This document shows positions 1 to 64,000 of a stretch of DNA of 64,000 nt, one piece after another (position 1 is the first letter of the stretch; each line of letters opens with the position of its first letter). The DNA is taken from positions 558,001 through 622,000 of the forward strand of contig NZ_CP101823.1 of the NCBI RefSeq assembly GCF_024498175.1, written 5' to 3'. Both the position numbers and the translations under genes were made by a program. The stretch is from Haloplanus salinarum. GTDB lineage: Archaea > Halobacteriota > Halobacteria > Halobacteriales > Haloferacaceae. A model generated the notes under the pieces. It ran no database searches and was not told the origin of the DNA. It saw only the letters and a list, made by a program, of their open reading frames with translations.

Positions 1-1
1 T

Positions 2-748
2 CCCGCGGCGACGACCGACGCGTCGGGCGCGAGCGCGGACCTCGCGCTCGTGACGGTCAAGGCCTACGACACGCCCGGCGCGGCCGACGCGCTGGCGACC
101 TGTGACGTGGACGCGGTCTGCTCGCTCCAGAACGGGATGGGCAACGAGGAGCGCCTCGCCGCGGGCCTCGACGTCCCGGTGCTCGCGGGGACGACCACCT
201 ACGGGGCACGGCTCGCCGATCCCGGTCACGTGGAGTGGCTCGGCCGTGGGCGGGTGACGGTCGGCCCCTGGCGGCCGGTCGACGCCGTCGCTCGCAGCGA
301 GCGCGTGGCTGCGGCCTTCCGCGCGGCCGACATCGACGCCGCGGCGACGACCGACGTGCGTCGCCGACTCTGGGAGAAACTGGCGGTCAACGCGGCGATC
401 AACCCCGTCACGGCGCTGGCCCGCGTCGAGAACGGGGCGTTGACCCCGCCGGGGGCGCTGGCCGAGGTGGCGACGGCCGCCGGGACGGAGACGGCCCGGG
501 TCGCGCGCGCCGACGGGGTCGACCTGTCGACGGCGACGGTACACGAGGCCGTCGAGGACGTCGTCCGCGGGACGGCGCGGAACCGCTCGTCGATGCACCA
601 GGACGTGGCCGGGGGTCGCCGGACGGAGGTCGAAGCGATCAACGGCTACGTGGTCGACCGGGCCGCGGCGGCCGGGGAGTCCGTGCCGGTCAACCGGACG
701 CTCGCGGCGCTGATCCGGGGCTGGGAGGCCGGCGCGGGGCTCCGCTAA
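2..748 (+). CDS. panE: 2-dehydropantoate 2-reductase (ketopantoate reductase), 5'-truncated by the window edge
   Basis: NADPH-dependent reduction of ketopantoate to pantoate in CoA biosynthesis. The open frame runs from base 2, so the N-terminal Rossmann part begins outside the window and 248 residues remain. Family signatures are visible: LQNGMGNEE near residue 41, LWEKLAVNAAINPVTAL with the catalytic Lys and conserved Asn, and the C-terminal block SSMHQDVAGGRRTEVEAING. It is followed after 39 bp by panB, the preceding enzyme of the same pathway, which supports the call. ApbA/PanE paralogues exist, so substrate specificity rests on the neighbour. Confidence 0.9.
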   Translation, partial: PAATTDASGASADLALVTVKAYDTPGAADALATCDVDAVCSLQNGMGNEERLAAGLDVPVLAGTTTYGARLADPGHVEWLGRGRVTVGPWRPVDAVARSERVAAAFRAADIDAAATTDVRRRLWEKLAVNAAINPVTALARVENGALTPPGALAEVATAAGTETARVARADGVDLSTATVHEAVEDVVRGTARNRSSMHQDVAGGRRTEVEAINGYVVDRAAAAGESVPVNRTLAALIRGWEAGAGLR

Positions 749-756
749 GGGGTATC

Positions 757-763
757 GTTAATT
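757..763 (+). promoter_or_regulatory. TATA-like box of panB
   Basis: The AT-rich GTTAATT lies about 28 nt before the panB ATG, the spacing expected of an archaeal TATA box for a leaderless transcript. It sits in the short gap after panE, so panB may have its own promoter. Confidence 0.45.
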
Positions 764-787
764 CCCCGGCGGCCGAGTCGGACGACG

Positions 788-1561
788 ATGCCAACGGTAC
801 AGGAGATCAGGCAGGCGTCGGCGGACGAGGAACCGCTGACGATGCTGACGGCCTACGACGCGCCGACGGCCGAACTCGTCGACGCGGCCGGGATCGACAT
901 GATCCTGGTCGGCGACAGCATGGGCAACGCCGTGCTCGGGTACGACTCGACGCTCCCCGTGACGATGGACGACGTGGCGGGCCACACCGGCGCCGTGGTA
1001 CGGGCCACCGAGGACGCGCTCGTCGTCGCGGACATGCCGTTTCTGAGCTACGGCGCGACCGACGACGCGGGGATCGAGAACGCCGGACGACTCGTCAAGG
1101 AGGCGGGTGCGAACGCCGTCAAGATCGAGTCGGGCCCGCACACCGTCGAGTTGACCGAACGCCTCGTCCAACTGGGGATCCCGGTGATGGCCCACCTCGG
1201 GTTGACGCCCCAACGTCTCAACCAGGTCGGCGGCTACACCAGACAGGGGACCACCGAGGCCGACGCCCGGGAGATCAAGGACCTCGCGCGGCGCCACGAG
1301 GAGGCGGGCGCCTTCTCGCTGGTGCTCGAACACGTCCCCTCGGAGCTGGCTGCCGAGGTGACCGCCGACCTCGACGTCCCGGTGATCGGCATCGGGGCCG
1401 GGCCGGAGACGGACGGCCAGGTGCTCGTGTTGACCGACGTCATCGGCCTCTCGGCGTCGCCCCCGCCGTTCGCCGAATCCTTCGGCGACGTGCGTGGCGA
1501 GATAGCGGACGCGGTGGCGTCGTACCGCGAGGCCGTCGAGGACGGCGACTTTCCGGACTAG
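788..1561 (+). CDS. panB: 3-methyl-2-oxobutanoate hydroxymethyltransferase (ketopantoate hydroxymethyltransferase)
   Basis: Transfers a hydroxymethyl group from methylene-tetrahydrofolate (or an archaeal pterin) to ketoisovalerate, giving ketopantoate. The 257-residue TIM-barrel protein has the usual family length. It carries the Mg/substrate-binding segment VGDSMGNAVLGYDSTLPVT near residue 41 and the C-terminal IGIGAGPETDGQVLVLTD block. It lies just downstream of panE, so the two make pantoate from ketoisovalerate. Its TAG stop shares CTAG with the TAG of the convergent TrmB-type gene, a 4-nt tail-to-tail overlap. Confidence 0.96.
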   Translation: MPTVQEIRQASADEEPLTMLTAYDAPTAELVDAAGIDMILVGDSMGNAVLGYDSTLPVTMDDVAGHTGAVVRATEDALVVADMPFLSYGATDDAGIENAGRLVKEAGANAVKIESGPHTVELTERLVQLGIPVMAHLGLTPQRLNQVGGYTRQGTTEADAREIKDLARRHEEAGAFSLVLEHVPSELAAEVTADLDVPVIGIGAGPETDGQVLVLTDVIGLSASPPPFAESFGDVRGEIADAVASYREAVEDGDFPD

Positions 1562-2370
1562 TCGCCCCGGATCGCCGAGGCCAGGAGCGGGCGCATCATG
1601 CCGACCACGGGCGCTTCGGCGCTGTCGGTCCAGATAGCCCGGTGTTTGCGGACGCCGGGCAGGTCCGTCGTGGCGTCGGCGCTGACGAGGAGCGCGTTGC
1701 CGTCGACCATACAGACGCTCGTGACGGCGCCGGCGTCGATCGGGACGGCGTCCCACCACGTCCAGGTCTCGACCACCTCGGCGCCGTCGACGGCGTCGGT
1801 CAGTCGCTCCCGGATCGCCCCGTCGGGTGACCCGATCACCACCTCGACGTCCCGGTCGACGGCGTCGTCGAGCGCGTCGATCAGGTCGTCCCCGAGGAGG
1901 GCGTCGACGGCGACAGCCAGCAACACCTCGTCGTCGGCGTCGCCGACGAGCGTCGCGAGCCGCTCCGAGACGGCCGTCTCGCCTTCCATCGTCCAGACTT
2001 CGCCGGCGCTCGACGAGCGATCCGGCGATCCGAGGCGGGGCAGGACCGCCCCGAGGGTGTCGAGGCGGCTCCGACACTCCTGTTCCAGCAGTTCGACCGA
2101 CTCGCGCGGCGAAACCGCGCGGAACCGTCGCGGCTTCGACTCCTGGACGCTGACGAGACCCCGGTCCTGGAGGGTGTCCATGCTGTCGTAGATCCGCGCG
2201 CGCGGCACGTCAGCGACTTCGCTCACCTCCTTCGCCGTGCCCTCGCGCAGGCGCGCAAGCGCCACGAAACATTTCGCCTCGTACTCGGTGAGTTCGAACG
2301 TCCGGAGCGTCTCCACTGCCTCCTCGACGAGCGAGTCGATGCCGGCGTCCGAAGATGTGGTTTTGGTCAC
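1558..2370 (-). CDS. TrmB-family transcriptional regulator
   Basis: A 270-residue DNA-binding regulator. The winged helix-turn-helix spans about residues 15-75 (LTEYEAKCFVALARLREGT followed by ARIYDSMDTLQDRGLV), as in TrmB proteins. The C-terminal 150 residues resemble the TrmB effector-binding region, including the TWTWWDAVPID segment. I chose the GTG at 2370 (VTKTTSSDAG). The frame stays open to an ATG at 2481, but the added residues are not family-like and contain the probable promoter. The ligand is unknown. Haloarchaeal TrmB relatives often control sugar or central carbon metabolism. The stop overlaps that of convergent panB. Confidence 0.85.
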   Translation of the reverse strand: MTKTTSSDAGIDSLVEEAVETLRTFELTEYEAKCFVALARLREGTAKEVSEVADVPRARIYDSMDTLQDRGLVSVQESKPRRFRAVSPRESVELLEQECRSRLDTLGAVLPRLGSPDRSSSAGEVWTMEGETAVSERLATLVGDADDEVLLAVAVDALLGDDLIDALDDAVDRDVEVVIGSPDGAIRERLTDAVDGAEVVETWTWWDAVPIDAGAVTSVCMVDGNALLVSADATTDLPGVRKHRAIWTDSAEAPVVGMMRPLLASAIRGD

Positions 2371-2566
2371 GACGGGCGTCTCCTGTGTCGCTCCCGCGTT
2401 AGGATGACACCACCAAAAAGAGTCGGGTCCGACGGGCGCCGCTTGTGTACCGTCGGCACACTCTGTTTCTATTGGAATCAAAACACAGGAGAAACTATTA
2501 AGATACTACCAAACGTAGGGGTAGGTGAGAGGAGCGGACCGCGGCCACGTGCCGCCATCGACAATC
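2371..2566. promoter_or_regulatory. Divergent promoter region between the TrmB-type regulator and tfb
   Basis: A 196-bp gap, much more AT-rich than its surroundings between 2464 and 2512. The AAACTATTAAGATAC stretch near 2490-2506 is the best TATA candidate for tfb, leaving roughly a 35-nt leader. A run of A/T near 2411-2417 (CCAAAAAG) could serve the leftward gene. Confidence 0.45.
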
Positions 2567-3559
2567 ATGAGCCACCAGCCCCACTCCCTCCGAGAGGCCG
2601 GCGGGGAACAGCACGAGACGACCGACGTCGAGACCGAAGAACGCGTCGACGAGTTCGCCTGTCCGGAGTGTGACGCGGCGCTCGTCGCCGACGAGGCACA
2701 CGGCGAGACGGTGTGTGAGTCCTGCGGTCTCGTGGTCGAGGAAGACGAGATCGACCACGGGCCGGAGTGGCGTGCCTTCGACTCCAACGAGCGAGCGGAG
2801 AAGAGCCGTGTCGGCGCACCGACGACGAAACTCCTCCACGACGACGGTCTCTCCTCGGTCATCGACTGGCAGGACCGGGACGCGAAGGGGCGGACCATCG
2901 ACGGGAGTAAGCGTCGCAAGCTACAGCGACTCCGGACTTGGGACGAGCGGTTCCGTTCGAAGAGCGCCCAGGAGCGCAACCTGAAGCAGGCGCTCGGCGA
3001 GATCGACCGGATGTCGTCGGCGCTGGGGTTGCCCGAGAACGTCCGCGAGACCGCGAGCGTCGTCTACCGCCGCGCGCTCGAGGACGACCTGCTCCGCGGT
3101 CGCTCCATCGAGGCGATGGCGACGGCGTCGCTGTACGCCGCCGCCCGCCAGGCCTCGGTTCCGCGGAGTCTCGACGAGTTCGAACCCGTCAGCCGGGTCG
3201 AGCGCAAGGAGTTCTCTCGAGCCTACCGCTACATCGTCCGCGAACTCGGCCTCGCCATCGAACCCGCCAACCCCCTCGAATACCTCCCGCGCTTTGCCTC
3301 CGATCTCGACCTCGACGGCGAGACGAAGACGCGTGCACGTTCGCTCCTCGAGGAAGGCATGGAGAGCGGCGTCCACAGCGGCAAGAGCCCGGTCGGCCTC
3401 GCGGCGGCCGCGCTCTACGCCGCCTCCATCCTCGAAGGGGAGAAAGTGACCCAGAAGGAGGTGTGTTCGGTGAGCGACGTCTCGGAGGTGACGGTCCGCA
3501 ACCGGTACACCGAACTGCTGGAAGCCGGCACCGACCCCGATGCGGCCCGCGCCGCCTAG
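2567..3559 (+). CDS. tfb: Transcription initiation factor IIB
   Basis: Archaeal general transcription factor that bridges TBP-DNA and RNA polymerase. The 330-residue protein has an N-terminal zinc ribbon (CPEC and CESC pairs, about residues 29-52), a B-reader/linker region, and two cyclin-like repeats of about 85 residues. The second repeat ends in a helix-turn-helix for BRE recognition (VTQKEVCSVSDVSEVTVRNR). I chose the ATG of MSHQPHSLRE. An in-frame ATG 14 codons upstream is less family-like. Haloarchaea carry several TFB paralogues, so this may be one of many promoter-selective copies. The stop overlaps that of the convergent gene by CTAG. Confidence 0.96.
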   Translation: MSHQPHSLREAGGEQHETTDVETEERVDEFACPECDAALVADEAHGETVCESCGLVVEEDEIDHGPEWRAFDSNERAEKSRVGAPTTKLLHDDGLSSVIDWQDRDAKGRTIDGSKRRKLQRLRTWDERFRSKSAQERNLKQALGEIDRMSSALGLPENVRETASVVYRRALEDDLLRGRSIEAMATASLYAAARQASVPRSLDEFEPVSRVERKEFSRAYRYIVRELGLAIEPANPLEYLPRFASDLDLDGETKTRARSLLEEGMESGVHSGKSPVGLAAAALYAASILEGEKVTQKEVCSVSDVSEVTVRNRYTELLEAGTDPDAARAA

Positions 3560-4452
3560 GGGCGGATCGCCGTCTTTTGACCCGTGACCGCCAGCGCCGA
3601 CTTCAGGCGTCCGGCGGCCCCGTCGGCCTCCGCCACGTTCTCCATCAGCACCGTCTCGCTCGGGAACAGATCCTCGCCGACGACGAGGCCGTTATCGCGG
3701 GCGGTCGATCCCGTCATCGTGAGGTAGACGCCGAGACCAACGTCCGCGATGGCGGCCTCCTCCTCCGCGGTCGCGTCGGGGTACTGGAACGTCACGTCCT
3801 CCAGCGCCCTCGTCCCGAGGACCGCCCGCACGAGGCGTTCGTAGCGCGGCGAGATACAGAGCGGGCCGGCGTAGTCCGTGACGAAGTCCCGATCGAGGTC
3901 GGTCCCCGGCGGGAGGGTTTCCGGGGTCGCCAGCAGGGTGTGATACACCGTATCGCCGAGGCCGCTCACGATCCGTACGTCGGTGTCGCGGGGGTCGATC
4001 CGCGCGTTCACGTCGGCGATGGTCGCCACGCCCGTCTCGTCGAGCGTGACCACCTCCTCCAACACCAGGTCGGCGCTGTCGAACCCGAGGCCGAACTCGT
4101 GGGTCCGGAGCGCCCGGAACGGCTCTTCGCGGCCGATCAACTCCACGGTGACGCCGTCGACCGGCACGGTCGCGCTGTCGAAGACGATCCGCCGCGGTTT
4201 CCCCTCGCGGTCGTCTCGGAGCAGGGTGTACTCCGGGTGTGTCGGTTCCGAGAGGTCGGAGTAGGCCGCCAGCCGCTCGTACACGTCGCGCTCGGCCGTC
4301 GCCTCGCCCTTGGTGACCGCCTTCTCGTAACGGAGCGTCGACGACACGTCGTCGGCCAGGTCGTCGGCGTCGGCGACGGCGGCGAACCGTTCGAGAACCG
4401 CCTCCAGCGGGCGCCCCTTGCGTGGAACGGCGACCCGAACCGTCTCGGTCAT
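3556..4452 (-). CDS. HisG-like protein of unknown function
   Basis: A 298-residue protein. Its N-terminus (VRVAVPRKGRPLEAVLERF) and C-terminal third (CISPRYERLVRAVLG, then GVYLTMTGSTARDNGL, then SETVLMENV) match the layout of ATP phosphoribosyltransferase HisG, including the loop that contacts PRPP (usually TGTTLRxNGL). The middle shows no clear HisG match, and no his genes are nearby. It may be a divergent paralogue using another nucleotide or phosphoribosyl substrate. The start is the ATG at 4452; open frame further upstream only shadows the next gene. It is 46 bp downstream of the acidic coiled-coil gene, probably as one transcript. Confidence 0.6.
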   Translation of the reverse strand: MTETVRVAVPRKGRPLEAVLERFAAVADADDLADDVSSTLRYEKAVTKGEATAERDVYERLAAYSDLSEPTHPEYTLLRDDREGKPRRIVFDSATVPVDGVTVELIGREEPFRALRTHEFGLGFDSADLVLEEVVTLDETGVATIADVNARIDPRDTDVRIVSGLGDTVYHTLLATPETLPPGTDLDRDFVTDYAGPLCISPRYERLVRAVLGTRALEDVTFQYPDATAEEEAAIADVGLGVYLTMTGSTARDNGLVVGEDLFPSETVLMENVAEADGAAGRLKSALAVTGQKTAIRP

Positions 4453-4498
4453 TACCGGATCGATGCGGCCGCGGGCTTTACCGATTGCGCTTTTCGCG

Positions 4499-6028
4499 TC
4501 ACTCCTCGCCGGTGCCGAACGCGTTGCTGAGGCGGTCCCGGAACGACCGCAGGTCCGCCAGTTCCGACCGGATCTCCTCGATGTCGTCCTCGACGTCCTC
4601 GACGGCGGACAGCCCCTCGTCCAGACGCTCCAGGCGCGACTCGATCCGGTCGAGGTCGTCCCCGACCGCCTCCAGTCGCTCGTCCGTCTCCGCAACGGCG
4701 TCGGCCGTCTCCGTCACGTCCTCACGGAGGGCGGCGCGGTCGTCGGCGGCCGCCGACAGCGACGCGTCGAGGTCGTCGACCCGGTCGTGCAATTCGGCCA
4801 GGTCCTCGCTCACGTCGCCGAGTACCTCCTCGGCGGTCCCGTTCTCGTCGAGGAAGTCGGCGAGCGCGTCGCGGTAGGCCAGCACGTCCTCCACCTGGGA
4901 CTGGAGCCGACTCACCCGGACGTCGACGCTCGTCGGCACCTCGCCCTCGAAGGCCTCGCGGAGGACCGCCATGTCGTCGTCGTCGACCGATCCCTCGCGA
5001 ATCTCCGCGGCGAGGGCCGACGCGACCGATCCGGGCGCTGCCGCGGGCCCAGTGTCGGCCGTCGCGTCCGTCCCGTCGTCGGCCGTCGCGTCCGTCCCGT
5101 CGTCGGCCGTCGCGTCCGTCCCGTCGTCGGCCGTCGCGTCCGCCCCGTCGTCGGCCGTTGCCGGTGTCGGCTGCTCCTCGGGCGTGTCGTCGTCGGGCGT
5201 CTCGTCCCCTGCCCGCGGATCGAGCGCCGCCGCGGCGTCGGCGGATCCCACCGCTTCCGGTTCGTCGTCGTCCGCCTCGTCCGGCGCCTCGGCATCCTCC
5301 GCCTCGCTCCCGTCCGTGCTTCCCGCGTCGACGGCGTCCACCGACTCGTCCCGGTCGCGCATGGCGGCGGAGAGGTCGTCGTCGGTCGAGCGGGGCGTGA
5401 GATCGTCGTCGGTCGAGCGGGGCGTGACCTCGTCGTCGGTCGAGCGGGGCGTGACCTCGTCGTCGGTCGAGCGGGGCGTGACCTCGTCGTCGAGGAGCGG
5501 CTCCGGCGTCGAATCGTCCGCCTCCTCGGTGTCCTCCGGGGCTGAGAGGTCGGTCGTTCCCTCCCCGGAGAGGGCGTCGCGGACGACCTGTGTCGTCTCG
5601 CGACCGAGGACGTCGTCGCTTCCCGCGTCGCCGTCCGCGTCCTCTTCGGCGTCGCCCGTGTCGACGTCCATCAGTTCGACCGTCGGTTCCTCGAGGAAGG
5701 CCTCCGCCTCGTCGGGGTCGTCGATGCGGATACCGTACACCGTGAGCACGGATTCACCGGGTTCGAGCGTTCGCTCGTAGGCGACCCGGTGGTCGCGGTA
5801 GGCCGTCCAGTTGTCGCTGTCGTAGTCCGGGTGGAAGCCGACGCCCTCCATCGCGAACGACTCGGGGATTCGGTCGACGAGTCGGATTCTGGTCGGGTCG
5901 TCGGCGAGCGATTCGATCTCGAAGGCAATGGCCGGAACTGGAAACCGATCGGCCTCGAAGTCCTTCCCCACGCGGACTTCCCCCGTCGACACGGACACCG
6001 GGGTCTCGGGGTCTGAGTCGTTCGCCAT
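4499..6028 (-). CDS. Acidic repeat and coiled-coil protein, function unknown
   Basis: A 509-residue very acidic protein that I do not recognise by function. An N-terminal beta-rich domain (about residues 1-125, starting MANDSDPETPVSVS) is followed by a low-complexity linker with two different tandem repeats: four 9-residue units of type DDEVTPRST and four or more 8-residue units of type TADDGTDA. The last 120 residues are heptad-rich (for example DDLDRIESRLERLDEGLSAV), a likely coiled coil. There is no signal peptide or membrane segment. The start is the ATG at 6028. The family resembles haloarchaeal proteins that pair a conserved N-terminal domain with a C-terminal coiled coil. A scaffold or oligomerising role is inference. 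Confidence 0.75.
   Translation of the reverse strand: MANDSDPETPVSVSTGEVRVGKDFEADRFPVPAIAFEIESLADDPTRIRLVDRIPESFAMEGVGFHPDYDSDNWTAYRDHRVAYERTLEPGESVLTVYGIRIDDPDEAEAFLEEPTVELMDVDTGDAEEDADGDAGSDDVLGRETTQVVRDALSGEGTTDLSAPEDTEEADDSTPEPLLDDEVTPRSTDDEVTPRSTDDEVTPRSTDDDLTPRSTDDDLSAAMRDRDESVDAVDAGSTDGSEAEDAEAPDEADDDEPEAVGSADAAAALDPRAGDETPDDDTPEEQPTPATADDGADATADDGTDATADDGTDATADDGTDATADTGPAAAPGSVASALAAEIREGSVDDDDMAVLREAFEGEVPTSVDVRVSRLQSQVEDVLAYRDALADFLDENGTAEEVLGDVSEDLAELHDRVDDLDASLSAAADDRAALREDVTETADAVAETDERLEAVGDDLDRIESRLERLDEGLSAVEDVEDDIEEIRSELADLRSFRDRLSNAFGTGEE
5054..5160. repeat. Tandem repeat, 24-bp unit, inside the acidic protein gene
   Basis: Four near-identical 24-bp units (from 5054, 5078, 5102 and 5126) plus a partial fifth encode the 8-residue repeat TADDGTDA on the minus strand. 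Units differ by single bases, consistent with slippage expansion in a linker. Confidence 0.9.
5373..5480. repeat. Tandem repeat, 27-bp unit, inside the acidic protein gene
   Basis: Four 27-bp units (5373, 5400, 5427 and 5454) encode the 9-residue repeat DDEVTPRST or DDDLTPRST on the minus strand. A trailing partial unit follows. The last two units are identical, indicating recent duplication. Confidence 0.9.
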
Positions 6029-6152
6029 GCGCCATACCTTTCCCAGTAGTAGCATAAAACAACCGGCGGCGAATTTCATCGACGTGACATCCTCGCCGGC
6101 GACTCGGCGAACGTCCCGAGGCGTTCCCAGCCACCGGGGGCAGTCACCGCCG

Positions 6153-6160
6153 TTTATATC
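6153..6160 (+). promoter_or_regulatory. TATA box upstream of the uspA gene
   Basis: TTTATATC is the best TATA match in the 214-bp gap between the divergent acidic-protein and uspA genes. It predicts transcription from about 6182, placing the short open frame at 6183 at the very 5' end of the mRNA and giving uspA a leader of about 60 nt. Confidence 0.6.
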
Positions 6161-6182
6161 CTCGACGGGTCAACGTCGATAC

Positions 6183-6239
6183 ATGAACGGACGAACGAAC
6201 GGGTGCACGACGGCACGACGATCGACCGGGGGCAAGTAG
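6183..6239 (+). CDS. Possible 18-codon leaderless upstream ORF before uspA
   Basis: An ATG at 6183, at the predicted transcription start for the TATA box at 6153, opens an 18-codon frame (MNGRTNGCTTARRSTGGK). It stops with TAG at 6239, three bases before the uspA ATG. Position and spacing fit a leader peptide coupled to uspA translation. Nothing in the peptide is recognisable, so it may be chance. Confidence 0.3.
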   Translation: MNGRTNGCTTARRSTGGK

Positions 6240-6242
6240 CCG

Positions 6243-7121
6243 ATGTACGACTCCATCCTGGTTCCGACCGACGGCAGTGCCGGTGCCGAGACGGCGGCCG
6301 AGCACGCTTTCTCGCTCGCCGCCGCCTTCGACGCCGAGGTGACCGTCCTCAGCGTCGTCGACGCGGGACCGGTCGGGGACGCGGTCGCCGACCGGCGGGA
6401 GGCACTGGAGCAGGCAGCCCAGGAGTCCGTCGAGGCGGTCGCGCGGAACGCCGACGACGAGCTGCCGGTCCGCACGGCGGTCAAGCGGGGCCGTCCGTAC
6501 GAGACGATCCGCGAGTACATCGACCACGCGGGAATCGACCTCGTCACGATGGGGACGCACGGTCGAACGGGGCTCGACCGCCTGTTGCTCGGGAGCGTCG
6601 CCGAGCGCGTCGTCCGGACGAGTCCGGTGCCGGTGCTCACGGCCCGTGCCGACGACGGTGATGCCGACGGCGCCGTCGCCGGCGTCGACTCGACGTACGA
6701 GTCGGTGTTGGTGCCGACCGACGGAAGCGAGGCGGCGACGGCGGCGGTCGAACACGCCCTCGCCGTCGCGGAACGGTACGACGCGACCGTTCACGTGCTC
6801 TCGGTGGTCGACATGGAGGCGCTGGCCGGCGCCTCGAGTGTCGGCATGAGCGTCCCCGACGTCGCTCAGGACTTGGAGGCGGAGCACGAAGCGGCCGCCG
6901 AAACGATCGCGGACCGGTGTGAGCGCCGGGGGATCGAGGTGGAGATACGGGTCGAACAGGGCACACCCCACCGAGCCATCGACCGGTACGTCGACGAGAG
7001 GGGCATCGATCTCGTGACGATGGGCACCCACGGGCGGACGGGACTCGACCGCCTGTTGCTCGGGAGCGTGACCGACCGCGTGATCCGAACGAGTTCGGTG
7101 CCGGTGCTCACGGTGCGATGA
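6243..7121 (+). CDS. Tandem-domain universal stress protein
   Basis: A 292-residue cytosolic protein of two UspA domains (about 1-139 and 152-292). Each starts with a YxSxLVPTDGS strand. Each ends with the ATP-binding loop MGTHGRTGLDRLLLGS followed by a VPVLT strand, so both halves should bind nucleotide. A single polypeptide can thus form the usual USP dimer. The ATP-binding motif DNA (near 6550 and 7020) is nearly identical in both halves, a sign of duplication or ongoing conversion. The stop at 7119-7121 lies 3 bp before a palindromic element. Confidence 0.93.
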   Translation: MYDSILVPTDGSAGAETAAEHAFSLAAAFDAEVTVLSVVDAGPVGDAVADRREALEQAAQESVEAVARNADDELPVRTAVKRGRPYETIREYIDHAGIDLVTMGTHGRTGLDRLLLGSVAERVVRTSPVPVLTARADDGDADGAVAGVDSTYESVLVPTDGSEAATAAVEHALAVAERYDATVHVLSVVDMEALAGASSVGMSVPDVAQDLEAEHEAAAETIADRCERRGIEVEIRVEQGTPHRAIDRYVDERGIDLVTMGTHGRTGLDRLLLGSVTDRVIRTSSVPVLTVR

Positions 7122-7124
7122 TCT

Positions 7125-7206
7125 ATAGTAGCGATTGAAAGTCATTACACAGCCGATCGCAGTACTGCGTACGGTCGGCTGTGCAAACAGTTTCAATCGC
7201 TACTAT
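7125..7206. repeat. Palindromic element, type A, copy 1
   Basis: An 82-bp element. Outer arms ATAGTAGCGATTGAAA (7125-7140) and its exact complement (7191-7206) pair over 16 bp, or 18 bp counting CT/AG outside. Inside are GTCATTA on the left and CAAACAG on the right. Then comes a 9-bp inner stem (CACAGCCGA with TCGGCTGTG) enclosing the palindrome CGCAGTACTGCG. It lies between convergent uspA and the metallo-beta-lactamase gene and provides the latter's stop codon. The interior is identical to copy 2 at 57560. No target duplication of 4 bp or more is visible. It could be a MITE-like mobile element, a bidirectional terminator, or both. Confidence 0.9.
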
Positions 7207-8047
7207 AGAGGTCGATCCGGTCGCCGATCTCGACGACGTCCAGCCGGTCCGGGTGGTCGAACCCCCGCGCGTGGTGGTGGAGGACCGTCGGATCGGCGGT
7301 GAGACGCTTCCACATGTCCCAGTGGCTCGGCACCAGTCGGTCGAGTTCGAGGTCGTTCGCCGCGCGGATCACGTCGTTCTCGTCGGCGTACCACTGCGTC
7401 CGTTTCGGCTCCCGTGTCTCCTTGTCGGGGAGCATCCCCACCGAACCGAACGCGAGGACGCCGAGGTCGAGGTCGAACCGGTCCGCGAGTTCGGGGAAAG
7501 AGTCGGCGGGACGGGTGTCGCCGCCGTGGAAGACCGTCCCCGCGTCGCTCTCGATCACGTAGCCGACGGGGTGCTCGGCGTCGGGGTCGTTCACCGGGAC
7601 GACGTGGACGGTGAACTCCCCGACCTCGAACCGGTCGCCCTCGGCGACGGTGACGAACTGGTCCGCGACGACGCCCCACTCCTCGGTCCAGGTCTCGCCC
7701 TCGACGACGGCCATGCTCGCGTCCGGCGCGTAGTAGTCGGCACCGGTCGCGGACAGGATCGGCGCTTGCGTCGGCCCGTGGACGTGATCGGAGTGCTCGT
7801 GCGTGGCGAGCACCGCGTCGGCCTCGACGACGTCCGTCGGATCGAAGGGGACGGGGATCATCCGCACCGTCCGTGGCGGGTCGCCGATGCCGAGGTACGG
7901 ATCGATGAAGAGGGTCGTCCCGTCCGCGCCCTTCAGGACGAACCCGTTACAGCCCAGATACCAGACCGCGACCGTGTCCGGATCGGCCTCGGCCACGGCG
8001 GCCGGCAGCCAGTCTCCCCAGTCGCTCTCGCCCAGTTCGTGTGCCAT
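7193..8047 (-). CDS. Metallo-beta-lactamase-fold hydrolase, UlaG-like
   Basis: A 284-residue cytosolic hydrolase. The zinc-binding signature THEHSDHVHG is near residue 82, with further ligands in HPVGYVIES and VFHGGDTR (about residues 160-178) and SHWDMW near residue 243. It matches the COG2220/UlaG lactonase-like branch; the substrate is unknown. The ATG at 8047 begins MAHELGESDW. Its last residues (YSSD) and TGA stop are encoded by palindromic element A, so the natural C-terminus has been replaced or trimmed. It is divergent from the protein kinase gene. Confidence 0.88.
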   Translation of the reverse strand: MAHELGESDWGDWLPAAVAEADPDTVAVWYLGCNGFVLKGADGTTLFIDPYLGIGDPPRTVRMIPVPFDPTDVVEADAVLATHEHSDHVHGPTQAPILSATGADYYAPDASMAVVEGETWTEEWGVVADQFVTVAEGDRFEVGEFTVHVVPVNDPDAEHPVGYVIESDAGTVFHGGDTRPADSFPELADRFDLDLGVLAFGSVGMLPDKETREPKRTQWYADENDVIRAANDLELDRLVPSHWDMWKRLTADPTVLHHHARGFDHPDRLDVVEIGDRIDLYSSD

Positions 8048-8166
8048 ATCCGCCCTCGGGTCGGTCGCGGGCTAAGCGTTGTGGTCGGCCGCGTCTCGCC
8101 CCCGGCTGTCGATCGTTCGGCGTTCTCGGGAAACGGTTATGTGTCGCCCTCGAAACCGTGGTGACG

Positions 8167-9933
8167 ATGGGATCGTCGGACCCCTCGAACACGGGGCCGC
8201 GGGGCTACGCCTTCGAGGATATCGAAGTACTCGATCGTATCGGCGCGGGCGGGACCGCCGACGTCTACCGGGCGCGGATCGACGGCGTCGAGGGGGACCG
8301 CCGGATCGCACTCAAGACGCCGCGCCTCTCCGATTACGAGACCGTCGAGGCTTCCTTCTTCGACGACTTCGTCGAGGAGGCGAGCATCTGGAACCGGCTC
8401 GACGACCACGAGGGCATCGTCGACGTACTGGACTGGGGGACGGAGCCGTACCCCTGGATCGCGATGGAGTACATGGACGCCGGTCACCTGGGCGACCGTG
8501 CGCCCGACCTCCCCCTCGAACGGCGGGTCGACCTCTTCGCCGACGTCTGTGACGCCGTGTTTCACGCCCACAGACACGGGATCACCCACGGCGACATCAA
8601 GCCCGAGAACGTCCTGCTCACGCGGTCGGACGGGGAACTGGTCCCGAAGGTCGGGGACTGGGGGTTGGCGACGGTCCTGCTCGAACACTCGCGGTCGCGG
8701 GACGGGTTGACGATGGCGTACTCCGCACCGGAACAGATCGATCCCGACACACACGGCCGAACCGACGACCGTACGGACATCTACCAGCTCAGCGCCGTCG
8801 CGTACGAACTGTTCACGGGATCGACGCCGTTCGACGCGGCGGGCACCGGGGAACTCGTCCACCGGATCCTGCACGACCGGCCGACACCGCCGTCCGAGCG
8901 GGCCGACGTTCCCGCGCCCCTCGACGACGCGATCCTCACGGGGCTCGAACGGGACCGGGAGGACCGCTACGAGACGGTCCTGTACCTCCGCGACGCCGTC
9001 GAAGAGGCGATGTCGGCGGGCCGGACGACGCCGGACGGGACGGCGACCGACGACCGATCCGGACCGGCGGACGACCCCGACGACACCGAGGACGACGCCG
9101 GACGCAGCGTCGGCGGCGGACCGGCGACCGAACCGGACGTAGGAACGACGGCCGACGCCACCTCGACGACCGACGGGCGGACGGTGACCGAGTCGGCCAC
9201 CTCCGACGAGGGTCGGGGGCCGTCCGATCCGACCGAAACCGGTACCGTGACACTCGACGCGGCGAGCGACGACGCGCAGTCCGGTGGACTGATCGCCCGG
9301 CTCCACCGACCGGTCGAGTCGCTGGCGACCGGTCGCGGCGTCGCTGCCAGCGTCGCGTTCGCCGTTCACTACCCCCGGTCGATCGACCGGCGAACCCTGC
9401 GCAACTGGTGGGCGGTCGTGCTCGCGTCGACACTGGTGGTTCCGGCACCGCTCGTGATGGGGTTCGTCCTGGAGGCGATCCGCGGGGCGGCCGACGGCCG
9501 CGCACTGGAGTTTCGGCTGGGCGACGGGGCCTGGGCGGACCACTACCGACGCGGACTGGTGGGGTACGCACTCCCTCTCGGGCCCTTCCTGTTGTTCGCG
9601 GCCGTCGCCGAGCCGGGCGGCGCCGCCGCCAGCGCCACGACCGCCGAAGGGCTCGCGGCCACCCTGACGCTCGTCTCCTGGGTGCTCCTCCCGGGTCTGC
9701 TCTCGACGTACGCCACGGGGGGACTCTCGGCGCTCGCAACCCAGGCCCACTGGCGGGGGTACGCGACGCGGCACTACGTCGGGACGTTCGCGGGCACCCT
9801 CCTCGTGGGAGTGATCGCCTACTTCGTCGCGACGGGTCTCGCCCTCACCATCGTCGGCATCGTCGTCGCGTATCTGTACCCCATGGTCGCGGTCGGTGGG
9901 TTCCTGGGCCGACGCGTCCGCCCCGCCGACTGA
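8167..9933 (+). CDS. Membrane-anchored eukaryotic-like Ser/Thr protein kinase
   Basis: A 588-residue protein. The N-terminal kinase domain (about 20-275) has the glycine loop IGAGGTADVY (25-34), Lys50, catalytic HGDIKPEN (141-148), DWG (164-166) where most kinases have DFG, and YSAPEQ (185-190). A disordered Asp/Thr-rich linker (280-375) follows. The last 190 residues hold four or more hydrophobic helices resembling haloarchaeal DUF4013-type membrane domains. Substrates are unknown. I chose the ATG at 8167 because GGTTATG at 8135-8141 is about 29 nt upstream; GTG codons at 8158 and 8161 are alternatives. Confidence 0.88.
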   Translation: MGSSDPSNTGPRGYAFEDIEVLDRIGAGGTADVYRARIDGVEGDRRIALKTPRLSDYETVEASFFDDFVEEASIWNRLDDHEGIVDVLDWGTEPYPWIAMEYMDAGHLGDRAPDLPLERRVDLFADVCDAVFHAHRHGITHGDIKPENVLLTRSDGELVPKVGDWGLATVLLEHSRSRDGLTMAYSAPEQIDPDTHGRTDDRTDIYQLSAVAYELFTGSTPFDAAGTGELVHRILHDRPTPPSERADVPAPLDDAILTGLERDREDRYETVLYLRDAVEEAMSAGRTTPDGTATDDRSGPADDPDDTEDDAGRSVGGGPATEPDVGTTADATSTTDGRTVTESATSDEGRGPSDPTETGTVTLDAASDDAQSGGLIARLHRPVESLATGRGVAASVAFAVHYPRSIDRRTLRNWWAVVLASTLVVPAPLVMGFVLEAIRGAADGRALEFRLGDGAWADHYRRGLVGYALPLGPFLLFAAVAEPGGAAASATTAEGLAATLTLVSWVLLPGLLSTYATGGLSALATQAHWRGYATRHYVGTFAGTLLVGVIAYFVATGLALTIVGIVVAYLYPMVAVGGFLGRRVRPAD

Positions 9934-9970
9934 GCGGAGCCGTTTTGTCCGTGGGCGCGCGAGAGCCGCC

Positions 9971-10435
9971 ATGACTCGCGACGAACTCCCGCGGCTCCGG
10001 ACGGTCGCGGACTACCAGTTCGGGGCCGGCGCCGGCCGGGCGCTCTTCCCGCCCGACGAGGCGCCGACGGTGACGCGCTCGACGAGCGGTCGCCCCCGGC
10101 AGGTCCGCGTCGACGCCGGTCGACTCGTCTCCTACGGCACCGACGGCCGGTTCACGCTCGGCCTCGAGGGTGGCCGACGGCTGGTCGACGCGCTCCCCGA
10201 TCCGGAGGCACGCGTCGTCGTCGGCTCCGAGAGCGAGCCGTTCGTCCGCGACGGCAAGAACGTCTTCGCGAAGTTCGTCCGGGCCGTCGACGACGACGTA
10301 CGCCCGCGCGACGAGGTGGCAGTGGTCCACGACGACGGCGACCTGCTGGCCGTGGGCCGGGCGGAACTCGCTGCCGACGCCATGCGCGACTTCGAGACGG
10401 GGATGGCGGTGAAGGTGCGCGCCGGCGCCGATTAG
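9971..10435 (+). CDS. PUA-domain RNA-binding protein
   Basis: A 154-residue protein. The C-terminal 75 residues (RVVVGSESEPFVRDGKNVFA, DEVAVVHDDGDLLAVGRAEL) form a typical PUA fold, as found in archaeal tRNA-guanine transglycosylase and rRNA/tRNA modification enzymes. The N-terminal half resembles the segment preceding PUA in archaeosine-synthesis proteins, with no catalytic motif visible, so an RNA-binding accessory role is most likely. A CGTTTTG box 28 nt before the ATG suits a leaderless message. The stop overlaps the stop of the convergent protease gene by 4 nt. Confidence 0.8.
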   Translation: MTRDELPRLRTVADYQFGAGAGRALFPPDEAPTVTRSTSGRPRQVRVDAGRLVSYGTDGRFTLGLEGGRRLVDALPDPEARVVVGSESEPFVRDGKNVFAKFVRAVDDDVRPRDEVAVVHDDGDLLAVGRAELAADAMRDFETGMAVKVRAGAD

Positions 10436-11430
10436 AGGTACGGCGCCAGGCCGAGCGCCCGCACGAGCGACACGCCCGCGAGAGTCGATCCGAGGAGGTA
10501 GCCGCCGATGGCGCCGCCGTTCAGGAGCGGCAGACCGGCGTGAGCCCGTCCCTTCATCACCGCCCACAGCAGGACGCCGAGCCCGAGGAAGGTCCCAACC
10601 ATCGCCAGGAGCGCGGGGAGGTTGAGCGCGGGGAGGGCGGCCACGCCGAGCGACGGCGCCGGCGAGAAGAAGGCGCCGCTCGCGACCATCACCGTCGGCA
10701 TCACGGCGTCGCCGAGGCCGATGAAGAAGGCGTTCCGTTCGCCCTCGGCGCCGTCCGCATCGCCGCTCCCCTCGCCGTCCGCCGCCACCGGATCGTCGTC
10801 CTCGTGGACCTCGTTCGCGCCGCCGAAGTCGTCGTCGAGCAGCGAGTACGAGAGCGTGAGCGGGACGACGAGGATGACGGGCACGCGGAGGTCCATCACG
10901 CCCTCGGCGAGGCTGAGCATGTGGCGGGTCCCGTAGACGCTGATGGCGTCGTACACCGCGAGCACGGACAGGAGAACGATGGCGGGCAGGAGGCCGAAAC
11001 TGATGCCGAACAGGGCGCCGGCGCCGATGCCCATCACCACGCCGGCGCCGTCGATGACGTACCACTCGGGGTAGACCAGCAACGCGACGGCGACGCCGAC
11101 CGAGAGGGCGACCGCGAGGACGTTGACGGCGCCGACGACGACCAGCGGCGGGGTGACGACGCCGAAGACGTACCACGAGACGAGGGCACTGGAGAGGACG
11201 ACGACCGCCCGGACAGCCCGCTCGAAGGCGTACTTGAAGGCCGCGAGCATCGCCCCTGTGGCGACGAGGATGGCGGCGAAGTAGACGAGGCTGTTGGTCG
11301 GGTCGGAGGGGTCCTCGACGGCCTGATAGCCGGCCGTCTCGAACGGGCCGACCATCGCCAGCGCGCCGACCTGGACGAGCAAGAACAGCGCCGCGGCGAC
11401 GGCGACGCCACGGGCCTCGCGTGCGTTCAT
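10432..11430 (-). CDS. Presenilin/signal-peptide-peptidase-type intramembrane aspartyl protease
   Basis: A 332-residue polytopic membrane protein of the archaeal presenilin homologue (PSH, A22) family. The two catalytic aspartates are in place: Asp161 in VYDAISVY (YD motif) and Asp241 in GLGDAVMP (GxGD motif). A C-terminal GLPLLNGG corresponds to the PAL-type motif. About nine hydrophobic helices flank an acidic loop (about 200-232). It should cleave transmembrane substrates within the bilayer; the substrate is unknown. The ATG at 11430 is clear. It is divergent from the next membrane-protein gene and overlaps convergent PUA by TTAG. Confidence 0.92.
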   Translation of the reverse strand: MNAREARGVAVAAALFLLVQVGALAMVGPFETAGYQAVEDPSDPTNSLVYFAAILVATGAMLAAFKYAFERAVRAVVVLSSALVSWYVFGVVTPPLVVVGAVNVLAVALSVGVAVALLVYPEWYVIDGAGVVMGIGAGALFGISFGLLPAIVLLSVLAVYDAISVYGTRHMLSLAEGVMDLRVPVILVVPLTLSYSLLDDDFGGANEVHEDDDPVAADGEGSGDADGAEGERNAFFIGLGDAVMPTVMVASGAFFSPAPSLGVAALPALNLPALLAMVGTFLGLGVLLWAVMKGRAHAGLPLLNGGAIGGYLLGSTLAGVSLVRALGLAPYL

Positions 11431-11564
11431 GCTCGTCCGTTGGTCGGGGGGTGGTTTGGTGGTTGCGACTCTCCGTCCGATCCCGTGTCGTGGGCGGGTC
11501 CGCGGGTCGACGGCCGATCCGCCCAGTCGATACGGTCAACACCGTGGGCCCCCTATTCCCGCCG

Positions 11565-13202
11565 ATGTCCTCCCTCGCGGAAGCCCTCCGGTTCGTCACT
11601 CGTCGGATCGCTCGACTGCGTGGCCGGTCGCCACGGTCGCTCGGCGGCGGCGCACTCATCGCCCTGGCGGTGATCGCCGCCGTCGGCTGGTATTTCCGTC
11701 CGTGGCTGCACGGCATCGTCTACGCGATATACACGACGCCGATCCTCCCCGTCGCCCTGCTCGTCGCCGGCCTCGTGGTGTACGGCCTCCACCAGCGAAC
11801 GACCCTGGTCGGCCCACAGGTCGCGCTCGCCGTGTTCCTGCTCGTCCTCGTCGTCGGGAGCGGAGTCGCGGGGTTGCTGGCCGGCGAACGGCTCGGCAAA
11901 TCGACCCTCGAGTCGGCGACGACGGCCGACTCGCTCGCCGAGACCGACTCGGGGATGCCGCGTGTCGTCCCGAAAAGCGTCGCCGCGCGGTACGCCTCGA
12001 ACACGCTCAACTTCCCCCAGTACCGGATCACCGGAAGCGAAGTGACCGTCGACGACGGAACGCCCTACTGGTCGTACGCACTCGCGCCGGACGGGACGTA
12101 CAACCACTTCACCAAGCGACAGCACGGGACCGTCCTCATCGACATGACCGAGCAGAACGCCGAGGTGCGGACGATCACCGGCGACTTGGAGCGCGGCATC
12201 GGGCCGGCGTTTTACAACAACTACCGGTTCGAACTGCTCAAGCGCGGCCAGTATCTCGTCGACTACGGCGACCCGTTCATGGTCGTCAAAGATGGCGAGC
12301 AGTACATCGCGGTCCCGTACACGACGCCGACCTTCCACTGGGCGCCGCTCCCGTACACGACGCCGGAGTGGGGTGGGGTCGCGCTGATCGACGGCGACGG
12401 CAACGTCGAGGACCTCAGCCCCGAGGAGGCGCGTCGCCACCCGGCGCTCGAAGAGCAGAAGCTCTACCCGTTCGCCCTCGCCCGCAAAAAGGTCGCGACG
12501 ACGAAATACCGGCGCGGGATCGTCAACACGTTCACGAGCCACGAAGACGAAATCGAGGTGGCACCCGTTCCGGGCGCGGACAACGACCAACCGTTCTTGG
12601 TGTTCACCGAAGACGGGCCGGAGTACGTCGTCGCGGTCGAACCGTACGGCGAGGCCCAGGGGCTCAAGGAGATCTGGACCGTCGACAGCCGGACCGGCGA
12701 CTACGAGGTGTACACCCCCGACCAGTCGCTGTTCGGCGCCAGGAAGGCGACCGACTACGTTCGGCAGGCGGCACGGACGACCGACTGGAACCGGTTCACC
12801 CCCTCGGAGCCAGTCCCCGTCGTCGTGGACGGGCAACTCTACTGGCAGGTTCGTGTCGTTCCTGGCGATAGCAGTGGTATCGCGTACATCGCGTTCGTCC
12901 ACGCCCGGTCGAGCGACGTGCAGGAGGTCTCGACGACCCGCGAGGTCGTCGCGTTCCTCGACGGCGACGTCGGCGCCGCCGACGACGGCTCGACGGAGGG
13001 GCGCCGTCCCTCGCTGATCGTCCAGCGCGTCGCGCCGAACGGCACCGTCGTCGGGACGCTTGCGGTCTACGGCAACGAATCCGTCCGGGTCGTGCAAGGT
13101 ACTGCGACGGCGACGAACGGGACGGCGACGAACGGGACGGCGACGAACGGGACGGCGACGAACGGGACGGCGACGAACGGGACGGCGACCGCGGCGGCCT
13201 GA
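11565..13202 (+). CDS. Membrane protein with large extracellular domain and repeated N-glycosylation tail
   Basis: A 545-residue protein not recognised by function. Hydrophobic helices near residues 26-48, 54-74 and 83-103 are followed by an approximately 390-residue soluble domain, beta-rich and Tyr/Pro-rich, probably outside the cell. The C-terminus contains five tandem TNGTA units, each holding an N-G-T sequon, a likely target of archaeal AglB N-glycosylation. I chose the ATG at 11565 (MSSLAEALRF). The upstream open frame overlaps the start of the divergent protease gene. Its role may be envelope-related, but that is inference. Confidence 0.75.
   Translation: MSSLAEALRFVTRRIARLRGRSPRSLGGGALIALAVIAAVGWYFRPWLHGIVYAIYTTPILPVALLVAGLVVYGLHQRTTLVGPQVALAVFLLVLVVGSGVAGLLAGERLGKSTLESATTADSLAETDSGMPRVVPKSVAARYASNTLNFPQYRITGSEVTVDDGTPYWSYALAPDGTYNHFTKRQHGTVLIDMTEQNAEVRTITGDLERGIGPAFYNNYRFELLKRGQYLVDYGDPFMVVKDGEQYIAVPYTTPTFHWAPLPYTTPEWGGVALIDGDGNVEDLSPEEARRHPALEEQKLYPFALARKKVATTKYRRGIVNTFTSHEDEIEVAPVPGADNDQPFLVFTEDGPEYVVAVEPYGEAQGLKEIWTVDSRTGDYEVYTPDQSLFGARKATDYVRQAARTTDWNRFTPSEPVPVVVDGQLYWQVRVVPGDSSGIAYIAFVHARSSDVQEVSTTREVVAFLDGDVGAADDGSTEGRRPSLIVQRVAPNGTVVGTLAVYGNESVRVVQGTATATNGTATNGTATNGTATNGTATNGTATAAA
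13113..13187 (+). repeat. Tandem repeat of five identical 15-bp units
   Basis: Five perfect copies of a 15-bp unit (13113, 13128, 13143, 13158 and 13173) encode TNGTA, each with an N-glycosylation sequon. Perfect identity suggests recent expansion and likely copy-number variation between strains. Confidence 0.95.
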
Positions 13203-13248
13203 CGCTCGGTGCCGGGCCGCCGCGGGGTGTGGCCGTGACGACCCGGGG

Positions 13249-13488
13249 CTAGCGCGTGTACAGTTTCTCGCCGAGGAGGTCGGGCAACCGGATGCGGTCG
13301 TCGGGCGAGACGGCGAGGTAGGGGCGGTCGACGGGCCCGAAGACGTCGACGACGCGACCCACGCCCGAGAGCGACTCGTCGACGGCCATCGTGCCGATGT
13401 CGGGTGCGTCGTCGCCGTCGTCGCCGTCGTCGGGGCGGACGATGGCGAGACCCTGTGCGGTCCGGGTGACGGTGCCGAGACGGCGCAC
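13249..13488 (-). CDS. gar1: H/ACA ribonucleoprotein protein Gar1
   Basis: A 79-residue Gar1, the small beta-barrel subunit that docks on Cbf5 in H/ACA guide-RNA pseudouridylation particles. Features are MRRLGTVTRTAQGLAIVR at the start, VGRVVDVFGPVDRPYLAV in the centre, and a C-terminal LGEKLY. The start is GTG at 13488, two bases after the srp19 stop, so the two genes form a translationally close pair. An acidic insert (about 20-28) is typical of halophilic adaptation. Length is normal for archaeal Gar1. Confidence 0.9.
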   Translation of the reverse strand: MRRLGTVTRTAQGLAIVRPDDGDDGDDAPDIGTMAVDESLSGVGRVVDVFGPVDRPYLAVSPDDRIRLPDLLGEKLYTR

Positions 13489-13490
13489 GG

Positions 13491-13769
13491 TCAGTCCCGT
13501 AGGATCGCCACGTAGGCCGCGACGGCCTGGACGAGGTCGGTCTTCGAGGCGTCGTCCGCCCCCTTGACGAGCACCCGGCCGCGGGGTTCGTACTCCCGAG
13601 GGTAGGTCTTGTCACGTTCGATGACCGCGTCGTAGCCGACCTGCTGGACGGACTCGGCGATCTCGTCGACCGTCGGGTCGTCGATCGCCTCGTCGAGGGG
13701 GACGCGCCGCCCTTCGGCGCGACTCTTCGTCGCGTCCAGGTAGGCCGGCCAGATGACGTTCTCCACCAT
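13491..13769 (-). CDS. srp19: Signal recognition particle 19 kDa protein
   Basis: A 92-residue SRP19 that binds 7S RNA and promotes SRP54 loading. Signatures are the opening [21 protein letters not shown] and [17 protein letters not shown] chose the ATG at 13769, which matches the family start; upstream in-frame codons add 19 uncharacteristic residues. It heads a srp19-gar1 pair with a 2-bp gap. It is divergent from the cobalamin transporter genes across 158 bp. Confidence 0.95.
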
Positions 13770-13897
13770 ACGGACACGCCGCGGGCCGACCCTAATACGG
13801 TTTTGGATGGGGGCGGTGATCTTCACCCGGAGCGTCCCCCGGCCCGGGCGGATCGGCCGGGTCCCGGAGGCCGGCTCGCTCCCCGTCGTACAACAAG

Positions 13898-13904
13898 CCT
13901 TTAC
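13898..13904 (+). promoter_or_regulatory. TATA-like box of btuCD
   Basis: CCTTTAC lies about 26-28 nt before the btuC ATG at 13928, suggesting a leaderless btuCD message. I see no cobalamin-riboswitch-like structure in the 158-bp gap. Confidence 0.4.
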
Positions 13905-13927
13905 CCACTGTAAGCAGGGTTTAGTGT

Positions 13928-14938
13928 ATGCACGTCGGCGTTCGGACGGGCGCGTGGGTCGGCGGGTTGTCCGCCACGCTCGTGGCCGTGGCGCTCGTCA
14001 GTTCCGCCGTCGGCCCGGTCACCATCGGCGTCGGGAGCGTCGCCGACATCGCGCTCGCGGCCCTCCTCGGTGGGACCAGCGACGCCCCGACGACCCACCG
14101 GACCATCGTCCTCTCGATCCGGATGCCCCGGATCGCCCTGGGTGCCGTCGTCGGCTTCGCGCTCGCGGCCGCGGGGACGGTCATGCAGGGCTTCTTCCGG
14201 AACCCCATGGCCGACCCCTCCATCGTCGGCGTCTCCGCGGGGGCGGCCACCGGCGCCGTCGCCGCCATCGTCGCGCCCGTCTCGGTGCCTTTCGGCCTGC
14301 CCGCCGCCGCCTTCGCCGGCGCCCTGCTCGCCGCCTTCGGCGTCTACCTCATCGCGAGCGAGGGCGGCCGGACGCCCGTCGAGACGCTGTTGCTCGCCGG
14401 TATCGCGGTCCAGACGTTCCTCGGGGCGGTCGTCTCCTTTCTCCTCGTCAACGCGGGTCGTGACCTCCGGGAGGCCATCTACTGGCTGATGGGCCACCTC
14501 CACGACAGCACGTGGACCGAGGCGACCGTCGCCGCGGCCGTCGTCGTCCCCGGCTTCTTCGCCCTGCTCGCCTACGCGCGCGACCTGAACGTCCTCCTCC
14601 TCGGCGAGGAGGACGCCCACTCGCTGGGCATCGAGGTCGAGCGCACGAAGCGACTCCTCCTCGCCGTCTCGAGTCTCCTGACCGCGGCCGCCGTCGCCGT
14701 CGCCGGCGTCATCGGCTTCGTCGGCCTCGTCGTCCCGCACGTCATGCGGCTGCTCGTCGGTCCCGATCACCGCATCCTCCTCCCCACGAGCGCGCTGGCC
14801 GGCGCCGCCTTCCTCGTCGCCACGGACACGATTGCCCGCTCCGGCACCGCCGAGGTTCCGGTCGGCATCGTCACCGCCGCCGTCGGCGCCCCTTTCTTCC
14901 TCTACCTGCTCCGAAACCGCGAGGTGAACGCGCCGTGA
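13928..14938 (+). CDS. btuC: Cobalamin/iron-siderophore-type ABC transporter permease
   Basis: A 336-residue inner-membrane permease of the FecCD/BtuC family with about ten hydrophobic helices. Family segments are [40 protein letters not shown] and the coupling-helix region [20 protein letters not shown]. The ATPase gene starts within its stop codon (GTGA overlap), so both are co-translated. No periplasmic binding protein gene is adjacent here. The btu name follows the usual haloarchaeal annotation; a siderophore or haem substrate is possible. Confidence 0.88.
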
Positions 14939-16233
14939 CCGACCCCGCAATCGCCGTCGACGACGTCGTCGTCGAGTTCGGGGGCGTGACCGTCCTCGAC
15001 GGGGTGTCGACGACCGTCCCCTCGGGAACCTTCGTCGGTCTCGTCGGCCCCAACGGCGCGGGGAAGACGACGCTGCTCCGGACGATCACCGGCGCGCTCG
15101 ACCCCACCGCGGGGAGCGTCGCGGTGACCGGTGAGCGACTCGCAGACCGCTCCTCCCGCGCGGCGAGTCGTCTCGTGGCGACCGTCCCCCAGTCCACCGC
15201 CTCGACGTTCGCGTTCGACGTGCGCCGGATCGTGGCGATGGGCCGGACACCCCACGTGGACCGACTCGGCTCGCCCACCCCCGCCGACCGGCGGGCGGTC
15301 GCGACGGCGATGGAACGGACCGACGTCACCGACTTCGCCGACCGCCCGGTGACCGAGGTCAGCGGCGGCGAGCGCCAGCGGGTGTTCCTCGCCCGCGCGC
15401 TCGCCCAGGACACGCCCGTCCTCCTCCTCGACGAGCCGACATCGGACCTCGACGTGAACCACCAGGTGCGGACGCTGGAACTCGTCGCGGCCCTCGTCGA
15501 GGAGGGGCGGACCGTCGTCGCCGCCATCCACGACCTCGACCTGGCGGCGCGGTACTGCGACGAACTCCGGCTGCTCGCGGACGGCCGGATCCGGGCCGCC
15601 GGCCCGCCCGAGTCGGTCCTCACCGACGCGACCGTCGAGGCCGCGTTCGACACCCGGGCGACGGTCGTCGACCACCCCGTCACCGGCACGGCGTCGGTGA
15701 CCGCGTTCGCCGGCGTGGACGCGGGCGACGCCGCCGGTCGCGTCCACGTCGTCGGCGGCGGCGGCGCGGCCACGCCCCTCCTCCACCGCCTCGACGCCGC
15801 CGGCTTCGACCTCTCGGTCGGCCCCGTCGGCGCGGCCGACCGCGACGCCGAGACGGCGCGGGCCCTCGACGCCGACCCCGTGACCGTCCCGCCGTACGCG
15901 TCCGTTGACGACGCGACCCGCGCCACCGTCGCCGAGCGCGTCCGCCGTGCCGACGCCACCGTGGTCGCTCCCGTCGCCGTCGCCGACGGCAACCTCCCCG
16001 CACTCCGGGTCGCCGGCGAAACCACGTCGCTCGTCGTCGTCGACGGCGGCCCCTTCGAGGCGCGCAACCACGCCGGTGCCGCCGGCCGACGGGTGGACGC
16101 GACGCTCCGGGAGCGTGGCCACGTGGTCGCCGCCGCCGACCTCGTCGACGCCGTTCGGACTGCGGTCGCCGCCGACGGCGACGGCGTCCGCTCCCAGTAC
16201 GGGAGCGTCGACTCCGACGGCCCCCGCCCCTGA
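14935..16233 (+). CDS. btuD: ABC transporter ATP-binding protein with C-terminal extension
   Basis: A 432-residue protein. Residues 1-250 are a full ABC ATPase with Walker [11 protein letters not shown]-loop, signature VSGGERQR, Walker [13 protein letters not shown] and switch His in AAIHDLDLA. Residues 250-432 form a second domain with a Gly-rich turn ([17 protein letters not shown]) and Rossmann-like alternation, absent from bacterial BtuD and of unknown role. The GTG start at 14935 overlaps the btuC stop. It energises import through BtuC. Confidence 0.88.
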
Positions 16234-16280
16234 TCGGGCCGAAACGCCACCCTTACTCCCGCCGGGGACGATCCCTCGGC

Positions 16281-17288
16281 ATGGAACGGCCGTGCGTTCG
16301 CGTCCCACGCGAGGCTGGCGAGCGAACCCGTCGAGCCCTTGCCGACGCCGACCTCGTCGACGAGGATCACGAAATCGTCGTCGACGACGACGTCATCTAT
16401 CTCCCCGTGACCGACCCCGAGTCGCTGTCGGGCGACTACGAAGTGGTGTACCGCGACGTCCCCGCACACGACCGCCAGCGGACGCCAGCCGACCTGCTGG
16501 GGTTCGATCCCTCCTACGAGCGTCTCGGGGACGTGGCCATCCTCGATACGGACGACTCCGAACGCGCCGACCGGATCGCCCAGGCCATCCTCGAGTCGGA
16601 TCTGCCGGTCCGGGCCGTGATCGACCGCGCCTCGAAAGTGAAAGGCGACCTCCGGGTGCGCGACTGGACCGTCCTCGCGACCGACCCCGACGACGGGGAC
16701 GACCGCCCGGCGACGGAAACCGTCCACCGCGAGTACGGCTTCGAGTACCTGCTCGACCTCGCGGCGGTCTACTTCTCGCCACGCCTGGCCACCGAGCGCC
16801 ACCGCGTCACCGAATCCGTCGCGGCCGACGAACGCGCCGTCGACATGTTCGCCGGCGTCGGCCCCTTCGTCGTTCCGATGGCCGCCCGTGGAGCGACCGT
16901 CGTGGGCGTCGACCTCAACCCCGCCGCCGTCGAGTACCTCCGCGAGAACGCGCGCCGGAACGGCGTCGCGGACCGCGTAACCGCCGTCGAGGGCGACGTG
17001 CGGGACGTCGCCGCCGACTACGCCGGCTGGGCCGACCGGATCGTGATGAACCTCCCCCACAGCGCCGACGACTTCCTCGACGCCGCCGTCACCCTCGCCG
17101 GCGACGACTGCGTCATCCACTACTACGACATCCAACACGAGGACGACCCCTTCGGCCCGGGCGAGGCGGCCATCCGCGACGCCGCCGAACCCGCGGGCTA
17201 CGACGTCGAGGTGCTGACCCGACACGTGGTCCGGTCGTACGCGCCACACGAACTCAACGTCTGTCTCGACGTGCGACTGTCCCGGTGA
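16281..17288 (+). CDS. trm5: tRNA (guanine(37)-N1)-methyltransferase
   Basis: A 335-residue Trm5-type enzyme that methylates G37 next to the anticodon, preventing frameshifting. The SAM-binding motif is DMFAGVGPFVVPMA (about residues 193-206), then GVDLNPAAVEYLRENARRN and the catalytic NLPHSADDFLDAA. The N-terminal 130 residues correspond to the tRNA-binding D1/D2 domains. The ATG at 16281 has a CCTTACTC box about 28 nt upstream. It is followed closely by tRNA-Thr. Confidence 0.93.
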   Translation: MERPCVRVPREAGERTRRALADADLVDEDHEIVVDDDVIYLPVTDPESLSGDYEVVYRDVPAHDRQRTPADLLGFDPSYERLGDVAILDTDDSERADRIAQAILESDLPVRAVIDRASKVKGDLRVRDWTVLATDPDDGDDRPATETVHREYGFEYLLDLAAVYFSPRLATERHRVTESVAADERAVDMFAGVGPFVVPMAARGATVVGVDLNPAAVEYLRENARRNGVADRVTAVEGDVRDVAADYAGWADRIVMNLPHSADDFLDAAVTLAGDDCVIHYYDIQHEDDPFGPGEAAIRDAAEPAGYDVEVLTRHVVRSYAPHELNVCLDVRLSR

Positions 17289-17308
17289 GGGCAGGCCGTT
17301 TCGGAACC

Positions 17309-17315
17309 CTTATTT
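17309..17315 (+). promoter_or_regulatory. TATA-like box of tRNA-Thr
   Basis: CTTATTT ends 28 nt upstream of the tRNA 5' end, the normal archaeal tRNA promoter spacing. Confidence 0.5.
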
Positions 17316-17342
17316 GAGTCATGGCAGTACGGTGGAGTGCGC

Positions 17343-17416
17343 GCCGGTGTAGCTCAGACTGGCAGAGCGATTCCTTCGTAAGGAATAGGCCGAGGGTTCA
17401 AATCCCTCCACCGGCT
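17343..17416 (+). tRNA. tRNA-Thr (anticodon CGT)
   Basis: A 74-nt cloverleaf. The acceptor stem GCCGGTG pairs with CACCGGC. The anticodon stem ATTCC/GGAAT encloses loop TTCGTAA, giving anticodon CGT that reads ACG. A canonical T-loop GTTCAAATC and discriminator U follow. No CCA is encoded and no intron is present. Confidence 0.96.
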
Positions 17417-17469
17417 TTCTGCTGCGAACGACGTGAGCAGCGAAAGCTGTGACGGAACTGCCTGGACCC

Positions 17470-17946
17470 TCACCCCTCCCGCCGCCACAGCCACACGGGC
17501 ACGGCCACGGCGAGGGCGACGACGGCCGGCCAGACGTCGGTACTCGCATAGAGGTTACCGGCCGGGGGGAGCCACGTCGACAGCGGGAAGAGGTAGGGCG
17601 GCGCGACGCCGTCGACGCGGATCACGAAGGCGTCCAGAAACAGATGACTGACGCCGCCGGCCGCGAGGGCGGCGAAGGCGGTCCGGCGGTCACGGGAGCG
17701 GATCGTCAGCGCGCCCACCCCGGCGAGGACGAGGGCGCCCCCGAGCGTGTGGAGGCCCCAGGCGGAGTACGGAACGCCGGCGACCACGCCGGTGCTGCGG
17801 TCCAGCACGACGGCGAGTTTCATCGCGTCGGGGGCGACGCTCCCGACCGTCACGACCGGGACGTAGCGGTCGTCGAGCCGTCCGGCGTCGGCGACGACGG
17901 CCGCGAGCACGTAGGCGACGAGCGCGTGCGTGAGCAGGTCGGGCAT
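17470..17946 (-). CDS. Membrane-bound YdjM-type metal-dependent hydrolase family protein
   Basis: A 158-residue polytopic protein resembling YdjM/DUF457 membrane hydrolases: MPDLLTHALVAYVLA at the N-terminus, GSVAPDAMK near residue 35 and GGVSHLFLDAF near residue 97. The His and Asp residues in these motifs are the presumed metal ligands. Four to five hydrophobic helices are visible. Its start shares one base with the stop of the upstream gene, so the two are likely one operon. Biochemical function is not established for most of the family. Confidence 0.8.
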   Translation of the reverse strand: MPDLLTHALVAYVLAAVVADAGRLDDRYVPVVTVGSVAPDAMKLAVVLDRSTGVVAGVPYSAWGLHTLGGALVLAGVGALTIRSRDRRTAFAALAAGGVSHLFLDAFVIRVDGVAPPYLFPLSTWLPPAGNLYASTDVWPAVVALAVAVPVWLWRREG

Positions 17947-18398
17947 CAGTCGTCCCCCCGAGGAACGAACCGGAGTCGGTCGCGGTCGACGCGCCAGCGC
18001 CGGAGGAAGGCGCCGGCCGCGAGGGCGATGCCCAAAACGGAGACGCCGTACATGTAGCGTCGGTCGCCCGGCGTCTGGACGTGATACGTCCGGGTCTCCA
18101 TGCGGTGGCCCGGACGGAGTTCGCCGTAGACCTGGATCCGATCCCCGACGTCGACCGCCGAGGGCGGCGGTGCGGAGAGTTCCAGGCGGAGGCCGTCGAC
18201 GGCGACGACGACGGAGCCGTCGCGCTCGTCCGCGACGACGGGCCAGAGGTGGACCCGCTCGCCGACGTGCGCGTCGTAGTTCGCGTCGATAGCGCCGGCA
18301 TCGGGGTAGACGGGGGTGCCGTTGAACTGGGCGCCGAACCCGACGGCGAGCGCGAGGAGGAGCAGACAGAGCCCCAGACCGGTGGCGACCCGTCGCAT
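17946..18398 (-). CDS. Small membrane protein with extracytoplasmic OB-like domain
   Basis: A 150-residue protein with an N-terminal hydrophobic helix (about 5-25, signal or anchor), a beta-rich central domain (VGERVHLWPVVADERDGSVV, VGDRIQVYGELRPGH) that looks OB-like, and a C-terminal hydrophobic helix (about 115-133). I chose the ATG at 18398 (MRRVATGLGL). Not recognised by function. Its stop and the next gene's start overlap as TGATG. Confidence 0.65.
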   Translation of the reverse strand: MRRVATGLGLCLLLLALAVGFGAQFNGTPVYPDAGAIDANYDAHVGERVHLWPVVADERDGSVVVAVDGLRLELSAPPPSAVDVGDRIQVYGELRPGHRMETRTYHVQTPGDRRYMYGVSVLGIALAAGAFLRRWRVDRDRLRFVPRGDD

Positions 18399-18449
18399 GG
18401 GCGTACCGACGCGGGTGTGGTACAACTACGTTGTGGAGTCGGAGGGGAG

Positions 18450-19427
18450 TCAGTCACCCGACCGTGATCCCGCGCGCTCGACCAGCCCGGCTGCCCGCCC
18501 GAGTTCCGCGGCGACGACGTGGCGTTCGAGGAGGCAGACGCCGGCGACGACGATACAGAAGCCGACGGCCGTCGCGAGCGTGACCGGTTCGCCGAGCAGG
18601 AGCCACCCGGTGAGCGCGGCGACGATGGGGACCACGTACGCCACCAGGTTCGTCCGCACGGGACCGATTCGCCTGATGAGGACGAAGTAGATGGGGTAGG
18701 CTACCGCCGTCGACGGGATGGCGACCACCAACACAGCGAGCACGAGGGTCATCGTCGGCTCGGTCCGAAGCGCGGCCGCGGTTTCGCCGGCGGCGACGCT
18801 CCAGACGTGCAGGAGAGCGGCGCCGAGACCCATCGCCCAGGCGGTCAGCGGGATGCTGGCCATCGTCGCGTCGATGCGGCGCATGAGCACGCTCCCGAGG
18901 GCGATGATCGCCGCGGCGGCGAGGACGTACAGTTGACCGATCGTCGACCCCGACGCGAGGGTCTCGGGCGAGGGCTGGACGATGACGACGACGCCGAGCA
19001 GGCCGAGGAGGATGCCGACGGCCCCGCGGAGGTCGAGCCGTTGGCCGAGCAGGACGAACGCGACGGCAGGTGAGAGGATCGGATTGAGACCGTACATCAC
19101 CGACGCGGCGGCGGGCGTGATAGCTCGCTGGCCGAGAAAGAGCAGGCCGTTGTTCGCAGCGACGATGGTCACCGCACCGACGGCGATGGCCACGACGTCG
19201 GCGCGGCTCCGCGGATACCACGCCGCGAAGCGCCACGCCGCGTAGGCGAGGAGGAGCGGCGCGGCGACGTCGAATCGGAGGGCGGCAAAGAGGAGTGGTG
19301 GGACCTCCGCCAGCCCGGCCTTGATCGCGACGAACGAACAGCCGAACAGTCCCCCGAGGAGGACGAACAGACCGGCGTTCCGGTAGCGGCCGACGGGCAC
19401 GCTTGCCGGTCGTTCGTCGGCGGGCAT
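18450..19427 (-). CDS. EamA/DMT-family transporter
   Basis: A 325-residue integral membrane protein of the drug/metabolite transporter superfamily. About ten hydrophobic helices fall in two EamA repeats, the first opening with NAGLFVLLGGLFGCSFVAIK and the second with GQLYVLAAAAIIALGSVLMR. The conserved ends of each repeat (NPILSPAVAFVLLGQRL, YVVPIVAALTGWLLLGEPVT) are clear. Substrate is not predictable; exporters of metabolites or amino acids are typical. The ATG at 19427 follows the family start and is divergent from the methyltransferase. Confidence 0.88.
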   Translation of the reverse strand: MPADERPASVPVGRYRNAGLFVLLGGLFGCSFVAIKAGLAEVPPLLFAALRFDVAAPLLLAYAAWRFAAWYPRSRADVVAIAVGAVTIVAANNGLLFLGQRAITPAAASVMYGLNPILSPAVAFVLLGQRLDLRGAVGILLGLLGVVVIVQPSPETLASGSTIGQLYVLAAAAIIALGSVLMRRIDATMASIPLTAWAMGLGAALLHVWSVAAGETAAALRTEPTMTLVLAVLVVAIPSTAVAYPIYFVLIRRIGPVRTNLVAYVVPIVAALTGWLLLGEPVTLATAVGFCIVVAGVCLLERHVVAAELGRAAGLVERAGSRSGD

Positions 19428-19491
19428 GGGTGTGTCGATCCGTCGACGTGGCGGCGACGGGGACTTCACCCTGCGACGACTTCGTGGAGTC

Positions 19492-20103
19492 GTGACCGAC
19501 GACCGAGAGCGCTGGAACGAGAAGTACAGCACGGACGAGGCGTTCGACCTGCCGGATCACCCCATTCCCGCCCTCGAACGCCTGATCGACGCGTTCCCGA
19601 CGGGGCGTGCACTCGACGTGGCGACGGGGACGGGGCGAAACGCCCGGTTTCTCGCCCGACGGGGGTACGACGTCGACGCCGTGGATGTCTCCGACGAGGC
19701 GCTCGACCGGGCCGCCAGCGCGGCCGACGCCGAGGGCGTCGACGGCGTGACCTGGATCCGCAGTGACATCGCCGACTACACGTTCGAACCCTCGACCTAC
19801 GACGTGATCACGGTGAGTTTCTTCGCCGCACTGGAACACCTTCCGGAGATCAAGGAGGCGCTGTCGCCGGGCGGGGTGCTGGTCTACGAGCACCACCTTC
19901 GGTCGAGCGATCCGATCGACATCGGCCCGTCGAGCGACCGCTACCGCTACCGGGCGAACGACCTGCTCCGTGCGTGTCTCGATCTGACGATCCTGGAGTA
20001 CCGCGAGCGGACGCGACTCGACGACGAGGGGCGGACGCAGGCGGTCGCCACGCTCGTCGGACGGAACTCCGCGGGCGGGAGTCAGTCGTATCCGCGGGAG
20101 TGA
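19492..20103 (+). CDS. SAM-dependent methyltransferase, TehB-like
   Basis: A 203-residue class I methyltransferase. Motif I is ALDVATGTGRNARFLARRG (about 39-57), followed by VDAVDVSDEALDRA, DIADYTF and VLVYEHH. The opening DDRERWNEKYST is typical of the TehB/thiopurine-like branch that methylates small or thiol/selenium/tellurium compounds; the substrate is unknown. I chose the GTG at 19492, because a start at 19426 would overlap the divergent transporter gene. Its stop lies 1 bp from the stop of the convergent DUF2237 gene. Confidence 0.82.
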   Translation: MTDDRERWNEKYSTDEAFDLPDHPIPALERLIDAFPTGRALDVATGTGRNARFLARRGYDVDAVDVSDEALDRAASAADAEGVDGVTWIRSDIADYTFEPSTYDVITVSFFAALEHLPEIKEALSPGGVLVYEHHLRSSDPIDIGPSSDRYRYRANDLLRACLDLTILEYRERTRLDDEGRTQAVATLVGRNSAGGSQSYPRE

Positions 20104-20104
20104 C

Positions 20105-20485
20105 CTATCCCTCGTACTCGTGATCGAGGAGCGTCGAGAACGGGATCTCCTCGAGGACGGCCTCGGTGGTCGCTTCGAGGACGACCGGCGGTGCGACCCC
20201 CTCGCGTTCGGCCTCGATCCAGCGACCGAGACAGACACACCACCGATCGCCGGGTTCGAGGCCCGGGAAGTCCAGTTCCGGACGCGGCGTGACCAGATCG
20301 TTGCCCTGCGCCCGCGAGAACGTCAGGAACGTCTCGGTCATCACCGCACAGATCTCGTGTCGACCCCGGTCGGCGTCGAGGTGACGACAGCAACCGTCAC
20401 GGAGGTAACCGGTCTCGGGATCGGTGCTACACGGTTCGAGGTCGGTGCCGAGGACGTTCGACTCCGCGGACGGGGGCGTGGACAT
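20105..20485 (-). CDS. DUF2237 family protein
   Basis: A 126-residue protein matching DUF2237: SNVLGTDLEPCSTDPETGY, then YLRDGCCRHLDADRGRHEIC, MTETFLTFSRAQGNDL and GDRWCVCLGRW. The conserved cysteines in EPCS, DGCC and CVC suggest metal binding or redox chemistry, but the family has no assigned function. Length is standard. It is 37 bp downstream of the HEAT-repeat gene. Confidence 0.9.
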   Translation of the reverse strand: MSTPPSAESNVLGTDLEPCSTDPETGYLRDGCCRHLDADRGRHEICAVMTETFLTFSRAQGNDLVTPRPELDFPGLEPGDRWCVCLGRWIEAEREGVAPPVVLEATTEAVLEEIPFSTLLDHEYEG

Positions 20486-20522
20486 GGCCGCAGTACGGTC
20501 GTCGGGGAGGAGAGGGTTTGGG

Positions 20523-21749
20523 TCAGGCCGGCTGCTCGACCGACAGGGCGTCGGCGGCCTGCGAGGCCTCGTGCTGGACGAGGTAGGCGCGGTCGTCGTC
20601 GTACTCGGCGGCGGCGGTGAGCGCGCGTTCGGTGCCGATCTGTCGCAGGGCCCACGCGGCCGCGGCGCGGACCTCGTCGCTCTCGTCGTCGTCGAGCACG
20701 TCCGCGAGCGGGTCGATGGCCCGCGTGTCGCCGATGAGTCCGAGAGCGCGGGCGGCGTAGGGTCGGATCCGGTCGTTGTCCGCGACGAGTTTGTTCGCGA
20801 TGGGGCCGGTGGCCTCCTCGTTCCCGATCTCGCCGAGCGCCTTGAACGTCACCTTCTGGAGGCCGGGGTCGGAGTCGGCGTCGACGTACTCCAGCAGCGT
20901 CTCGACGGCGTCCTCGGCGCCCATCTTGCCGAGCGCCTTGATGCCGGGCTTGTCGCGCTTGCCCGCGCGCTGGTGCATGGCGTCGAAGGCTCCCTCGTCG
21001 TTCATCCGCGTGATCGCTTCGAGGCAGTGACGCTCCATGAACTCCGACTGGAAGCTGTCGAGTGCCAGCAACACCATCTCCACGTTGCCCTGCTGTTCCC
21101 ACTCCTTGAGCGCCGCCCACTCGGGCGGGTAGTCCTTGTAGTGACCGAGGACGTCGTAGAAGCCCTGTGCACGGAGCTGTTCGTGGGTTTCGAGGTCGTC
21201 CCACTCCTCGGCGTCGTCGAGGCCGGCGGCGAGGTCGTCGGTCGCATCGAGCAGCGTCGCGATGGTCTCGGCGTCGTCGTCGGCGTCGAGGCCGGCGTCG
21301 GCGACGGCCGCAGCGGCCGCATCGAGGGCGTCGGCGTCGTCGCCGTCGAGCTCCGTCTCCAGGATCTCGCTCACCTCGGCGACGAAGTCCGCGACGGCCG
21401 CGGCGGCCTCGCCCTCGCCGTCCTCGGTCCACTCCGTGTCCGTGAGCGTCGCCGTCGCACTCTCGACGCCGTCGACGACGTCGCTCGCGTAGGGACCGCG
21501 AGCCGCCTCGAGGTCGTCGCGGAGGTCCTCGAGGTGCGTTTCGAGTTCCTCGCGGGGATCCGCTTCGTCCTCGTCCTCGGGTTCCGGGAGGTCGGCGGCG
21601 TCGAGGTCCTCGGCGATCCCGTCGAGCGTCTCCTCGACCGCGTCGAGGTCGCCCTCGGTCTCGGCGGCGTCGAGGTCCTCGGCGGCAGCGTCGAGGCGGG
21701 AGTCCAGGGTCTCGGCCGGTAGGTCGGTCTCGTCGTCCCCGTCGGTCAT
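20523..21749 (-). CDS. HEAT-repeat protein with acidic helical N-terminus
   Basis: A 408-residue protein. The first 200 residues are extremely acidic and helical (repeating EDLDAAETEGDLDAVEETLD-like heptads). Residues about 265-400 form HEAT/PBS-lyase-type repeats (GIKALGKMGAEDAVETLLEY, TFKALGEIGNEEATGPIANK, AARALGLIGDTRAIDPLADV, AAAWALRQIGTERAL). It is probably a protein-interaction scaffold. The ATG at 21749 (MTDGDDETDL) fits; open frame further upstream belongs to shadows of the next gene. The partner is unknown. Confidence 0.8.
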   Translation of the reverse strand: MTDGDDETDLPAETLDSRLDAAAEDLDAAETEGDLDAVEETLDGIAEDLDAADLPEPEDEDEADPREELETHLEDLRDDLEAARGPYASDVVDGVESATATLTDTEWTEDGEGEAAAAVADFVAEVSEILETELDGDDADALDAAAAAVADAGLDADDDAETIATLLDATDDLAAGLDDAEEWDDLETHEQLRAQGFYDVLGHYKDYPPEWAALKEWEQQGNVEMVLLALDSFQSEFMERHCLEAITRMNDEGAFDAMHQRAGKRDKPGIKALGKMGAEDAVETLLEYVDADSDPGLQKVTFKALGEIGNEEATGPIANKLVADNDRIRPYAARALGLIGDTRAIDPLADVLDDDESDEVRAAAAWALRQIGTERALTAAAEYDDDRAYLVQHEASQAADALSVEQPA

Positions 21750-21851
21750 ACGGACACACTCCGTGTGACTCTCAAAAGAGCGTTTCCATTCCCGGCAGGG
21801 GCCCCACCGCCGTCGCCAAGACCCATTACGCCCGATCACGTAGCCCCCCGT

Positions 21852-22784
21852 ATGCGCCCCGCGTCGCCCTCCGGCAGCCGAACGGTCCTCGTCTGTACCG
21901 TCGCCGGCCTCCTCCTCGTCGGGAGCGTCGGTCTCGCCGTCGCCGTCGACGAGCCGCGGGACGCGCCGGCCGACACGTCGCCGCCCGTGACCGTCTACGT
22001 CAGCGAGTCGCTCGATATCTCGTCGGTCCAGCTCACCGGCGGCGGAACGCTCGGCACCGGCGAGAAGACGTTCGTCGCCACCAGCGGGAACGGCGCGTTC
22101 TCCGTCTTCGCCGAGGACGCGAGTTTCGACGGCGTCGACCCCGGCTCGTACGACGCGGACGCCGACGGCGATGACCGGGCCGACCTGCTCGTCGTGCGCC
22201 CCCGGATCACCGACCTCGAGGTGCGCAACGAGCGCGGGGTCGACGTCGCCGGCGACACCGTCGACGCCGACGACTTCGAGGAGGTGCGGATCACGGCCGA
22301 GTACAACTTCGCCGAGGCCGACCGCCTCGACGTGACGGTAGAGAGCCCGGACGACGTGGACCTCGCCGGGAATCGGCGGATCACCGAGAGCGGCGGGACG
22401 GTCACCGTCGACACGAGCGGGGCCGTGCGGGGCACGTACCGCATCACCGTCGAGGGAAGCGACGTCGACGACGGCTCCCGGACGGTCGAGGTGACCGTCG
22501 GCGGGGGTCGCACGGCCACCGCGACGCCCACGGCGACCGCCACGTCGACGCCCGAACCGACGCCGACGCCCACGGCGACCGCCACGTCGACGCCCGAACC
22601 GACGCCGACGCCCACGGCGACTGCCACGTCGACGCCCGAACCGACGCCGACGCCCACGGCCACCGACGCGCCGACCGCGACCCGCACGCCGACCGCCACC
22701 GAGTCGTCCGGTGACGGCTTCGCTCCCGTCGGCGCCGTCGTCGCCCTCCTGACGGTCGCGGGCGTCGCTCGGCGGCGCGAATAG
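21852..22784 (+). CDS. Secreted cell-surface protein with Thr/Pro stalk and PGF-CTERM-like anchor
   Basis: A 310-residue protein. Residues 10-35 are a Sec signal peptide (TVLVCTVAGLLLVGSVGLAV). A beta-sandwich-like region of about 190 residues follows. A stalk of about 50 residues comes from three 14-residue repeats rich in TPT and TPEPT. The C-terminus is GDGFAPVGAVVALLTVAGVA plus RRRE, resembling the PGF-CTERM sorting signal processed by archaeosortase, although the usual PGF is here DGF. S-layer-like surface location is inferred. A CCATTACG box 28 nt before the ATG supports the start. Confidence 0.8.
   Translation: MRPASPSGSRTVLVCTVAGLLLVGSVGLAVAVDEPRDAPADTSPPVTVYVSESLDISSVQLTGGGTLGTGEKTFVATSGNGAFSVFAEDASFDGVDPGSYDADADGDDRADLLVVRPRITDLEVRNERGVDVAGDTVDADDFEEVRITAEYNFAEADRLDVTVESPDDVDLAGNRRITESGGTVTVDTSGAVRGTYRITVEGSDVDDGSRTVEVTVGGGRTATATPTATATSTPEPTPTPTATATSTPEPTPTPTATATSTPEPTPTPTATDAPTATRTPTATESSGDGFAPVGAVVALLTVAGVARRRE
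22524..22649 (+). repeat. Tandem repeat, three 42-bp units, in a surface-protein stalk
   Basis: Three nearly identical 42-bp units (22524, 22566 and 22608) encode a 14-residue Thr/Pro-rich repeat, a likely O-glycosylated stalk. A partial fourth unit follows. Confidence 0.9.
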
Positions 22785-22812
22785 GTAAATGCCTCCGGGC
22801 GCAAGTGACGGT

Positions 22813-23490
22813 ATGAGCCGAAACGACGACGAGGTCGCGGGCGAGACGGAGGAGCTTGCGGTCCTGCTCGCGGACCTGGAACGGACCCTCGCCGACCTCC
22901 GGTCGGCCGTCGAGGACGACGTCCGCGACGGGGGACGGGAGAGACGCAACGAGAGCGTGACGCCGCCGCGTCGGCCGCCGACGCCCGGCGAGATCCTCCG
23001 GTTCACCGAGCAGTACACCATCCCGACGCTCGTTGCCCTGCTCGAAGCCACGGTCCAGTCCCTGGAACTGCTCCGGGCGGTGCTTCGACTCGCCGGGCCG
23101 CGACCGACCGAGGAACGCCTCCGGACCCGGCTGCGCTCGCCGGAGTCGCCCGACGCAGCGACGCTCCGGGAGACCCTCGCGGACCTGCGGGCGGCCCTCA
23201 CCGGCGCGGACCTCCCCGAGGAGTCGGCGGCGGGGTCAGTGATCGCCGACGCCCGGTCGCTGACGACCGAAATCGACGACCGGCTGGCGTCCATCGAGGA
23301 GGAGCCGGATGCGGAGCGCGAACGGCGGGACCGTTCGGAGTCGGCGACCGACGAACGGGGTGTCGCCATCGACGTCCGGGAGGAGAACGAGGACGACACG
23401 GCGGACGGATCGACCGACGTGGACGTCGACGCGGAACTGGCCTCGATCAAGGAGTCGCTGGAGGACGACGGGGCCGACGACGAGGAGTAG
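22813..23490 (+). CDS. Conserved haloarchaeal hypothetical protein
   Basis: A 225-residue soluble protein I cannot assign. An acidic N-terminal helix (residues 5-38) precedes a Pro-rich link and a more hydrophobic segment, TPGEILRFTEQYTIPTLVAL (about 58-77), continuing into leucine-rich helices up to about residue 145. The last 70 residues are acidic and disordered. An AGGTAAATG box about 28 nt upstream of the ATG overlaps the end of the surface-protein gene, so it may have its own promoter. Confidence 0.7.
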   Translation: MSRNDDEVAGETEELAVLLADLERTLADLRSAVEDDVRDGGRERRNESVTPPRRPPTPGEILRFTEQYTIPTLVALLEATVQSLELLRAVLRLAGPRPTEERLRTRLRSPESPDAATLRETLADLRAALTGADLPEESAAGSVIADARSLTTEIDDRLASIEEEPDAERERRDRSESATDERGVAIDVREENEDDTADGSTDVDVDAELASIKESLEDDGADDEE

Positions 23491-23509
23491 GCTCCGTGCG
23501 GGTGCGGGC

Positions 23510-23761
23510 CTACGCCGCCGAACTGACGTACTCGCCGTCGACGCGGTCGATGAGTCCCCGTTCGGTGAGGGTGTCGAGGACCGGAAAGAGGCCGATCTTC
23601 CGCATGTCGAGCGTGGACTGGAGGTCGTCGACGGTGACGCCGTCCGAGACGGCGACGAAGAGGTAGACGAGTTTGGAGTCGGTCGCGGTGAGTTCGTCGG
23701 GAACGTCGAAGCCGTCGGGGGTCGGAACGGCCGTCCGGGCCGCGTTCTGTGTCGTACTCAT
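23510..23761 (-). CDS. Small winged-helix DNA-binding protein
   Basis: An 83-residue protein that is almost entirely one winged helix-turn-helix: TDSKLVYLFVAVSDGVTVDD, then LFPVLDTLTERGLIDRVDGE and a short wing. It resembles TrmB/MarR-like helix-turn-helix modules but has no effector domain. It lies downstream of the PHA operon on the same strand, separated by an AT-rich 172-bp gap with its own promoter-like sequences, so a link to PHA control is possible but unproven. Confidence 0.7.
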   Translation of the reverse strand: MSTTQNAARTAVPTPDGFDVPDELTATDSKLVYLFVAVSDGVTVDDLQSTLDMRKIGLFPVLDTLTERGLIDRVDGEYVSSAA

Positions 23762-23880
23762 GATCTACCCGAAATGTTCTCTTTCCAAGTAATAAGTGCT
23801 TCCAACATATTCCTCATATCCTCAGAACTGGTAATATGTGTTAATATAACGCTCGTACTCAAACGATCGTTACTGGTCGT
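23762..23880. promoter_or_regulatory. AT-rich intergenic segment between phaC and the small winged-helix gene
   Basis: A strikingly AT-rich stretch in a GC-rich genome. It includes TAATATGTGTTAATATAACG near 23832-23851 and a 10-bp palindrome AACGATCGTT near 23862. It likely holds the promoter and perhaps an operator of the leftward winged-helix gene. Confidence 0.45.
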
Positions 23881-23933
23881 CGGGGAACGGTCGAGGGGGG
23901 TGGGCACCGTCGGCGGACCCGGCGGGAAGCGGT

Positions 23934-25310
23934 CTACGGCGTGCGTTCGTTCGCCGCCTCGATCCACCCGCGGATCCGCCCCTCGTCGATGTCGGCCTCG
24001 GCGGAGAGCGTGGCGGGTTCGGCGTCGGCGAGCGCCTCCACGGAGGTGACCCCCGCACCGGTCAGGCGTTCGGCGTACGCCGGGCCGATGCCGTCGAGTT
24101 CCTGTAGATCGGTGTCCGCGACGTCCGCCTCCGTCGTCTCGACGTCCTCGGCGACGGCGGCGTCGGGGGTGTCGGCTTCCGGCGGTTCGGCGGCGGGCTC
24201 GGACGGTTCGTCGTCGACTGGGTCGATCGAGCGCTCGGCGAACCAGTCGGCCACGTTCGGCCAGAGGTGCTCGTGGGTCGAACTCGACACGGAGAGCCCG
24301 ATGTGGCCGGTCGAGAACTCCATGATCTCGGTGTCGTCGCTGGCGACCTTCTCGTTGAAGGGCTTGCTCGCCTCCGGCGGGATGAGGTGGTCGTACTCGC
24401 CGACCACCTGCAACACGGGCATGGTGATGTCCCCGAGATCGACCCGTTCGCCGTTCAGCTCGAGTTCGTTGCGGTAGAGCTCGTTGCCCTGGTAGATGTC
24501 CTCCAGGAACTCCCGGTAGGCGGTTCCGGCGACGTCGATGGGGTCGTTGAGCCACCGCTCCATCCGGGCGAAGTTCTTCACGAAGTCCTCGTCGTCGATG
24601 TTGTCGTAGAGGTTGCCGTACTTCGTGACGTAGTTGTGGACGGGATCCATCAGCGCGAAGCCGACGTCGAGGAACTCCGCGGGCACGTTGCCGAAGGTGT
24701 CGACGATCGCGCCGGGGCTGAAGAAGTCCTCGTCGCCCCACATCTCGAGGATGCCGCCGGTGCCGTCGAAACAGAGGCCGGCGGCCATCAGGCCGAGGTT
24801 GCGGACCTTCTCGGGGTGGAGCGCCGCGTACATCACGCTCATCGTGCCGCCCATGCAGTAGCCGAGGACGTTGATCGAGTCCTGGCCGGAGCGCTCGCGC
24901 ACCTCGTCGACGCAGTTGTCGATGTAGCGGTTGACGTAGTCGTGCAGCGAGAGGGACGTGTCGAGTTCGGAGGGTTCGCCCCAGTCGATCATGTAGACGT
25001 CGAAGCCGGCTTCGAGCATCCGGCGGATCACGCTCCGGTCCGGCTGGAGGTCGAGGATGTACGGCCGGTTGATGAGCGCGTAGACGAACAGGAGGGGCAC
25101 GTCGTGGCGCTCCTCCTCGGGCACCAGCGGCTCGTAGTGGTGGAGTTCGAGCTTGTTCTCGCGGTAGACCACCTCGCTCGGCGTCTCGCCGACCTCCACC
25201 TCGGCCATCGTCTCCAGCCCGTCGGGGATGGCGCCGACCGACGACGTGTCCTCGGCCGCACGCTCCCAGAGGTCGCGCTGGGCGTCCAACGGGAAGGTGA
25301 AGGGGTTCAT
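23934..25310 (-). CDS. phaC: Class III poly(3-hydroxyalkanoate) synthase, catalytic subunit, with helix-hairpin-helix tail
   Basis: A 458-residue PHA polymerase. The alpha/beta-hydrolase core has the lipase-like box GYCMGG with nucleophile Cys152, Asp307 in GEYDHLIPP and His336 in TGHIGL. It polymerises 3-hydroxyacyl-CoA on the granule surface together with PhaE, whose stop overlaps its start (ATGA). Residues about 400-455 form a helix-hairpin-helix-like domain ([20 protein letters not shown]) joined by an acidic Pro-rich linker. That C-terminal extension is found in haloarchaeal PhaC and absent from bacterial class III enzymes. Confidence 0.96.
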
Positions 25311-25849
25311 TGGTCGTCGAGCAACCGATCGAGCTTCTGTTCGATGGAGTGCTGCCGGCGTTCGAGTTCGACGAGCCGTTCGCCCACCTCGCGCACGTCG
25401 CCGACCGTCGCGAAGTTGAGTGCGTGGAGCGTCTCCTCGGACGCCTCGTCGATGTTCTGTCGCATGTTCATCGCCTCCTCGACGGTCTGGCCCGTCGCTG
25501 CCGCGAAGGCGGTCGTCGTCATCATCTCCTTGAAGGCCTCGTTGGCCGAGGAGAGCCAGATGTCGCGGAACTCCTCCGGTTCGACGTCCTCGCCGTCGAA
25601 GGCGGCGCCCATGCGTTCGAAGGAGGTTTCGGCGGCGTCCATCCACGCCTCGTAGGCGCGCATCGACCCCTCGTAGCCCTCCTGAATCCGCTCCTCGGAG
25701 AGGTTGTCCTCCATCGAATCCATCCAGGATTCGAGAAACGCCGACTGGGCGTCGAGGTTCCGGTCGAGGGCGTTCATATACGTCTCGGTCATGTGTTCGA
25801 GGAAGGCGTCCATCCCTCCGTCGAACGTACCGCTGGCATCGTTGGTCAT
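25307..25849 (-). CDS. phaE: PHA synthase subunit PhaE
   Basis: A 180-residue helical subunit of the class III synthase. Features are an N-terminal amphipathic stretch ([20 protein letters not shown]), the conserved central segment [20 protein letters not shown], and a C-terminal coiled coil ([20 protein letters not shown]). It is much shorter than bacterial PhaE (about 360 residues), as usual in haloarchaea. It overlaps phaC by 4 nt and follows phaP by 39 bp, so operon membership is clear. Confidence 0.93.
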
Positions 25850-25888
25850 CGTATGGAAATAGGGGGTTCGGGGTGGAATAGGCTCCGG

Positions 25889-26359
25889 TTACGCGGACTC
25901 GGCCAGTTCCTCGGCGGAGGCGACGGCCTCTTCGGTCGTCTCCTCGGCCTCGGCCTGGACCTGCTCGACGGCGTCGAAGCCATCAGCGAGCAGTTCGAGC
26001 TGCATCTCGGTCAGCTCGTCGTAGGTCGCCTCGGCCTCGTCGAGGCCGTCCAGGAAGGACTGCCAGGCGTCCTCGTGAATCTCGTCGACGGCCTCGAACT
26101 GCTCGTCGACGGCCGCTTCGAGTTCCGCGACGGACTCTTCGGGGTAGACGGACTTGAGACCGTCGAGGTAGGCCTCGATGGCCGACTTCGAGAGCGTGAC
26201 GCCGCTCTTCTGGGCCGACTTGACCGACTCGAAGGAGCCGAACCAGGTCTCCATGGCGGAGCGCTGGGCGTCGACGCCGGTTTCGGCGGCACGGCGGGTC
26301 TGTTCGATCATCGTACGTTGCAGCTCGAAAGCCGAACTGAAGGGGTTGGTAGTACTCAT
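25889..26359 (-). CDS. phaP: Phasin, PHA granule-associated protein
   Basis: A 156-residue acidic, fully helical protein with repeated amphipathic segments ([40 protein letters not shown]) and no cysteine. Composition, length and position between the AbrB regulator and phaE match haloarchaeal PhaP, which coats granules and controls their size. The start lies 6 bp after the regulator stop. Confidence 0.88.
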
Positions 26360-26365
26360 TGGGTC

Positions 26366-26680
26366 TCACTCGGAGTTTCGTTTGACGGGGATGACGATCG
26401 TCTGGACGATGTCGCCGTCGTCGATACCGAGCGTCTCGCGCTCGGCGTCGGGAATGCTGATGCGACCCCCGCTCTGCACGCGGGTCTTGAACATCGCCGT
26501 GCCCATGCTCATCGCGCCCAGTTGCGAGAACCCGTCGAACCCGCTTCCGGAACCGCCCGACATGAACTGTTTGAACAGCTTCATCTGCTGCTCGACCGCC
26601 TCTTCGCTGGCGTCCTGAAACCCCTGGGCGAACGGCATGGGGGGCCACGACGGCGATCCATCGTCCTCGTCTTGCGTCAT
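26366..26680 (-). CDS. phaR: AbrB/SpoVT-type PHA regulator
   Basis: A 104-residue protein. The C-terminal 45 residues are an AbrB swapped-hairpin DNA-binding domain (FKTRVQSGGRISIPDAERET, LGIDDGDIVQTIVIPV). The N-terminal part is Met/Phe/Gly-rich (PFAQGFQDASEEAVEQQMKLF, cut in parts) and could bind PHA or granule proteins. It is the first gene of the leftward PHA operon, as in Haloferax mediterranei, where an AbrB-type PhaR represses the phasin operon. Autoregulation through the promoter at 26681-26833 is likely. Confidence 0.85.
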   Translation of the reverse strand: MTQDEDDGSPSWPPMPFAQGFQDASEEAVEQQMKLFKQFMSGGSGSGFDGFSQLGAMSMGTAMFKTRVQSGGRISIPDAERETLGIDDGDIVQTIVIPVKRNSE

Positions 26681-26833
26681 CCTTGTAACATCACAGGCGG
26701 CCCACAGGCATAAGCTTTACTTTAGTTACCACTCAATACCATTCAAAGACATCGGATGGTTTCGGCCGGATGTACCCGGCGACGAAAGCGACCAGTCTTT
26801 AACGGACCGACACCAATTATGGATAGACACACG
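26681..26833. promoter_or_regulatory. Divergent promoter region between phaR and phaJ
   Basis: A 153-bp AT-richer gap. GCTTTACTTTAGTTACC near 26714-26730 offers TATA-like boxes for the leftward PHA operon. TCTTTAAC near 26795 could drive the rightward phaJ gene. A natural site for PhaR binding; an imperfect inverted repeat, ACCATTC/GGATGGT, spans about 26738-26761. Confidence 0.45.
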
Positions 26834-27481
26834 ATGCAGGAACGATCACGGACCCCGATGGGCAGCCTCACGGACGCGTGGGTAGAGTCGGGCAAACACT
26901 TCTCGAACAGCGTCGAGCACTTCTGCAGCAGCATGATGGCCGCCAACCGGGCGATGTTCCCGGGGCTGTCGAACGGCGACGACCGCCAGCCCCCCGTTTC
27001 GCCGGAGGTGAGCTACTCGAAGGCGGACTGGACGTTCGAACACGCCGACGAGACCGACGACGCCGACGGCGTCGTCAGCGTCGGCGACACCATTCGCTTC
27101 TCGAAGACGCTCACCGAACGGGAGATCCGGGAGTTCGCGGACGCCAGCGGCGACACGAACCGGCTCCACCTCGACGACGACTTCGCGGAACGGACCCGCT
27201 TCGGCCGACGGATCGTCCACGGGACGCTCGTCTCCGGGCTCATCAGCGCCGCGCTCGCGCGCCTGCCCGGGCTGACGATCTATCTCTCCCAGGACCTCCA
27301 GTTCCTCGGTCCCGTCGACATCGGCGAGACGGTCACCGCCATCTGCGAAGTCGTCGAGGACCTCGGCGACGGCCGCTACCGGCTCACTACCGTCGTCGAG
27401 GACGAGGACGGCGAGACGGTCATCGACGGCGAGGCCATCGTCCTCATCGACGACGCACCCGAGGACGCCCTCGAAGACTGA
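26834..27481 (+). CDS. phaJ: MaoC-type (R)-specific enoyl-CoA hydratase
   Basis: A 215-residue protein. The C-terminal 135 residues are a hot-dog fold MaoC domain with the hydratase motif FADASGDTNRLHLDDDFAER and the substrate-site GRRIVHGTLVSGLIS. It should convert enoyl-CoA to (R)-3-hydroxyacyl-CoA for PhaC. The N-terminal 60 residues (DAWVESGKHFSNSVEHFCSS) are helical and phasin-like, which may target it to granules. I chose the ATG at 26834; 26819 (adding MDRHT) is an alternative. It is divergent from the PHA operon. Confidence 0.88.
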   Translation: MQERSRTPMGSLTDAWVESGKHFSNSVEHFCSSMMAANRAMFPGLSNGDDRQPPVSPEVSYSKADWTFEHADETDDADGVVSVGDTIRFSKTLTEREIREFADASGDTNRLHLDDDFAERTRFGRRIVHGTLVSGLISAALARLPGLTIYLSQDLQFLGPVDIGETVTAICEVVEDLGDGRYRLTTVVEDEDGETVIDGEAIVLIDDAPEDALED

Positions 27482-27631
27482 CCGTTCCCGGATCCCCGGT
27501 CACCTCGTTGCCGTCGCTCTTCGAGGCCGAGGACGTCGTCACGCATCCACGGTTCGTCGGCCCGCGTCGGGGACGAACCGCGCTCGCGGGAGCGACCGTG
27601 TCCCGTCCGGAACGGTCGCCGGCGATCCGAC

Positions 27632-27988
27632 TCAGACCGGCTCGAACCGGTAGCCGTCCCACTCCTGGCTCTCGGGTTCGCGGATACCGGCACCGGGTTC
27701 CCGGAGCTCCTCGACGTACACCGGCCGTACCTCGTCGCCGATCTCGACGTCGTCGGTGGTCACGCCGCCGATCGCACGGACCGGCTCGCCGTCGACGTCG
27801 AACTCGACGATGGCGAGGGTGTTCGGTTCGCGGACGCCCGGTGGGGCCGCAGTGCTCGTCGTCCACGTGATCACCTCGGCGGTGTACTCGCTGAGGTCGA
27901 CCGTGTCGACCGGTTCCTCGCCTCCGGGACCGATCGGGTGGCCCGGGTAGGTGATGCTGCCGTCGGGGTACTGGTACGCTTCCATCAT
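27632..27988 (-). CDS. OB-fold DUF35-type subunit of an acyl-CoA thiolase complex
   Basis: A 118-residue protein of the DUF35 OB-fold family. The OB fold covers about residues 31-105 (AEVITWTTSTAAPPG, NTLAIVEFDVDGEPVRAIGG, VEIGDEVRPVYVEE). The N-terminal zinc ribbon usual in the family lacks cysteines here. Its start overlaps the thiolase stop (TAATG). Such pairs form two-subunit thiolases in haloarchaea, with the OB subunit required for activity. Together with the facing phaJ it likely supplies PHA precursors. Confidence 0.85.
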   Translation of the reverse strand: MMEAYQYPDGSITYPGHPIGPGGEEPVDTVDLSEYTAEVITWTTSTAAPPGVREPNTLAIVEFDVDGEPVRAIGGVTTDDVEIGDEVRPVYVEELREPGAGIREPESQEWDGYRFEPV

Positions 27989-29142
27989 TAGACTGCCTCC
28001 ATGAGGGTGGTGATGACGCAGTTGCCGAAGCCGCCGACGTTACACGCCAGTCCGGTGTCGGCGCCGTCGACCTGCCGCTTGCCCGCCTCGCCGAGCAACT
28101 GTTCGTAGATCTCGTACACCTGTGCGACGCCGCTCGCGCCGAGCGGGTGGCCCTTCGATTTCAGGCCGCCCGAGGGGTTGATGGGGAGGTCGCCGCCCAT
28201 CTCCGTGCGACCCTCCTCGACCGCCTTCCATCCCTCGCCCTTCTCGAAGAAGCCGAGGTCCTCGCTCTGGAGGAATTCGAGGATGGTGAACATGTCGTGG
28301 AGTTCGGCCACGTCGACGTCCTCGGGACCCAGATCGGCCGTGTCGTAGGCGATCCGGCTGGACTCGACGACCCCGCGCATCGTGGTCGGGTCCGCGCGCT
28401 CGTGGACGACGTGCGTGTCGGTCGCACCGCCCACGCCCGAGACGAGCACGTAGTCGTCGGTGTACTCCCGGGCGACGGACTCCGGACAGAACATGAGCGC
28501 CGCGCTCCCGTCGGTGATGGGACAGAAGTCGTAGAGCCGGAGCGGGTCGGCGACGATGGGCGACTCGAGGACCGTCTCCAGGTCGACTTCCTTCTGGAAC
28601 TGGGCGTGTTCGTTGTGGACGCCGTGACGGTGGTTCTTCACCGCGACCTTGCCGAGGCTCTCACGCGGGGCGTCGTACGTCTCGAGGTAGAGCCGCGCGG
28701 TCAACCCGGCGAAACTCGGGAGCGTCACGCCGTGTTTGTACTCCGCCGGGTGAGTGATGGAGGCGATGACGTCCGTCGCTTCCGGCGTGGTTCGGTGGGT
28801 CATCTTCTCGGCGCCCACGAGCAGCGTCATGTCGCTGGCGCCGCTCGCGACCGACTGCCAGGCGTGTTTGACGCCGGCCCCGCCGCTCGAACTCGTCTGG
28901 TCGATACGGGCGGTGTACGCCGGCATCGCCGCCAGGTCGTGGGCCACGGCGTTCATGATGCCCGTCTGTCCCTCGAACTCGCCGCTCGCCATGTTCGAGA
29001 CGTAGAGGTGATCGATCGCGTCCGGTGAGACTCCCGCGTCCTCCAGACAGGCCGTGCCGGCCTCCGAGAGCAAGTCGAGGACCCAGCCGTCCCGCTGGCC
29101 GAACTGCGTCATCGACGCGCCGATGATCGCGACGTTCTCCAT
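27988..29142 (-). CDS. Acetyl-CoA acetyltransferase/beta-ketothiolase, catalytic subunit with Ser nucleophile
   Basis: A 384-residue thiolase-superfamily enzyme condensing acyl-CoAs. The thiolase fold is complete, with C-terminal KGHPLGASG (catalytic His) and CNVGGFG. At the nucleophile position, where bacterial enzymes have Cys in CASG, the sequence reads DQTSSSGG, so Ser84 replaces Cys. Ser-type catalytic subunits paired with an OB-fold subunit have been described for haloarchaeal PHA thiolases. I chose the ATG at 29142 (MENVAIIG). The promoter must lie in or near the palindromic element upstream. Confidence 0.9.
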   Translation of the reverse strand: MENVAIIGASMTQFGQRDGWVLDLLSEAGTACLEDAGVSPDAIDHLYVSNMASGEFEGQTGIMNAVAHDLAAMPAYTARIDQTSSSGGAGVKHAWQSVASGASDMTLLVGAEKMTHRTTPEATDVIASITHPAEYKHGVTLPSFAGLTARLYLETYDAPRESLGKVAVKNHRHGVHNEHAQFQKEVDLETVLESPIVADPLRLYDFCPITDGSAALMFCPESVAREYTDDYVLVSGVGGATDTHVVHERADPTTMRGVVESSRIAYDTADLGPEDVDVAELHDMFTILEFLQSEDLGFFEKGEGWKAVEEGRTEMGGDLPINPSGGLKSKGHPLGASGVAQVYEIYEQLLGEAGKRQVDGADTGLACNVGGFGNCVITTLMEAV

Positions 29143-29190
29143 ACACCCGTTCGCGACGGCCACCGGCTTACCGTTTACCCTTGTCCGCTC

Positions 29191-29269
29191 ATAGGGGTAT
29201 CGTAACTGTCCATAGATTCTCGCCGGGAGGGTCCGGCGAGAATCTATGATGACTTCCGATGATCCCTAT
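29191..29269. repeat. Palindromic element, type C
   Basis: A 79-bp element. Outer arms ATAGGGGTATCGTAA (29191-29205) and TTCCGATGATCCCTAT (29254-29269) pair imperfectly. A perfect 16-bp inner stem (29211-29226 with 29233-29248, CATAGATTCTCGCCGG) closes a 6-nt loop. Internal-loop halves are CTGTC and ATGAC, i.e. GTCAT and GACAG on the minus strand. It has the same layout as types A and B with a different stem sequence. Its right end is the last base of the ctaB TGA stop. It may terminate ctaB transcription and sits upstream of the thiolase gene. Confidence 0.85.
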
Positions 29270-30663
29270 CAGAACGCCAGCGTGTCGACGACGACGGCGA
29301 GCAACAGCGCCCCGAGGTAGGCGTTCGAGGCGTGGAAGGCCCGGAACGCCGCTGATTCGGTCCGGTCGACGTGGAGCCGAACGACCGCCCACAGGAACGC
29401 CGCCCCCAGCGCGACGGTAGTGAGGACGTAGAGCCAGCCGAGCGACTCCCAGGTCGCCAGCACGCCGGCACCGACCAGCGTCGCCGCCAGCCACCAGAGG
29501 ATGTGTTTCCGGGTCTCCGTCTCGCCGCGGACGACGGGCATCATCGGGAACCCGCCGCGGGCGTAGTCGTCCTTGTACGCCAGCGCGAGGTTGTAGAAGT
29601 GCGCGGGCGTCCACAGGAAGATGACCGTCGCGAGCACGAGGCCGCCGAGGCCGACCGACCCCGTGACCGCCGCCCACCCGATCAACGCCGGGAGGGCGCC
29701 GGCCGCCCCGCCGATGACCGTGTTCTGGACGGTGTTCGGTTTCAGGATCAGCGTGTAGATCACGCTGTAGAAGACGATGGCGATGAAGCCGAGGACGGCG
29801 ACCAAGGGGTTGACGGCGGCGAAGGCGACGAGCGACCCGAGCGTCAGCAGACCGCCGAAGGCCAGCGCGTTGCGAACCGACACCACGTCGGTCGCGATTG
29901 GCCGATCGTTGGTTCGGTTCATTCGCCGGTCGACGTCCCGTTCGAGGACGTGGTTGAACGTCCCGCTGGCGCCGATGGAGAGGACGCCGCCGAGCAGTGT
30001 CAGGACCACCGTGCGCGGTTCGAGCGCCGGGCCGGCGGCGAGTGCCATCCCCGCCGAGGCGACGAGACAGAGCAGCCACATCAGGCGTGGCTTCGTGAGC
30101 CGGAGGTACGCCCCGGCCACCGCCCGCACGCGGGCCACCGGCTCCTCGGGGAGCGCCGACGGCTCGGGGTCTGCCGGGACCGTGGGCGGCGAGAGGTCCT
30201 CGGGGTCCGTGACGGATCCTTCCGACGGATCGCCGGTCTCCGCTTCGAGCGTCCAGGCGAGGGCGGCGACCAGTCCCCCGAAGATGACGATGCCCACGAA
30301 CAGGTGTGCGGCCGAGAGCACGGCGGTCGCTCCGGTCGTCGCGACGACGGCTCCGAGGGCGGCTTGGACCGGGTAACAGCACATCGAGACGGCGAGGGCG
30401 GCTCGGACGCGACGGCTCCGGTTCCCGCGCCACGCGGCGACGCCAGCCACGAGGACCAGTAAGCCGACGGCGACGGCGGCGAGGCGGTGGCCGATCACCA
30501 GGGTTCCGGCGACGGTCGTCGGGAGCGCCGTCCCGTCGCCACACGCCGGCCACGCGCCACAGGTCGAGGCGGCGTCCGTGACGGCGACTGTCGTCCCGAC
30601 GAGTACGAGCAGGTACACTCCCATCGCGCTCGCCGCGAGCAGACCGGGGACGCGGTCGGTCAC
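29269..30663 (-). CDS. ctaB: Fused CtaA-like half domain and protohaem IX farnesyltransferase (haem O synthase)
   Basis: A 464-residue polytopic protein. Residues about 1-140 hold four hydrophobic helices with conserved histidines in VIGHRLAAV and SAAHLFVGIV, like one half of haem A synthase (CtaA/Cox15). Residues about 180-464 are a UbiA-type prenyltransferase with the Asp-rich motif NHVLERDVDRRMNRTNDRP and the second conserved loop YKDDYARGGFPMMP. It makes haem O, and possibly haem A, for the terminal oxidase and is divergent from coxB. I chose the GTG at 30663; an in-frame TTG lies 12 codons upstream. Confidence 0.9.
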   Translation of the reverse strand: MTDRVPGLLAASAMGVYLLVLVGTTVAVTDAASTCGAWPACGDGTALPTTVAGTLVIGHRLAAVAVGLLVLVAGVAAWRGNRSRRVRAALAVSMCCYPVQAALGAVVATTGATAVLSAAHLFVGIVIFGGLVAALAWTLEAETGDPSEGSVTDPEDLSPPTVPADPEPSALPEEPVARVRAVAGAYLRLTKPRLMWLLCLVASAGMALAAGPALEPRTVVLTLLGGVLSIGASGTFNHVLERDVDRRMNRTNDRPIATDVVSVRNALAFGGLLTLGSLVAFAAVNPLVAVLGFIAIVFYSVIYTLILKPNTVQNTVIGGAAGALPALIGWAAVTGSVGLGGLVLATVIFLWTPAHFYNLALAYKDDYARGGFPMMPVVRGETETRKHILWWLAATLVGAGVLATWESLGWLYVLTTVALGAAFLWAVVRLHVDRTESAAFRAFHASNAYLGALLLAVVVDTLAF

Positions 30664-30776
30664 GCGAACCACGTGTCGATCACTATCGGGACTTGGCAAT
30701 CCGCCTATTTAGGAGCCCCGCTTTTTCTCACCCCACGGTCGAAACCCGACGCCGGCCGATCCGTCCTATCAGTAGC

Positions 30777-30782
30777 TATTTA
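30777..30782 (+). promoter_or_regulatory. TATA-like box of coxB
   Basis: TATTTA is centred about 31 nt before the coxB ATG, implying a leader of only a few nucleotides. Confidence 0.5.
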
Positions 30783-30810
30783 CGGGGGAGATTCTAACGG
30801 CCCATAGAGC

Positions 30811-31614
30811 ATGAAACGGTCGCGCCTCCTGCTGGTGTCGCTGCTGTCGGCGGTCGCTCTCGCCCTCGCCGCCGATCCAGTCGCGGCCCAGAGTTCGGTG
30901 TCCGCAGAACTCATCAACAACCTGAACAACAAGCTGTTGCTGATCGCCGTCCCCATCACGCTCCTGGTGGAGGGCATCCTGATCTACACCGTCTACCGGT
31001 TCAAGAACGCCGACGAGGCGTCGCCGACCGAGGAGAACCGTCGACTGGAGATCACCTGGACCGTCGCCACGGCCATCATCCTGCTTTTCGTCGGCGTCGC
31101 CTCCTACGGCGTCCTCGCCAACGAGAACGTCACCTTCGAGGGCGGCGAGGACGAGGTCGCCCCCGACGAGGGCGACGTCCTCGTCAACATGGAGGGCTTC
31201 CAGTGGGGCTGGCGTGCGAGCTATCCCCAGGAGGACGTCTCGCTTGCCAGTACGGCGCCCACCATCGTGGTCCCAGTCGGGCAGGACATCTACTTCAACG
31301 TCACCTCGAGTGACGTGTTACACGCCTTCCACGTTCCCGAGATGGGGCTGAAACAGGACGCCATGCCCGGGCAGTCCAACGTCATCAAGACCAGGACGCT
31401 GGAGACGGGCACCTACCAGGGCTACTGCGCCGAGTTCTGTGGTGTCGCCCACTCACAGATGTACTTCGAGATCAAGGTCGTCTCCCAGGACGAGTACCAG
31501 CAGTTCCTCGAGGAACAGCAGGGCGACTCCGCTAGCGACCTCGAACCCGAGGGGACCGACGACGTCGTCCGCGCACACGACGAGGCGGCCGCCCAGGCAC
31601 CCGCCGTCGCGTAA
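30811..31614 (+). CDS. coxB: Cytochrome c oxidase subunit II
   Basis: A 267-residue membrane-anchored subunit. A signal peptide (residues 1-26) and two transmembrane helices (about 45-65 and 83-105) precede the exterior cupredoxin domain. The binuclear CuA ligands are present: His in VLHAFHVPEMG and the Cys-Cys-His-Met set in YCAEFCGVAHSQM. Acidic tail of about 40 residues. It receives electrons from a small copper protein or cytochrome. No subunit I gene follows; the next gene is convergent. The divergent haem O synthase fits oxidase assembly. Confidence 0.96.
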   Translation: MKRSRLLLVSLLSAVALALAADPVAAQSSVSAELINNLNNKLLLIAVPITLLVEGILIYTVYRFKNADEASPTEENRRLEITWTVATAIILLFVGVASYGVLANENVTFEGGEDEVAPDEGDVLVNMEGFQWGWRASYPQEDVSLASTAPTIVVPVGQDIYFNVTSSDVLHAFHVPEMGLKQDAMPGQSNVIKTRTLETGTYQGYCAEFCGVAHSQMYFEIKVVSQDEYQQFLEEQQGDSASDLEPEGTDDVVRAHDEAAAQAPAVA

Positions 31615-31626
31615 CGACCGACTCTT

Positions 31627-32052
31627 CTAACACCGACGCTCGACGATCCGGTCGACGATCCGTCCCGTCGAGGACAGTTCCTCCCCGGGCGCGTCGCGCG
31701 CCGACGCCCGCTCGACCCGACAGTCGATGCCACGGTCCCGGAGGGCGGACTGGAGTCGCTCCTCGTCGTGGTGCTGGTCGTAGCCGAGGACGATGACGTC
31801 GGGGTCGATCCGTTCGATGGGGACGAAGATGTCCTCCGGATGGCCGAGGTGGGCCTCGTCGACGACGTCGAGTGCGTCGACCATCCGTCGGCGCTGTCCG
31901 TCCGATAGGATCGGTTTCGGCTTGTGGGTCACGTTCTCCCCGCGGGCGACGATGACGTGGAGTCGATCACCCATCGCCGCGGCGTCGGAGAGGTAGTGGA
32001 CGTGGCCCGGGTGGAGGATGTCGAACGTTCCCTGGGCGACGACGACGGTCAT
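31627..32052 (-). CDS. ribL: Archaeal FAD synthetase (glycerol-3-phosphate cytidylyltransferase-like)
   Basis: A 141-residue nucleotidyltransferase with the HxGH signature in [14 protein letters not shown], the [18 protein letters not shown] block and a C-terminal [12 protein letters not shown]. Archaeal RibL transfers AMP to FMN. It is the same length as characterised homologues. I chose the ATG at 32052 ([10 protein letters not shown]). Upstream open frame is arginine-rich shadow. It converges on coxB with a 12-bp gap. Confidence 0.88.
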
Positions 32053-32236
32053 GGGTCGCGGTCGACGCCTCCCCGCCGCGGGCGTCCGGCCGTGCCCGCG
32101 ACGGTGGGTCGCTCGGCGGTCCGGTCGACGGGGTCCGTCCGGAGACACCGCATGGCTACGCGTCGGTGGCGTCGCCTTCTAAGGGTTCCGGATGGTGGGC
32201 GGCGCTCCGGACGCGGGGGCGGGCGTATTCTGCAAG

Positions 32237-32243
32237 GCTTAAC
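32237..32243 (+). promoter_or_regulatory. TATA-like box of the RecJ-like nuclease gene
   Basis: GGCTTAA lies about 27 nt before the ATG at 32268, supporting that start and a leaderless message. Confidence 0.45.
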
Positions 32244-32267
32244 TTCGGGCACCGATCACACAGTGGT

Positions 32268-34175
32268 ATGACAGCTGGGAATGCCGGGGATTCCGGCACT
32301 GACACCCGGGGTGACTCCCGCCCCGTCGTCTACGATCTCGCACCCGACTGCACGGCCGAGGACGTGGAGGTGGGCGAGTACTACCACGCCGTCGTCAACG
32401 GCGTCGTCGCCTACGGGATCTTCGTCGACGTCTCGGACGAGGTGTCCGGGCTCGTCCACGAGTCGAACCTCGACGGCGACTTCGACGTCGGCGACCGCCT
32501 GCTCGTCGAACTCGACGAGGTCCGCGACGACGGCGACGTCGCCTTCGCGGAGGCCGACCTGGACGACTATCGCACCGTCGCGGTCGATCACCAGCCGACG
32601 ATCACGCCCGTCGAGGACCTGTCGGTCGGCGAGACGGTCACCGTCGAGGGACGGATCATCCAGGTCAAACAGACCGCGGGGCCGACCGTCTTCCGTTGCT
32701 GTGACGCCACCGGCATCGTCGCCTGCACGGCCTTCGAGGAGGCGGGCGTCCGCGCTCACCCCGACGTGGAACTCGACGACGCCGTCCGTATCTCCGGCGC
32801 CGTCGAGGAACACGAGGGGAGCCCACAGATCGAGGTCGAATCGCTCGCTCGACTGAGCGGGTCGGCCGCCGAGCGGGTTCACGAGGCCGTCGACGCCGGC
32901 CTGTCAGAACGCGCCGCCCCCCACGATGTCGAGCCGCTGGTCGAGTGGGACGAGTTCGAGAAGCTCCGCCCCGGTCTCGAATCGCTCGCCAGACGACTCC
33001 GGCGGACCGTCCTCGAAGGGCGGCCGATCCGGGTCCGACACCACGCCGACGGCGACGGCATGTGCGCCTCGCTCCCGGTGCAGGTGGCGCTCGAACGCTT
33101 CATCACGGCCGTCCACGACGACGAGGACGCCCCGCGCCACCTCATCAAGCGCCTCCCGAGCAAGGCGCCGTTCTACGAGATGGAGGACGTGACCCGCGAC
33201 CTCAACTTCGCGCTCGAAGGCCGCGAGCGCCACGGGCAGAAGCTCCCCCTCCTGCTCATGCTCGACAACGGCAGCACCGAGGAGGACGTCCCCGCCTACG
33301 AGAACCTCGCACATTACGACGTGCCCATCGCCGTCGTCGACCACCACCACCCCGACCCCGAGGCGGTCGAGGACCTGCTCGACGCCCACGTTAACCCGTA
33401 CCTCCACGGCGAGGATTACCGCATCACCACGGGGATGATGTGTGTCGAACTCGCGCGGATGATCGACCCGGAGATGACCGACGAACTCCGGCACGTTCCC
33501 GCGGTGGCGGGGCTGGCCGACCGCTCGAAGGCCGAGACGATGGACGCCTTCGTCGACCTGGCCGGCGAGGCGGGCTACGACCGGACGGACCTCGTCCGCA
33601 TCGGCGAGGCCCTCGACTACGCCGCCCACTGGCTCCGGTACAGCGAGGGCAAGATCCTCGTCAGCGACGTCTTGAACGTCGACTGTGACGACGAGCGCCG
33701 CCACGAGGAACTCGTCGACTTCCTCGCCGACCGGGCCGAGCGCGACATCGACCGCCAGTTGGCCGCGCTCGACCCGCACGTCGAACACGAACGGATGGAC
33801 AACGACGCCCACCTGTACCGGGTCGACCTCGACGACTTCGCCTACCGGTTCACCTACCCCGCTCCGGGGAAGACCACCGGCAACCTCCACGACCGGAAGG
33901 TCGAGGAGACGGGCGACCCCGTCATCACCATCGGCTACGGCCCCGACTTCGCGGTGCTTCGCTCGGACGGCGTCCGCCTCGACATCCCCGAGATGGTGGC
34001 CGAACTCGACGAGGAAGTCGTCGGCGGCGGCGTCTCCGGCGGCGGCCACCTCGTCGTCGGCTCGATCAAGTTCGTGGAGGGAATGCGAAGCGAGGTGATC
34101 GACGCGCTCGTCGACAAGATGGCCGACGCGGAACTCGACGAGGCGCTATCGAGCGCGACGACGCTCGACACCTGA
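32268..34175 (+). CDS. RecJ-like DHH-family exonuclease with S1/OB nucleic-acid-binding domains
   Basis: A 635-residue protein. The N-terminus carries an S1 domain (YYHAVVNGVVAYGIFVDVSD, about 30-90) and a second OB domain (about 105-190). The DHH phosphoesterase core follows: RHHADGDGMCAS, LLLMLDNGST and AVVDHHHPDP. The DHHA1 domain ends in GGGVSGGGHLVVGSIKF. Archaeal relatives are GINS-associated or DNA/RNA 5'-3' exonucleases; several RecJ-like paralogues occur in haloarchaea. Start chosen by the TATA-like box 27 nt upstream. Metal-binding Asp and His residues are intact. Confidence 0.9.
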   Translation: MTAGNAGDSGTDTRGDSRPVVYDLAPDCTAEDVEVGEYYHAVVNGVVAYGIFVDVSDEVSGLVHESNLDGDFDVGDRLLVELDEVRDDGDVAFAEADLDDYRTVAVDHQPTITPVEDLSVGETVTVEGRIIQVKQTAGPTVFRCCDATGIVACTAFEEAGVRAHPDVELDDAVRISGAVEEHEGSPQIEVESLARLSGSAAERVHEAVDAGLSERAAPHDVEPLVEWDEFEKLRPGLESLARRLRRTVLEGRPIRVRHHADGDGMCASLPVQVALERFITAVHDDEDAPRHLIKRLPSKAPFYEMEDVTRDLNFALEGRERHGQKLPLLLMLDNGSTEEDVPAYENLAHYDVPIAVVDHHHPDPEAVEDLLDAHVNPYLHGEDYRITTGMMCVELARMIDPEMTDELRHVPAVAGLADRSKAETMDAFVDLAGEAGYDRTDLVRIGEALDYAAHWLRYSEGKILVSDVLNVDCDDERRHEELVDFLADRAERDIDRQLAALDPHVEHERMDNDAHLYRVDLDDFAYRFTYPAPGKTTGNLHDRKVEETGDPVITIGYGPDFAVLRSDGVRLDIPEMVAELDEEVVGGGVSGGGHLVVGSIKFVEGMRSEVIDALVDKMADAELDEALSSATTLDT

Positions 34176-34189
34176 GCGGCCCCGACCAC

Positions 34190-35836
34190 CTACCGCCTCT
34201 CCTCGAATCGGATCGTCTTCCTCGCGACGACGACGGCGACGATCAGCGCCGCGAGCGCGCCGGCCGCGAGGATCCACGCCGTCCGCCCCGTGCCCTGCCC
34301 CCAGTCGGCGGCGAAGGCCTCCCGGAAGTACGTCGCCAGCTCGTCGCTCCGGACGGCGACTGCCACCTCGCGGTTGTCGGATACGGCGTTCGCGTTCCAG
34401 TTCAGGCTCCCGACGACCACGACGTCGTCCGCGACGACGCCTTTGGCGTGAACCTTCTCGTATCGACCCCGTGGCTCGGCGAGGCGCGCCGAGAGCGGCA
34501 GGTCGCGCCGCTCGGCCACCCCGTTCAGCCAGTCGACGAGGGCGGCGTTCTCCTCCGCGACGTACCACGCCCCGGAGAGCAGGACGCGAACCCGGACGCC
34601 GCGCTCGGCGGCCCGAACCGTCGCCCGGAGGAGCGGCCCGTCGCGACGGCCGACACTCGGCTGGATCACGTCCACCCGGTCGTCGGCGCCGTCGATCACC
34701 CCCACGACGGCCGCCTCGGCGTTCCCCGGCGCGGTGAGGACGCGAACGCTCCCGGTCGTCGCCGCCGGATCGATCCGCGACGGGTAGCTCCCGTTCGCCG
34801 GCGTCCCCGGTTCGAACGTCTGCCCCCGCCGGTATCGGCGCCAAGGAACGGCGTCCCGCCCGCCGGCGTCGCTCCGAAAGAGCCCGGCGAGGTCGTTCGC
34901 GACCGACCGGGCGTCGATGACGACGCCCCATCCCCGACTGCTCCGACCGCCGACGCCCGCCGGTTTCCAGTTCTCCGACAGCACGAGCGCCCGGTCGTCG
35001 ACGACGGCGTACTTCGGGTGGTGGTACTCGAAGCGGGCGTGCGGGCCGCCGAGGACCGACACGTCGATCCCCGCGTCGGCGAGTTCGTCGAGGACCGCGG
35101 CCCCCTGCACGGAGCGGCCGCCCACCGGATCGGCGTCGACGAGGACGCGGACCTTGACCCCGCGCTCGGCGGCGGCGACGAGCGCGTCGGCGACTCGGTC
35201 GCTGGTGAACGTATAGCCCGCGAGCAGCAGTCGGTCCTCGGCGCCACGGAGCGTCCCGACGGGCACCCCGGGCGAGTCCGGGAGGAGGAAGCCACGGACC
35301 GCCGCGGTGCCGTGGCGCCGGACCTCGCGTGGCTCGAACCCGACGGGACGCCACCGGCGGCCGTCGTCGCCGAGGACGAGTCGTTCGCCCTCCGGGGCGT
35401 CCCGGTAGTCGAGGGTCGCGACGGCGACACCGTCGCGGCGGAGCACGAGCCGTTCGCCGGCGTTCGAGAGCGACAGTCGGTCGACGCCGACGACCGGCGC
35501 CTCGGCCAGCCGTCGTGTCGCGTTCGGGTCGTCGCCCACGGCGAACCGCGTTCCCGGGCGCTCGGCCGGATCGTCCGGAAGCGCCACGGTCGTCTCGCCG
35601 TCGCTCAGCGTCCAGTTCGCGGCGACCCGCGGGACGTCCACGACGACGAACTCGCCGGCGTCGCCGTCCGCGACCGGGTTGGGGACGGCAGCGACGAAGG
35701 CCGGCGGATCGGTGGCCGTCGCGGCCGCGGGCGCCGCGACCAGTGTCGGCGCCGCGAGGACGAGGGTGGCCGCGACCACGAGCGTCGGACCGGGGGAACG
35801 GGTACTGGGCACGGCCGGCCCTGGCCCCGCTCTCAC
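34190..35836 (-). CDS. Secreted or membrane-anchored phospholipase D-fold protein with lamin-tail-like domain
   Basis: A 548-residue protein. A signal peptide (about 15-40) is followed by a beta-rich domain resembling a lamin-tail domain (FVAAVPNPVADGDAGEFVVV). Two PLD half-sites follow: HHPKYAVVDDRALVLSENW (about 277) and VHAKGVVADDVVVVGSLNWN (about 466). A C-terminal helix (WILAAGALAALIVAVVVA) anchors it, with a basic cytoplasmic end. Both HxK motifs are intact, so it should be a phosphodiesterase or nuclease acting outside the cell. Start is GTG at 35836; GTG at 35812 is an alternative. Confidence 0.85.
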   Translation of the reverse strand: MRAGPGPAVPSTRSPGPTLVVAATLVLAAPTLVAAPAAATATDPPAFVAAVPNPVADGDAGEFVVVDVPRVAANWTLSDGETTVALPDDPAERPGTRFAVGDDPNATRRLAEAPVVGVDRLSLSNAGERLVLRRDGVAVATLDYRDAPEGERLVLGDDGRRWRPVGFEPREVRRHGTAAVRGFLLPDSPGVPVGTLRGAEDRLLLAGYTFTSDRVADALVAAAERGVKVRVLVDADPVGGRSVQGAAVLDELADAGIDVSVLGGPHARFEYHHPKYAVVDDRALVLSENWKPAGVGGRSSRGWGVVIDARSVANDLAGLFRSDAGGRDAVPWRRYRRGQTFEPGTPANGSYPSRIDPAATTGSVRVLTAPGNAEAAVVGVIDGADDRVDVIQPSVGRRDGPLLRATVRAAERGVRVRVLLSGAWYVAEENAALVDWLNGVAERRDLPLSARLAEPRGRYEKVHAKGVVADDVVVVGSLNWNANAVSDNREVAVAVRSDELATYFREAFAADWGQGTGRTAWILAAGALAALIVAVVVARKTIRFEERR

Positions 35837-35884
35837 GGATGAAGCTTCGGAGGATTTTTGTCCCCGTCAGTCGCCCCTCCGGGC

Positions 35885-36127
35885 ATGGTCGCGGTCGCGA
35901 ACGCACTCAGACTGCTCGGATCGGCGCTCGGCGCGCTCGGCGGCGCGCTGGTGTTCGTGGAGTTCTTCCAGATGCCGAGCTACGTCGAGTACAACGAGGA
36001 GTTCCAGGATTACCGGATCGAGGGGAATCGCACGGAGGTCCGGGAACACACCTGGATCGGCCGGATCGGGGGCTTCTGTCTCTCACTCGGGTTCGCCCTG
36101 CTCTTTCTGGCGACGTTCCTCGGCTAG
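35885..36127 (+). CDS. Small two-helix membrane protein
   Basis: An 80-residue protein of unknown function. Hydrophobic helices at about 8-30 and 57-80 flank a charged loop (SYVEYNEEFQDYRIEGNRTE). I chose the ATG at 35885 with GATTTTTG about 29 nt upstream. It is divergent from the PLD-fold gene. The loop is Glu/Tyr-rich and could be extracellular or an interaction surface. Confidence 0.65.
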   Translation: MVAVANALRLLGSALGALGGALVFVEFFQMPSYVEYNEEFQDYRIEGNRTEVREHTWIGRIGGFCLSLGFALLFLATFLG

Positions 36128-36187
36128 TCGGCGCCGCCGCCCGAGTGTATTAGTGGATCGCCCACCAACGGCCACCGAGGATCGACC

Positions 36188-36976
36188 GTGTCACCTTCCC
36201 TCCAGCAGTTCATCGACGAACTGGAGTCCCACCGGCGCCGGATCGTCGTCGTGAACGGGACGGCAGTCGGCGAGCAGATCGGGGACATCGTCGATTACTT
36301 CGATCGGTTCGACCTCGAGACGGAACACGTCTCCGCGTCGGCGCTTCCCGACGCGTTCCTCGTCCTCACCGACGGCGACGACTATCTCGGCTCGATCGGC
36401 GTCGCCGAACTCCACGAGTACCTCTACGACTCCTTCGCCGGCGACGTCGATCCCGATCCGGACGTCGAGATGGGCCGGAGCCCCGCAGTCGAGGGCTTCC
36501 TCTCCCGACTCGACGGCAACGTCTACTCGTTGTCCGCCGAGGGGAAACTCGCGCTGGCCTGCGTCTCGCACCTCCTGGAGACCCGCGCGTGGCGTCGCGG
36601 GCTCGGCGAACTCCACGCGGGGATCCAGCGGTTCTCCCTCCTCCGCGACGACCCTGCGCTGTGGTCGCGATACCGGAAGCTCGCGGCGTGCGGGGTCGAG
36701 ACGTCGGTGTACGGGCAATCCGACTGGACGCCCGCGGACTGGCACGGCGTGACCGCCTACGCCGACGAGTCGGGCGCCTGCCTCGGCGACTACTGGTTCG
36801 TCGCGTACCGCGGCCCCGAGGAGCGTGACGACGGCGCCCTGCTCGCCCGCGAGGACGACGACGGCCGGTACACCGGCTTCTGGACGTTCGACTCCGACAC
36901 CGTCGACGCCATCGTCGACACGCTCGTCGGCGACCACCAGTCGACCCTGACACGCCTTCCGGACGGCCCGTCCTGA
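36188..36976 (+). CDS. DICT sensory-domain protein
   Basis: A 262-residue soluble protein resembling haloarchaeal DICT-domain proteins. The diagnostic region runs from about residue 30 to 215, with SASALPDAFLVLTDGDDYLG, ELHAGIQRFSLLRDDPALWS and the WHGVTAYADESGACLGDYWF segment. No output domain is attached. DICT domains accompany cyclic-nucleotide and two-component signalling, and the histidine kinase gene lies 1.1 kb downstream on the other strand. The start is GTG at 36188. Confidence 0.8.
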   Translation: MSPSLQQFIDELESHRRRIVVVNGTAVGEQIGDIVDYFDRFDLETEHVSASALPDAFLVLTDGDDYLGSIGVAELHEYLYDSFAGDVDPDPDVEMGRSPAVEGFLSRLDGNVYSLSAEGKLALACVSHLLETRAWRRGLGELHAGIQRFSLLRDDPALWSRYRKLAACGVETSVYGQSDWTPADWHGVTAYADESGACLGDYWFVAYRGPEERDDGALLAREDDDGRYTGFWTFDSDTVDAIVDTLVGDHQSTLTRLPDGPS

Positions 36977-37032
36977 CCGGTCGCCCTGTCGCCGAGCGTG
37001 ATACCTCTGCCGTCCCGCCGCTTCCGGGCGGT

Positions 37033-37240
37033 GTGGACGCCCACCGCATTCTCTTCGTGTCGGCCGACGCCGCCCTGCTCACCGACCTCGCGTGGCAGAT
37101 TCACGGGGGAGCCACGACGTGAAATACGACGTCGAAGCCGAGTGCGACCGGGGTTTCTCTACGTCGGCAACGAGGACGACGGCAGTGACGTCGTCGACGT
37201 GCCGACCGCCTACGAGGAGGCGTTGGCTCTCCCGGCTCCC
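37033..37240 (+). pseudogene. Decayed remnant of an ATP-grasp (PurD-like) gene
   Basis: Three conserved-looking pieces lie in three different frames. VDAHRILFVSADAALLTDLA and WQIH (from GTG 37033, stop at 37122) is the N-terminus of a haloarchaeal protein annotated as phosphoribosylamine-glycine ligase-like. HDVKYDVEAECDRG (from 37113) continues that N-terminus after a frameshift. FLYVGNEDDGSDVVDVPTAY (from 37154) matches an internal segment after a large deletion. The remainder is missing, cut off at the aldo/keto reductase gene. Family assignment is from memory of the N-terminal motif. Confidence 0.6.
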
Positions 37241-38086
<846 letters not shown>

Positions 38087-38116
38087 GGGATCCGTTGGAC
38101 CGCCGGTGGGATATAG

Positions 38117-39196
38117 TCAGCGCGCCGGGGGGCGCCGCAACTCGACGACGACTTCGGTCCCGCGGGGGTCGTTGTCGCGCACCTCGATGTCGCCGCCGTA
38201 GTGGTTCAACAGCGTCTTCACGAGGGCGATTCCCCGTCCCTCGCCGGACTCGATGGCGGACTCGAAGAGGTGAGCCTTCACGTCGTCGCGGATGCCCGGG
38301 CCGTCGTCGGCGACGGACACGCGGACGGTGCGCTCCCCGCGTTCGGCGACTACCCACACCGTCGGGTCAGAGTGGTCGTGGTGCTGGATCGCGTTGCGGA
38401 GGAGGTTCGTAAAGACCGCCGAGACGGCGTCGGTCGCCAACACGTACAGCTCCGGTTCGACGTCCGTCTCGACGGTCGCCTCCGGATACGCCGAGCGGAC
38501 GTCCTCGACGGCCCGCAGGACCCGCGTCGAGACGTCCATCGGCTCCGGCTCCTGCTCCCCGGCGAACACGTCCGACAGCCGCTTCACGTCCTCGATGAGC
38601 GCGGCGATGGCGTCGCTCCGGCGCTCGATGGGATCGAGGTACTCCTCGGTCCCCTCGGTCCGCTCGCCGAGCAGTCCGGTGTACCCCTGGATGACCTGGG
38701 TCGCGTTCAACACGTTGTGCCGGAGGTGGCTGTTCAGAAAGACGAGCGCGTCGCGGCGGCGGTCGGCCTCGCGGGCCGCACGCTTCGCCCGGGCGTAGTA
38801 GATGCCGACCATCCCGCCGCCGATGCCGCCGCCCGTGCCGACGACGATGACGCCGAACGCCGCCCCGCCGACGGCCCGTCCCTCCAGGAGGCGCACGGCG
38901 ACCGTCAGCGAGGACAGGGTGACGAACGCGGCCATCCCCCCGAGACACCACCGAACGACCGACCAGGTGTCGGCGAGGGGGAGATCGGACGTCGACAGCC
39001 AGCGACCCAGCCAGAGCAGGCCGGCCGAAAGCGAGAGACAGAGCGCGAGCGCGAGGACGGGGCCGATACCGACGCCGAGACGCTCGATGTCGGCGACGAA
39101 GTTGGCGACCGAGACGACGGCGACGGCGAGCGCGAGGACGACGATCAGCGACGGCGCATGGACGACGAGTCGCCGTTCCCACGCCGGTACGTCCAT
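38117..39196 (-). CDS. Membrane sensor histidine kinase
   Basis: A 359-residue protein. Four hydrophobic helices (about 15-35, 43-63, 80-103 and 110-130) form a small membrane sensor. The H-box FLNSHLRHNVLNATQ (about 153-167) carries the phospho-accepting His, and the ATPase domain has NLLRNAIQHH (N-box), VADDGPGI (G1) and GEGRGIALVKTLL (G2). No response regulator is adjacent, as is usual in haloarchaea. It is divergent from the DUF255 gene across a gap holding a 20-bp palindrome. Confidence 0.9.
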   Translation of the reverse strand: MDVPAWERRLVVHAPSLIVVLALAVAVVSVANFVADIERLGVGIGPVLALALCLSLSAGLLWLGRWLSTSDLPLADTWSVVRWCLGGMAAFVTLSSLTVAVRLLEGRAVGGAAFGVIVVGTGGGIGGGMVGIYYARAKRAAREADRRRDALVFLNSHLRHNVLNATQVIQGYTGLLGERTEGTEEYLDPIERRSDAIAALIEDVKRLSDVFAGEQEPEPMDVSTRVLRAVEDVRSAYPEATVETDVEPELYVLATDAVSAVFTNLLRNAIQHHDHSDPTVWVVAERGERTVRVSVADDGPGIRDDVKAHLFESAIESGEGRGIALVKTLLNHYGGDIEVRDNDPRGTEVVVELRRPPAR

Positions 39197-39253
39197 ACGC
39201 CCGAATCGTGTACCTCCTACAAAACGGTTACCTGTGTTCGCCCGGTCGCGGTG

Positions 39254-39273
39254 ACCCGACCGATCGGTCGGGT
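39254..39273. promoter_or_regulatory. 20-bp perfect palindrome, candidate operator
   Basis: ACCCGACCGATCGGTCGGGT is perfectly self-complementary. It ends about 7 bp before the TATA-like GCTTTACC (39281) of the DUF255 gene, overlapping the usual BRE position, and lies 58 bp from the divergent histidine kinase start. Confidence 0.5.
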
Positions 39274-39312
39274 TCTGTTGGCTTTACCTGTCTGGGCACC
39301 CAATCGACGACC

Positions 39313-41517
39313 ATGACGACGCCGACGCGTCGGAACCGTCTCGACGAGGAGGCCAGCCCGTATCTCGAACAGCACGCCGACAACCCGGTGAACTGGCAAC
39401 CGTGGGACGAGGCGGCGCTGTCGGCGGCCCGGGAGCACGACGTGCCCATCTTCCTCTCGGTCGGCTACGCCGCCTGTCACTGGTGTCACGTCATGGAGGC
39501 GGAGAGCTTCCAGGACGAGGCTGTCGCGTCGGCGCTCAACGAGGACTTCGTCCCGATCAAGGTCGACCGCGAGGAGCGCCCGGACGTCGACAGCGTCTAC
39601 CAGACCATCTGCCAACTGGTCTCGGGCGGCGGCGGATGGCCCCTCTCGGTCTTTCTCACGCCGGAGGGCAAGCCCTTCTACGTCGGGACGTACTTCCCGC
39701 GGGAGCCGAAACGTGGCCGCCCCGGCTTCCTGCAGTTGCTCGAGGACATCTCGCGGTCCTGGCGGGAGGACCGCGAGGAGATCGAGAACCGCGCCGACCA
39801 GTGGACCGCGGCCATCACCGACGAACTGGAGTCGACGCCGGAGTCCCCGGGCGACCCGCCGGAATCGGACCTCCTGGGGTCGGCGACGGCGGCGGCGATC
39901 CGGAGCGCCGACCGCGAACACGGCGGCTTCGGCTCCGGCGGACCGAAGTTCCCCCAGCCCCGCCGGCTCGACCTCCTGCTCAGAGCGGCGACCCTCGACG
40001 GCGACGAAGCGTCCCGCGAGGTAGCCGTCGAGGCGCTCGACGCCATGGCGACCGGCGGCCTCTACGACCACGTCGGCGGCGGCTTCCACCGCTACGCGAC
40101 CGACCGCGAGTGGACCGTCCCCCACTTCGAGAAGATGCTCTACGACAACGCGGAACTCCCGCGGGTGTACCTGCTGGCCGCCCAGGTGACGGGGGCGGAC
40201 CGCTACGCCCGCGTCGCCGCCGAGACGGTCGCCTTCCTCGAACGCGAGTTACGGCACCCCGAGGGCGGGTTCTACAGCACGCTCGACGCCCAGAGTCGTC
40301 CGCCCGCGTCGCGCGGCGGCGACGACGCCGGGGACGCCGAGGGTGCGTTCTACGTCTGGACCCCCGAGGAGGTCCACGACGCGCTCGCGGACCTGGACGT
40401 CGACGGCGTCGACGCCGGGACGGCTGCGGACCTGTTCTGTGACCGCTACGGCGTCGAGTCCGGTGGCAACTTCGAGCGCGGGACGACCGTCCTCACGGCG
40501 ACGACGGGGTACGCCACCCTCGCCGAGTCGTACGACCTGCCGGTCGAGGCGGTCGAACGCGCTCTGATGGCCGCGCGGGGTCGGGCCTTCGAGGCCCGCG
40601 CCGAGCGCCCTCGACCGGCCCGCGACGAGAAGGTGCTAGCGGGGTGGAACGGCCTCGCTATCTCCGCCGTCGCGGCCGGGGCACGCGTTCTCGATCCGGC
40701 CCTCGCGGACACCGCGACGGACGCCCTCGCGTTCGTCCGCGAACACCTCTGGGACGCCGACACGAAGCGCCTCTCCCGCCGCTACAAGGACGTCTCCGAG
40801 CCAGGGTCGGAGGCAGGCGAGACCGCGTCTCGACGTGGCGACGTCGCGGTCGAGGGCTACCTCGACGACTACGCCTTCCTCGCGAAGGGGGCGTTCGACT
40901 GCTATCAGGTGACCGGCGAGGTCGACCACCTCGCGTTCGCGCTCGACCTCGCTCGCGTCGTCCGGTCCGAGTTCTGGGACGCGGAGGCGGGGACGCTCTA
41001 CTACACGCCCGCGGACGGCGAGGCGCTGGTGACTCGACCCCAGGAACTGAACGATCAGTCGACGCCGTCGAGCCTCGGCGTCGCCGCCGCCCTCTTCGAG
41101 GACCTCGACCTCTTCGTCCCCGACGAGGACTTCGCGGCGATCACCGAGCAGGTCCTGTCGACCCACGCCGACCGGATCCGGGGAAGTCCGCTCGAACACG
41201 CCTCGCTCGTCCTCGCGGCCGACGCCCACACCCGCGGCCCGGTCGAGTTGACGCTCGCCGCCGACGACCTGCCGACCGCGTGGCGGGAGACGCTCGCCGA
41301 GACGCCGCTCCCGACGGGCGTGATCGCCCCTCGGCCGGCCGACGACGACGCCCTCGACGACTGGCTCGCGACCCTCGGCGTCGACGCGGTGCCGCCGATC
41401 TGGGCGAACCGGGACGCCGTCGACGGGGAGCCGACGGCGTACGCCTGCCGCGATTTCACCTGTTCGCCGCCACAGACGGATCTGGACGCGGCGCTGTCGT
41501 GGCTGGCCGATCGCTGA
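39313..41517 (+). CDS. Thioredoxin-like DUF255 (YyaL/spermatogenesis-associated 20) protein
   Basis: A 734-residue cytosolic protein. The N-terminal thioredoxin-like domain (about 1-165) has the family motif YAACHWCHVME with Cys55 and Cys58. The rest is a six-hairpin (alpha/alpha)6 domain resembling N-acylglucosamine 2-epimerases, including EKVLAGWNGLAISA and VEGYLDDYAFLAKGAFDCYQ. Widely conserved, with no proven reaction. The ATG at 39313 sits about 28 nt after a TATA-like box; upstream in-frame starts are not family-like. Confidence 0.9.
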   Translation: MTTPTRRNRLDEEASPYLEQHADNPVNWQPWDEAALSAAREHDVPIFLSVGYAACHWCHVMEAESFQDEAVASALNEDFVPIKVDREERPDVDSVYQTICQLVSGGGGWPLSVFLTPEGKPFYVGTYFPREPKRGRPGFLQLLEDISRSWREDREEIENRADQWTAAITDELESTPESPGDPPESDLLGSATAAAIRSADREHGGFGSGGPKFPQPRRLDLLLRAATLDGDEASREVAVEALDAMATGGLYDHVGGGFHRYATDREWTVPHFEKMLYDNAELPRVYLLAAQVTGADRYARVAAETVAFLERELRHPEGGFYSTLDAQSRPPASRGGDDAGDAEGAFYVWTPEEVHDALADLDVDGVDAGTAADLFCDRYGVESGGNFERGTTVLTATTGYATLAESYDLPVEAVERALMAARGRAFEARAERPRPARDEKVLAGWNGLAISAVAAGARVLDPALADTATDALAFVREHLWDADTKRLSRRYKDVSEPGSEAGETASRRGDVAVEGYLDDYAFLAKGAFDCYQVTGEVDHLAFALDLARVVRSEFWDAEAGTLYYTPADGEALVTRPQELNDQSTPSSLGVAAALFEDLDLFVPDEDFAAITEQVLSTHADRIRGSPLEHASLVLAADAHTRGPVELTLAADDLPTAWRETLAETPLPTGVIAPRPADDDALDDWLATLGVDAVPPIWANRDAVDGEPTAYACRDFTCSPPQTDLDAALSWLADR

Positions 41518-41527
41518 AGAAAAGCGG

Positions 41528-41905
41528 CTACGCCTGTGCCCGCTCGTCGCGCTCGGCGATCCGTGCCGCGAGGTACTCGGCGATCGGTTCCGGCTCCTCC
41601 TCGACGAACCGGGCGACCTCCTCGCCCGCCCGTTCGACGACGACCGTCGGGATGTACTCGACGCCGTACGCGTCGACGCCCTCACCGTGCTTGTCGTCGT
41701 CGACGGGGTACCGCTCGATCCGCTCGTCGGGGACGCCGGCGGCCTCGAGCGCGGCCGCGAAGGCCGGCAACTGTCCCCGGCAGTCGCCACACCAGTCCGC
41801 GCCCCACACCATGTAGGTCAGTCCCTCGCGGCCGAGCGCCGCCAGTACCTCGTCGTCGCCGTCCCACGTCCCGGTCGGATCCATCGTTTCCAGTGTCTCG
41901 GTCAT
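41528..41905 (-). CDS. Thioredoxin-family protein with CGDC active site
   Basis: A 125-residue thioredoxin-fold protein with active-site WCGDCRGQLPAF (Cys38 and Cys41) and the cis-proline in VEYIPTVVVE. The CxDC dipeptide differs from thioredoxin CGPC and suggests a shifted redox potential or a peroxiredoxin/arsenate-reductase partner. The start is the ATG at 41905. It converges on the DUF255 gene with a 10-bp gap. Confidence 0.85.
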   Translation of the reverse strand: MTETLETMDPTGTWDGDDEVLAALGREGLTYMVWGADWCGDCRGQLPAFAAALEAAGVPDERIERYPVDDDKHGEGVDAYGVEYIPTVVVERAGEEVARFVEEEPEPIAEYLAARIAERDERAQA

Positions 41906-42019
41906 GAGGGTGGCTACCACGTCCACGGGCTTAACCCCGACGTTCCCGCCCCAGGCCGACCGGCGCGCCGGCGAGTCGCCGGCTATTCGTATCCGGCGGT
42001 CCCCTGTGTGGACAGCGAG

Positions 42020-44056
42020 ATGGTCGAGGAACCAGCGGACAACCCGTACGTACGCGACCCGGACACGTCGTTCGCGCCGGTCGACGACCTCGACGCGGCG
42101 ACCGCCCGCGAGCAGGTCCGGCGACTCAGGGAGGCGATCGAGTACCACGACTACCGGTACTACGTGGCGAACGACCCCGTTATCGCCGACCGAACCTACG
42201 ACGCGCTGTTCGACCGGCTGGCCGAACTGGAGGCGGCGTTCGACCTCGACGACGAGCGCTCGCCCACCCGCCGGGTCGGGGGCGAACCGCTCGACGGACT
42301 GGAGACGGTCGAACACGTCGTGCCCCTCCTGAGCCTGCAGTCCTCGGGCGACGCCGCGGAGATCCGCGAGTTCGACCGCCGCATCCGGGAGGCCGTCGGC
42401 GACGTGACCTACTCCGCGGAGCCGAAGTTCGACGGGTTCTCGATCGAGGTGGTCTACGAGGACGGCGTCTTCGAGCGTGCGGTCACCCGCGGCGACGGCG
42501 AGGAAGGCGAGGACGTCTCCGCGAACGTCCGCACGGTCGGCAGCGTCCCCCTGCACCTGCGGGATGCCCCGGAATTTCTGGCCGTGCGCGGCGAGGTGTA
42601 TATGCCCCGCTCGGGGTTTCAGGCGCTGAACGAGCGGCGGATCGAGCGCGGCGAGGACCCCTTCGCCAACCCGCGGAACGCGGCGGCGGGGACGGTCCGC
42701 CTGCTCGACCCCTCGACTGTCGCCGACCGTCCGCTCGACGTCTTCTTCTACGACGTGATCGAGACGTCGGCGACGCTTTCCTCCCAGCGCGAGGCGTTCG
42801 ATCTGCTCCGCGAGTTGGGGTTCCGGGTGAACGACGAGACGACGCTGGTCGAGGACGTCGAAGCGGTGCTCGACTACCGCGACCGGCTCATGGCCGCCCG
42901 CGACGACTTGGAGTACGAGATCGACGGCGTCGTCGCCAAGGTCGACGATTTCGAGGCCCGCGAGCGCCTGGGGTCGACCGCGCGTCACCCCCGGTGGGCC
43001 TTCGCCTACAAGTTCCCCGCCCGGACCGGCGAGACGACCGTCGAACGGATCGTCGTCCAGGTGGGGCGGACGGGCAAGCTGACGCCGGTCGCCCTCCTCG
43101 ACCCCGTCGACCTGCAGGGAGTCACGATCAGCCGTGCAACGCTTCACAACGCCGCGCAGGTCCGCGACCTCGGGGTCCACGAGGGCGCGGCCGTCCGGAT
43201 CGAACGCGCCGGCGACGTCATCCCGGAGGTGGTCGAGGTGGTCGACGACGACGCCGGCGAGGCCTTCGAGATGCCCGGGACCTGTCCCGTCTGCGACGGG
43301 CCGGTCGTCGAGGAGGGCGAGCACCACTACTGTACGAACGCCTCGTGTCCGGCACAGCTCCGGCGCAGCCTCCAACATTTCTGTTCGCGGGACGCGATGG
43401 ACGTCGAGGGGATCGGTGAGGCGGCGGCCGACCGGCTGGTCGAGGCGGGGCTGGTCGAGTCGCTCGCGGATCTCTACGCCCTCGACGTCGGGGACCTCGC
43501 CGCGCTCGACGGCTGGGGCGAGCGGTCGGCCGAGAACCTGCTGGCCGAACTGGAGCGGAGCAAGACCGTCGACCTCGGGACGTTCGTCTACGCGCTCGGC
43601 ATCCGCCACGTCGGGACCGAGCGGGCGCGCGCGCTCGCGGCCGCCTTCTCGCTCGACGAGTTGCTGGACGCGAGCGTCGACGACCTGCTGGCCGTCGAGG
43701 ACGTCGGTCCGGAGGTGGCCGAGGCCGTCGTCTCCTACTTCGACGCCGAGGCGAACGTCGAGACGGTCGAGCGCCTGCTCGACGCCGGCGTCGACCCCGA
43801 GCGCCGGGACAGGGGGGACGAACTCGACGGCCTGACCGTCGTGTTCACGGGCAGCGTCCCGGGGTACACCCGGTCGGAGCTCTCGGAACTGCTCGAAACC
43901 CACGGCGCGAACGTCACGTCCTCGGTCAGCGGCGAGACGGACTTCCTCGTCGTCGGCGAGAACCCCGGGCGGCGAAAGCGCGAGCGCGCCGACGAGGAGG
44001 GTGTCGAGACCCTCGACCCCACGGACTTCGAGGAGCGGATCCTGTCGCGGCTGTAG
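42020..44056 (+). CDS. ligA: NAD-dependent DNA ligase
   Basis: A 678-residue bacterial-type ligase sealing nicks with NAD. Domains are Ia (about 25-90, YHDYRYYVANDPVIADRTYD), the adenylation core with KFDG (nucleophile Lys136), an OB-fold, a four-Cys zinc finger (CPVC and CTNASC), a helix-hairpin-helix region and a C-terminal BRCT domain (LTVVFTGSVPGYTRSELSEL). Rare in archaea, it was acquired by haloarchaea from bacteria and works beside the ATP-dependent ligase. The ATG at 42020 matches the family. Confidence 0.97.
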   Translation: MVEEPADNPYVRDPDTSFAPVDDLDAATAREQVRRLREAIEYHDYRYYVANDPVIADRTYDALFDRLAELEAAFDLDDERSPTRRVGGEPLDGLETVEHVVPLLSLQSSGDAAEIREFDRRIREAVGDVTYSAEPKFDGFSIEVVYEDGVFERAVTRGDGEEGEDVSANVRTVGSVPLHLRDAPEFLAVRGEVYMPRSGFQALNERRIERGEDPFANPRNAAAGTVRLLDPSTVADRPLDVFFYDVIETSATLSSQREAFDLLRELGFRVNDETTLVEDVEAVLDYRDRLMAARDDLEYEIDGVVAKVDDFEARERLGSTARHPRWAFAYKFPARTGETTVERIVVQVGRTGKLTPVALLDPVDLQGVTISRATLHNAAQVRDLGVHEGAAVRIERAGDVIPEVVEVVDDDAGEAFEMPGTCPVCDGPVVEEGEHHYCTNASCPAQLRRSLQHFCSRDAMDVEGIGEAAADRLVEAGLVESLADLYALDVGDLAALDGWGERSAENLLAELERSKTVDLGTFVYALGIRHVGTERARALAAAFSLDELLDASVDDLLAVEDVGPEVAEAVVSYFDAEANVETVERLLDAGVDPERRDRGDELDGLTVVFTGSVPGYTRSELSELLETHGANVTSSVSGETDFLVVGENPGRRKRERADEEGVETLDPTDFEERILSRL

Positions 44057-44078
44057 GGTATCCCCGGTTCCACCACCG

Positions 44079-44085
44079 ATTTAGG
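44079..44085 (+). promoter_or_regulatory. TATA-like box of cysK
   Basis: GATTTAG lies about 27 nt before the cysK ATG at 44109, in the 52-bp gap after ligA; a leaderless transcript is expected. Confidence 0.45.
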
Positions 44086-44108
44086 CACCGATCCCGAACC
44101 GAGTTCCC

Positions 44109-44999
44109 ATGCACGACAGCGTCCTCGACGCCATCGGCTCGCCCTTGGTGCGGATCGACTCCCCGCCGGGGACGACCGTGGCGGCGAAAATCGAGTCGAA
44201 GAACCCGGGCGGCTCCGCGAAGGACCGCCCGGCGAAGGCGATGGTCGAGGCCGCGGAGGAGCGGGGCGAACTCGAACCCGGCGACACCATCGTCGAACCG
44301 ACCAGCGGGAACACGGGTATCGGCCTCGCCGTCGTCGGCGCCGCCAAGGGGTACGACGTCCGGGTCGTGATGCCGTCCTCGAAGTCGCCCGAGCGGCGGG
44401 CGCTCATGGAGGCCTACGGCGCCGAGGTGGAACTCGTCGACGGCGAGATGGACACGGCGAGGGAGCGCGCGGACCGACTGGAGGCCGAGGGGATGGTCCA
44501 GATGCGCCAGTTCGAGAACCCCGCGAACCCCGAGGCCCACTACCGGACGACGGGTCCCGAAATCGTCGAACAGGTGGGCGACCGGACCGTGGACGCGCTG
44601 GTCTGTGGGGTCGGCACCGGCGGTACCATCTCGGGAACCGGCCGTCGCCTGCAGGAGGCGTTCCCCGAGATGACGGTCGTGGGCGTCCAGCCCGATACCA
44701 ACCGGTTCCTGAGCGGCGACCCGGGCGACGACGACTTCCAGGGCATGGGGCCGGGATTCGTCGCCGAGAACGTCGACGTGGACCTGCTCGACGGCGTGGA
44801 GGACGTATCGCTCTCGGCCGCCGAGGCGGAGTGTCGGCGCCTCGCCCGCGAGGAGGGGATCCTCGTCGGTCAGTCGAGCGGCGCGTCGAGCGTCGGCGCG
44901 AAACGCGTCGCCGAGCGCCTCGACGCCGAGGACCCGCTCGTGGTCACGGTGTTCTGGGACAGCGGCGAGCGCTACATGTCGACCGGGCTGTTCGACTAA
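44109..44999 (+). CDS. cysK: Cysteine synthase (O-acetylserine sulfhydrylase-type)
   Basis: A 296-residue PLP enzyme that makes cysteine from activated serine and sulfide. The cofactor Lys38 is in GGSAKDR, the substrate loop is EPTSGNTGIG, the phosphate-binding loop GVGTGGTISG, and Ser in SSGAS binds the pyridine nitrogen. The N-terminus is slightly shorter than in bacterial CysK. Cystathionine beta-synthase-like activity cannot be excluded. The stop overlaps that of the convergent gene by CTAA. Confidence 0.92.
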   Translation: MHDSVLDAIGSPLVRIDSPPGTTVAAKIESKNPGGSAKDRPAKAMVEAAEERGELEPGDTIVEPTSGNTGIGLAVVGAAKGYDVRVVMPSSKSPERRALMEAYGAEVELVDGEMDTARERADRLEAEGMVQMRQFENPANPEAHYRTTGPEIVEQVGDRTVDALVCGVGTGGTISGTGRRLQEAFPEMTVVGVQPDTNRFLSGDPGDDDFQGMGPGFVAENVDVDLLDGVEDVSLSAAEAECRRLAREEGILVGQSSGASSVGAKRVAERLDAEDPLVVTVFWDSGERYMSTGLFD

Positions 45000-45502
45000 C
45001 CGCCGAACTCGGCTTCGGTCACGCGGACGACGACCGTCTCGTCGACCGGACGGAGGTCGTACTCCGGGACGCTCCCGTCGACGCGGGTCGCGTACATGGG
45101 TTCGACGAGTTCGTCGCCGTCGAGGCCGTAGACGCGGAGGAACCCTCCGGTGTCGTCGGGGTCGACGTCGCCGTCGCGGACGGCCGTCGCGAGGTCACGG
45201 GAGAGCCACTCGTCGGTCGAGACGGAGGGCTCCCGGACTAGCGCGCAGTCGGCGAAGCGGACGAGATACCAGTTCAGGTCGTTCAGAAGCGAGACGGCGG
45301 CCCCGAGGCTGACGGTGTCGACGGCCACCGTGTTGGCGAACGGCTCGTGGAGGTCGTAGGTGGCCAGCGCCGCCCGCGACGTCTCCCGCGAGAGCAGTTC
45401 GTACCGGAGATCGACGGCTGCGTCCCCGACGAGACAGACCTGCGTCACGGTCGTGTGGTCGGCGGGCGACCCTAAATCGATTGCGCCGTCCCGCTCACTC
45501 AT
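44996..45502 (-). CDS. Conserved haloarchaeal protein (DUF5804-like)
   Basis: A 168-residue acidic soluble protein. The segment VTQVCLVGDAAVDLRYELLS and RETSRAALATYDLHEPFANT resembles a small haloarchaeal domain family that I recall as DUF5804; function unknown. The central LLNDLNWYLVRFADCALVRE is more hydrophobic. The ATG at 45502 overlaps the end of thiI by 8 bp, so it belongs to the thiI transcript. Its stop overlaps that of cysK. Confidence 0.65.
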   Translation of the reverse strand: MSERDGAIDLGSPADHTTVTQVCLVGDAAVDLRYELLSRETSRAALATYDLHEPFANTVAVDTVSLGAAVSLLNDLNWYLVRFADCALVREPSVSTDEWLSRDLATAVRDGDVDPDDTGGFLRVYGLDGDELVEPMYATRVDGSVPEYDLRPVDETVVVRVTEAEFGG

Positions 45503-46709
45503 CGGCGATCCACAGGTCGTCGACGGCGGCCGCGGCGTCGGCGAGCAGGCCGTCCGGCTCGGCCGCCTCGACCGCGTCGAGGGTCGCCCCCGTCGCGGGG
45601 GTGTCGGGATCGAGCCGTTCACAGCCAATCGGGATCGAGGAGTCCTCGTAGGTGTCGATGGCGCGTGCTTGCTCGACGATCGAGTCCTTGTCCCGGGTGA
45701 GCAGCGGCCGGTGGACCGGGGCGTCGACCGCCGCGTCGGTGACCGCGAGGTTCGCCGCGGTCTGACTCGACTTCTGGCCGATGGCCTCGCCGGTGACGAC
45801 CCCGACCGCGTCGGTGCGCTGCACGACGGCCTCGGCCATCCGGAGGAGCGCGCGCCGCCACGAGAGCATCCGCGTGTCCCCGACGTCGGCCACCAGCCGT
45901 TCGGCGATCCCGCCCCCGGGGACGATCCGGAGCCGACAGTCGAAGTTGGGGGCGTAGCCCGCGAGACGGTCGACGGTCGCGGCGGCGCGGGCCTCGTGGT
46001 CGGGGCCGCCGTAGACGCCCAGACTGACGTACAGGGGGCGGATCGGCGACCCGCGGCGCATCGCCTCGTAGGCCGCGACCGGGGAGTCGTGGCCGCCGCT
46101 GACGAGCGCGACGAGGGGTGCCTGCGTCCCCACGGGCAGCCCGCCGGGTCCCGCGACGCTCCGGGCGGCGACGTGGGCGCGGTCGTCCCGTACCTCGACG
46201 TGGTACGTACGGTCGGGGTCCTCGAGGTCGACCGAGGCGTCGGTGACGGCGCCGACGACCCGCCCGCCCTCGCGTTCCAGGTCGCGACTGGAGAAGTCGT
46301 GGTCGTCGTCGTCGCCGACCCGTCGGGCGCGGACGGCGTAGGTGTCGACGGGTGGCGCGGCCCGCGCGAGGGCGGCGAGCGCGTCGCCGACGGCGTCGGG
46401 GTCGGCGGGGCGGGTCGTCGACGGTCGTGCCCAGACGACGCCCGGCGCGTCGGCGGCGGTCCGGGCCGCGCGTTCGGGATCGGGGGTGTGGACGACGAGC
46501 CGAGCCCAGGTCCGCTCGACCGTCGCCTCGACACCGCGGTCCGCGAGGAGTGCGGCGACGTTGTCCCGGAGGCGACGGGTCATCCTCCCCCGCACCTCGC
46601 TGCTCTTCGTCGAGAGTTCGCCGAAGCTCACGAGGACGGCGTCGGTGGGGGAGTCGGCGTCCGCGTCGGCTTCGGCGTCGGTGCCGGCGTCGCGCTCGTC
46701 CACGGTCAC
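45495..46709 (-). CDS. thiI: tRNA 4-thiouridine/thiamine sulfurtransferase ThiI
   Basis: A 404-residue protein. After an acidic leader of about 20 residues comes the ferredoxin-like/THUMP domain (about 25-185). A PP-loop ATP-pyrophosphatase follows with SGGHDSPVAAYEAM and later GEAIGQKSSQTAANL and RPLLTRDKDSIVEQA. The C-terminal rhodanese domain of enterobacterial ThiI is missing, as in archaea, and the end carries a conserved Cys (IPIGCERL). It thiolates U8 of tRNA. The start is GTG at 46709. Confidence 0.9.
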   Translation of the reverse strand: MTVDERDAGTDAEADADADSPTDAVLVSFGELSTKSSEVRGRMTRRLRDNVAALLADRGVEATVERTWARLVVHTPDPERAARTAADAPGVVWARPSTTRPADPDAVGDALAALARAAPPVDTYAVRARRVGDDDDHDFSSRDLEREGGRVVGAVTDASVDLEDPDRTYHVEVRDDRAHVAARSVAGPGGLPVGTQAPLVALVSGGHDSPVAAYEAMRRGSPIRPLYVSLGVYGGPDHEARAAATVDRLAGYAPNFDCRLRIVPGGGIAERLVADVGDTRMLSWRRALLRMAEAVVQRTDAVGVVTGEAIGQKSSQTAANLAVTDAAVDAPVHRPLLTRDKDSIVEQARAIDTYEDSSIPIGCERLDPDTPATGATLDAVEAAEPDGLLADAAAAVDDLWIADE

Positions 46710-46756
46710 GGCTGCCGTAGGCGGTCGGGGTACTAGGGTGGTTCGATCCGGCCGTC

Positions 46757-46838
46757 ATACGGTTTAGTGTAAGTCATCACCGGTGGTTCGCCGGACCGTG
46801 GCGGCGAACCACCGGTAAACAGTTACACTAATCGGTAT
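46757..46838. repeat. Palindromic element, type B
   Basis: An 82-bp element. Outer arms ATACGGTTTAGTGTAA (46757-46772) and TTACACTAATCGGTAT (46823-46838) pair at 14 of 16 positions. The internal loop is GTCATC (46773-46778) opposite AAACAG (46817-46822). A perfect 15-bp inner stem (46779-46793 with 46802-46816) closes an 8-nt loop. Length equals type A and the loop motifs are shared, but the stem sequences differ. Its right end is the last base of the AdoMet synthetase TGA stop; it also lies upstream of thiI. Confidence 0.88.
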
Positions 46839-48058
46839 CAGAACGTGCGGAGTTCGCCCTCGATGACCGAGCGGGTCACGTCGGTCACGTCGGCGAGTTC
46901 CCGGTCGACGATTGCCTCGATGTCGGCGTCGATGTCGGAGAGGGAGACGTCGTCCTCGCACACGACGAAGGCGTCGGCGACGTGGGGTCGGTCGATCGGG
47001 CGGCCGATCTGGGAGAGCAGGCGAACCCGGAACTCCCGGATTCCGGGGACCTCCTCGACGACCGACTCCGCGATGCGCGTGCTGAGGAGGTTGTAGATCT
47101 TGCCGATGTGGTTGACGGGATTCTTGCCGCTCGTGGCCTCCATACTCATCGGCCGGTTGGGCGTGATGAGGCCGTTGGCGCGGTTGCCGCGGCCGACGGA
47201 GCCGTCGTCGCCCTGTTCGGCGCTGGTGCCGGTCGTGGTGAGGTAGATGGAGCCTTCCTGGTAGTCGTCGGCGGTGTTCACCTCGACGGCGACGCTGCGA
47301 TCGGTACGGGACTCGGCGAGGTCGGTGACGGCCTCACGGACCCGGTCGACGGCGTCGCGGTACGCCGCCATATCGGCGAGGTGACGGTCGATCATCGCCG
47401 CCGCCACCGTCAGGTCGATGTGGTCGCCCTCGCGTTTGCCCATGATCTTCACGTCCGGGCCGAGTTCCGGGTTCTCGTCCGCGTAGGGACCGTTGAGGTA
47501 CTCCTCGGCGTCGCGGACGATCCGCTCGGTCTCGGTCAGCGGCGCGTGGCCGACACCGAAGCTCGTGTCGTTCGCCATCGGGACGGACGCCCCGTCCTCG
47601 CCGAAGACGGTCTGGAGGTCGCCGCTTCCCTCGCCCAGCCGAACGTCCACGACGACGTCGGTTCCGAAGTCGAGCTCGGGGACCACTTCGTTCAGGTAGT
47701 CGCGGGCCGCCGCGAGCGCGGTCGAGTCGACGGGGAGGGTGTACTCGGTGCCGTCCGCCGCCTCGTACTCGCGGGTCGCGCGCCCCACGATCAGGACGTA
47801 GATCGGTTCGACCACCTCGCCGCCGCCGAACGCGGGCGCGGCGTTGCCCGCGGCCAACTGCGTCTCGTCGGTGTTGTAGTGAAGCACTTCGCCCACGCGT
47901 TCGAGATAGAGGTTCGACAGCGCACGCGAGACGTTCTCGGCGATCCCGTCACAGAGGGAGTCGGGATGACCGATCCCCTTCCGCTCCACGATCTCCACCT
48001 CCTGGTCCTCGACCGCGCGCCGGTCGACGGACTCGATTCGGATGTTCCGGTCGCTCAT
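46838..48058 (-). CDS. mat: S-adenosylmethionine synthetase, archaeal type
   Basis: A 406-residue archaeal methionine adenosyltransferase that makes SAM from Met and ATP for the many methyltransferases nearby. The family opening [20 protein letters not shown], the central [20 protein letters not shown] and the late [19 protein letters not shown] segments are all present. It is unrelated in sequence to bacterial MetK. The ATG at 48058 and length are standard. It ends exactly at palindromic element B. Confidence 0.96.
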
Positions 48059-48120
48059 CGACGGAGGTTGTCGCCGCCGGGTGCTATAACTTGCGGAAAC
48101 CTTTGGCCACCGCAGTATTA

Positions 48121-48669
48121 CTACGAGGAATCGTCGGCGTCCAGCAGGAGGCCGAGATACGACGTCCGGAGCTGTTCGTCGGGATCGAGGCCGAGGTCCC
48201 GGAGGTGGGCGGCGGCGGCCTCCCGGACCGTCTCCAGATCCGTCTCCGACGCCTCGCGATCGATCTCGACGAACTCCCCGAGGTCGCCGACGGTGTCCAG
48301 CGTCACGGTATAGCCGTCGAGGGCGTACCGCTCGCGGTCCTTCTCGACGACGGCCGCCGGCGAGAAGCCGAGCGCGCCGAGGATCTCGTCCAGCCGATCG
48401 GCGTCGTCGACCCCCGTCTCCACCTCGCGGCGGGTCTTCGAGGCCGCCTCGACCAGCGGACCCTTGTACGTGATCCGGGTCGTGGAGCCGTCGTCGGCCT
48501 CCTCGCGTCGGATCCGGAGCGCCTCGTCGGTCTCGGCGAAATCCCGGTGGGGAGCGTCGTAGTAGGTGTCGACCTGTCGGACGCGCCCGACGCGCTCGGC
48601 GCCGAGCGCCGACAGTCGCTCCCGGACCGCCTCGTGGGACGCCCGCACCTTCAACTCGACTTCGTACAT
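48121..48669 (-). CDS. cyaB: CYTH-domain protein, class IV adenylate cyclase/thiamine-triphosphatase type
   Basis: A 182-residue CYTH tunnel-fold protein. The ExExK signature is at the start (MYEVELKVRA), followed by QVDTYYDAPHRDF, EALRIRREE and the C-terminal LGEFVEIDRE. These residues bind triphosphate and metals. Archaeal members are annotated as class IV adenylate cyclase, but inorganic or thiamine triphosphatase activity is equally possible. The ATG at 48669 is clear. It lies 62 bp upstream of mat on the same strand. Confidence 0.9.
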   Translation of the reverse strand: MYEVELKVRASHEAVRERLSALGAERVGRVRQVDTYYDAPHRDFAETDEALRIRREEADDGSTTRITYKGPLVEAASKTRREVETGVDDADRLDEILGALGFSPAAVVEKDRERYALDGYTVTLDTVGDLGEFVEIDREASETDLETVREAAAAHLRDLGLDPDEQLRTSYLGLLLDADDSS

Positions 48670-48751
48670 ACCGCACCCGTCGGGAGCGGGGCCGAAAAAG
48701 CCCGCTGTCGGCGATGAGGGGGGTCCCGATCCCGTCGGACGGGAAACGTGA

Positions 48752-48758
48752 TTCTTAA
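48752..48758 (+). promoter_or_regulatory. TATA-like box of the FKBP gene
   Basis: TTCTTAA lies about 28 nt before the ATG at 48784, consistent with a leaderless mRNA and with the start choice. Confidence 0.45.
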
Positions 48759-48783
48759 GGGTCGCACGGGAGTTGTGGGTGGT

Positions 48784-49785
48784 ATGAGTGACGAACAGGC
48801 CGAATCGGCCGACGAGCCGGTAGACGCCGACACGGCCGATGACCCCGACGCGGAGACTGCAACCGAGTCCGAGACCGAGGAGGCGTCCGGCCTGCAGGAC
48901 GGTGACTTCGTCCGCCTCTCCTACACCGTCCGCACCGCGGACGACGGCCAGGTCGTCGACACGACCAGCCAGGAGGTGGCCGAGGAGGCCGGGATCGACG
49001 AGGAGGACCACGAGTTCGAGCCCCGGACCGTCGTCATCGGCGCCGGCCACGTCTTCCAGGCCGTCGACGACGACCTGATCGGCAAGTCGGTCGGCGACGA
49101 GAACACCGTCGAGATCGATTCCGTCGAGGCGTTCGGCGAGTTCGATCCCGACGACGTGCGCACCGTCAGCGCCGAGAAGATCGACGAGGACGACCGCTAC
49201 CCCGGCGCCCACGTCACCGTCGACGGCCAGCAGGGCCACGTCGAGACGATCATCGGCGGCCGCGCGCGCGTCGACTTCAACCACCCGCTGGCCGGCGAGG
49301 ACCTCGAATACGACTACGAGATCCTCGACGTCGTCGACGATCCCGCGGAACAGGCCCAGGGGCTGCTCGGCATGTACCTCGACCACGCGCCCGAGGTTTG
49401 GATCGAGACCGACGAGGTCGAGGAGGAGGTCCAGGTCGAAGTCGAGGGTGACGACGACGAGGACCCCGAGTACGAGACCGAGACCCAGACGGTCGAGAAA
49501 GAGACGCTGTACATCGAGGCCACGCCGACGATGACGATGAACCAGCAGTGGCTCTTCCAGAAACAGCAGATCGCCCAGCAGATCATGGACCGACTCGACC
49601 TCGATCGGGTCATCGTTCAGGAGACCATCGACGGGACGGGCGGCATGATGGGCGGCATGGGCGGTATGATGGGCGGCATGGGCGGCGCCGGCGGTGCGGA
49701 CGTCGAGGAAGCCCTCGAAGACGTCGACGTCGACGCCGACGAAATCGTCGAGGAACTCGACGAGGACGTCGACCTCGAGGAGTAA
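48784..49785 (+). CDS. FKBP-type peptidyl-prolyl isomerase with Gly-Met-rich tail
   Basis: A 333-residue SlyD-like chaperone/isomerase. An acidic leader (1-35) precedes the FKBP domain with an inserted IF flap (about 38-195; FVRLSYTVRTADDGQVVDTT, DRYPGAHVTVDGQQGHVETI, VDFNHPLAGEDLEYDYEILD). A region of about 100 residues unique to archaeal long FKBPs follows. Near residue 285 the protein has GGMMGGMGGMMGGMGG, like the flexible GGM tails of Hsp60/thermosome, and then ends in an acidic helix. It should assist folding in high salt. Confidence 0.9.
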   Translation: MSDEQAESADEPVDADTADDPDAETATESETEEASGLQDGDFVRLSYTVRTADDGQVVDTTSQEVAEEAGIDEEDHEFEPRTVVIGAGHVFQAVDDDLIGKSVGDENTVEIDSVEAFGEFDPDDVRTVSAEKIDEDDRYPGAHVTVDGQQGHVETIIGGRARVDFNHPLAGEDLEYDYEILDVVDDPAEQAQGLLGMYLDHAPEVWIETDEVEEEVQVEVEGDDDEDPEYETETQTVEKETLYIEATPTMTMNQQWLFQKQQIAQQIMDRLDLDRVIVQETIDGTGGMMGGMGGMMGGMGGAGGADVEEALEDVDVDADEIVEELDEDVDLEE

Positions 49786-49857
49786 TCCGGTTCTCGGACC
49801 GGGGGCGCACGTTCCCCCAGCCGCGTCGTTCCCGACCCGTGGGAGCGTCGACGCCGT

Positions 49858-50481
49858 CTACGCGATGTCGCGGCTGGTGTCGATCGTGACGCCGTCGGTG
49901 AGCTTCAGCTTGATCGTCTCCTCGAGGGCGCTCCCGCCGCGGAACTTGGGAACGGCGAGTCGGTTGACGATCTGTGAACCGCTGGTGTCGGTGCGGAGGT
50001 CGAACACCACGTCGGCCATGTGTTCCGTGAGCGCCCGGTTCGGGCTGCTCTCGCCGTGCATGGCGTGTAACACCGCGATCGACCCCGTGTTGACCATGTG
50101 GGTCTGGAGTTCGTTGAGGAAGCGGCGGTACCGGGTCGGCTCGGCGTCCTCCAGCGGATCGACGACGTCGATGAGGAGGTTGGCGTTCTCGGGGACGTCC
50201 TTCACCAGTCGGGTGGCGTTGTCGATGGGCGGGTAGTCGCCGGCGTCGCGGACCGACAGACGGTCGACGCTGCCGCCGTACCGGTCGATGGCGTCGCGAA
50301 CCGCCTGTTCAGAGCGGATCGTCGTCACGTACAGCGTCCCCCTCGCGGCCGCGATCTCGTACAGTAGCGACTCCGACTGGCTGGCCGGATCGGCGCTCAA
50401 CAGGAGGATGCTCCCCGGCGGAATCCCCCCGTCGAGCTGTCTGTCGAGGACCGAGATACCCGTCGGCAGACGCCTGGCCAT
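49858..50481 (-). CDS. RAD55/KaiC-like RecA-superfamily protein with degenerate Walker A
   Basis: A 207-residue protein of the haloarchaeal HTR-like group. The RecA-type fold opens with PTGISVLDRQLDGGIPPGSI, but the P-loop position reads SADPASQSE instead of GxxGxGKT, so ATP hydrolysis is doubtful. Walker B-like NLLIDVVDPLED is kept. No helix-turn-helix is attached. It is 9 bp downstream of the MinD-like ATPase gene and probably co-transcribed. A signalling or scaffold role is inferred. Confidence 0.78.
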   Translation of the reverse strand: MARRLPTGISVLDRQLDGGIPPGSILLLSADPASQSESLLYEIAAARGTLYVTTIRSEQAVRDAIDRYGGSVDRLSVRDAGDYPPIDNATRLVKDVPENANLLIDVVDPLEDAEPTRYRRFLNELQTHMVNTGSIAVLHAMHGESSPNRALTEHMADVVFDLRTDTSGSQIVNRLAVPKFRGGSALEETIKLKLTDGVTIDTSRDIA

Positions 50482-50490
50482 CGTTCCTTC

Positions 50491-51132
50491 TCACGACTGG
50501 GACGCTAATATGTCTTCTCCCAGATTCGTCGCGAGGCGCCGGTAGGCGCGCCGTACCCGTTCGTCGTCGAGCACCGGCGGGTCGGCGGGCGGAACCGACG
50601 CGGCCACCGGACAGCCGAGGAGGTCGGTCACCGCGTCGGGTGCCGACCGCGTGCGGGTCAACACCACGCCACACACCGGCGCGTCGAGGGTCCGAGCCAT
50701 CGCGGCCGTCTTGACGGCGTCCCGGAGTGCCGGCGCACAGAGCGTGGTGACGAGCAGCGTCGCATCCGCGCTCCGGAGCGGGGCGGCGGCGTCCGGGCCG
50801 GCCCCACCGGGGCAGTCCACGAGCGCCGGCCGGTCGGCCGCGGCCACCCTGTCGAGCGCCCGGGCGAGCGCGGCCGGGTCGGCGTCGCCGACGTGTGGCG
50901 CGGGCAGGACGTCAACCCCTGAATCGCCGGACTTGGACTGTGCGACCCCGGCCACCCCCCGGTCGTCGACGGCGGCGAGCGTCGGGTCGCGGTCCACGCC
51001 GGCGAGCGCGTGCAGGTTCGGCATGTCGGCGTCGGCGTCGGCCGCGACGACCGGTGGGGCGAGCGCCGCGGCTAGGCCGAGCGCCGTCGTCGTCTTCCCC
51101 ACTCCACCCTTGCCTCCGGCGATGGCGAGCAT
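50491..51132 (-). CDS. MinD/ParA-family ATPase
   Basis: A 213-residue P-loop ATPase with the deviant Walker A GGKGGVGKTTTALGLA at residues 5-20, switch I region DADADMPNLHAL and switch II-like VDCPGGAGPDAAAPL. The C-terminal membrane-targeting helix of true MinD is not evident. I chose the ATG at 51132, just before the P-loop as in the family. It lies between ylbF and the RAD55-like gene on one strand. Target and partner are unknown; positioning of a cellular cargo is plausible. Confidence 0.85.
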   Translation of the reverse strand: MLAIAGGKGGVGKTTTALGLAAALAPPVVAADADADMPNLHALAGVDRDPTLAAVDDRGVAGVAQSKSGDSGVDVLPAPHVGDADPAALARALDRVAAADRPALVDCPGGAGPDAAAPLRSADATLLVTTLCAPALRDAVKTAAMARTLDAPVCGVVLTRTRSAPDAVTDLLGCPVAASVPPADPPVLDDERVRRAYRRLATNLGEDILASQS

Positions 51133-51205
51133 GGGGGGAGTGGGCGCGGCACCGGATTTGAACGTCGGGGGACCGGTCGCCGCCCGACTCACTCGATCGG
51201 TTCGG

Positions 51206-51580
51206 TCAGTCCTGACAGCACCCGCCCGCTTCCCCACCGAAGTCGACGGAGAGCGGCTCCGAAATCGCCACGTTGATCGCCTCGAGCTGGCTCTGGAGCG
51301 CCTCCTGAGCGTTCAGGTACTCCTCCATCACCGGCATCGAGTGGAGGTCGTTCTGTGCCTGCTGGAGCTTCGCGACGTGGTCCTGGCTCGCCTCGCCGGC
51401 CTCGCGGGCCGCGACGAACTCGTCGCGGAGGCGTTCGACCTCGGCGATCCGCTCCTGGGCGTCCGGGTCGTCCTCGACGGCGGCCTTCGCCTCCTCGAAC
51501 CGTTCGTAGGCGGGCGAGTCCGCGATGGCTTCGCCGAGTTCCGTCCCCAGATCCTCCAGCCGGCTCGTCGTCGTGCTCAT
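51206..51580 (-). CDS. YlbF-family regulator
   Basis: A 124-residue all-helical protein of the YlbF/YmcA (Com_YlbF) family: SPAYERFEEAKAAVEDDPDA, DEFVAAREAGEASQDHVAKL, and MPVMEEYLNAQEALQSQLEA. In Bacillus such proteins bind Fe-S clusters with YaaT and help RNase Y processing. Here the extreme C-terminus GGEAGGCCQD has two adjacent Cys, a possible metal or cluster ligand. It heads the ylbF, MinD-like, RAD55-like run of genes. Confidence 0.85.
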   Translation of the reverse strand: MSTTTSRLEDLGTELGEAIADSPAYERFEEAKAAVEDDPDAQERIAEVERLRDEFVAAREAGEASQDHVAKLQQAQNDLHSMPVMEEYLNAQEALQSQLEAINVAISEPLSVDFGGEAGGCCQD

Positions 51581-51667
51581 ACCTTCCCTTACCCCTCACC
51601 GCGTTTCAATTTGCCGCCCTCGGTCCGCCCGCCCGATCCGCCGCCGCGGCCGGGGCCCGGGCGGAGG

Positions 51668-51673
51668 TTTATG
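51668..51673 (+). promoter_or_regulatory. TATA-like box of hyuA
   Basis: TTTATG lies about 27 nt before the hyuA ATG at 51697; it should drive the hyuAB operon as a leaderless message. Confidence 0.45.
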
Positions 51674-51696
51674 AGCCCCCCTTCCCTGCCACCGGT

Positions 51697-53730
51697 ATGG
51701 AAACCGACACACGTGTCGGGGTCGACGTCGGCGGCACCTTCACCGACGTGGTCGTCGCCGACGCCGACGGACTCGCGACGCTGAAGGTGCCGTCGACGCC
51801 CGACGCCCCGGACCGGGGCGTCCTCGACGGGGTGGACGCCGCCGGCGAGGCGGCCGACCTCGATCCCACCGCGGTCGACTTTTTCGCCCACGGGACGACC
51901 GTCGCCACGAACGCCCTCCTCGAACGCGAGTGGGCCGAGACGGCGCTGGTGACGACCGAGGGGTTCCGCGACGCGGTCGAGATCGGGCGCCAGACCCGCC
52001 CCGACCTCTACGACCTGGGCGCCGAGAAGCCGTCGCCGGTCGTGGACCGCGACCGGCGGTTCGAGGTGCCCGAACGCCTCGACCACCGGGGCGAGGTGGT
52101 CGAACCCCTCGATACGGACGCCGCCCGCGAGGTGGCCCGCGCCGTCGCCGACGCCGACGTCGAGAGCGTCGCCGTCGCCTTCCTGTTTGCCTTCGAGGAC
52201 GACGCCCACGAGCGGCGGATGGCGACGCTCCTGCGCGAGGCGGGCGTCGACGCCGAACTCTCGCTGTCGAGCGACGTGTTGCCCGAGATTCGGGAGTACG
52301 AGCGCACGCTGGCGACGACGATCAACGCCGCGCTCAAGCCGGTGATGAACCGCTATCTGGGGCGCTTGGAGGACGGCATCGCCTCGGCCGGCGTCCCCGC
52401 GGCGATGCAGGTGATGCAGTCGAACGGCGGCGTCGCCTCGGCGGCCGCCGCGCGGGAGCGTCCGGTGAACACGCTCCTTTCCGGCCCGGCCGCCGGCGTC
52501 CGCGGCGCCGCCCACGTCGCGGGCGTCGCCGGGTTCGAGGACGTCCTCACGATGGACATGGGGGGGACCTCGTGTGACGTGTCGCTGGTCCGGGACGGCG
52601 ACCCCGTCGTCTCGACGGAGGGCACCGTCGGCGAGTATCCGGTCAACGTCCCGATGGTCGACGTCCACACTATCGGCGCGGGCGGGGGGTCGGTCGCGTG
52701 GGTCGACGAGGGTGGGAGCCTGCGCGTCGGCCCCCGGTCGGCCGGCGCCGACCCCGGGCCGATCTGTTACGGCCGTGGCGGAACCGAACCGACGGTCACC
52801 GACGCCCACCTGTTGCTCGGCCGGATCGACCCCGGCGCCTTCTTCGAGGAGAGCGCCGACGAGGCGACCGTCCGCGAGGCGGTCCGGGAACGGGTCGCCG
52901 ATCCGCTCGATCTGAGCGTCACCGCGGCCGCACAGGGGATCCTCGACGTCGCCAACGCGAACATGGAGCGGGCGCTGCGGGTCGTCTCCGTCGAACGCGG
53001 CCACGACCCTCGCGACTTCTCCCTCGTCGCCTACGGCGGCGCCGGTCCGCTCCACGCCGCGGAACTCGCCGCGGAACTCGACGTCCCGCGGGTCGTGGTC
53101 CCCCGGTCGGCCGGCGTCCTCTCCGCGCTCGGCCTCCTCATCAGCGACGTGGTCTACGAGGACGGTGTCTCGGCGGTCCGGCCGTGGAGCGAGGTCGACC
53201 CCGCGGACCTGACCGAGCGCTTCGAGTCGCTGATCGCGGAGCGCCGGGACCACCTCGCCGACGAGGGCTACCCGCCGGAGCGCCGGCGGTTCGAGCGCGC
53301 CGTCGACCTGCGGTACCGCGGACAGTCCTTCGACCTCCGGGTGCCGCTCCCGGACGGCCCTCTCGACGACGACGCGCTCGCGGCCGTCGCGGACCGCTTC
53401 CACGAGCGCCACGAGCGCCGGTACGGCCACGCCTCTCCCGGGGAACCGGTCGAACTCGTCACCCTGCGCCTGCGCTCGCGGGGCGTCGTCGACCCACCCG
53501 CACTCGCGATGGCCGACGAGGTGGCCGGCACGCCCGCTCCGCGGACGACGCGGACCGCCTCGTTCGACGGCGAGCGCCACGACACGCCGGTCTACGACCG
53601 CGGGGCGCTCGGGCCGGGCGCCGAACTCGACGGCCCGGCGGTGATCGAGGGCACGGAGAGCACCGTCGTCGTCCCGCCGGGGGCGGCGGCGAGCGTCGAC
53701 GACATGGGGAACGTGGTGATCGAGCCATGA
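51697..53730 (+). CDS. hyuA: Hydantoinase/oxoprolinase subunit A
   Basis: A 677-residue ATP-dependent subunit of the hydantoinase/5-oxoprolinase/acetone carboxylase family. ASKHA-fold motifs are GVDVGGTFTDVVV at the N-terminus, HGTTVATNALLE, and the second phosphate loop MDMGGTSCDVS. It partners with HyuB, whose ATG overlaps its TGA. The substrate may be N-methylhydantoin, 5-oxoproline or a related cyclic amide and cannot be told from sequence. Confidence 0.92.
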   Translation: METDTRVGVDVGGTFTDVVVADADGLATLKVPSTPDAPDRGVLDGVDAAGEAADLDPTAVDFFAHGTTVATNALLEREWAETALVTTEGFRDAVEIGRQTRPDLYDLGAEKPSPVVDRDRRFEVPERLDHRGEVVEPLDTDAAREVARAVADADVESVAVAFLFAFEDDAHERRMATLLREAGVDAELSLSSDVLPEIREYERTLATTINAALKPVMNRYLGRLEDGIASAGVPAAMQVMQSNGGVASAAAARERPVNTLLSGPAAGVRGAAHVAGVAGFEDVLTMDMGGTSCDVSLVRDGDPVVSTEGTVGEYPVNVPMVDVHTIGAGGGSVAWVDEGGSLRVGPRSAGADPGPICYGRGGTEPTVTDAHLLLGRIDPGAFFEESADEATVREAVRERVADPLDLSVTAAAQGILDVANANMERALRVVSVERGHDPRDFSLVAYGGAGPLHAAELAAELDVPRVVVPRSAGVLSALGLLISDVVYEDGVSAVRPWSEVDPADLTERFESLIAERRDHLADEGYPPERRRFERAVDLRYRGQSFDLRVPLPDGPLDDDALAAVADRFHERHERRYGHASPGEPVELVTLRLRSRGVVDPPALAMADEVAGTPAPRTTRTASFDGERHDTPVYDRGALGPGAELDGPAVIEGTESTVVVPPGAAASVDDMGNVVIEP

Positions 53731-55412
53731 GCGGGGAGGTCGATCCGGTCACGCTGGAGGTCCTCCGCAACGCCTGTGTCGCCGTCGCCGAGGAGATGAA
53801 CGCGACGCTCGTCCGGACGAGCTACTCGCCGAACATCAAGGACCGCCGCGACTGCTCGTGTGCGCTGTTCGACCTGACCGAGGAGGGTGCCGAGATGATC
53901 AGTCAGGCCGAGAACATCCCGGTCCACCTGGGTGCGATGCCGTACTCGGTGGCGGCGGCCATCGAGGCGTTCCCGCCCGCGGAACTGGAAGACGGCGACG
54001 CCGTCCTCCTGAACGACCCCTTCCACGGCGGCGCCCACCTCCCCGACATGACGCTCGTGACGCCGGTCTTCGTCGACGACGAACTGGTGGCCGTCGCGGC
54101 CAACCGCGCCCACCACGCCGACGTGGGCGGGGGACGGGCCGGCAGCGTCGCTGCCGACTCGACCGAGATCTACCAGGAGGGACTCCGCGTCCCGCCCGTG
54201 AAGCTCTACGAGGGCGGCGACCCCGTCGAGGACGTCTTCGACCTCCTCCTGACGAACGTCCGGACGCCCGACGAGCGGCGGGGCGACTTCCGCGCCCAGC
54301 GGGCGGCCAACCGGACGGCCGTCGAGCGGGTCCGCGAGGTGGTCGAGCGTCACGGCCTCGACACCGTCCGCGCGGCGACGACGGAGATCAAGGCCTACGC
54401 CGAGCGCCGGATGCGCGCGGAGATCGACGCCCTCCCGGACGGCACCGTCGCGTTCGAGGACCACCTCGACGACGACGGACAGGGCCACGAGGACCTCCGG
54501 ATCGCCGTGGCGGTGACCGTCGACGGCGACGAACTCGTCGTCGACTTCGCGGGGACGAGCGACCAGGTCGCGGGCGCGATCAACGCCCCCCTCGCGGTGA
54601 CGGCGTCGGCGACGTACTACGCCGTACGCTGTGTCACCGACCCCGACGTGCCGCCGAACGCGGGGACGTACCGCCCCATCGACATCCGGACGCCCGAGGG
54701 GTCGATCGTCGACGCGCGGCCGCCCGCGGCCGTCGTCGGCGGGAACCTGGAGGTCTCACAGCGCGTGACCGACACCCTGCTCGGGGCGTTCGGGACCGAG
54801 GCGCCGGAGCGCTCCGTCGCCGCCGCCCAGGGGACGATGAACAGCGTCACCTTCGGCGGTACGGACCGGGCGGGCGAACCCTTCGCGTTCTACGAGACCA
54901 TCGGCGGCGGCTACGGCGGCCGGGCGGGCGCCGACGGCATGGACGGCGTTCACGCCCACATGAGCAACACGCTCAACACGCCCGCGGAGGTGCTGGAGAC
55001 CGTCTACCCGCTCCGGGTGTGCCGCTACGCGTACCGCCCGGATTCGGGAGGGGCCGGCGAGTTCCGCGGCGGCCTCGGCCTCCGGCGCGACATCGAGGTG
55101 CTGACCGACGACGTGGCCTTCAGCCTGCTCGCCGACCGGCGGCGCCACCGGCCGTACGGGATCGCCGGCGGCGACGCCGGCGCCGCCGGCGAGGACCGAC
55201 TCGACCGGGACGGCGAATCCGGCCCCATCCCGGGCAAGTCGACTCACGACCTCGATGCCGGCGACGTGGTCCGGATCCGGACGCCGGGCGGCGGCGGGTA
55301 CGGCGACCCGGCGGACCGCGACCCGGACGCCGTGTACCGCGACCTGCGTCTGGGGAAGCTGTCGGCGTCGCGGGCCCGCGAAATGTACGGGATCGACCCC
55401 GACGGTCAGTAG
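53727..55412 (+). CDS. hyuB: Hydantoinase/oxoprolinase subunit B
   Basis: A 561-residue catalytic partner of HyuA. Family signatures are PVTLEVLRNACVAVAEEMNA at the start, NDPFHGGAHLPDMTLVTPVF, the metal-site region ANRAHHADVGG, and IGGGYGGRAGADGMDGVHAH. It overlaps hyuA by ATGA, guaranteeing coupled translation. The C-terminal TPGGGGYGDPADR is typical. Its 3' end overlaps the end of the convergent RAD55-like gene by 7 bp. Confidence 0.93.
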   Translation: MSGEVDPVTLEVLRNACVAVAEEMNATLVRTSYSPNIKDRRDCSCALFDLTEEGAEMISQAENIPVHLGAMPYSVAAAIEAFPPAELEDGDAVLLNDPFHGGAHLPDMTLVTPVFVDDELVAVAANRAHHADVGGGRAGSVAADSTEIYQEGLRVPPVKLYEGGDPVEDVFDLLLTNVRTPDERRGDFRAQRAANRTAVERVREVVERHGLDTVRAATTEIKAYAERRMRAEIDALPDGTVAFEDHLDDDGQGHEDLRIAVAVTVDGDELVVDFAGTSDQVAGAINAPLAVTASATYYAVRCVTDPDVPPNAGTYRPIDIRTPEGSIVDARPPAAVVGGNLEVSQRVTDTLLGAFGTEAPERSVAAAQGTMNSVTFGGTDRAGEPFAFYETIGGGYGGRAGADGMDGVHAHMSNTLNTPAEVLETVYPLRVCRYAYRPDSGGAGEFRGGLGLRRDIEVLTDDVAFSLLADRRRHRPYGIAGGDAGAAGEDRLDRDGESGPIPGKSTHDLDAGDVVRIRTPGGGGYGDPADRDPDAVYRDLRLGKLSASRAREMYGIDPDGQ

Positions 55413-56068
55413 GGGAACTCGGTCCACTCGGCGGCCACGCCGGGCAGGCCGCGCACCCGGATCTCGCGGGTGCCGTCCTCCTCACGGAGTTCGATCGCGG
55501 CGTCGAAGATGGAGGTGACGACGTTGACGAAGCGGTCCTCGTGGGTCGTGGGATCGAGGCTGTAGACGCCGAGGTAGCCGGCGGCGCTCGTCCGTCGGGA
55601 GAGGACGTGGAGAAAGGAGAACGCGCGCTCGGCGTCGACGTACTGGAGGAGCGTCGAGATGGAGACGAAGCCCAGGCGGAGACGGGGCGGCGAGTCGACC
55701 TCCTCGACGGCCTCGGTAAACGCGACGCCCATGCCGGTGAGGTCGGCCGGGGAGTTGACCCGGTGGACCGTGGGGTCGTCGTCGCCGGGGGCACCCGAGG
55801 CGTCGACGACGCGGAACGTTTCGGGGTCGATCCGAACGCCCCGGTCCTCGAACTCCGCGTGGATGCGCGGCGCCGGGTCGTCGGTCGTCATCACGACGAT
55901 GGGGTCGGTCGGTTCCGAGGGCGCGAGCAGGTCGAACACCAGGTCGCGCTTGCCCGACATCGCCGGCCCGGAGACCAGTACGTTCATTCCGGGGTCGAGG
56001 GCGTCGACGTCGAGCGGCAGGACGTCACACAGCGGGTAGCCCTCGGACTGGGCGTCGCCTTCAGCCAT
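55406..56068 (-). CDS. RAD55/RecA-like regulatory ATPase paired with a HalX response regulator
   Basis: A 220-residue RecA-superfamily protein. The P-loop region reads VSGPAMSGKRDLVFDLL, a recognisable Walker A variant. Walker B-like strands are LGFVSISTLLQYV and LGVYSLDP. It matches a haloarchaeal family regularly found next to HalX regulators. I chose the ATG at 56068; ATG at 56074 is possible, and both lie close to or just beyond the HalX stop at 56061-56063. A role in phosphorelay-linked signalling is inferred. Confidence 0.8.
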   Translation of the reverse strand: MAEGDAQSEGYPLCDVLPLDVDALDPGMNVLVSGPAMSGKRDLVFDLLAPSEPTDPIVVMTTDDPAPRIHAEFEDRGVRIDPETFRVVDASGAPGDDDPTVHRVNSPADLTGMGVAFTEAVEEVDSPPRLRLGFVSISTLLQYVDAERAFSFLHVLSRRTSAAGYLGVYSLDPTTHEDRFVNVVTSIFDAAIELREEDGTREIRVRGLPGVAAEWTEFPY

Positions 56069-56660
56069 CGGCATCACCCCCGACCGCCTCGTCGTCGATG
56101 GCCCGGAGCGTGGCGACGAAGCGCACGTCGTCGGTGTAGCTCTCGGCCTCGGCTTCGAGCGTGCACCGCAGCGATTCGATCCGCTCCTCCAGGTCCGCGA
56201 ACGCCTCGCTCCGCTCGAGTTCGTACGTCGACTTCCCCTCGCGCAGCGCCGCGCGTTTCGCGAGCAGCGAGTGATACTCCCTGACGTCCTCGGCGTGTCG
56301 GTTCAGGGAGAGCAGTTCGTCGATGGTCGATCGGAGCTCGTCGTGACTCGTCGGCTTGGTGATGTAGGCATCGAACCCCATCTCGAGGATGTCGAAGTCG
56401 GGGTCGACGGCCGTCACCATCGCAACCCGAACCCCTAGGTCACGCTCGCGGATGCGGTCGAGCACCTCCCCACCGGAGACGCCGGGCATCAGGCGGTCCA
56501 GGAGCACCACGTCCACCGACTCGTCGAGTTTCGCCAGCGCGTCCTCGCCGTCGTACGCCTCGCGGACGTCGTACGACGTCTCCAGATACCGGCGGTACGT
56601 GCGGACGACTTCCCTGTCGTCGTCGACGATGAGCACCGTTCCCCCCTCGGTCGTGGTCAT
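56061..56660 (-). CDS. HalX-domain response regulator
   Basis: A 199-residue regulator. The receiver domain (about 8-120) has acidic DDD (14-16), the phospho-acceptor Asp in VVLLDRLMPG, Thr in MVTAV and Lys in YITKP. It is followed by the helical HalX domain (about 125-190; YHSLLAKRAALREGKSTYEL, with coiled-coil character). It lacks a known DNA-binding domain. Its 3' end overlaps the start of the RAD55-like gene, so the two are co-translated. It is divergent from btpA. Confidence 0.92.
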   Translation of the reverse strand: MTTTEGGTVLIVDDDREVVRTYRRYLETSYDVREAYDGEDALAKLDESVDVVLLDRLMPGVSGGEVLDRIRERDLGVRVAMVTAVDPDFDILEMGFDAYITKPTSHDELRSTIDELLSLNRHAEDVREYHSLLAKRAALREGKSTYELERSEAFADLEERIESLRCTLEAEAESYTDDVRFVATLRAIDDEAVGGDADG

Positions 56661-56722
56661 TCTCGCGGTCTATCGCTAGTCCGTGATGGCGACAATTAAA
56701 CCCCCCTGTCGATGGGGCGGGG

Positions 56723-56742
56723 CGGAGGGTTTTGGCCCTCCG
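56723..56742. promoter_or_regulatory. Inverted repeat flanking the TATA-like box of btpA
   Basis: CGGAGGG and CCCTCCG are perfect 7-bp inverted arms around TTTTGG, whose AT-rich centre is about 28 nt before the btpA ATG. This layout would let a dimeric regulator block TBP access. Confidence 0.35.
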
Positions 56743-56760
56743 GGCACGCACTCGTCAGTG

Positions 56761-57573
56761 ATGACCGACCTCCCACGCATCGTCGGCATGGTCCACCTAC
56801 CACCCCTCCCGGGGTCGCCCGGGTTCGACGGCGACCGCGCGGCGACCCGCGACCGCGTGCGCGCCGACGCGCGAGCGCTCGCCGAGGGCGGCGTCGACGC
56901 CCTCCTCGTCGAGAACTTCGGGGACGCCCCATTCTATCCGGAGACCGTCCCCCGGCACGTCGTCGCGTCGATGACCGATCTGACCCGACTCGTCGTCCGG
57001 ACGGTCGACCGCCCGGTCGGGGTGAACGTCCTCCGCAACGACGCGACGGCGGCGCTGTCGGCCGCGGCCGCCGCCGGCGCCGACTTCGTCCGCGTCAACG
57101 TCCACACCGGTGCGCGCGTCGCCGACCAGGGCGTGATCGAGGGGCGGGCCCACGAGACGCTCCGCCTGCGCGACCGCCTCGATACCGACGTGTCGATCCT
57201 CGCGGACACGGCGGTGAAACACTCGGCGCCACTGGGCGGGACGACGGCCGCCGACGGGCGGACCACCACGGGTGACGACGTCGACGACCTGGTCGAGCGC
57301 GGGCGTGCGGACGGCGTGATCGCGAGCGGTCCCCGGACGGGCGAGGGCGTCGACCGCGCCCGCCTCGAAGCGGTCGCCGAGCGGTGTGGCGCCCACGACG
57401 TCCCGCTGTACGTCGGGAGCGGCGTCACCGCGGGGACGGTCGGCGACCTCCTCGACGTCGCCGACGGGGTGATCGTCGGGACGGCGCTGAAACGGGACGG
57501 CGAGACGACCGCCCCGGTCGATCCGTCGCGGGTCCGGGCCCTCGTCGAGGCGGCCGACTGTAGTAGCGATTGA
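56761..57573 (+). CDS. BtpA-family protein
   Basis: A 270-residue TIM-barrel protein of the BtpA/SgcQ family: GMVHLPPLPGSPGF at the N-terminus, VDALLVENFGDAPFY, VGVNVLRNDATAALSAAAAA, ADFVRVNVHTGARV and YVGSGVTAGTVGDLLDVADG. In cyanobacteria BtpA helps photosystem I accumulation; in archaea the role is unknown, possibly a phosphosugar or nucleobase enzyme. The last residues CSSD and the TGA stop are encoded by palindromic element A copy 2, so the natural C-terminus is altered. Confidence 0.88.
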   Translation: MTDLPRIVGMVHLPPLPGSPGFDGDRAATRDRVRADARALAEGGVDALLVENFGDAPFYPETVPRHVVASMTDLTRLVVRTVDRPVGVNVLRNDATAALSAAAAAGADFVRVNVHTGARVADQGVIEGRAHETLRLRDRLDTDVSILADTAVKHSAPLGGTTAADGRTTTGDDVDDLVERGRADGVIASGPRTGEGVDRARLEAVAERCGAHDVPLYVGSGVTAGTVGDLLDVADGVIVGTALKRDGETTAPVDPSRVRALVEAADCSSD

Positions 57574-57641
57574 AAGTCATTACACAGCCGATCGCAGTAC
57601 TGCGTACGGTCGGCTGTGCAAACAGTTTCAATCGCTACTAT
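57560..57641. repeat. Palindromic element, type A, copy 2
   Basis: An 82-bp element identical to copy 1 at 7125 except for its first base (G instead of A), so the outer stem pairs at 15 of 16 positions. It carries the same GTCATTA/CAAACAG internal loop and inner stem. It lies between convergent btpA and the NDH-type gene, and both genes read into it and stop at the TGA inside its arms (57571-57573 plus strand, 57628-57630 minus strand). No obvious target duplication. Confidence 0.92.
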
Positions 57642-58776
57642 AGGCGAGCTCTTCCCGGGCGAGTTCCGCGGCCCGGGTGACCGCGCCGATCGAAGAGAGG
57701 TGGCCGGCGCCGACGGTGGCCTTCATCGCCCGCGCGGCGGCGCCGCGGAACACCTTCGGCCCGACCGTGGCGACGGCGTCGTCGCCGACGGAGGCGATCC
57801 AGCCGGGGGCGTCGAACCGGAACGGCTCCAGTCGAGGGTCGAAGCCGTCGTCGCGGGGGTCGCCGAGGCCGAGGTCGGCACGGACCAGGCGGTCGAGGTT
57901 GGTGGCGACCGTCTCCGCCTCGCGGATGGCCGCCGCGGCGCTCGCGGGGACGGCCTCGCCGTCGGCGTCGACGACCTTCGCGGCGTCGCCGACGGCGAAG
58001 GCGTGGGAATCGAGTCTGAGGTCGCCGCGCACGACCGGGCGGTCGCCGCCGAGCGCCGCCGGGCCGCGGATGCCCCCGGTCCAGACGAACGTGTCGTAGG
58101 GGACGCTCCGACCGTCCACTTCCACCGCGTCGGCGCTCGCTTCGGTCACCCGGGCGCCGGTCTCGACGGCCACGCCCGCGTCGTCGAGGGCGTCGCGGAC
58201 GGCCGACCGAAACGCCTCCGGGAAGGCCGGCGCCACCGAGTCCAGCCGTTCGAGGACGGTCACCTCGACGGCGGCGTCGCGTTCGTCGGCGAGCGCCGCG
58301 AGTTCGCCCGCCACCTGCACGCCCGAGAGGCCGGCGCCGCCGACGACCGCCCGCCCCCCGGCGTCGCAGGTGTCGAGGAAGTCCTCGCGGAGGCGACGGG
58401 CGTGTGCCAGCCGCTTCAGCGGGAGCCCGTGCTCGTGGACGCCGGGGAGGTCGTAGAAGGCCGTCTCGGCGCCGAGACAGACCGCCGCGTAGTCGTAGTC
58501 GAGGGCGCCGTCGTCCAGGTGGACGCGGCGCGCCTCCCGGTCGACGCGCTCGACGCTCGCGGTGCGAACCGTCGCCCGCGAGAGGGCGTCGTCGAGGGGG
58601 ACGGTGATGGCGTCGGCCACCGACGGACGGCGGACGACCCGGTGGAGTTCGTGCTGGACGAGGTGGGTGTCGGACTCGTCGACGACGACGAGGTCGACCG
58701 CCTCGGGGAGTCGGGATTCGAGGCGACGGGCGAGTGTCAGGCCGGCGTAACCGGCACCGAGGACGACGACGCGCAT
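57628..58776 (-). CDS. NADH dehydrogenase type II-like FAD oxidoreductase
   Basis: A 382-residue flavoprotein with FAD-binding VVLGAGYAGLTLARRLE at the N-terminus, the NAD-binding AVVGGAGLSGVQVAGELAAL (about 147-166) and the second FAD contact SHAFAVGDAAKV. It resembles NDH-2/Ndh-type enzymes that pass electrons from NADH to quinone without proton pumping. No membrane helix is visible, as usual. The C-terminal YSSD and stop come from palindromic element A. The ATG at 58776 is clear. Confidence 0.88.
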   Translation of the reverse strand: MRVVVLGAGYAGLTLARRLESRLPEAVDLVVVDESDTHLVQHELHRVVRRPSVADAITVPLDDALSRATVRTASVERVDREARRVHLDDGALDYDYAAVCLGAETAFYDLPGVHEHGLPLKRLAHARRLREDFLDTCDAGGRAVVGGAGLSGVQVAGELAALADERDAAVEVTVLERLDSVAPAFPEAFRSAVRDALDDAGVAVETGARVTEASADAVEVDGRSVPYDTFVWTGGIRGPAALGGDRPVVRGDLRLDSHAFAVGDAAKVVDADGEAVPASAAAAIREAETVATNLDRLVRADLGLGDPRDDGFDPRLEPFRFDAPGWIASVGDDAVATVGPKVFRGAAARAMKATVGAGHLSSIGAVTRAAELAREELAYSSD

Positions 58777-58814
58777 ACCTCCCCGTTGACCCACACGGCA
58801 AAGAAGGGTCGCCC

Positions 58815-58827
58815 GGGGGGGGGGGGG
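58815..58827 (+). repeat. Run of 13 G residues
   Basis: A 13-bp homopolymer in the 103-bp gap between the divergent NDH-type gene and the next gene, about 20 bp upstream of the latter's TATA-like box. It is prone to slippage or assembly error. Confidence 0.9.
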
Positions 58828-58847
58828 TGGCGGCTTTCGGCCGTCCC

Positions 58848-58853
58848 ATATAA
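58848..58853 (+). promoter_or_regulatory. TATA box of the gene at 58880
   Basis: ATATAA lies 27-32 nt before the ATG at 58880, a strong match for a leaderless haloarchaeal promoter. Confidence 0.6.
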
Positions 58854-58879
58854 GTGCGAGCGCGCCGACGCCCGAACGG

Positions 58880-59410
58880 ATGGGCGTCGAAGGGTTCGTC
58901 TGTTGGACGGCACACTCGATCAACGACCGGACCGAGCTGCGGCGCGTCCTGAACGCACAACTGCCCGCGGGGACGCGTGCGCTCCGGGAGGCTCGCGAGG
59001 CGGGACTGCTCGACGGCACGAGTCTGCGTCCGCGGGGACTCGCCGCCGCCCACGAGTTCGCGGCGCGGAGCGACCTGCCGATGGCCGGCCCGAGCGACGC
59101 CGTCGCGGACTTCAGCGCGCTCCTCGATGGGATTCGGGCCGCCGCCGACGCGGGCCGCCCGCTCACCGTCGAGGCCGTCCCCGACGGGTTCGACCGGGTC
59201 GACCCCACGGTCGATCGGTTCGACCGGGCGTATCACACGGTCAACGTCGCCAAGGAGTACCCCGGGGGCGCGGAAGTGGAGTTGAATTACCGCTCGCGCG
59301 ACCCGAGTCAGCCGGGCGAGGCCAAACCCAACCGGTCGACGGCGATCCTGTGGCTCCGCGGTGACGTGGACCACGAGTACGACCACCGGCGCGAGTGGGT
59401 CGAAGGTTAG
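58880..59410 (+). CDS. Conserved hypothetical protein
   Basis: A 176-residue soluble protein I do not recognise. It has a mixed alpha/beta character. Features are MGVEGFVCWTAHSIND at the start, a helical middle (AAHEFAARSDLPMAGPSDAV) and a Tyr/Arg-rich end (YHTVNVAKEYPGGAEVELNY, DHEYDHRREWVEG). The strong TATA box supports the ATG at 58880. The stop overlaps the convergent mevalonate-pathway gene by TTAG. Confidence 0.7.
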   Translation: MGVEGFVCWTAHSINDRTELRRVLNAQLPAGTRALREAREAGLLDGTSLRPRGLAAAHEFAARSDLPMAGPSDAVADFSALLDGIRAAADAGRPLTVEAVPDGFDRVDPTVDRFDRAYHTVNVAKEYPGGAEVELNYRSRDPSQPGEAKPNRSTAILWLRGDVDHEYDHRREWVEG

Positions 59411-60375
59411 AAGAGGGCGTCGGACGCCGGGCGGATCTCCGCTGGACCACCCACCTCCCACACTTCGGTTTCGACGCCGCAGTCGGCGACGGCCGAGACC
59501 ACGCGGTCGACGTGATCGGCGGTGGTGTTGACGTAGACGCTCGCGCCCGTGTCCGTCGAGAAGTAGACGGGGACGCCCTCGTCACGGAGCGCACGGACCG
59601 TGTTGAACACCGCGACCGTCCGGGGCTGCCAGTACACCCACCCCGCGGGTCCGGTCATCGTCGTCGCCGCCAGCGACAGGGAGTCGTGTTCGGCGAGTTC
59701 GAACGCGCGGTCGAAGTCGCCGCTCCGGAGTGCGTCGCGCATCTCGGCCAGCTGTTCGTGGATGTGAGCCAGCCGCGCCTGGAACATGTGGCTGTCGGCG
59801 GCCTCCTCGTGGGCCTGTTCGGTCTCCTTGTAGGAGGGAACGAGCGCGGCGACGATCCGCAACTCGTCTTCGAGGTCGGTCTCGATGCGCTCGGAGCGGC
59901 AGTCGGCGTCGTTGAGACCCGTCCGGAGGTGGGAGAAGGCGCCGGTGACGGCGCGGGCGGCCGACGAGGACCCGCGGCGGGCGATGGTCGATATCTCCGG
60001 CCGCGTGAGGTCGAGGTCGGCCGCCTCGGCGAGCGCCATCGCGGCCGCGGCAAAGCCCGAGGAGGAGGAGCCGAAGCCGACGTTCGACTGGAAGGAGTTC
60101 TCGCTCTCCAGGCGGACGGGTGCGTCGATACCCGCGCGCTCGCGGACGTGATCGACGACGGCGTCGATTCGCTCGGCGCCCCGCCCCTCGACGGGGTCGC
60201 CGTCGACGACGTACACGTCCTCGTCGGTCGCGCCGAACTCGACGGTGGTGGTGGTCCGACTGGGCGCCGTACAGACGCTGATGCTGTCGTGATACGGGAG
60301 TCGGAGTTCGGGGTCGCGCATCCCGTGGTACTTCACGAGCCCCTGGATGGGGTGGGCCGTGGCGGTCGCCTTCAT
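59407..60375 (-). CDS. mvaD: Mevalonate-pathway decarboxylase (diphosphomevalonate or phosphomevalonate decarboxylase)
   Basis: A 322-residue GHMP-superfamily enzyme of isoprenoid (ether lipid) biosynthesis. Typical segments are ATAHPIQGLVKYHGMRD at the N-terminus, the phosphate loop NVGFGSSSSGFAAAAMALA, and ARRGSSSAARAVTGAFSHL. In haloarchaea the homologue decarboxylates mevalonate 5-phosphate, with isopentenyl phosphate kinase completing the altered pathway, so the substrate may be the monophosphate. The ATG at 60375 is standard. Confidence 0.92.
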   Translation of the reverse strand: MKATATAHPIQGLVKYHGMRDPELRLPYHDSISVCTAPSRTTTTVEFGATDEDVYVVDGDPVEGRGAERIDAVVDHVRERAGIDAPVRLESENSFQSNVGFGSSSSGFAAAAMALAEAADLDLTRPEISTIARRGSSSAARAVTGAFSHLRTGLNDADCRSERIETDLEDELRIVAALVPSYKETEQAHEEAADSHMFQARLAHIHEQLAEMRDALRSGDFDRAFELAEHDSLSLAATTMTGPAGWVYWQPRTVAVFNTVRALRDEGVPVYFSTDTGASVYVNTTADHVDRVVSAVADCGVETEVWEVGGPAEIRPASDALF

Positions 60376-60445
60376 GTTCGAAGGGGCGTCGGACTGGCGG
60401 ATAAACGTCCCGAAACGGCCGGCTCCGACCCCCGTCCGGGGCAAG

Positions 60446-60450
60446 TATAA
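60446..60450 (+). promoter_or_regulatory. TATA box of the Tat lipoprotein gene
   Basis: TATAA, preceded by GCAAG, lies about 27 nt before the ATG at 60475; leaderless. Confidence 0.6.
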
Positions 60451-60474
60451 GAGCCGCCGGGCCGAGTGAGGGGT

Positions 60475-61368
60475 ATGCCGCGCCTCTCTCGACGGCGACT
60501 CCTCCGGACCGCGGGGGTCGCCGGCGCGTTCGCGCTCGCGGGCTGTTCCAGCGACGGCGACGATGACGACGGCGAAACGACGGGAACGCCGCGCCCGACC
60601 GCGACCGGGACGCCGACACCGACGCCGACACCCACGCCGACGCCACGGGCGCCGGCCGACGAGGCCCTCGGGTTCGAGGCGATGCTGGCGCGGACGCCCA
60701 CCCACCCCGAGATGGACGACGCGGCCTACGTCTGGGCGCGGTATCTCGACGCGGCGCCTCTCCTCGCGAACGTGGACGACGACACGGTCGGACGGCGACT
60801 CAGACAGGGGTGGCTCGGCTCGGGGCCGCCGGCGTACGCCGACTCGGACGCGTTCGAACTCGTCCACGTCCAGCCGGCGACGCTGCCGAACGTGACCCTC
60901 GGCCGGGGCGTCTACGACGTCGAGACGACCGTCGAGGGGATGACGGCCGACGGCTGGACCGAAGCGGACGCCGACGGCAGCGACACCTACCTCACCTACG
61001 GCGGCTACGCGGCCGCTGTCGGGGAGCGGTTTTGGATCGTCACGAGCGTCGCCGACGCCGACGTCGTCGGGACGCTCGCGTCGTCGGCGACGGCCGACCC
61101 GCTCGTCGACCGACTCGAGGACGTGGACCGCGAGGCGGCCGCGCGGGCGGCCGACGAACGGGGCAACTACACGGTGGTCGAGCGGTCGGTACCGGGCGAC
61201 TACGCGGCCGGAATCTCCGTCGACTACGAGGCCTACCGGTTCCCAATCGGCGTGTTGCAGTACGCCGCCAGCCGGGCGTCGCCGTCGTGGGAGCGAGTCG
61301 AACGCCGCTTCGAGACGCGGATCGCCGGCGAACTCCGGGCGACCGACTTCGGCGACGACTTCGGGTAG
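60475..61368 (+). CDS. Tat-exported lipoprotein (DUF6517-like)
   Basis: A 297-residue lipoprotein. Twin-arginine signal SRRRLLRTAGVAGAFALAGC with lipobox Cys24, so it is exported folded and lipid-anchored. A Thr/Pro stalk (about 34-60) follows. The mature domain (about 65-297; TLPNVTLGRGVYDVETTVEG, DTYLTYGGYAAAVGERFWIV) resembles a haloarchaeal lipoprotein family I recall as DUF6517; function unknown. TATA spacing supports the ATG at 60475. Confidence 0.82.
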   Translation: MPRLSRRRLLRTAGVAGAFALAGCSSDGDDDDGETTGTPRPTATGTPTPTPTPTPTPRAPADEALGFEAMLARTPTHPEMDDAAYVWARYLDAAPLLANVDDDTVGRRLRQGWLGSGPPAYADSDAFELVHVQPATLPNVTLGRGVYDVETTVEGMTADGWTEADADGSDTYLTYGGYAAAVGERFWIVTSVADADVVGTLASSATADPLVDRLEDVDREAAARAADERGNYTVVERSVPGDYAAGISVDYEAYRFPIGVLQYAASRASPSWERVERRFETRIAGELRATDFGDDFG

Positions 61369-61392
61369 CCGACGGGGCGGTCCGGCCCACGG

Positions 61393-61401
61393 TTTAAATA
61401 T
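61393..61401 (+). promoter_or_regulatory. TATA box of the DUF655-ksgA operon
   Basis: TTTAAATAT lies 23-31 nt before the ATG at 61424, one of the clearest TATA boxes in the window. Confidence 0.65.
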
Positions 61402-61423
61402 CCGGTCGCCGTACAGTGGGAGT

Positions 61424-62044
61424 ATGACTACCTCCGAGAGCGGAGAGGCCGGCGCCGACGACGGTGCCGATACCGCGGAGGAGGCGGAGCGGACCTACGC
61501 GGTGGTCCTCGATTACCTGCCCCACGGACGGCCGGGTGACGACCGCCCCCAGTACAAGAAATCGCCGCTGGCGTATGCCCTCGAGGAGTCGACGTTCCGA
61601 CTGCTCGAACTCACGCTCGAAGACGACACGGACGTGGGAATCGGCGACCGGATCGTGATCGACCCCGCCGAGGAGCGGACGGCCGTCCAGCGCCTCCGGG
61701 AGGTGGACTACGACGACCTGTCGAACGCTGCGCACTCGGAACTGGAGTACGTCGTCGAGGAGGTCGTCGAGCGCCACGAGCGGCGGTTCGTCGACTTCTA
61801 CAACGACGCTCAGCCGATCACGCTCCGACTGCACCAGCTCAACCTCCTGCCCGGCATCGGGAAGAAGCTCCGCAACGACGTGCTCGACGAGCGCAAGCGC
61901 GCGCCCTTCGAGAGCTTCGAGGACCTAGAGGAGCGGATCGCCGGCCTCCACGACCCGAAGGGCGTCCTCGTCGACCGCATCTTGGAGGAACTCCGGGACG
62001 AGGACCTCAAGTACCGGACGTTCGTTGGCGACGCGGCCGAGTGA
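61424..62044 (+). CDS. DUF655 RNA-binding-type protein
   Basis: A 206-residue protein of archaeal DUF655, conserved next to ksgA. After a disordered acidic leader (1-25) comes an OB-like domain (AVVLDYLPHGRPGDDR, YKKSPLAYALEESTFRLLEL) and a C-terminal helix-hairpin-helix region (LRLHQLNLLPGIGKKLRNDV). Ribosome biogenesis involvement is inferred from the constant linkage with KsgA. The gap to ksgA is 67 bp. Confidence 0.9.
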   Translation: MTTSESGEAGADDGADTAEEAERTYAVVLDYLPHGRPGDDRPQYKKSPLAYALEESTFRLLELTLEDDTDVGIGDRIVIDPAEERTAVQRLREVDYDDLSNAAHSELEYVVEEVVERHERRFVDFYNDAQPITLRLHQLNLLPGIGKKLRNDVLDERKRAPFESFEDLEERIAGLHDPKGVLVDRILEELRDEDLKYRTFVGDAAE

Positions 62045-62111
62045 GGGGTCGGTCCCGTCGGCCGCCGCCGGAAACGGGAAACTTACCCGAGTCGGTGTGC
62101 TATCGGGGACG

Positions 62112-62960
62112 ATGACAGCGTCGCGCGATCCGGACCGGCTGCTCGAACGCGCCGGGGTGTCCGGCAACCCCGACCGTGATCAGCACTTCCTCGTGGACGA
62201 GCGCGTGCTGGACCGGTTGCCGACGCACCTTCCGGCGGACGTCGACCGAAGTCACGTCCTCGAGATCGGCGGCGGCACGGGCGCGCTCACCGACCGCCTG
62301 CTGGCGACCTGTGACCGCGTGACGACGATCGAGCGCGATCCGGCGCTCGCCGAGTTCCTCCGCCGGGAGTTCGACGCCGAGATCGACGCGGGTCGGCTGA
62401 CGGTCGTCCACGGCGACGCCCTCGACGTGACGCTCCCGGACGCCACCGCGAGCGTCTCGAACCTGCCGTACGGCGTCTCCAGCGAGATCGCGTTCCGCCT
62501 CCTGCCGCTCGGGATCCCCACCGTGCTCATGTTCCAGCGGGAGTTCGCCGAGCGCATGGCCGCCGCATCCGGCTCCGACGAGTACGGCCGCCTGTCGGTG
62601 AGCGCGGGCCACTACGCCGACATCGAGGTGGTCGAGCCAGTACCGCCGACGGCGTTCTCGCCGCCGCCGGCGGTCGAGAGTGCGATCGTTCGGACGACGC
62701 CGCGGGACCCGGACTACGCGGTCGACGACGAGGCGTTCTTCCTGCGGTTCGTGAAGGCGCTTTTCACGCAGCGTCGGAAGACGCTTCGAAACGCCGTCCG
62801 CAACACCGCCCACATCTCCGGGCTCGCGGACCCGGACGCGGTGGTCGCGGCCGCCGACGAGTCGCTCATGTCGCGCCGGGCGGGGGACGTGGCCCCCGAC
62901 GAGTTCGCGGCGCTCGCGACGCTCGCCGCCGACGTGGGGCGGGGTGACGACGATGATTGA
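62112..62960 (+). CDS. ksgA: 16S rRNA (adenine-N6,N6)-dimethyltransferase
   Basis: A 282-residue KsgA/Dim1 that dimethylates two adjacent adenines in the 3' hairpin of 16S rRNA. The SAM motif is VLEIGGGTGALTDRLL (about 48-63), followed by VTTIERDPAL, VHGDALDV and the catalytic NLPYGVSS. The C-terminal helical domain (FVKALFTQRRKTLRNAVRNT) is typical. The ATG at 62112 has ACTTAC about 28 nt upstream. The next gene starts 8 bp before its stop. Confidence 0.95.
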   Translation: MTASRDPDRLLERAGVSGNPDRDQHFLVDERVLDRLPTHLPADVDRSHVLEIGGGTGALTDRLLATCDRVTTIERDPALAEFLRREFDAEIDAGRLTVVHGDALDVTLPDATASVSNLPYGVSSEIAFRLLPLGIPTVLMFQREFAERMAAASGSDEYGRLSVSAGHYADIEVVEPVPPTAFSPPPAVESAIVRTTPRDPDYAVDDEAFFLRFVKALFTQRRKTLRNAVRNTAHISGLADPDAVVAAADESLMSRRAGDVAPDEFAALATLAADVGRGDDDD

Positions 62961-64000
62961 CGCGCTGGCGTCCGTCGAGTCGTCGCTTTTCACCCGCCTG
63001 CTCGTGACGGCGCTGGTGGTCGTCGTCGTCCTCGGCGCGCGGTACGGCATCAACCGCTGGCGGCGCCGCGACGGCTGGAGTTCCGGGCGACGAACCGAAC
63101 TCCTGCTGTCGGTGGTGCTGGCGGCCGTGACCGGCGGCGGGATCCTCGTTCTGGTCGACCTCTGGGAACTGGTCGGTCCGCTCGCGCGGTCCTACCGGAA
63201 CCTGGGGCTCCAGGACCTCGCCGGTCGGATGCTGCTGGCCGTGGTGATCCTGGCGACGACCTACGCGCTGACGGATCTCGTGGGGCGGATCATCGGCGAG
63301 TTCACGGGCACCCGGTCGAGCATCAGCGAACACCAACGCGAGATCATCTACCGGCTGACACAGGTCACGCTCTACACGCTGGCGATACTCGTCGTCGTCG
63401 GGTTGTTCACTCGTGACCTCGGGAGCCTGCTGGTCGGGGCCGGCTTCCTCGGTATCGTCGTCGGGATGGCCGCCCGACAGACCCTCGGGGCGATGCTCGC
63501 CGGGTTCGTCCTCATGTTCTCCCGGCCGTTCGAGATCGGCGACTGGGTCCAGATCGGCGACCGCGAGGGCATCGTCACCGAGATCACCATCGTCACCACG
63601 CGCATCCAGACCTTCGACGGGGAGTACGTGATGCTCCCGAACGACGAGGTGAGCGGCCAGCCGATCATCAATCGGACGCGCAAGGGGCGGCTCCGCATCG
63701 AGGTGGAGGTCGGCGTCGACTACGACGCCGATCCGGAGCACGCTGCCGAGGTGGCCCGCGAGGCGGTCACGGAACTCGATCAGGTCCTCAACGTGCCGAC
63801 GCCGCAGGTGGTCGGCAAGCGGTTCGGCGACTCCGCCGTCGTCCTCGGGGTCCGGGTGTGGATCGACAACCCCAGCGCCCGGCGGATGTGGCGCGCGCGC
63901 ACGGCCGTCATCGAGGCGGTCACCGACGCCTACGCGGCCGAGGGGATCAAGATCCCGTTCCCGCAGCGGGAGCTCATGGGTCGCACCGAGGAGGGCGGAT
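62953..64000 (+). CDS. mscS: Mechanosensitive ion channel, MscS family, 3'-truncated by the window edge
   Basis: The frame opens at ATG 62953, overlapping ksgA by 8 bp, and runs to the window end without a stop (349 residues visible). Transmembrane helices lie at about 13-29, 46-70, 84-105 and 132-155. The MscS pore helix and beta domain follow: GFLGIVVGMAARQTLGAMLA, FSRPFEIGDWVQIGDREGIV and EYVMLPNDEVSGQPIINRT. The start of the C-terminal cytoplasmic cage is present (IEVEVGVDYDADPEHAAEVA). It releases osmolytes on hypo-osmotic shock. Confidence 0.92.
   Translation, partial: MIDALASVESSLFTRLLVTALVVVVVLGARYGINRWRRRDGWSSGRRTELLLSVVLAAVTGGGILVLVDLWELVGPLARSYRNLGLQDLAGRMLLAVVILATTYALTDLVGRIIGEFTGTRSSISEHQREIIYRLTQVTLYTLAILVVVGLFTRDLGSLLVGAGFLGIVVGMAARQTLGAMLAGFVLMFSRPFEIGDWVQIGDREGIVTEITIVTTRIQTFDGEYVMLPNDEVSGQPIINRTRKGRLRIEVEVGVDYDADPEHAAEVAREAVTELDQVLNVPTPQVVGKRFGDSAVVLGVRVWIDNPSARRMWRARTAVIEAVTDAYAAEGIKIPFPQRELMGRTEEGG

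Follow-up and report, generated by a model that had tools for sequence, protein, structure and literature searches.

In the stretch of DNA analysed here (64,000 nucleotides of Haloplanus salinarum, positions 558,001 to 622,000 of contig NZ_CP101823.1; hereafter the window), three unrelated proteins end in the same residues, SSD, and each of their genes runs into a copy of one palindrome, element A. The locus raises the question of whether these ends belong to the proteins or to the palindrome, and of how the frame comes to be the right one each time. The relevant features, with gene calls obtained by a simple codon model and not from annotation, are:

1558..1561, no strand: unoccupied target; one CTAG contains the stop (TAG) of ORF 788-1561 (plus) and that of ORF 1558-2481 (minus).
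6243..7121, plus strand: universal stress protein (Usp) gene; its own TGA lies just before copy 1; unaltered.
7123..7208, no strand: copy 1 of element A; intact target C-TA-[80 nt]-TA-G.
7193..8047, minus strand: metallo-hydrolase (Lactamase_B_2); ends DRIDL-YSSD*; native end DRIDL-TAG.
56683..57573, plus strand: btpA-family gene; last codons TGT AGT AGC GAT and TGA from the left arm of copy 2; ends CSSD*; probable native TAG right after GCC GAC.
57558..57643, no strand: copy 2 of element A plus the flanks that stem from CTAG, C-TG(TA)-[80-nt MITE]-TA-G; one TA, the first, mutated to TG.
57561..57640, no strand: the 80 nt proper, a very probable MITE, TAGTAGCGATTGAAA...TTTCAATCGCTACTA, TA duplications excluded; defined by 118 aligned copies and empty sites.
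57628..59208, minus strand: NDH-type (Pyr_redox_2) gene; YSSD-TGA from the right arm; probable native end ...EELA-TAG, at the same CTAG as btpA.

A preliminary description of this DNA had placed the second copy at 57560-57641, which is nearly exact: copy 2 occupies 57558-57643, with the outer sequence CTRTAGTAGCGATTGA...TCAATCGCTACTATAG, and is 99% identical to copy 1 at 7123-7208. Both arms read AGT AGC GAT TGA inward, as described, in the frame TAT/TGT AGT AGC GAT TGA. The Pfam assignments of the three genes were confirmed (BtpA PF03437, Pyr_redox_2 PF07992 for the NDH-type gene and Lactamase_B_2 PF12706 for the metallo-hydrolase). The btpA gene and the NDH-type gene do run into copy 2 from opposite strands, ending in CSSD* and YSSD*, respectively, and the hydrolase at 7193 does end in YSSD-stop inside copy 1, where the element's stop is used by this neighbour only, the Usp gene on the plus strand keeping its own TGA.

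The claim that the palindrome donates these tails called for a comparison with orthologues, which was carried out in 11 other genomes of the same genus. Every btpA, ndh and hydrolase orthologue recovered lacked the SSD tail. All 11 hydrolase orthologues end in ...DR[IVL]DL*, exactly where YSSD begins in the window protein. The nearest orthologues of the other two genes, both in genome G010, end in ...AAAD-TAG for btpA (codons GCG GAT TAG) and in ...EELS-TAA for ndh, and, where an alignment is possible, the C-terminus of the nearest orthologue falls exactly at the start of the tail. Since the orthologues carry no tail and end where it starts, (Y/C)SSD-stop is encoded by element A, which extends each protein by four residues. 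The tail as a native C-terminus is ruled out by these orthologues, and so is an insertion that truncates, because the full length of each protein is retained and four residues are added. The palindrome as donor of a tail common to three unrelated proteins, in both directions, is thereby upheld. When the element at 57558 was removed in silico and one TA kept, the sequence became GCC GAC TAG GCG AGC TC. As judged from the alignment, btpA and ndh would thus have ended in one common CTAG, read as TAG by btpA and as the complementary CTA by ndh. The window still holds such an arrangement at 1558-1561, and the matching junction is occupied by a copy of the element in genome G001 (locus L178).

Element A itself is a non-coding sequence of 80 nt with terminal inverted repeats, its arms being complementary almost from end to end, and, with the duplicated dinucleotide included, its layout is C-TA-[TAGTAGCGATTGAAAGTCATTACACAGCCGATCGCAGTACTGCGTACGGTCGGCTGTGCAAACAGTTTCAATCGCTACTA]-TA-G. 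Folded as RNA, the hairpin reaches -48 kcal/mol (z -9.8). There is no long run of T in the element, and its flanks are GC-rich gene sequence. Rfam recognised a single tRNA in the window and nothing else. The window's genome (G000) has about 18 copies, of which ten are nearly identical, and relatives occur in nine of the 11 further members of the genus and in some more distant genomes. The exact pattern TAGTAGCGATTGAAAGTCAT had no match in the genome contigs searched, while a looser pattern recovered related elements in Natrinema, Natrialba, Natronosalvus, Halostagnicola, Haloferax mucosum and Halogeometricum limi, which makes the family a widespread one in Natrialbaceae, Haloferax and Halogeometricum. 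In the aligned set of 118 copies the unit almost always measures 84 nt with both TAs, TA flanks nearly all copies on both sides, C precedes TA in 101 copies and G follows TA in 93. Empty sites carry a single dinucleotide: in occupied/empty pairs from G004 and G000, only two nucleotides stand where the occupied site has the 84-nt stretch. The boundaries of the element and its TA/CTAG target can thus be read directly from these sites. Five insertion sites are common to different species, which indicates vertical inheritance of the older copies. Across the 118 copies, the inner arms of the stem covary between subfamilies (CACAGCCGATCG, CACACCTGATCG, CACATCGGATCG), so that the hairpin is kept while its sequence drifts.

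These properties leave practically no probability to a non-mobile intergenic repeat, REP-like or of the rho-independent-terminator type, which would have been born in place and whose common tails would be convergent. The hairpin shape and the location between convergent genes would suit such a repeat, but its copies would not be expected to be dispersed, near-identical, constant in length and flanked by a TA duplication, and the two-base empty sites found at orthologous positions already refute it. Several named classes can also be set aside. REP/RAYT sequences are single hairpins linked to a Y1 transposase and have no target duplication; element A duplicates TA, and its ends match those of IS630, a DDE element. 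Terminators of the rho-independent type have a T-run after the hairpin, which is missing here. SMRs show no target duplication and have ITRs unrelated to transposons, neither of which applies to element A. PATEs, for which as for the SMRs the definition of PMC3119063 was used, have near-terminal palindromes and neither terminal inverted repeats nor a target duplication; element A has both, and a PATE or IS200-type origin is ruled out by the TA duplication and the IS630-like ends.

Taken as a whole, the evidence is best explained if element A is a non-autonomous MITE of the IS630/Tc1 type, an 80-nt near-perfect hairpin with CTAG as its preferred target, and we consider this identification very probable. 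It has what is found in MITEs, namely dispersed near-identical copies, a target duplication, empty sites and ends related to those of an autonomous transposon, and the duplicated dinucleotide is TA, as in IS630/Tc1-mariner elements. The related transposons are haloarchaeal two-ORF elements of the IS630 group of about 1055 bp, with TAGTAACCGTTAGAACTTTTTGC as left end and TAGTAGGCACTAGAAGTAATTAC as right end, a TA duplication and C..G flanks; among 33 copies, C stands before TA in 31 and C/G on both sides in 23. The right arm of the MITE is similar to the left end of the IS and the left arm to its right end, each at up to 19 of 26 positions, and this pairing beats the swapped one in most loci; the two arms, in their conserved asymmetry, can accordingly be traced to the two different ends of a parent IS. 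An in-phase TAG is found at offset 12 in 65 of the 66 ends of these 33 copies, which read TAT AGT ANN NNN TAG nearly everywhere. A stop in the same frame at 65 of 66 ends makes the in-phase stop look ancestral, older than the MITE. A point against the overall explanation is that few of the IS copies themselves lie at stops, with 2 of 66 ends in such a position.

We infer that element A is mobilised by the transposase of these two-ORF IS630-group elements. In the sequence sampled from genome G004, five near-identical copies of the candidate parent IS are accompanied by at least 23 near-identical MITEs of type B (described below). PF13358 (DDE_3) gave no match in G000, and a search of this genome with the first ORF of the candidate IS gave one distant match only; with these results no resident transposase can be assigned to its ten near-identical copies. 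The proposed course of events is that a transposase acting in trans would insert the element into a TA, preferably within 5'-CTAG, and duplicate the TA. Where the CTAG is a stop, the old stop would be displaced and each gene would gain YSSD and a new TGA with its own sequence intact. The in-phase stop would have been inherited from the parent IS, kept by MITE subfamily A and lost by subfamily B. Several other IS630-group ISs of G004 (loci L153-L167) show apparent 3-bp TNA duplications (TGA/TCA/TAA) instead of the TA typical of the family; those with TNA-type duplications and the ends TAGTGATTAAGG or TACGGTCG were rejected as parent, both duplication and ends being wrong.

The same target accounts for the frame. 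Of 74 gene ends that run into copies, 61 do so in one phase, phase 0 (p = 5e-18 against one third), and with about 18 copies in the genome the SSD tails are not due to chance. If the element enters NNC-TA|G behind the A and TA is duplicated, NNC-TAG becomes NNC-TAT-AGT-AGC-GAT-TGA. The fixed phase thus follows from the CTAG target, the insertion point lying inside the native NNC-TAG stop, between its TA and its G, and every element at a TAG stop of the CTAG type gives four added residues and an in-phase stop, from both sides. The preliminary description had the donation of tails in both directions right, and neither the identity as a mobile IS630-type MITE nor a phase fixed by the target formed part of it.

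The number of suitable sites was estimated from sampled stretches of G000 totalling 464 kb. They contain 130 CTAG, where 1417 are expected from base composition, an approximately 11-fold depletion; 89 lie outside coding sequence, and about a quarter of these (21) are TAG stops, nine of them double. The census of G004 was similar. CTAG sites that serve as double stop of convergent genes, such as those at 1558-1561 and 3556-3559 of the window, make up 9 of the 130 remaining sites and occur at about 11% of the convergent pairs in the 464 kb of G000. In the Natrialbaceae sample, none of 280 CTAG sites was a double stop common to convergent genes.

Whether the in-frame stop has any bearing on where copies are found can be judged from two subfamilies within the genus: subfamily A has an in-phase TGA in an arm, and subfamily B has no early stop (e.g. 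TTTGTAA). Of 49 copies of A, 36 are located at a native stop, compared with 1 of 57 for B (p = 3e-16), and 22 of the 49 are at the stops of both genes of a convergent pair, above the prediction of the CTAG census. Relative to this census, A is enriched at stops (p = 2e-13) and B is depleted (p = 6e-6). The contrast persists when four orthologous duplicates are removed, and in genomes holding both subfamilies (36/49 versus 1/29) it was reached by none of 200,000 stratified permutations. Among young copies only, 12 of 20 A and 0 of 36 B are at stops, and the share at stops is higher among older A copies than among the younger (p = 0.03), which retention of these copies would predict. These results show that the in-frame stop does have such a bearing. 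In Natrialbaceae there was a weak trend in the same direction, 7 of 41 elements with an in-phase stop being at stops versus 1 of 36 (p = 0.06), but the 7/41 does not exceed the rate among local CTAG sites (p = 0.11); the strong association therefore applies to the window's genus only.

As for the cause of the A/B split, we infer that it most likely lies in selection on where insertions can persist: copies at stops would be harmless and would then be retained, the genes having come to rely on the TGA of the element. Target-site choice alone, with an A-era transposase preferring convergent double-stop contexts, that of B another, and no selection involved, would be a rival on this one point. Young A copies already show the pattern, and the bursts of B, for instance the one in G004, arose in another genome, perhaps with another transposase. 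We nevertheless consider it rather unlikely, since both subfamilies use CTAG with TA duplication, the contrast stays within genomes that hold both, and it would be a coincidence that the stop-bearing subfamily is the one at stops. We put forward, tentatively, a further reading, namely that the element lineage evolved, or kept under selection, a CTAG-matched in-frame stop at both ends, which would let it occupy the common stop of convergent genes harmlessly, as a 'self-healing' insertion for two genes at once, a niche from which the sister that lost the stop would be excluded; this is possible, though short of an even chance. Two sister MITEs with the same target, differing in the in-frame stop and distributed 36/49 versus 1/57, provide an unusually clean natural experiment on the niche of a transposon.

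The name of two-way translational stop cassette, given to the element in the preliminary description, stands as a mechanical description; as for a function for the host, a harmless insertion is the simpler reading. The stop of transcription in both directions that was suggested there for the hairpin may occur: the fold is very stable, but a long T-run is missing. A domesticated stop or terminator cassette, kept by the host since its hairpin and two-way stops would make translation and transcription end better and would block read-through, could account for the concentration of in-phase-stop copies at gene ends, with 22/49 at both convergent genes, for the copies found at the same site in different species and for the stable hairpin. 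It appears improbable, given that about nine in ten convergent pairs in the G000 sample do without even a CTAG double stop, that the orthologous junctions work without the element, that element A has no long T-run and that insertion at TAG followed by retention yields the same pattern without any benefit.

Among known systems, the RUP of Streptococcus pneumoniae, 107 bp and related to IS630-Spn1, is likewise short, non-coding and intergenic, with IS630-like TIRs and insertion at TA (PMC2229807), and is over-represented between convergent genes (PMC3049150). Element A shares with this IS630/Tc1-mariner MITE its shortness, lack of coding sequence, IS630-like ends, TA insertion and intergenic location; it differs in targeting CTAG, in forming a nearly complete hairpin and in replacing native TAG stops in a fixed frame both ways. 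BOX repeats of S. pneumoniae encode the stop codon of 36 annotated genes with no evident truncation (PMC3049150). Both BOX and element A supply stops, but BOX belongs to a different family of variable structure, and the available part of that report describes neither a frame imposed by the target nor paired convergent stops. In haloarchaea, the SMRs and MITEs of Haloquadratum walsbyi measure 80-110 bp, have prominent inverted repeats and no transposase, and for the MITEs the same puzzle over the source of transposition was reported; the SMRs neither duplicate their target nor have a relative among transposons, and those of the common type, SMR-A, insert into other mobile elements (PMC3119063). 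Element A, unlike the SMRs, duplicates TA and matches IS630 ends. A preference of IS630 for the TA in CTAG is the finding given in the title of Tenzen and Ohtsubo 1991, as cited in PMC2170065. IS630 (Shigella) and ISY100 (Synechocystis) duplicate TA as element A does, but they are autonomous insertion sequences. Certain integrative elements insert into tRNA or tmRNA genes and use their own DNA to restore the 3' end of the gene. The restoration of a gene end is alike, but the enzyme class is different, and element A restores a protein stop codon, that of two genes at once. In the open-access literature, most subscription journals lying outside it, we found neither a published haloarchaeal IS630 MITE nor a MITE defined by stop-codon targeting. 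Stop-supplying MITEs as such are already known from BOX; what may be new, relative to the literature searched, is the target-matched frame that would restore two convergent stops, with the stop-less sister excluded.

For annotation, the rewriting of gene ends by a mobile element explains why unrelated haloarchaeal proteins have the same (Y/C/D)SSD tail, and such tails are a trap both for gene annotation and for the search for C-terminal motifs.

Some minor observations were made in addition. At L047/L010 (G000:C1 1583845-1584013), a copy of element A is split by another hairpin, TACTGTTTATTGTAAGTCATTACCGGTGG...CCACCGGCAACCAGTTACAATAATCCGTA, which measures about 80 nt and has TGA repeats at its flanks. 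Its inner motifs GTCATTAC and GCAAnCAGTT are as in element A and its ends are different; the duplication is of the TNA type, which other IS630-group ISs of G004 also show. A nested copy resembling this one is also present in G008 (L059). The window further contains GC-rich tandem repeats, in frame by appearance, with units of 24, 27, 15 and 42 nt at 5032-5161, 5349-5510, 13091-13204 and 22480-22689, respectively.
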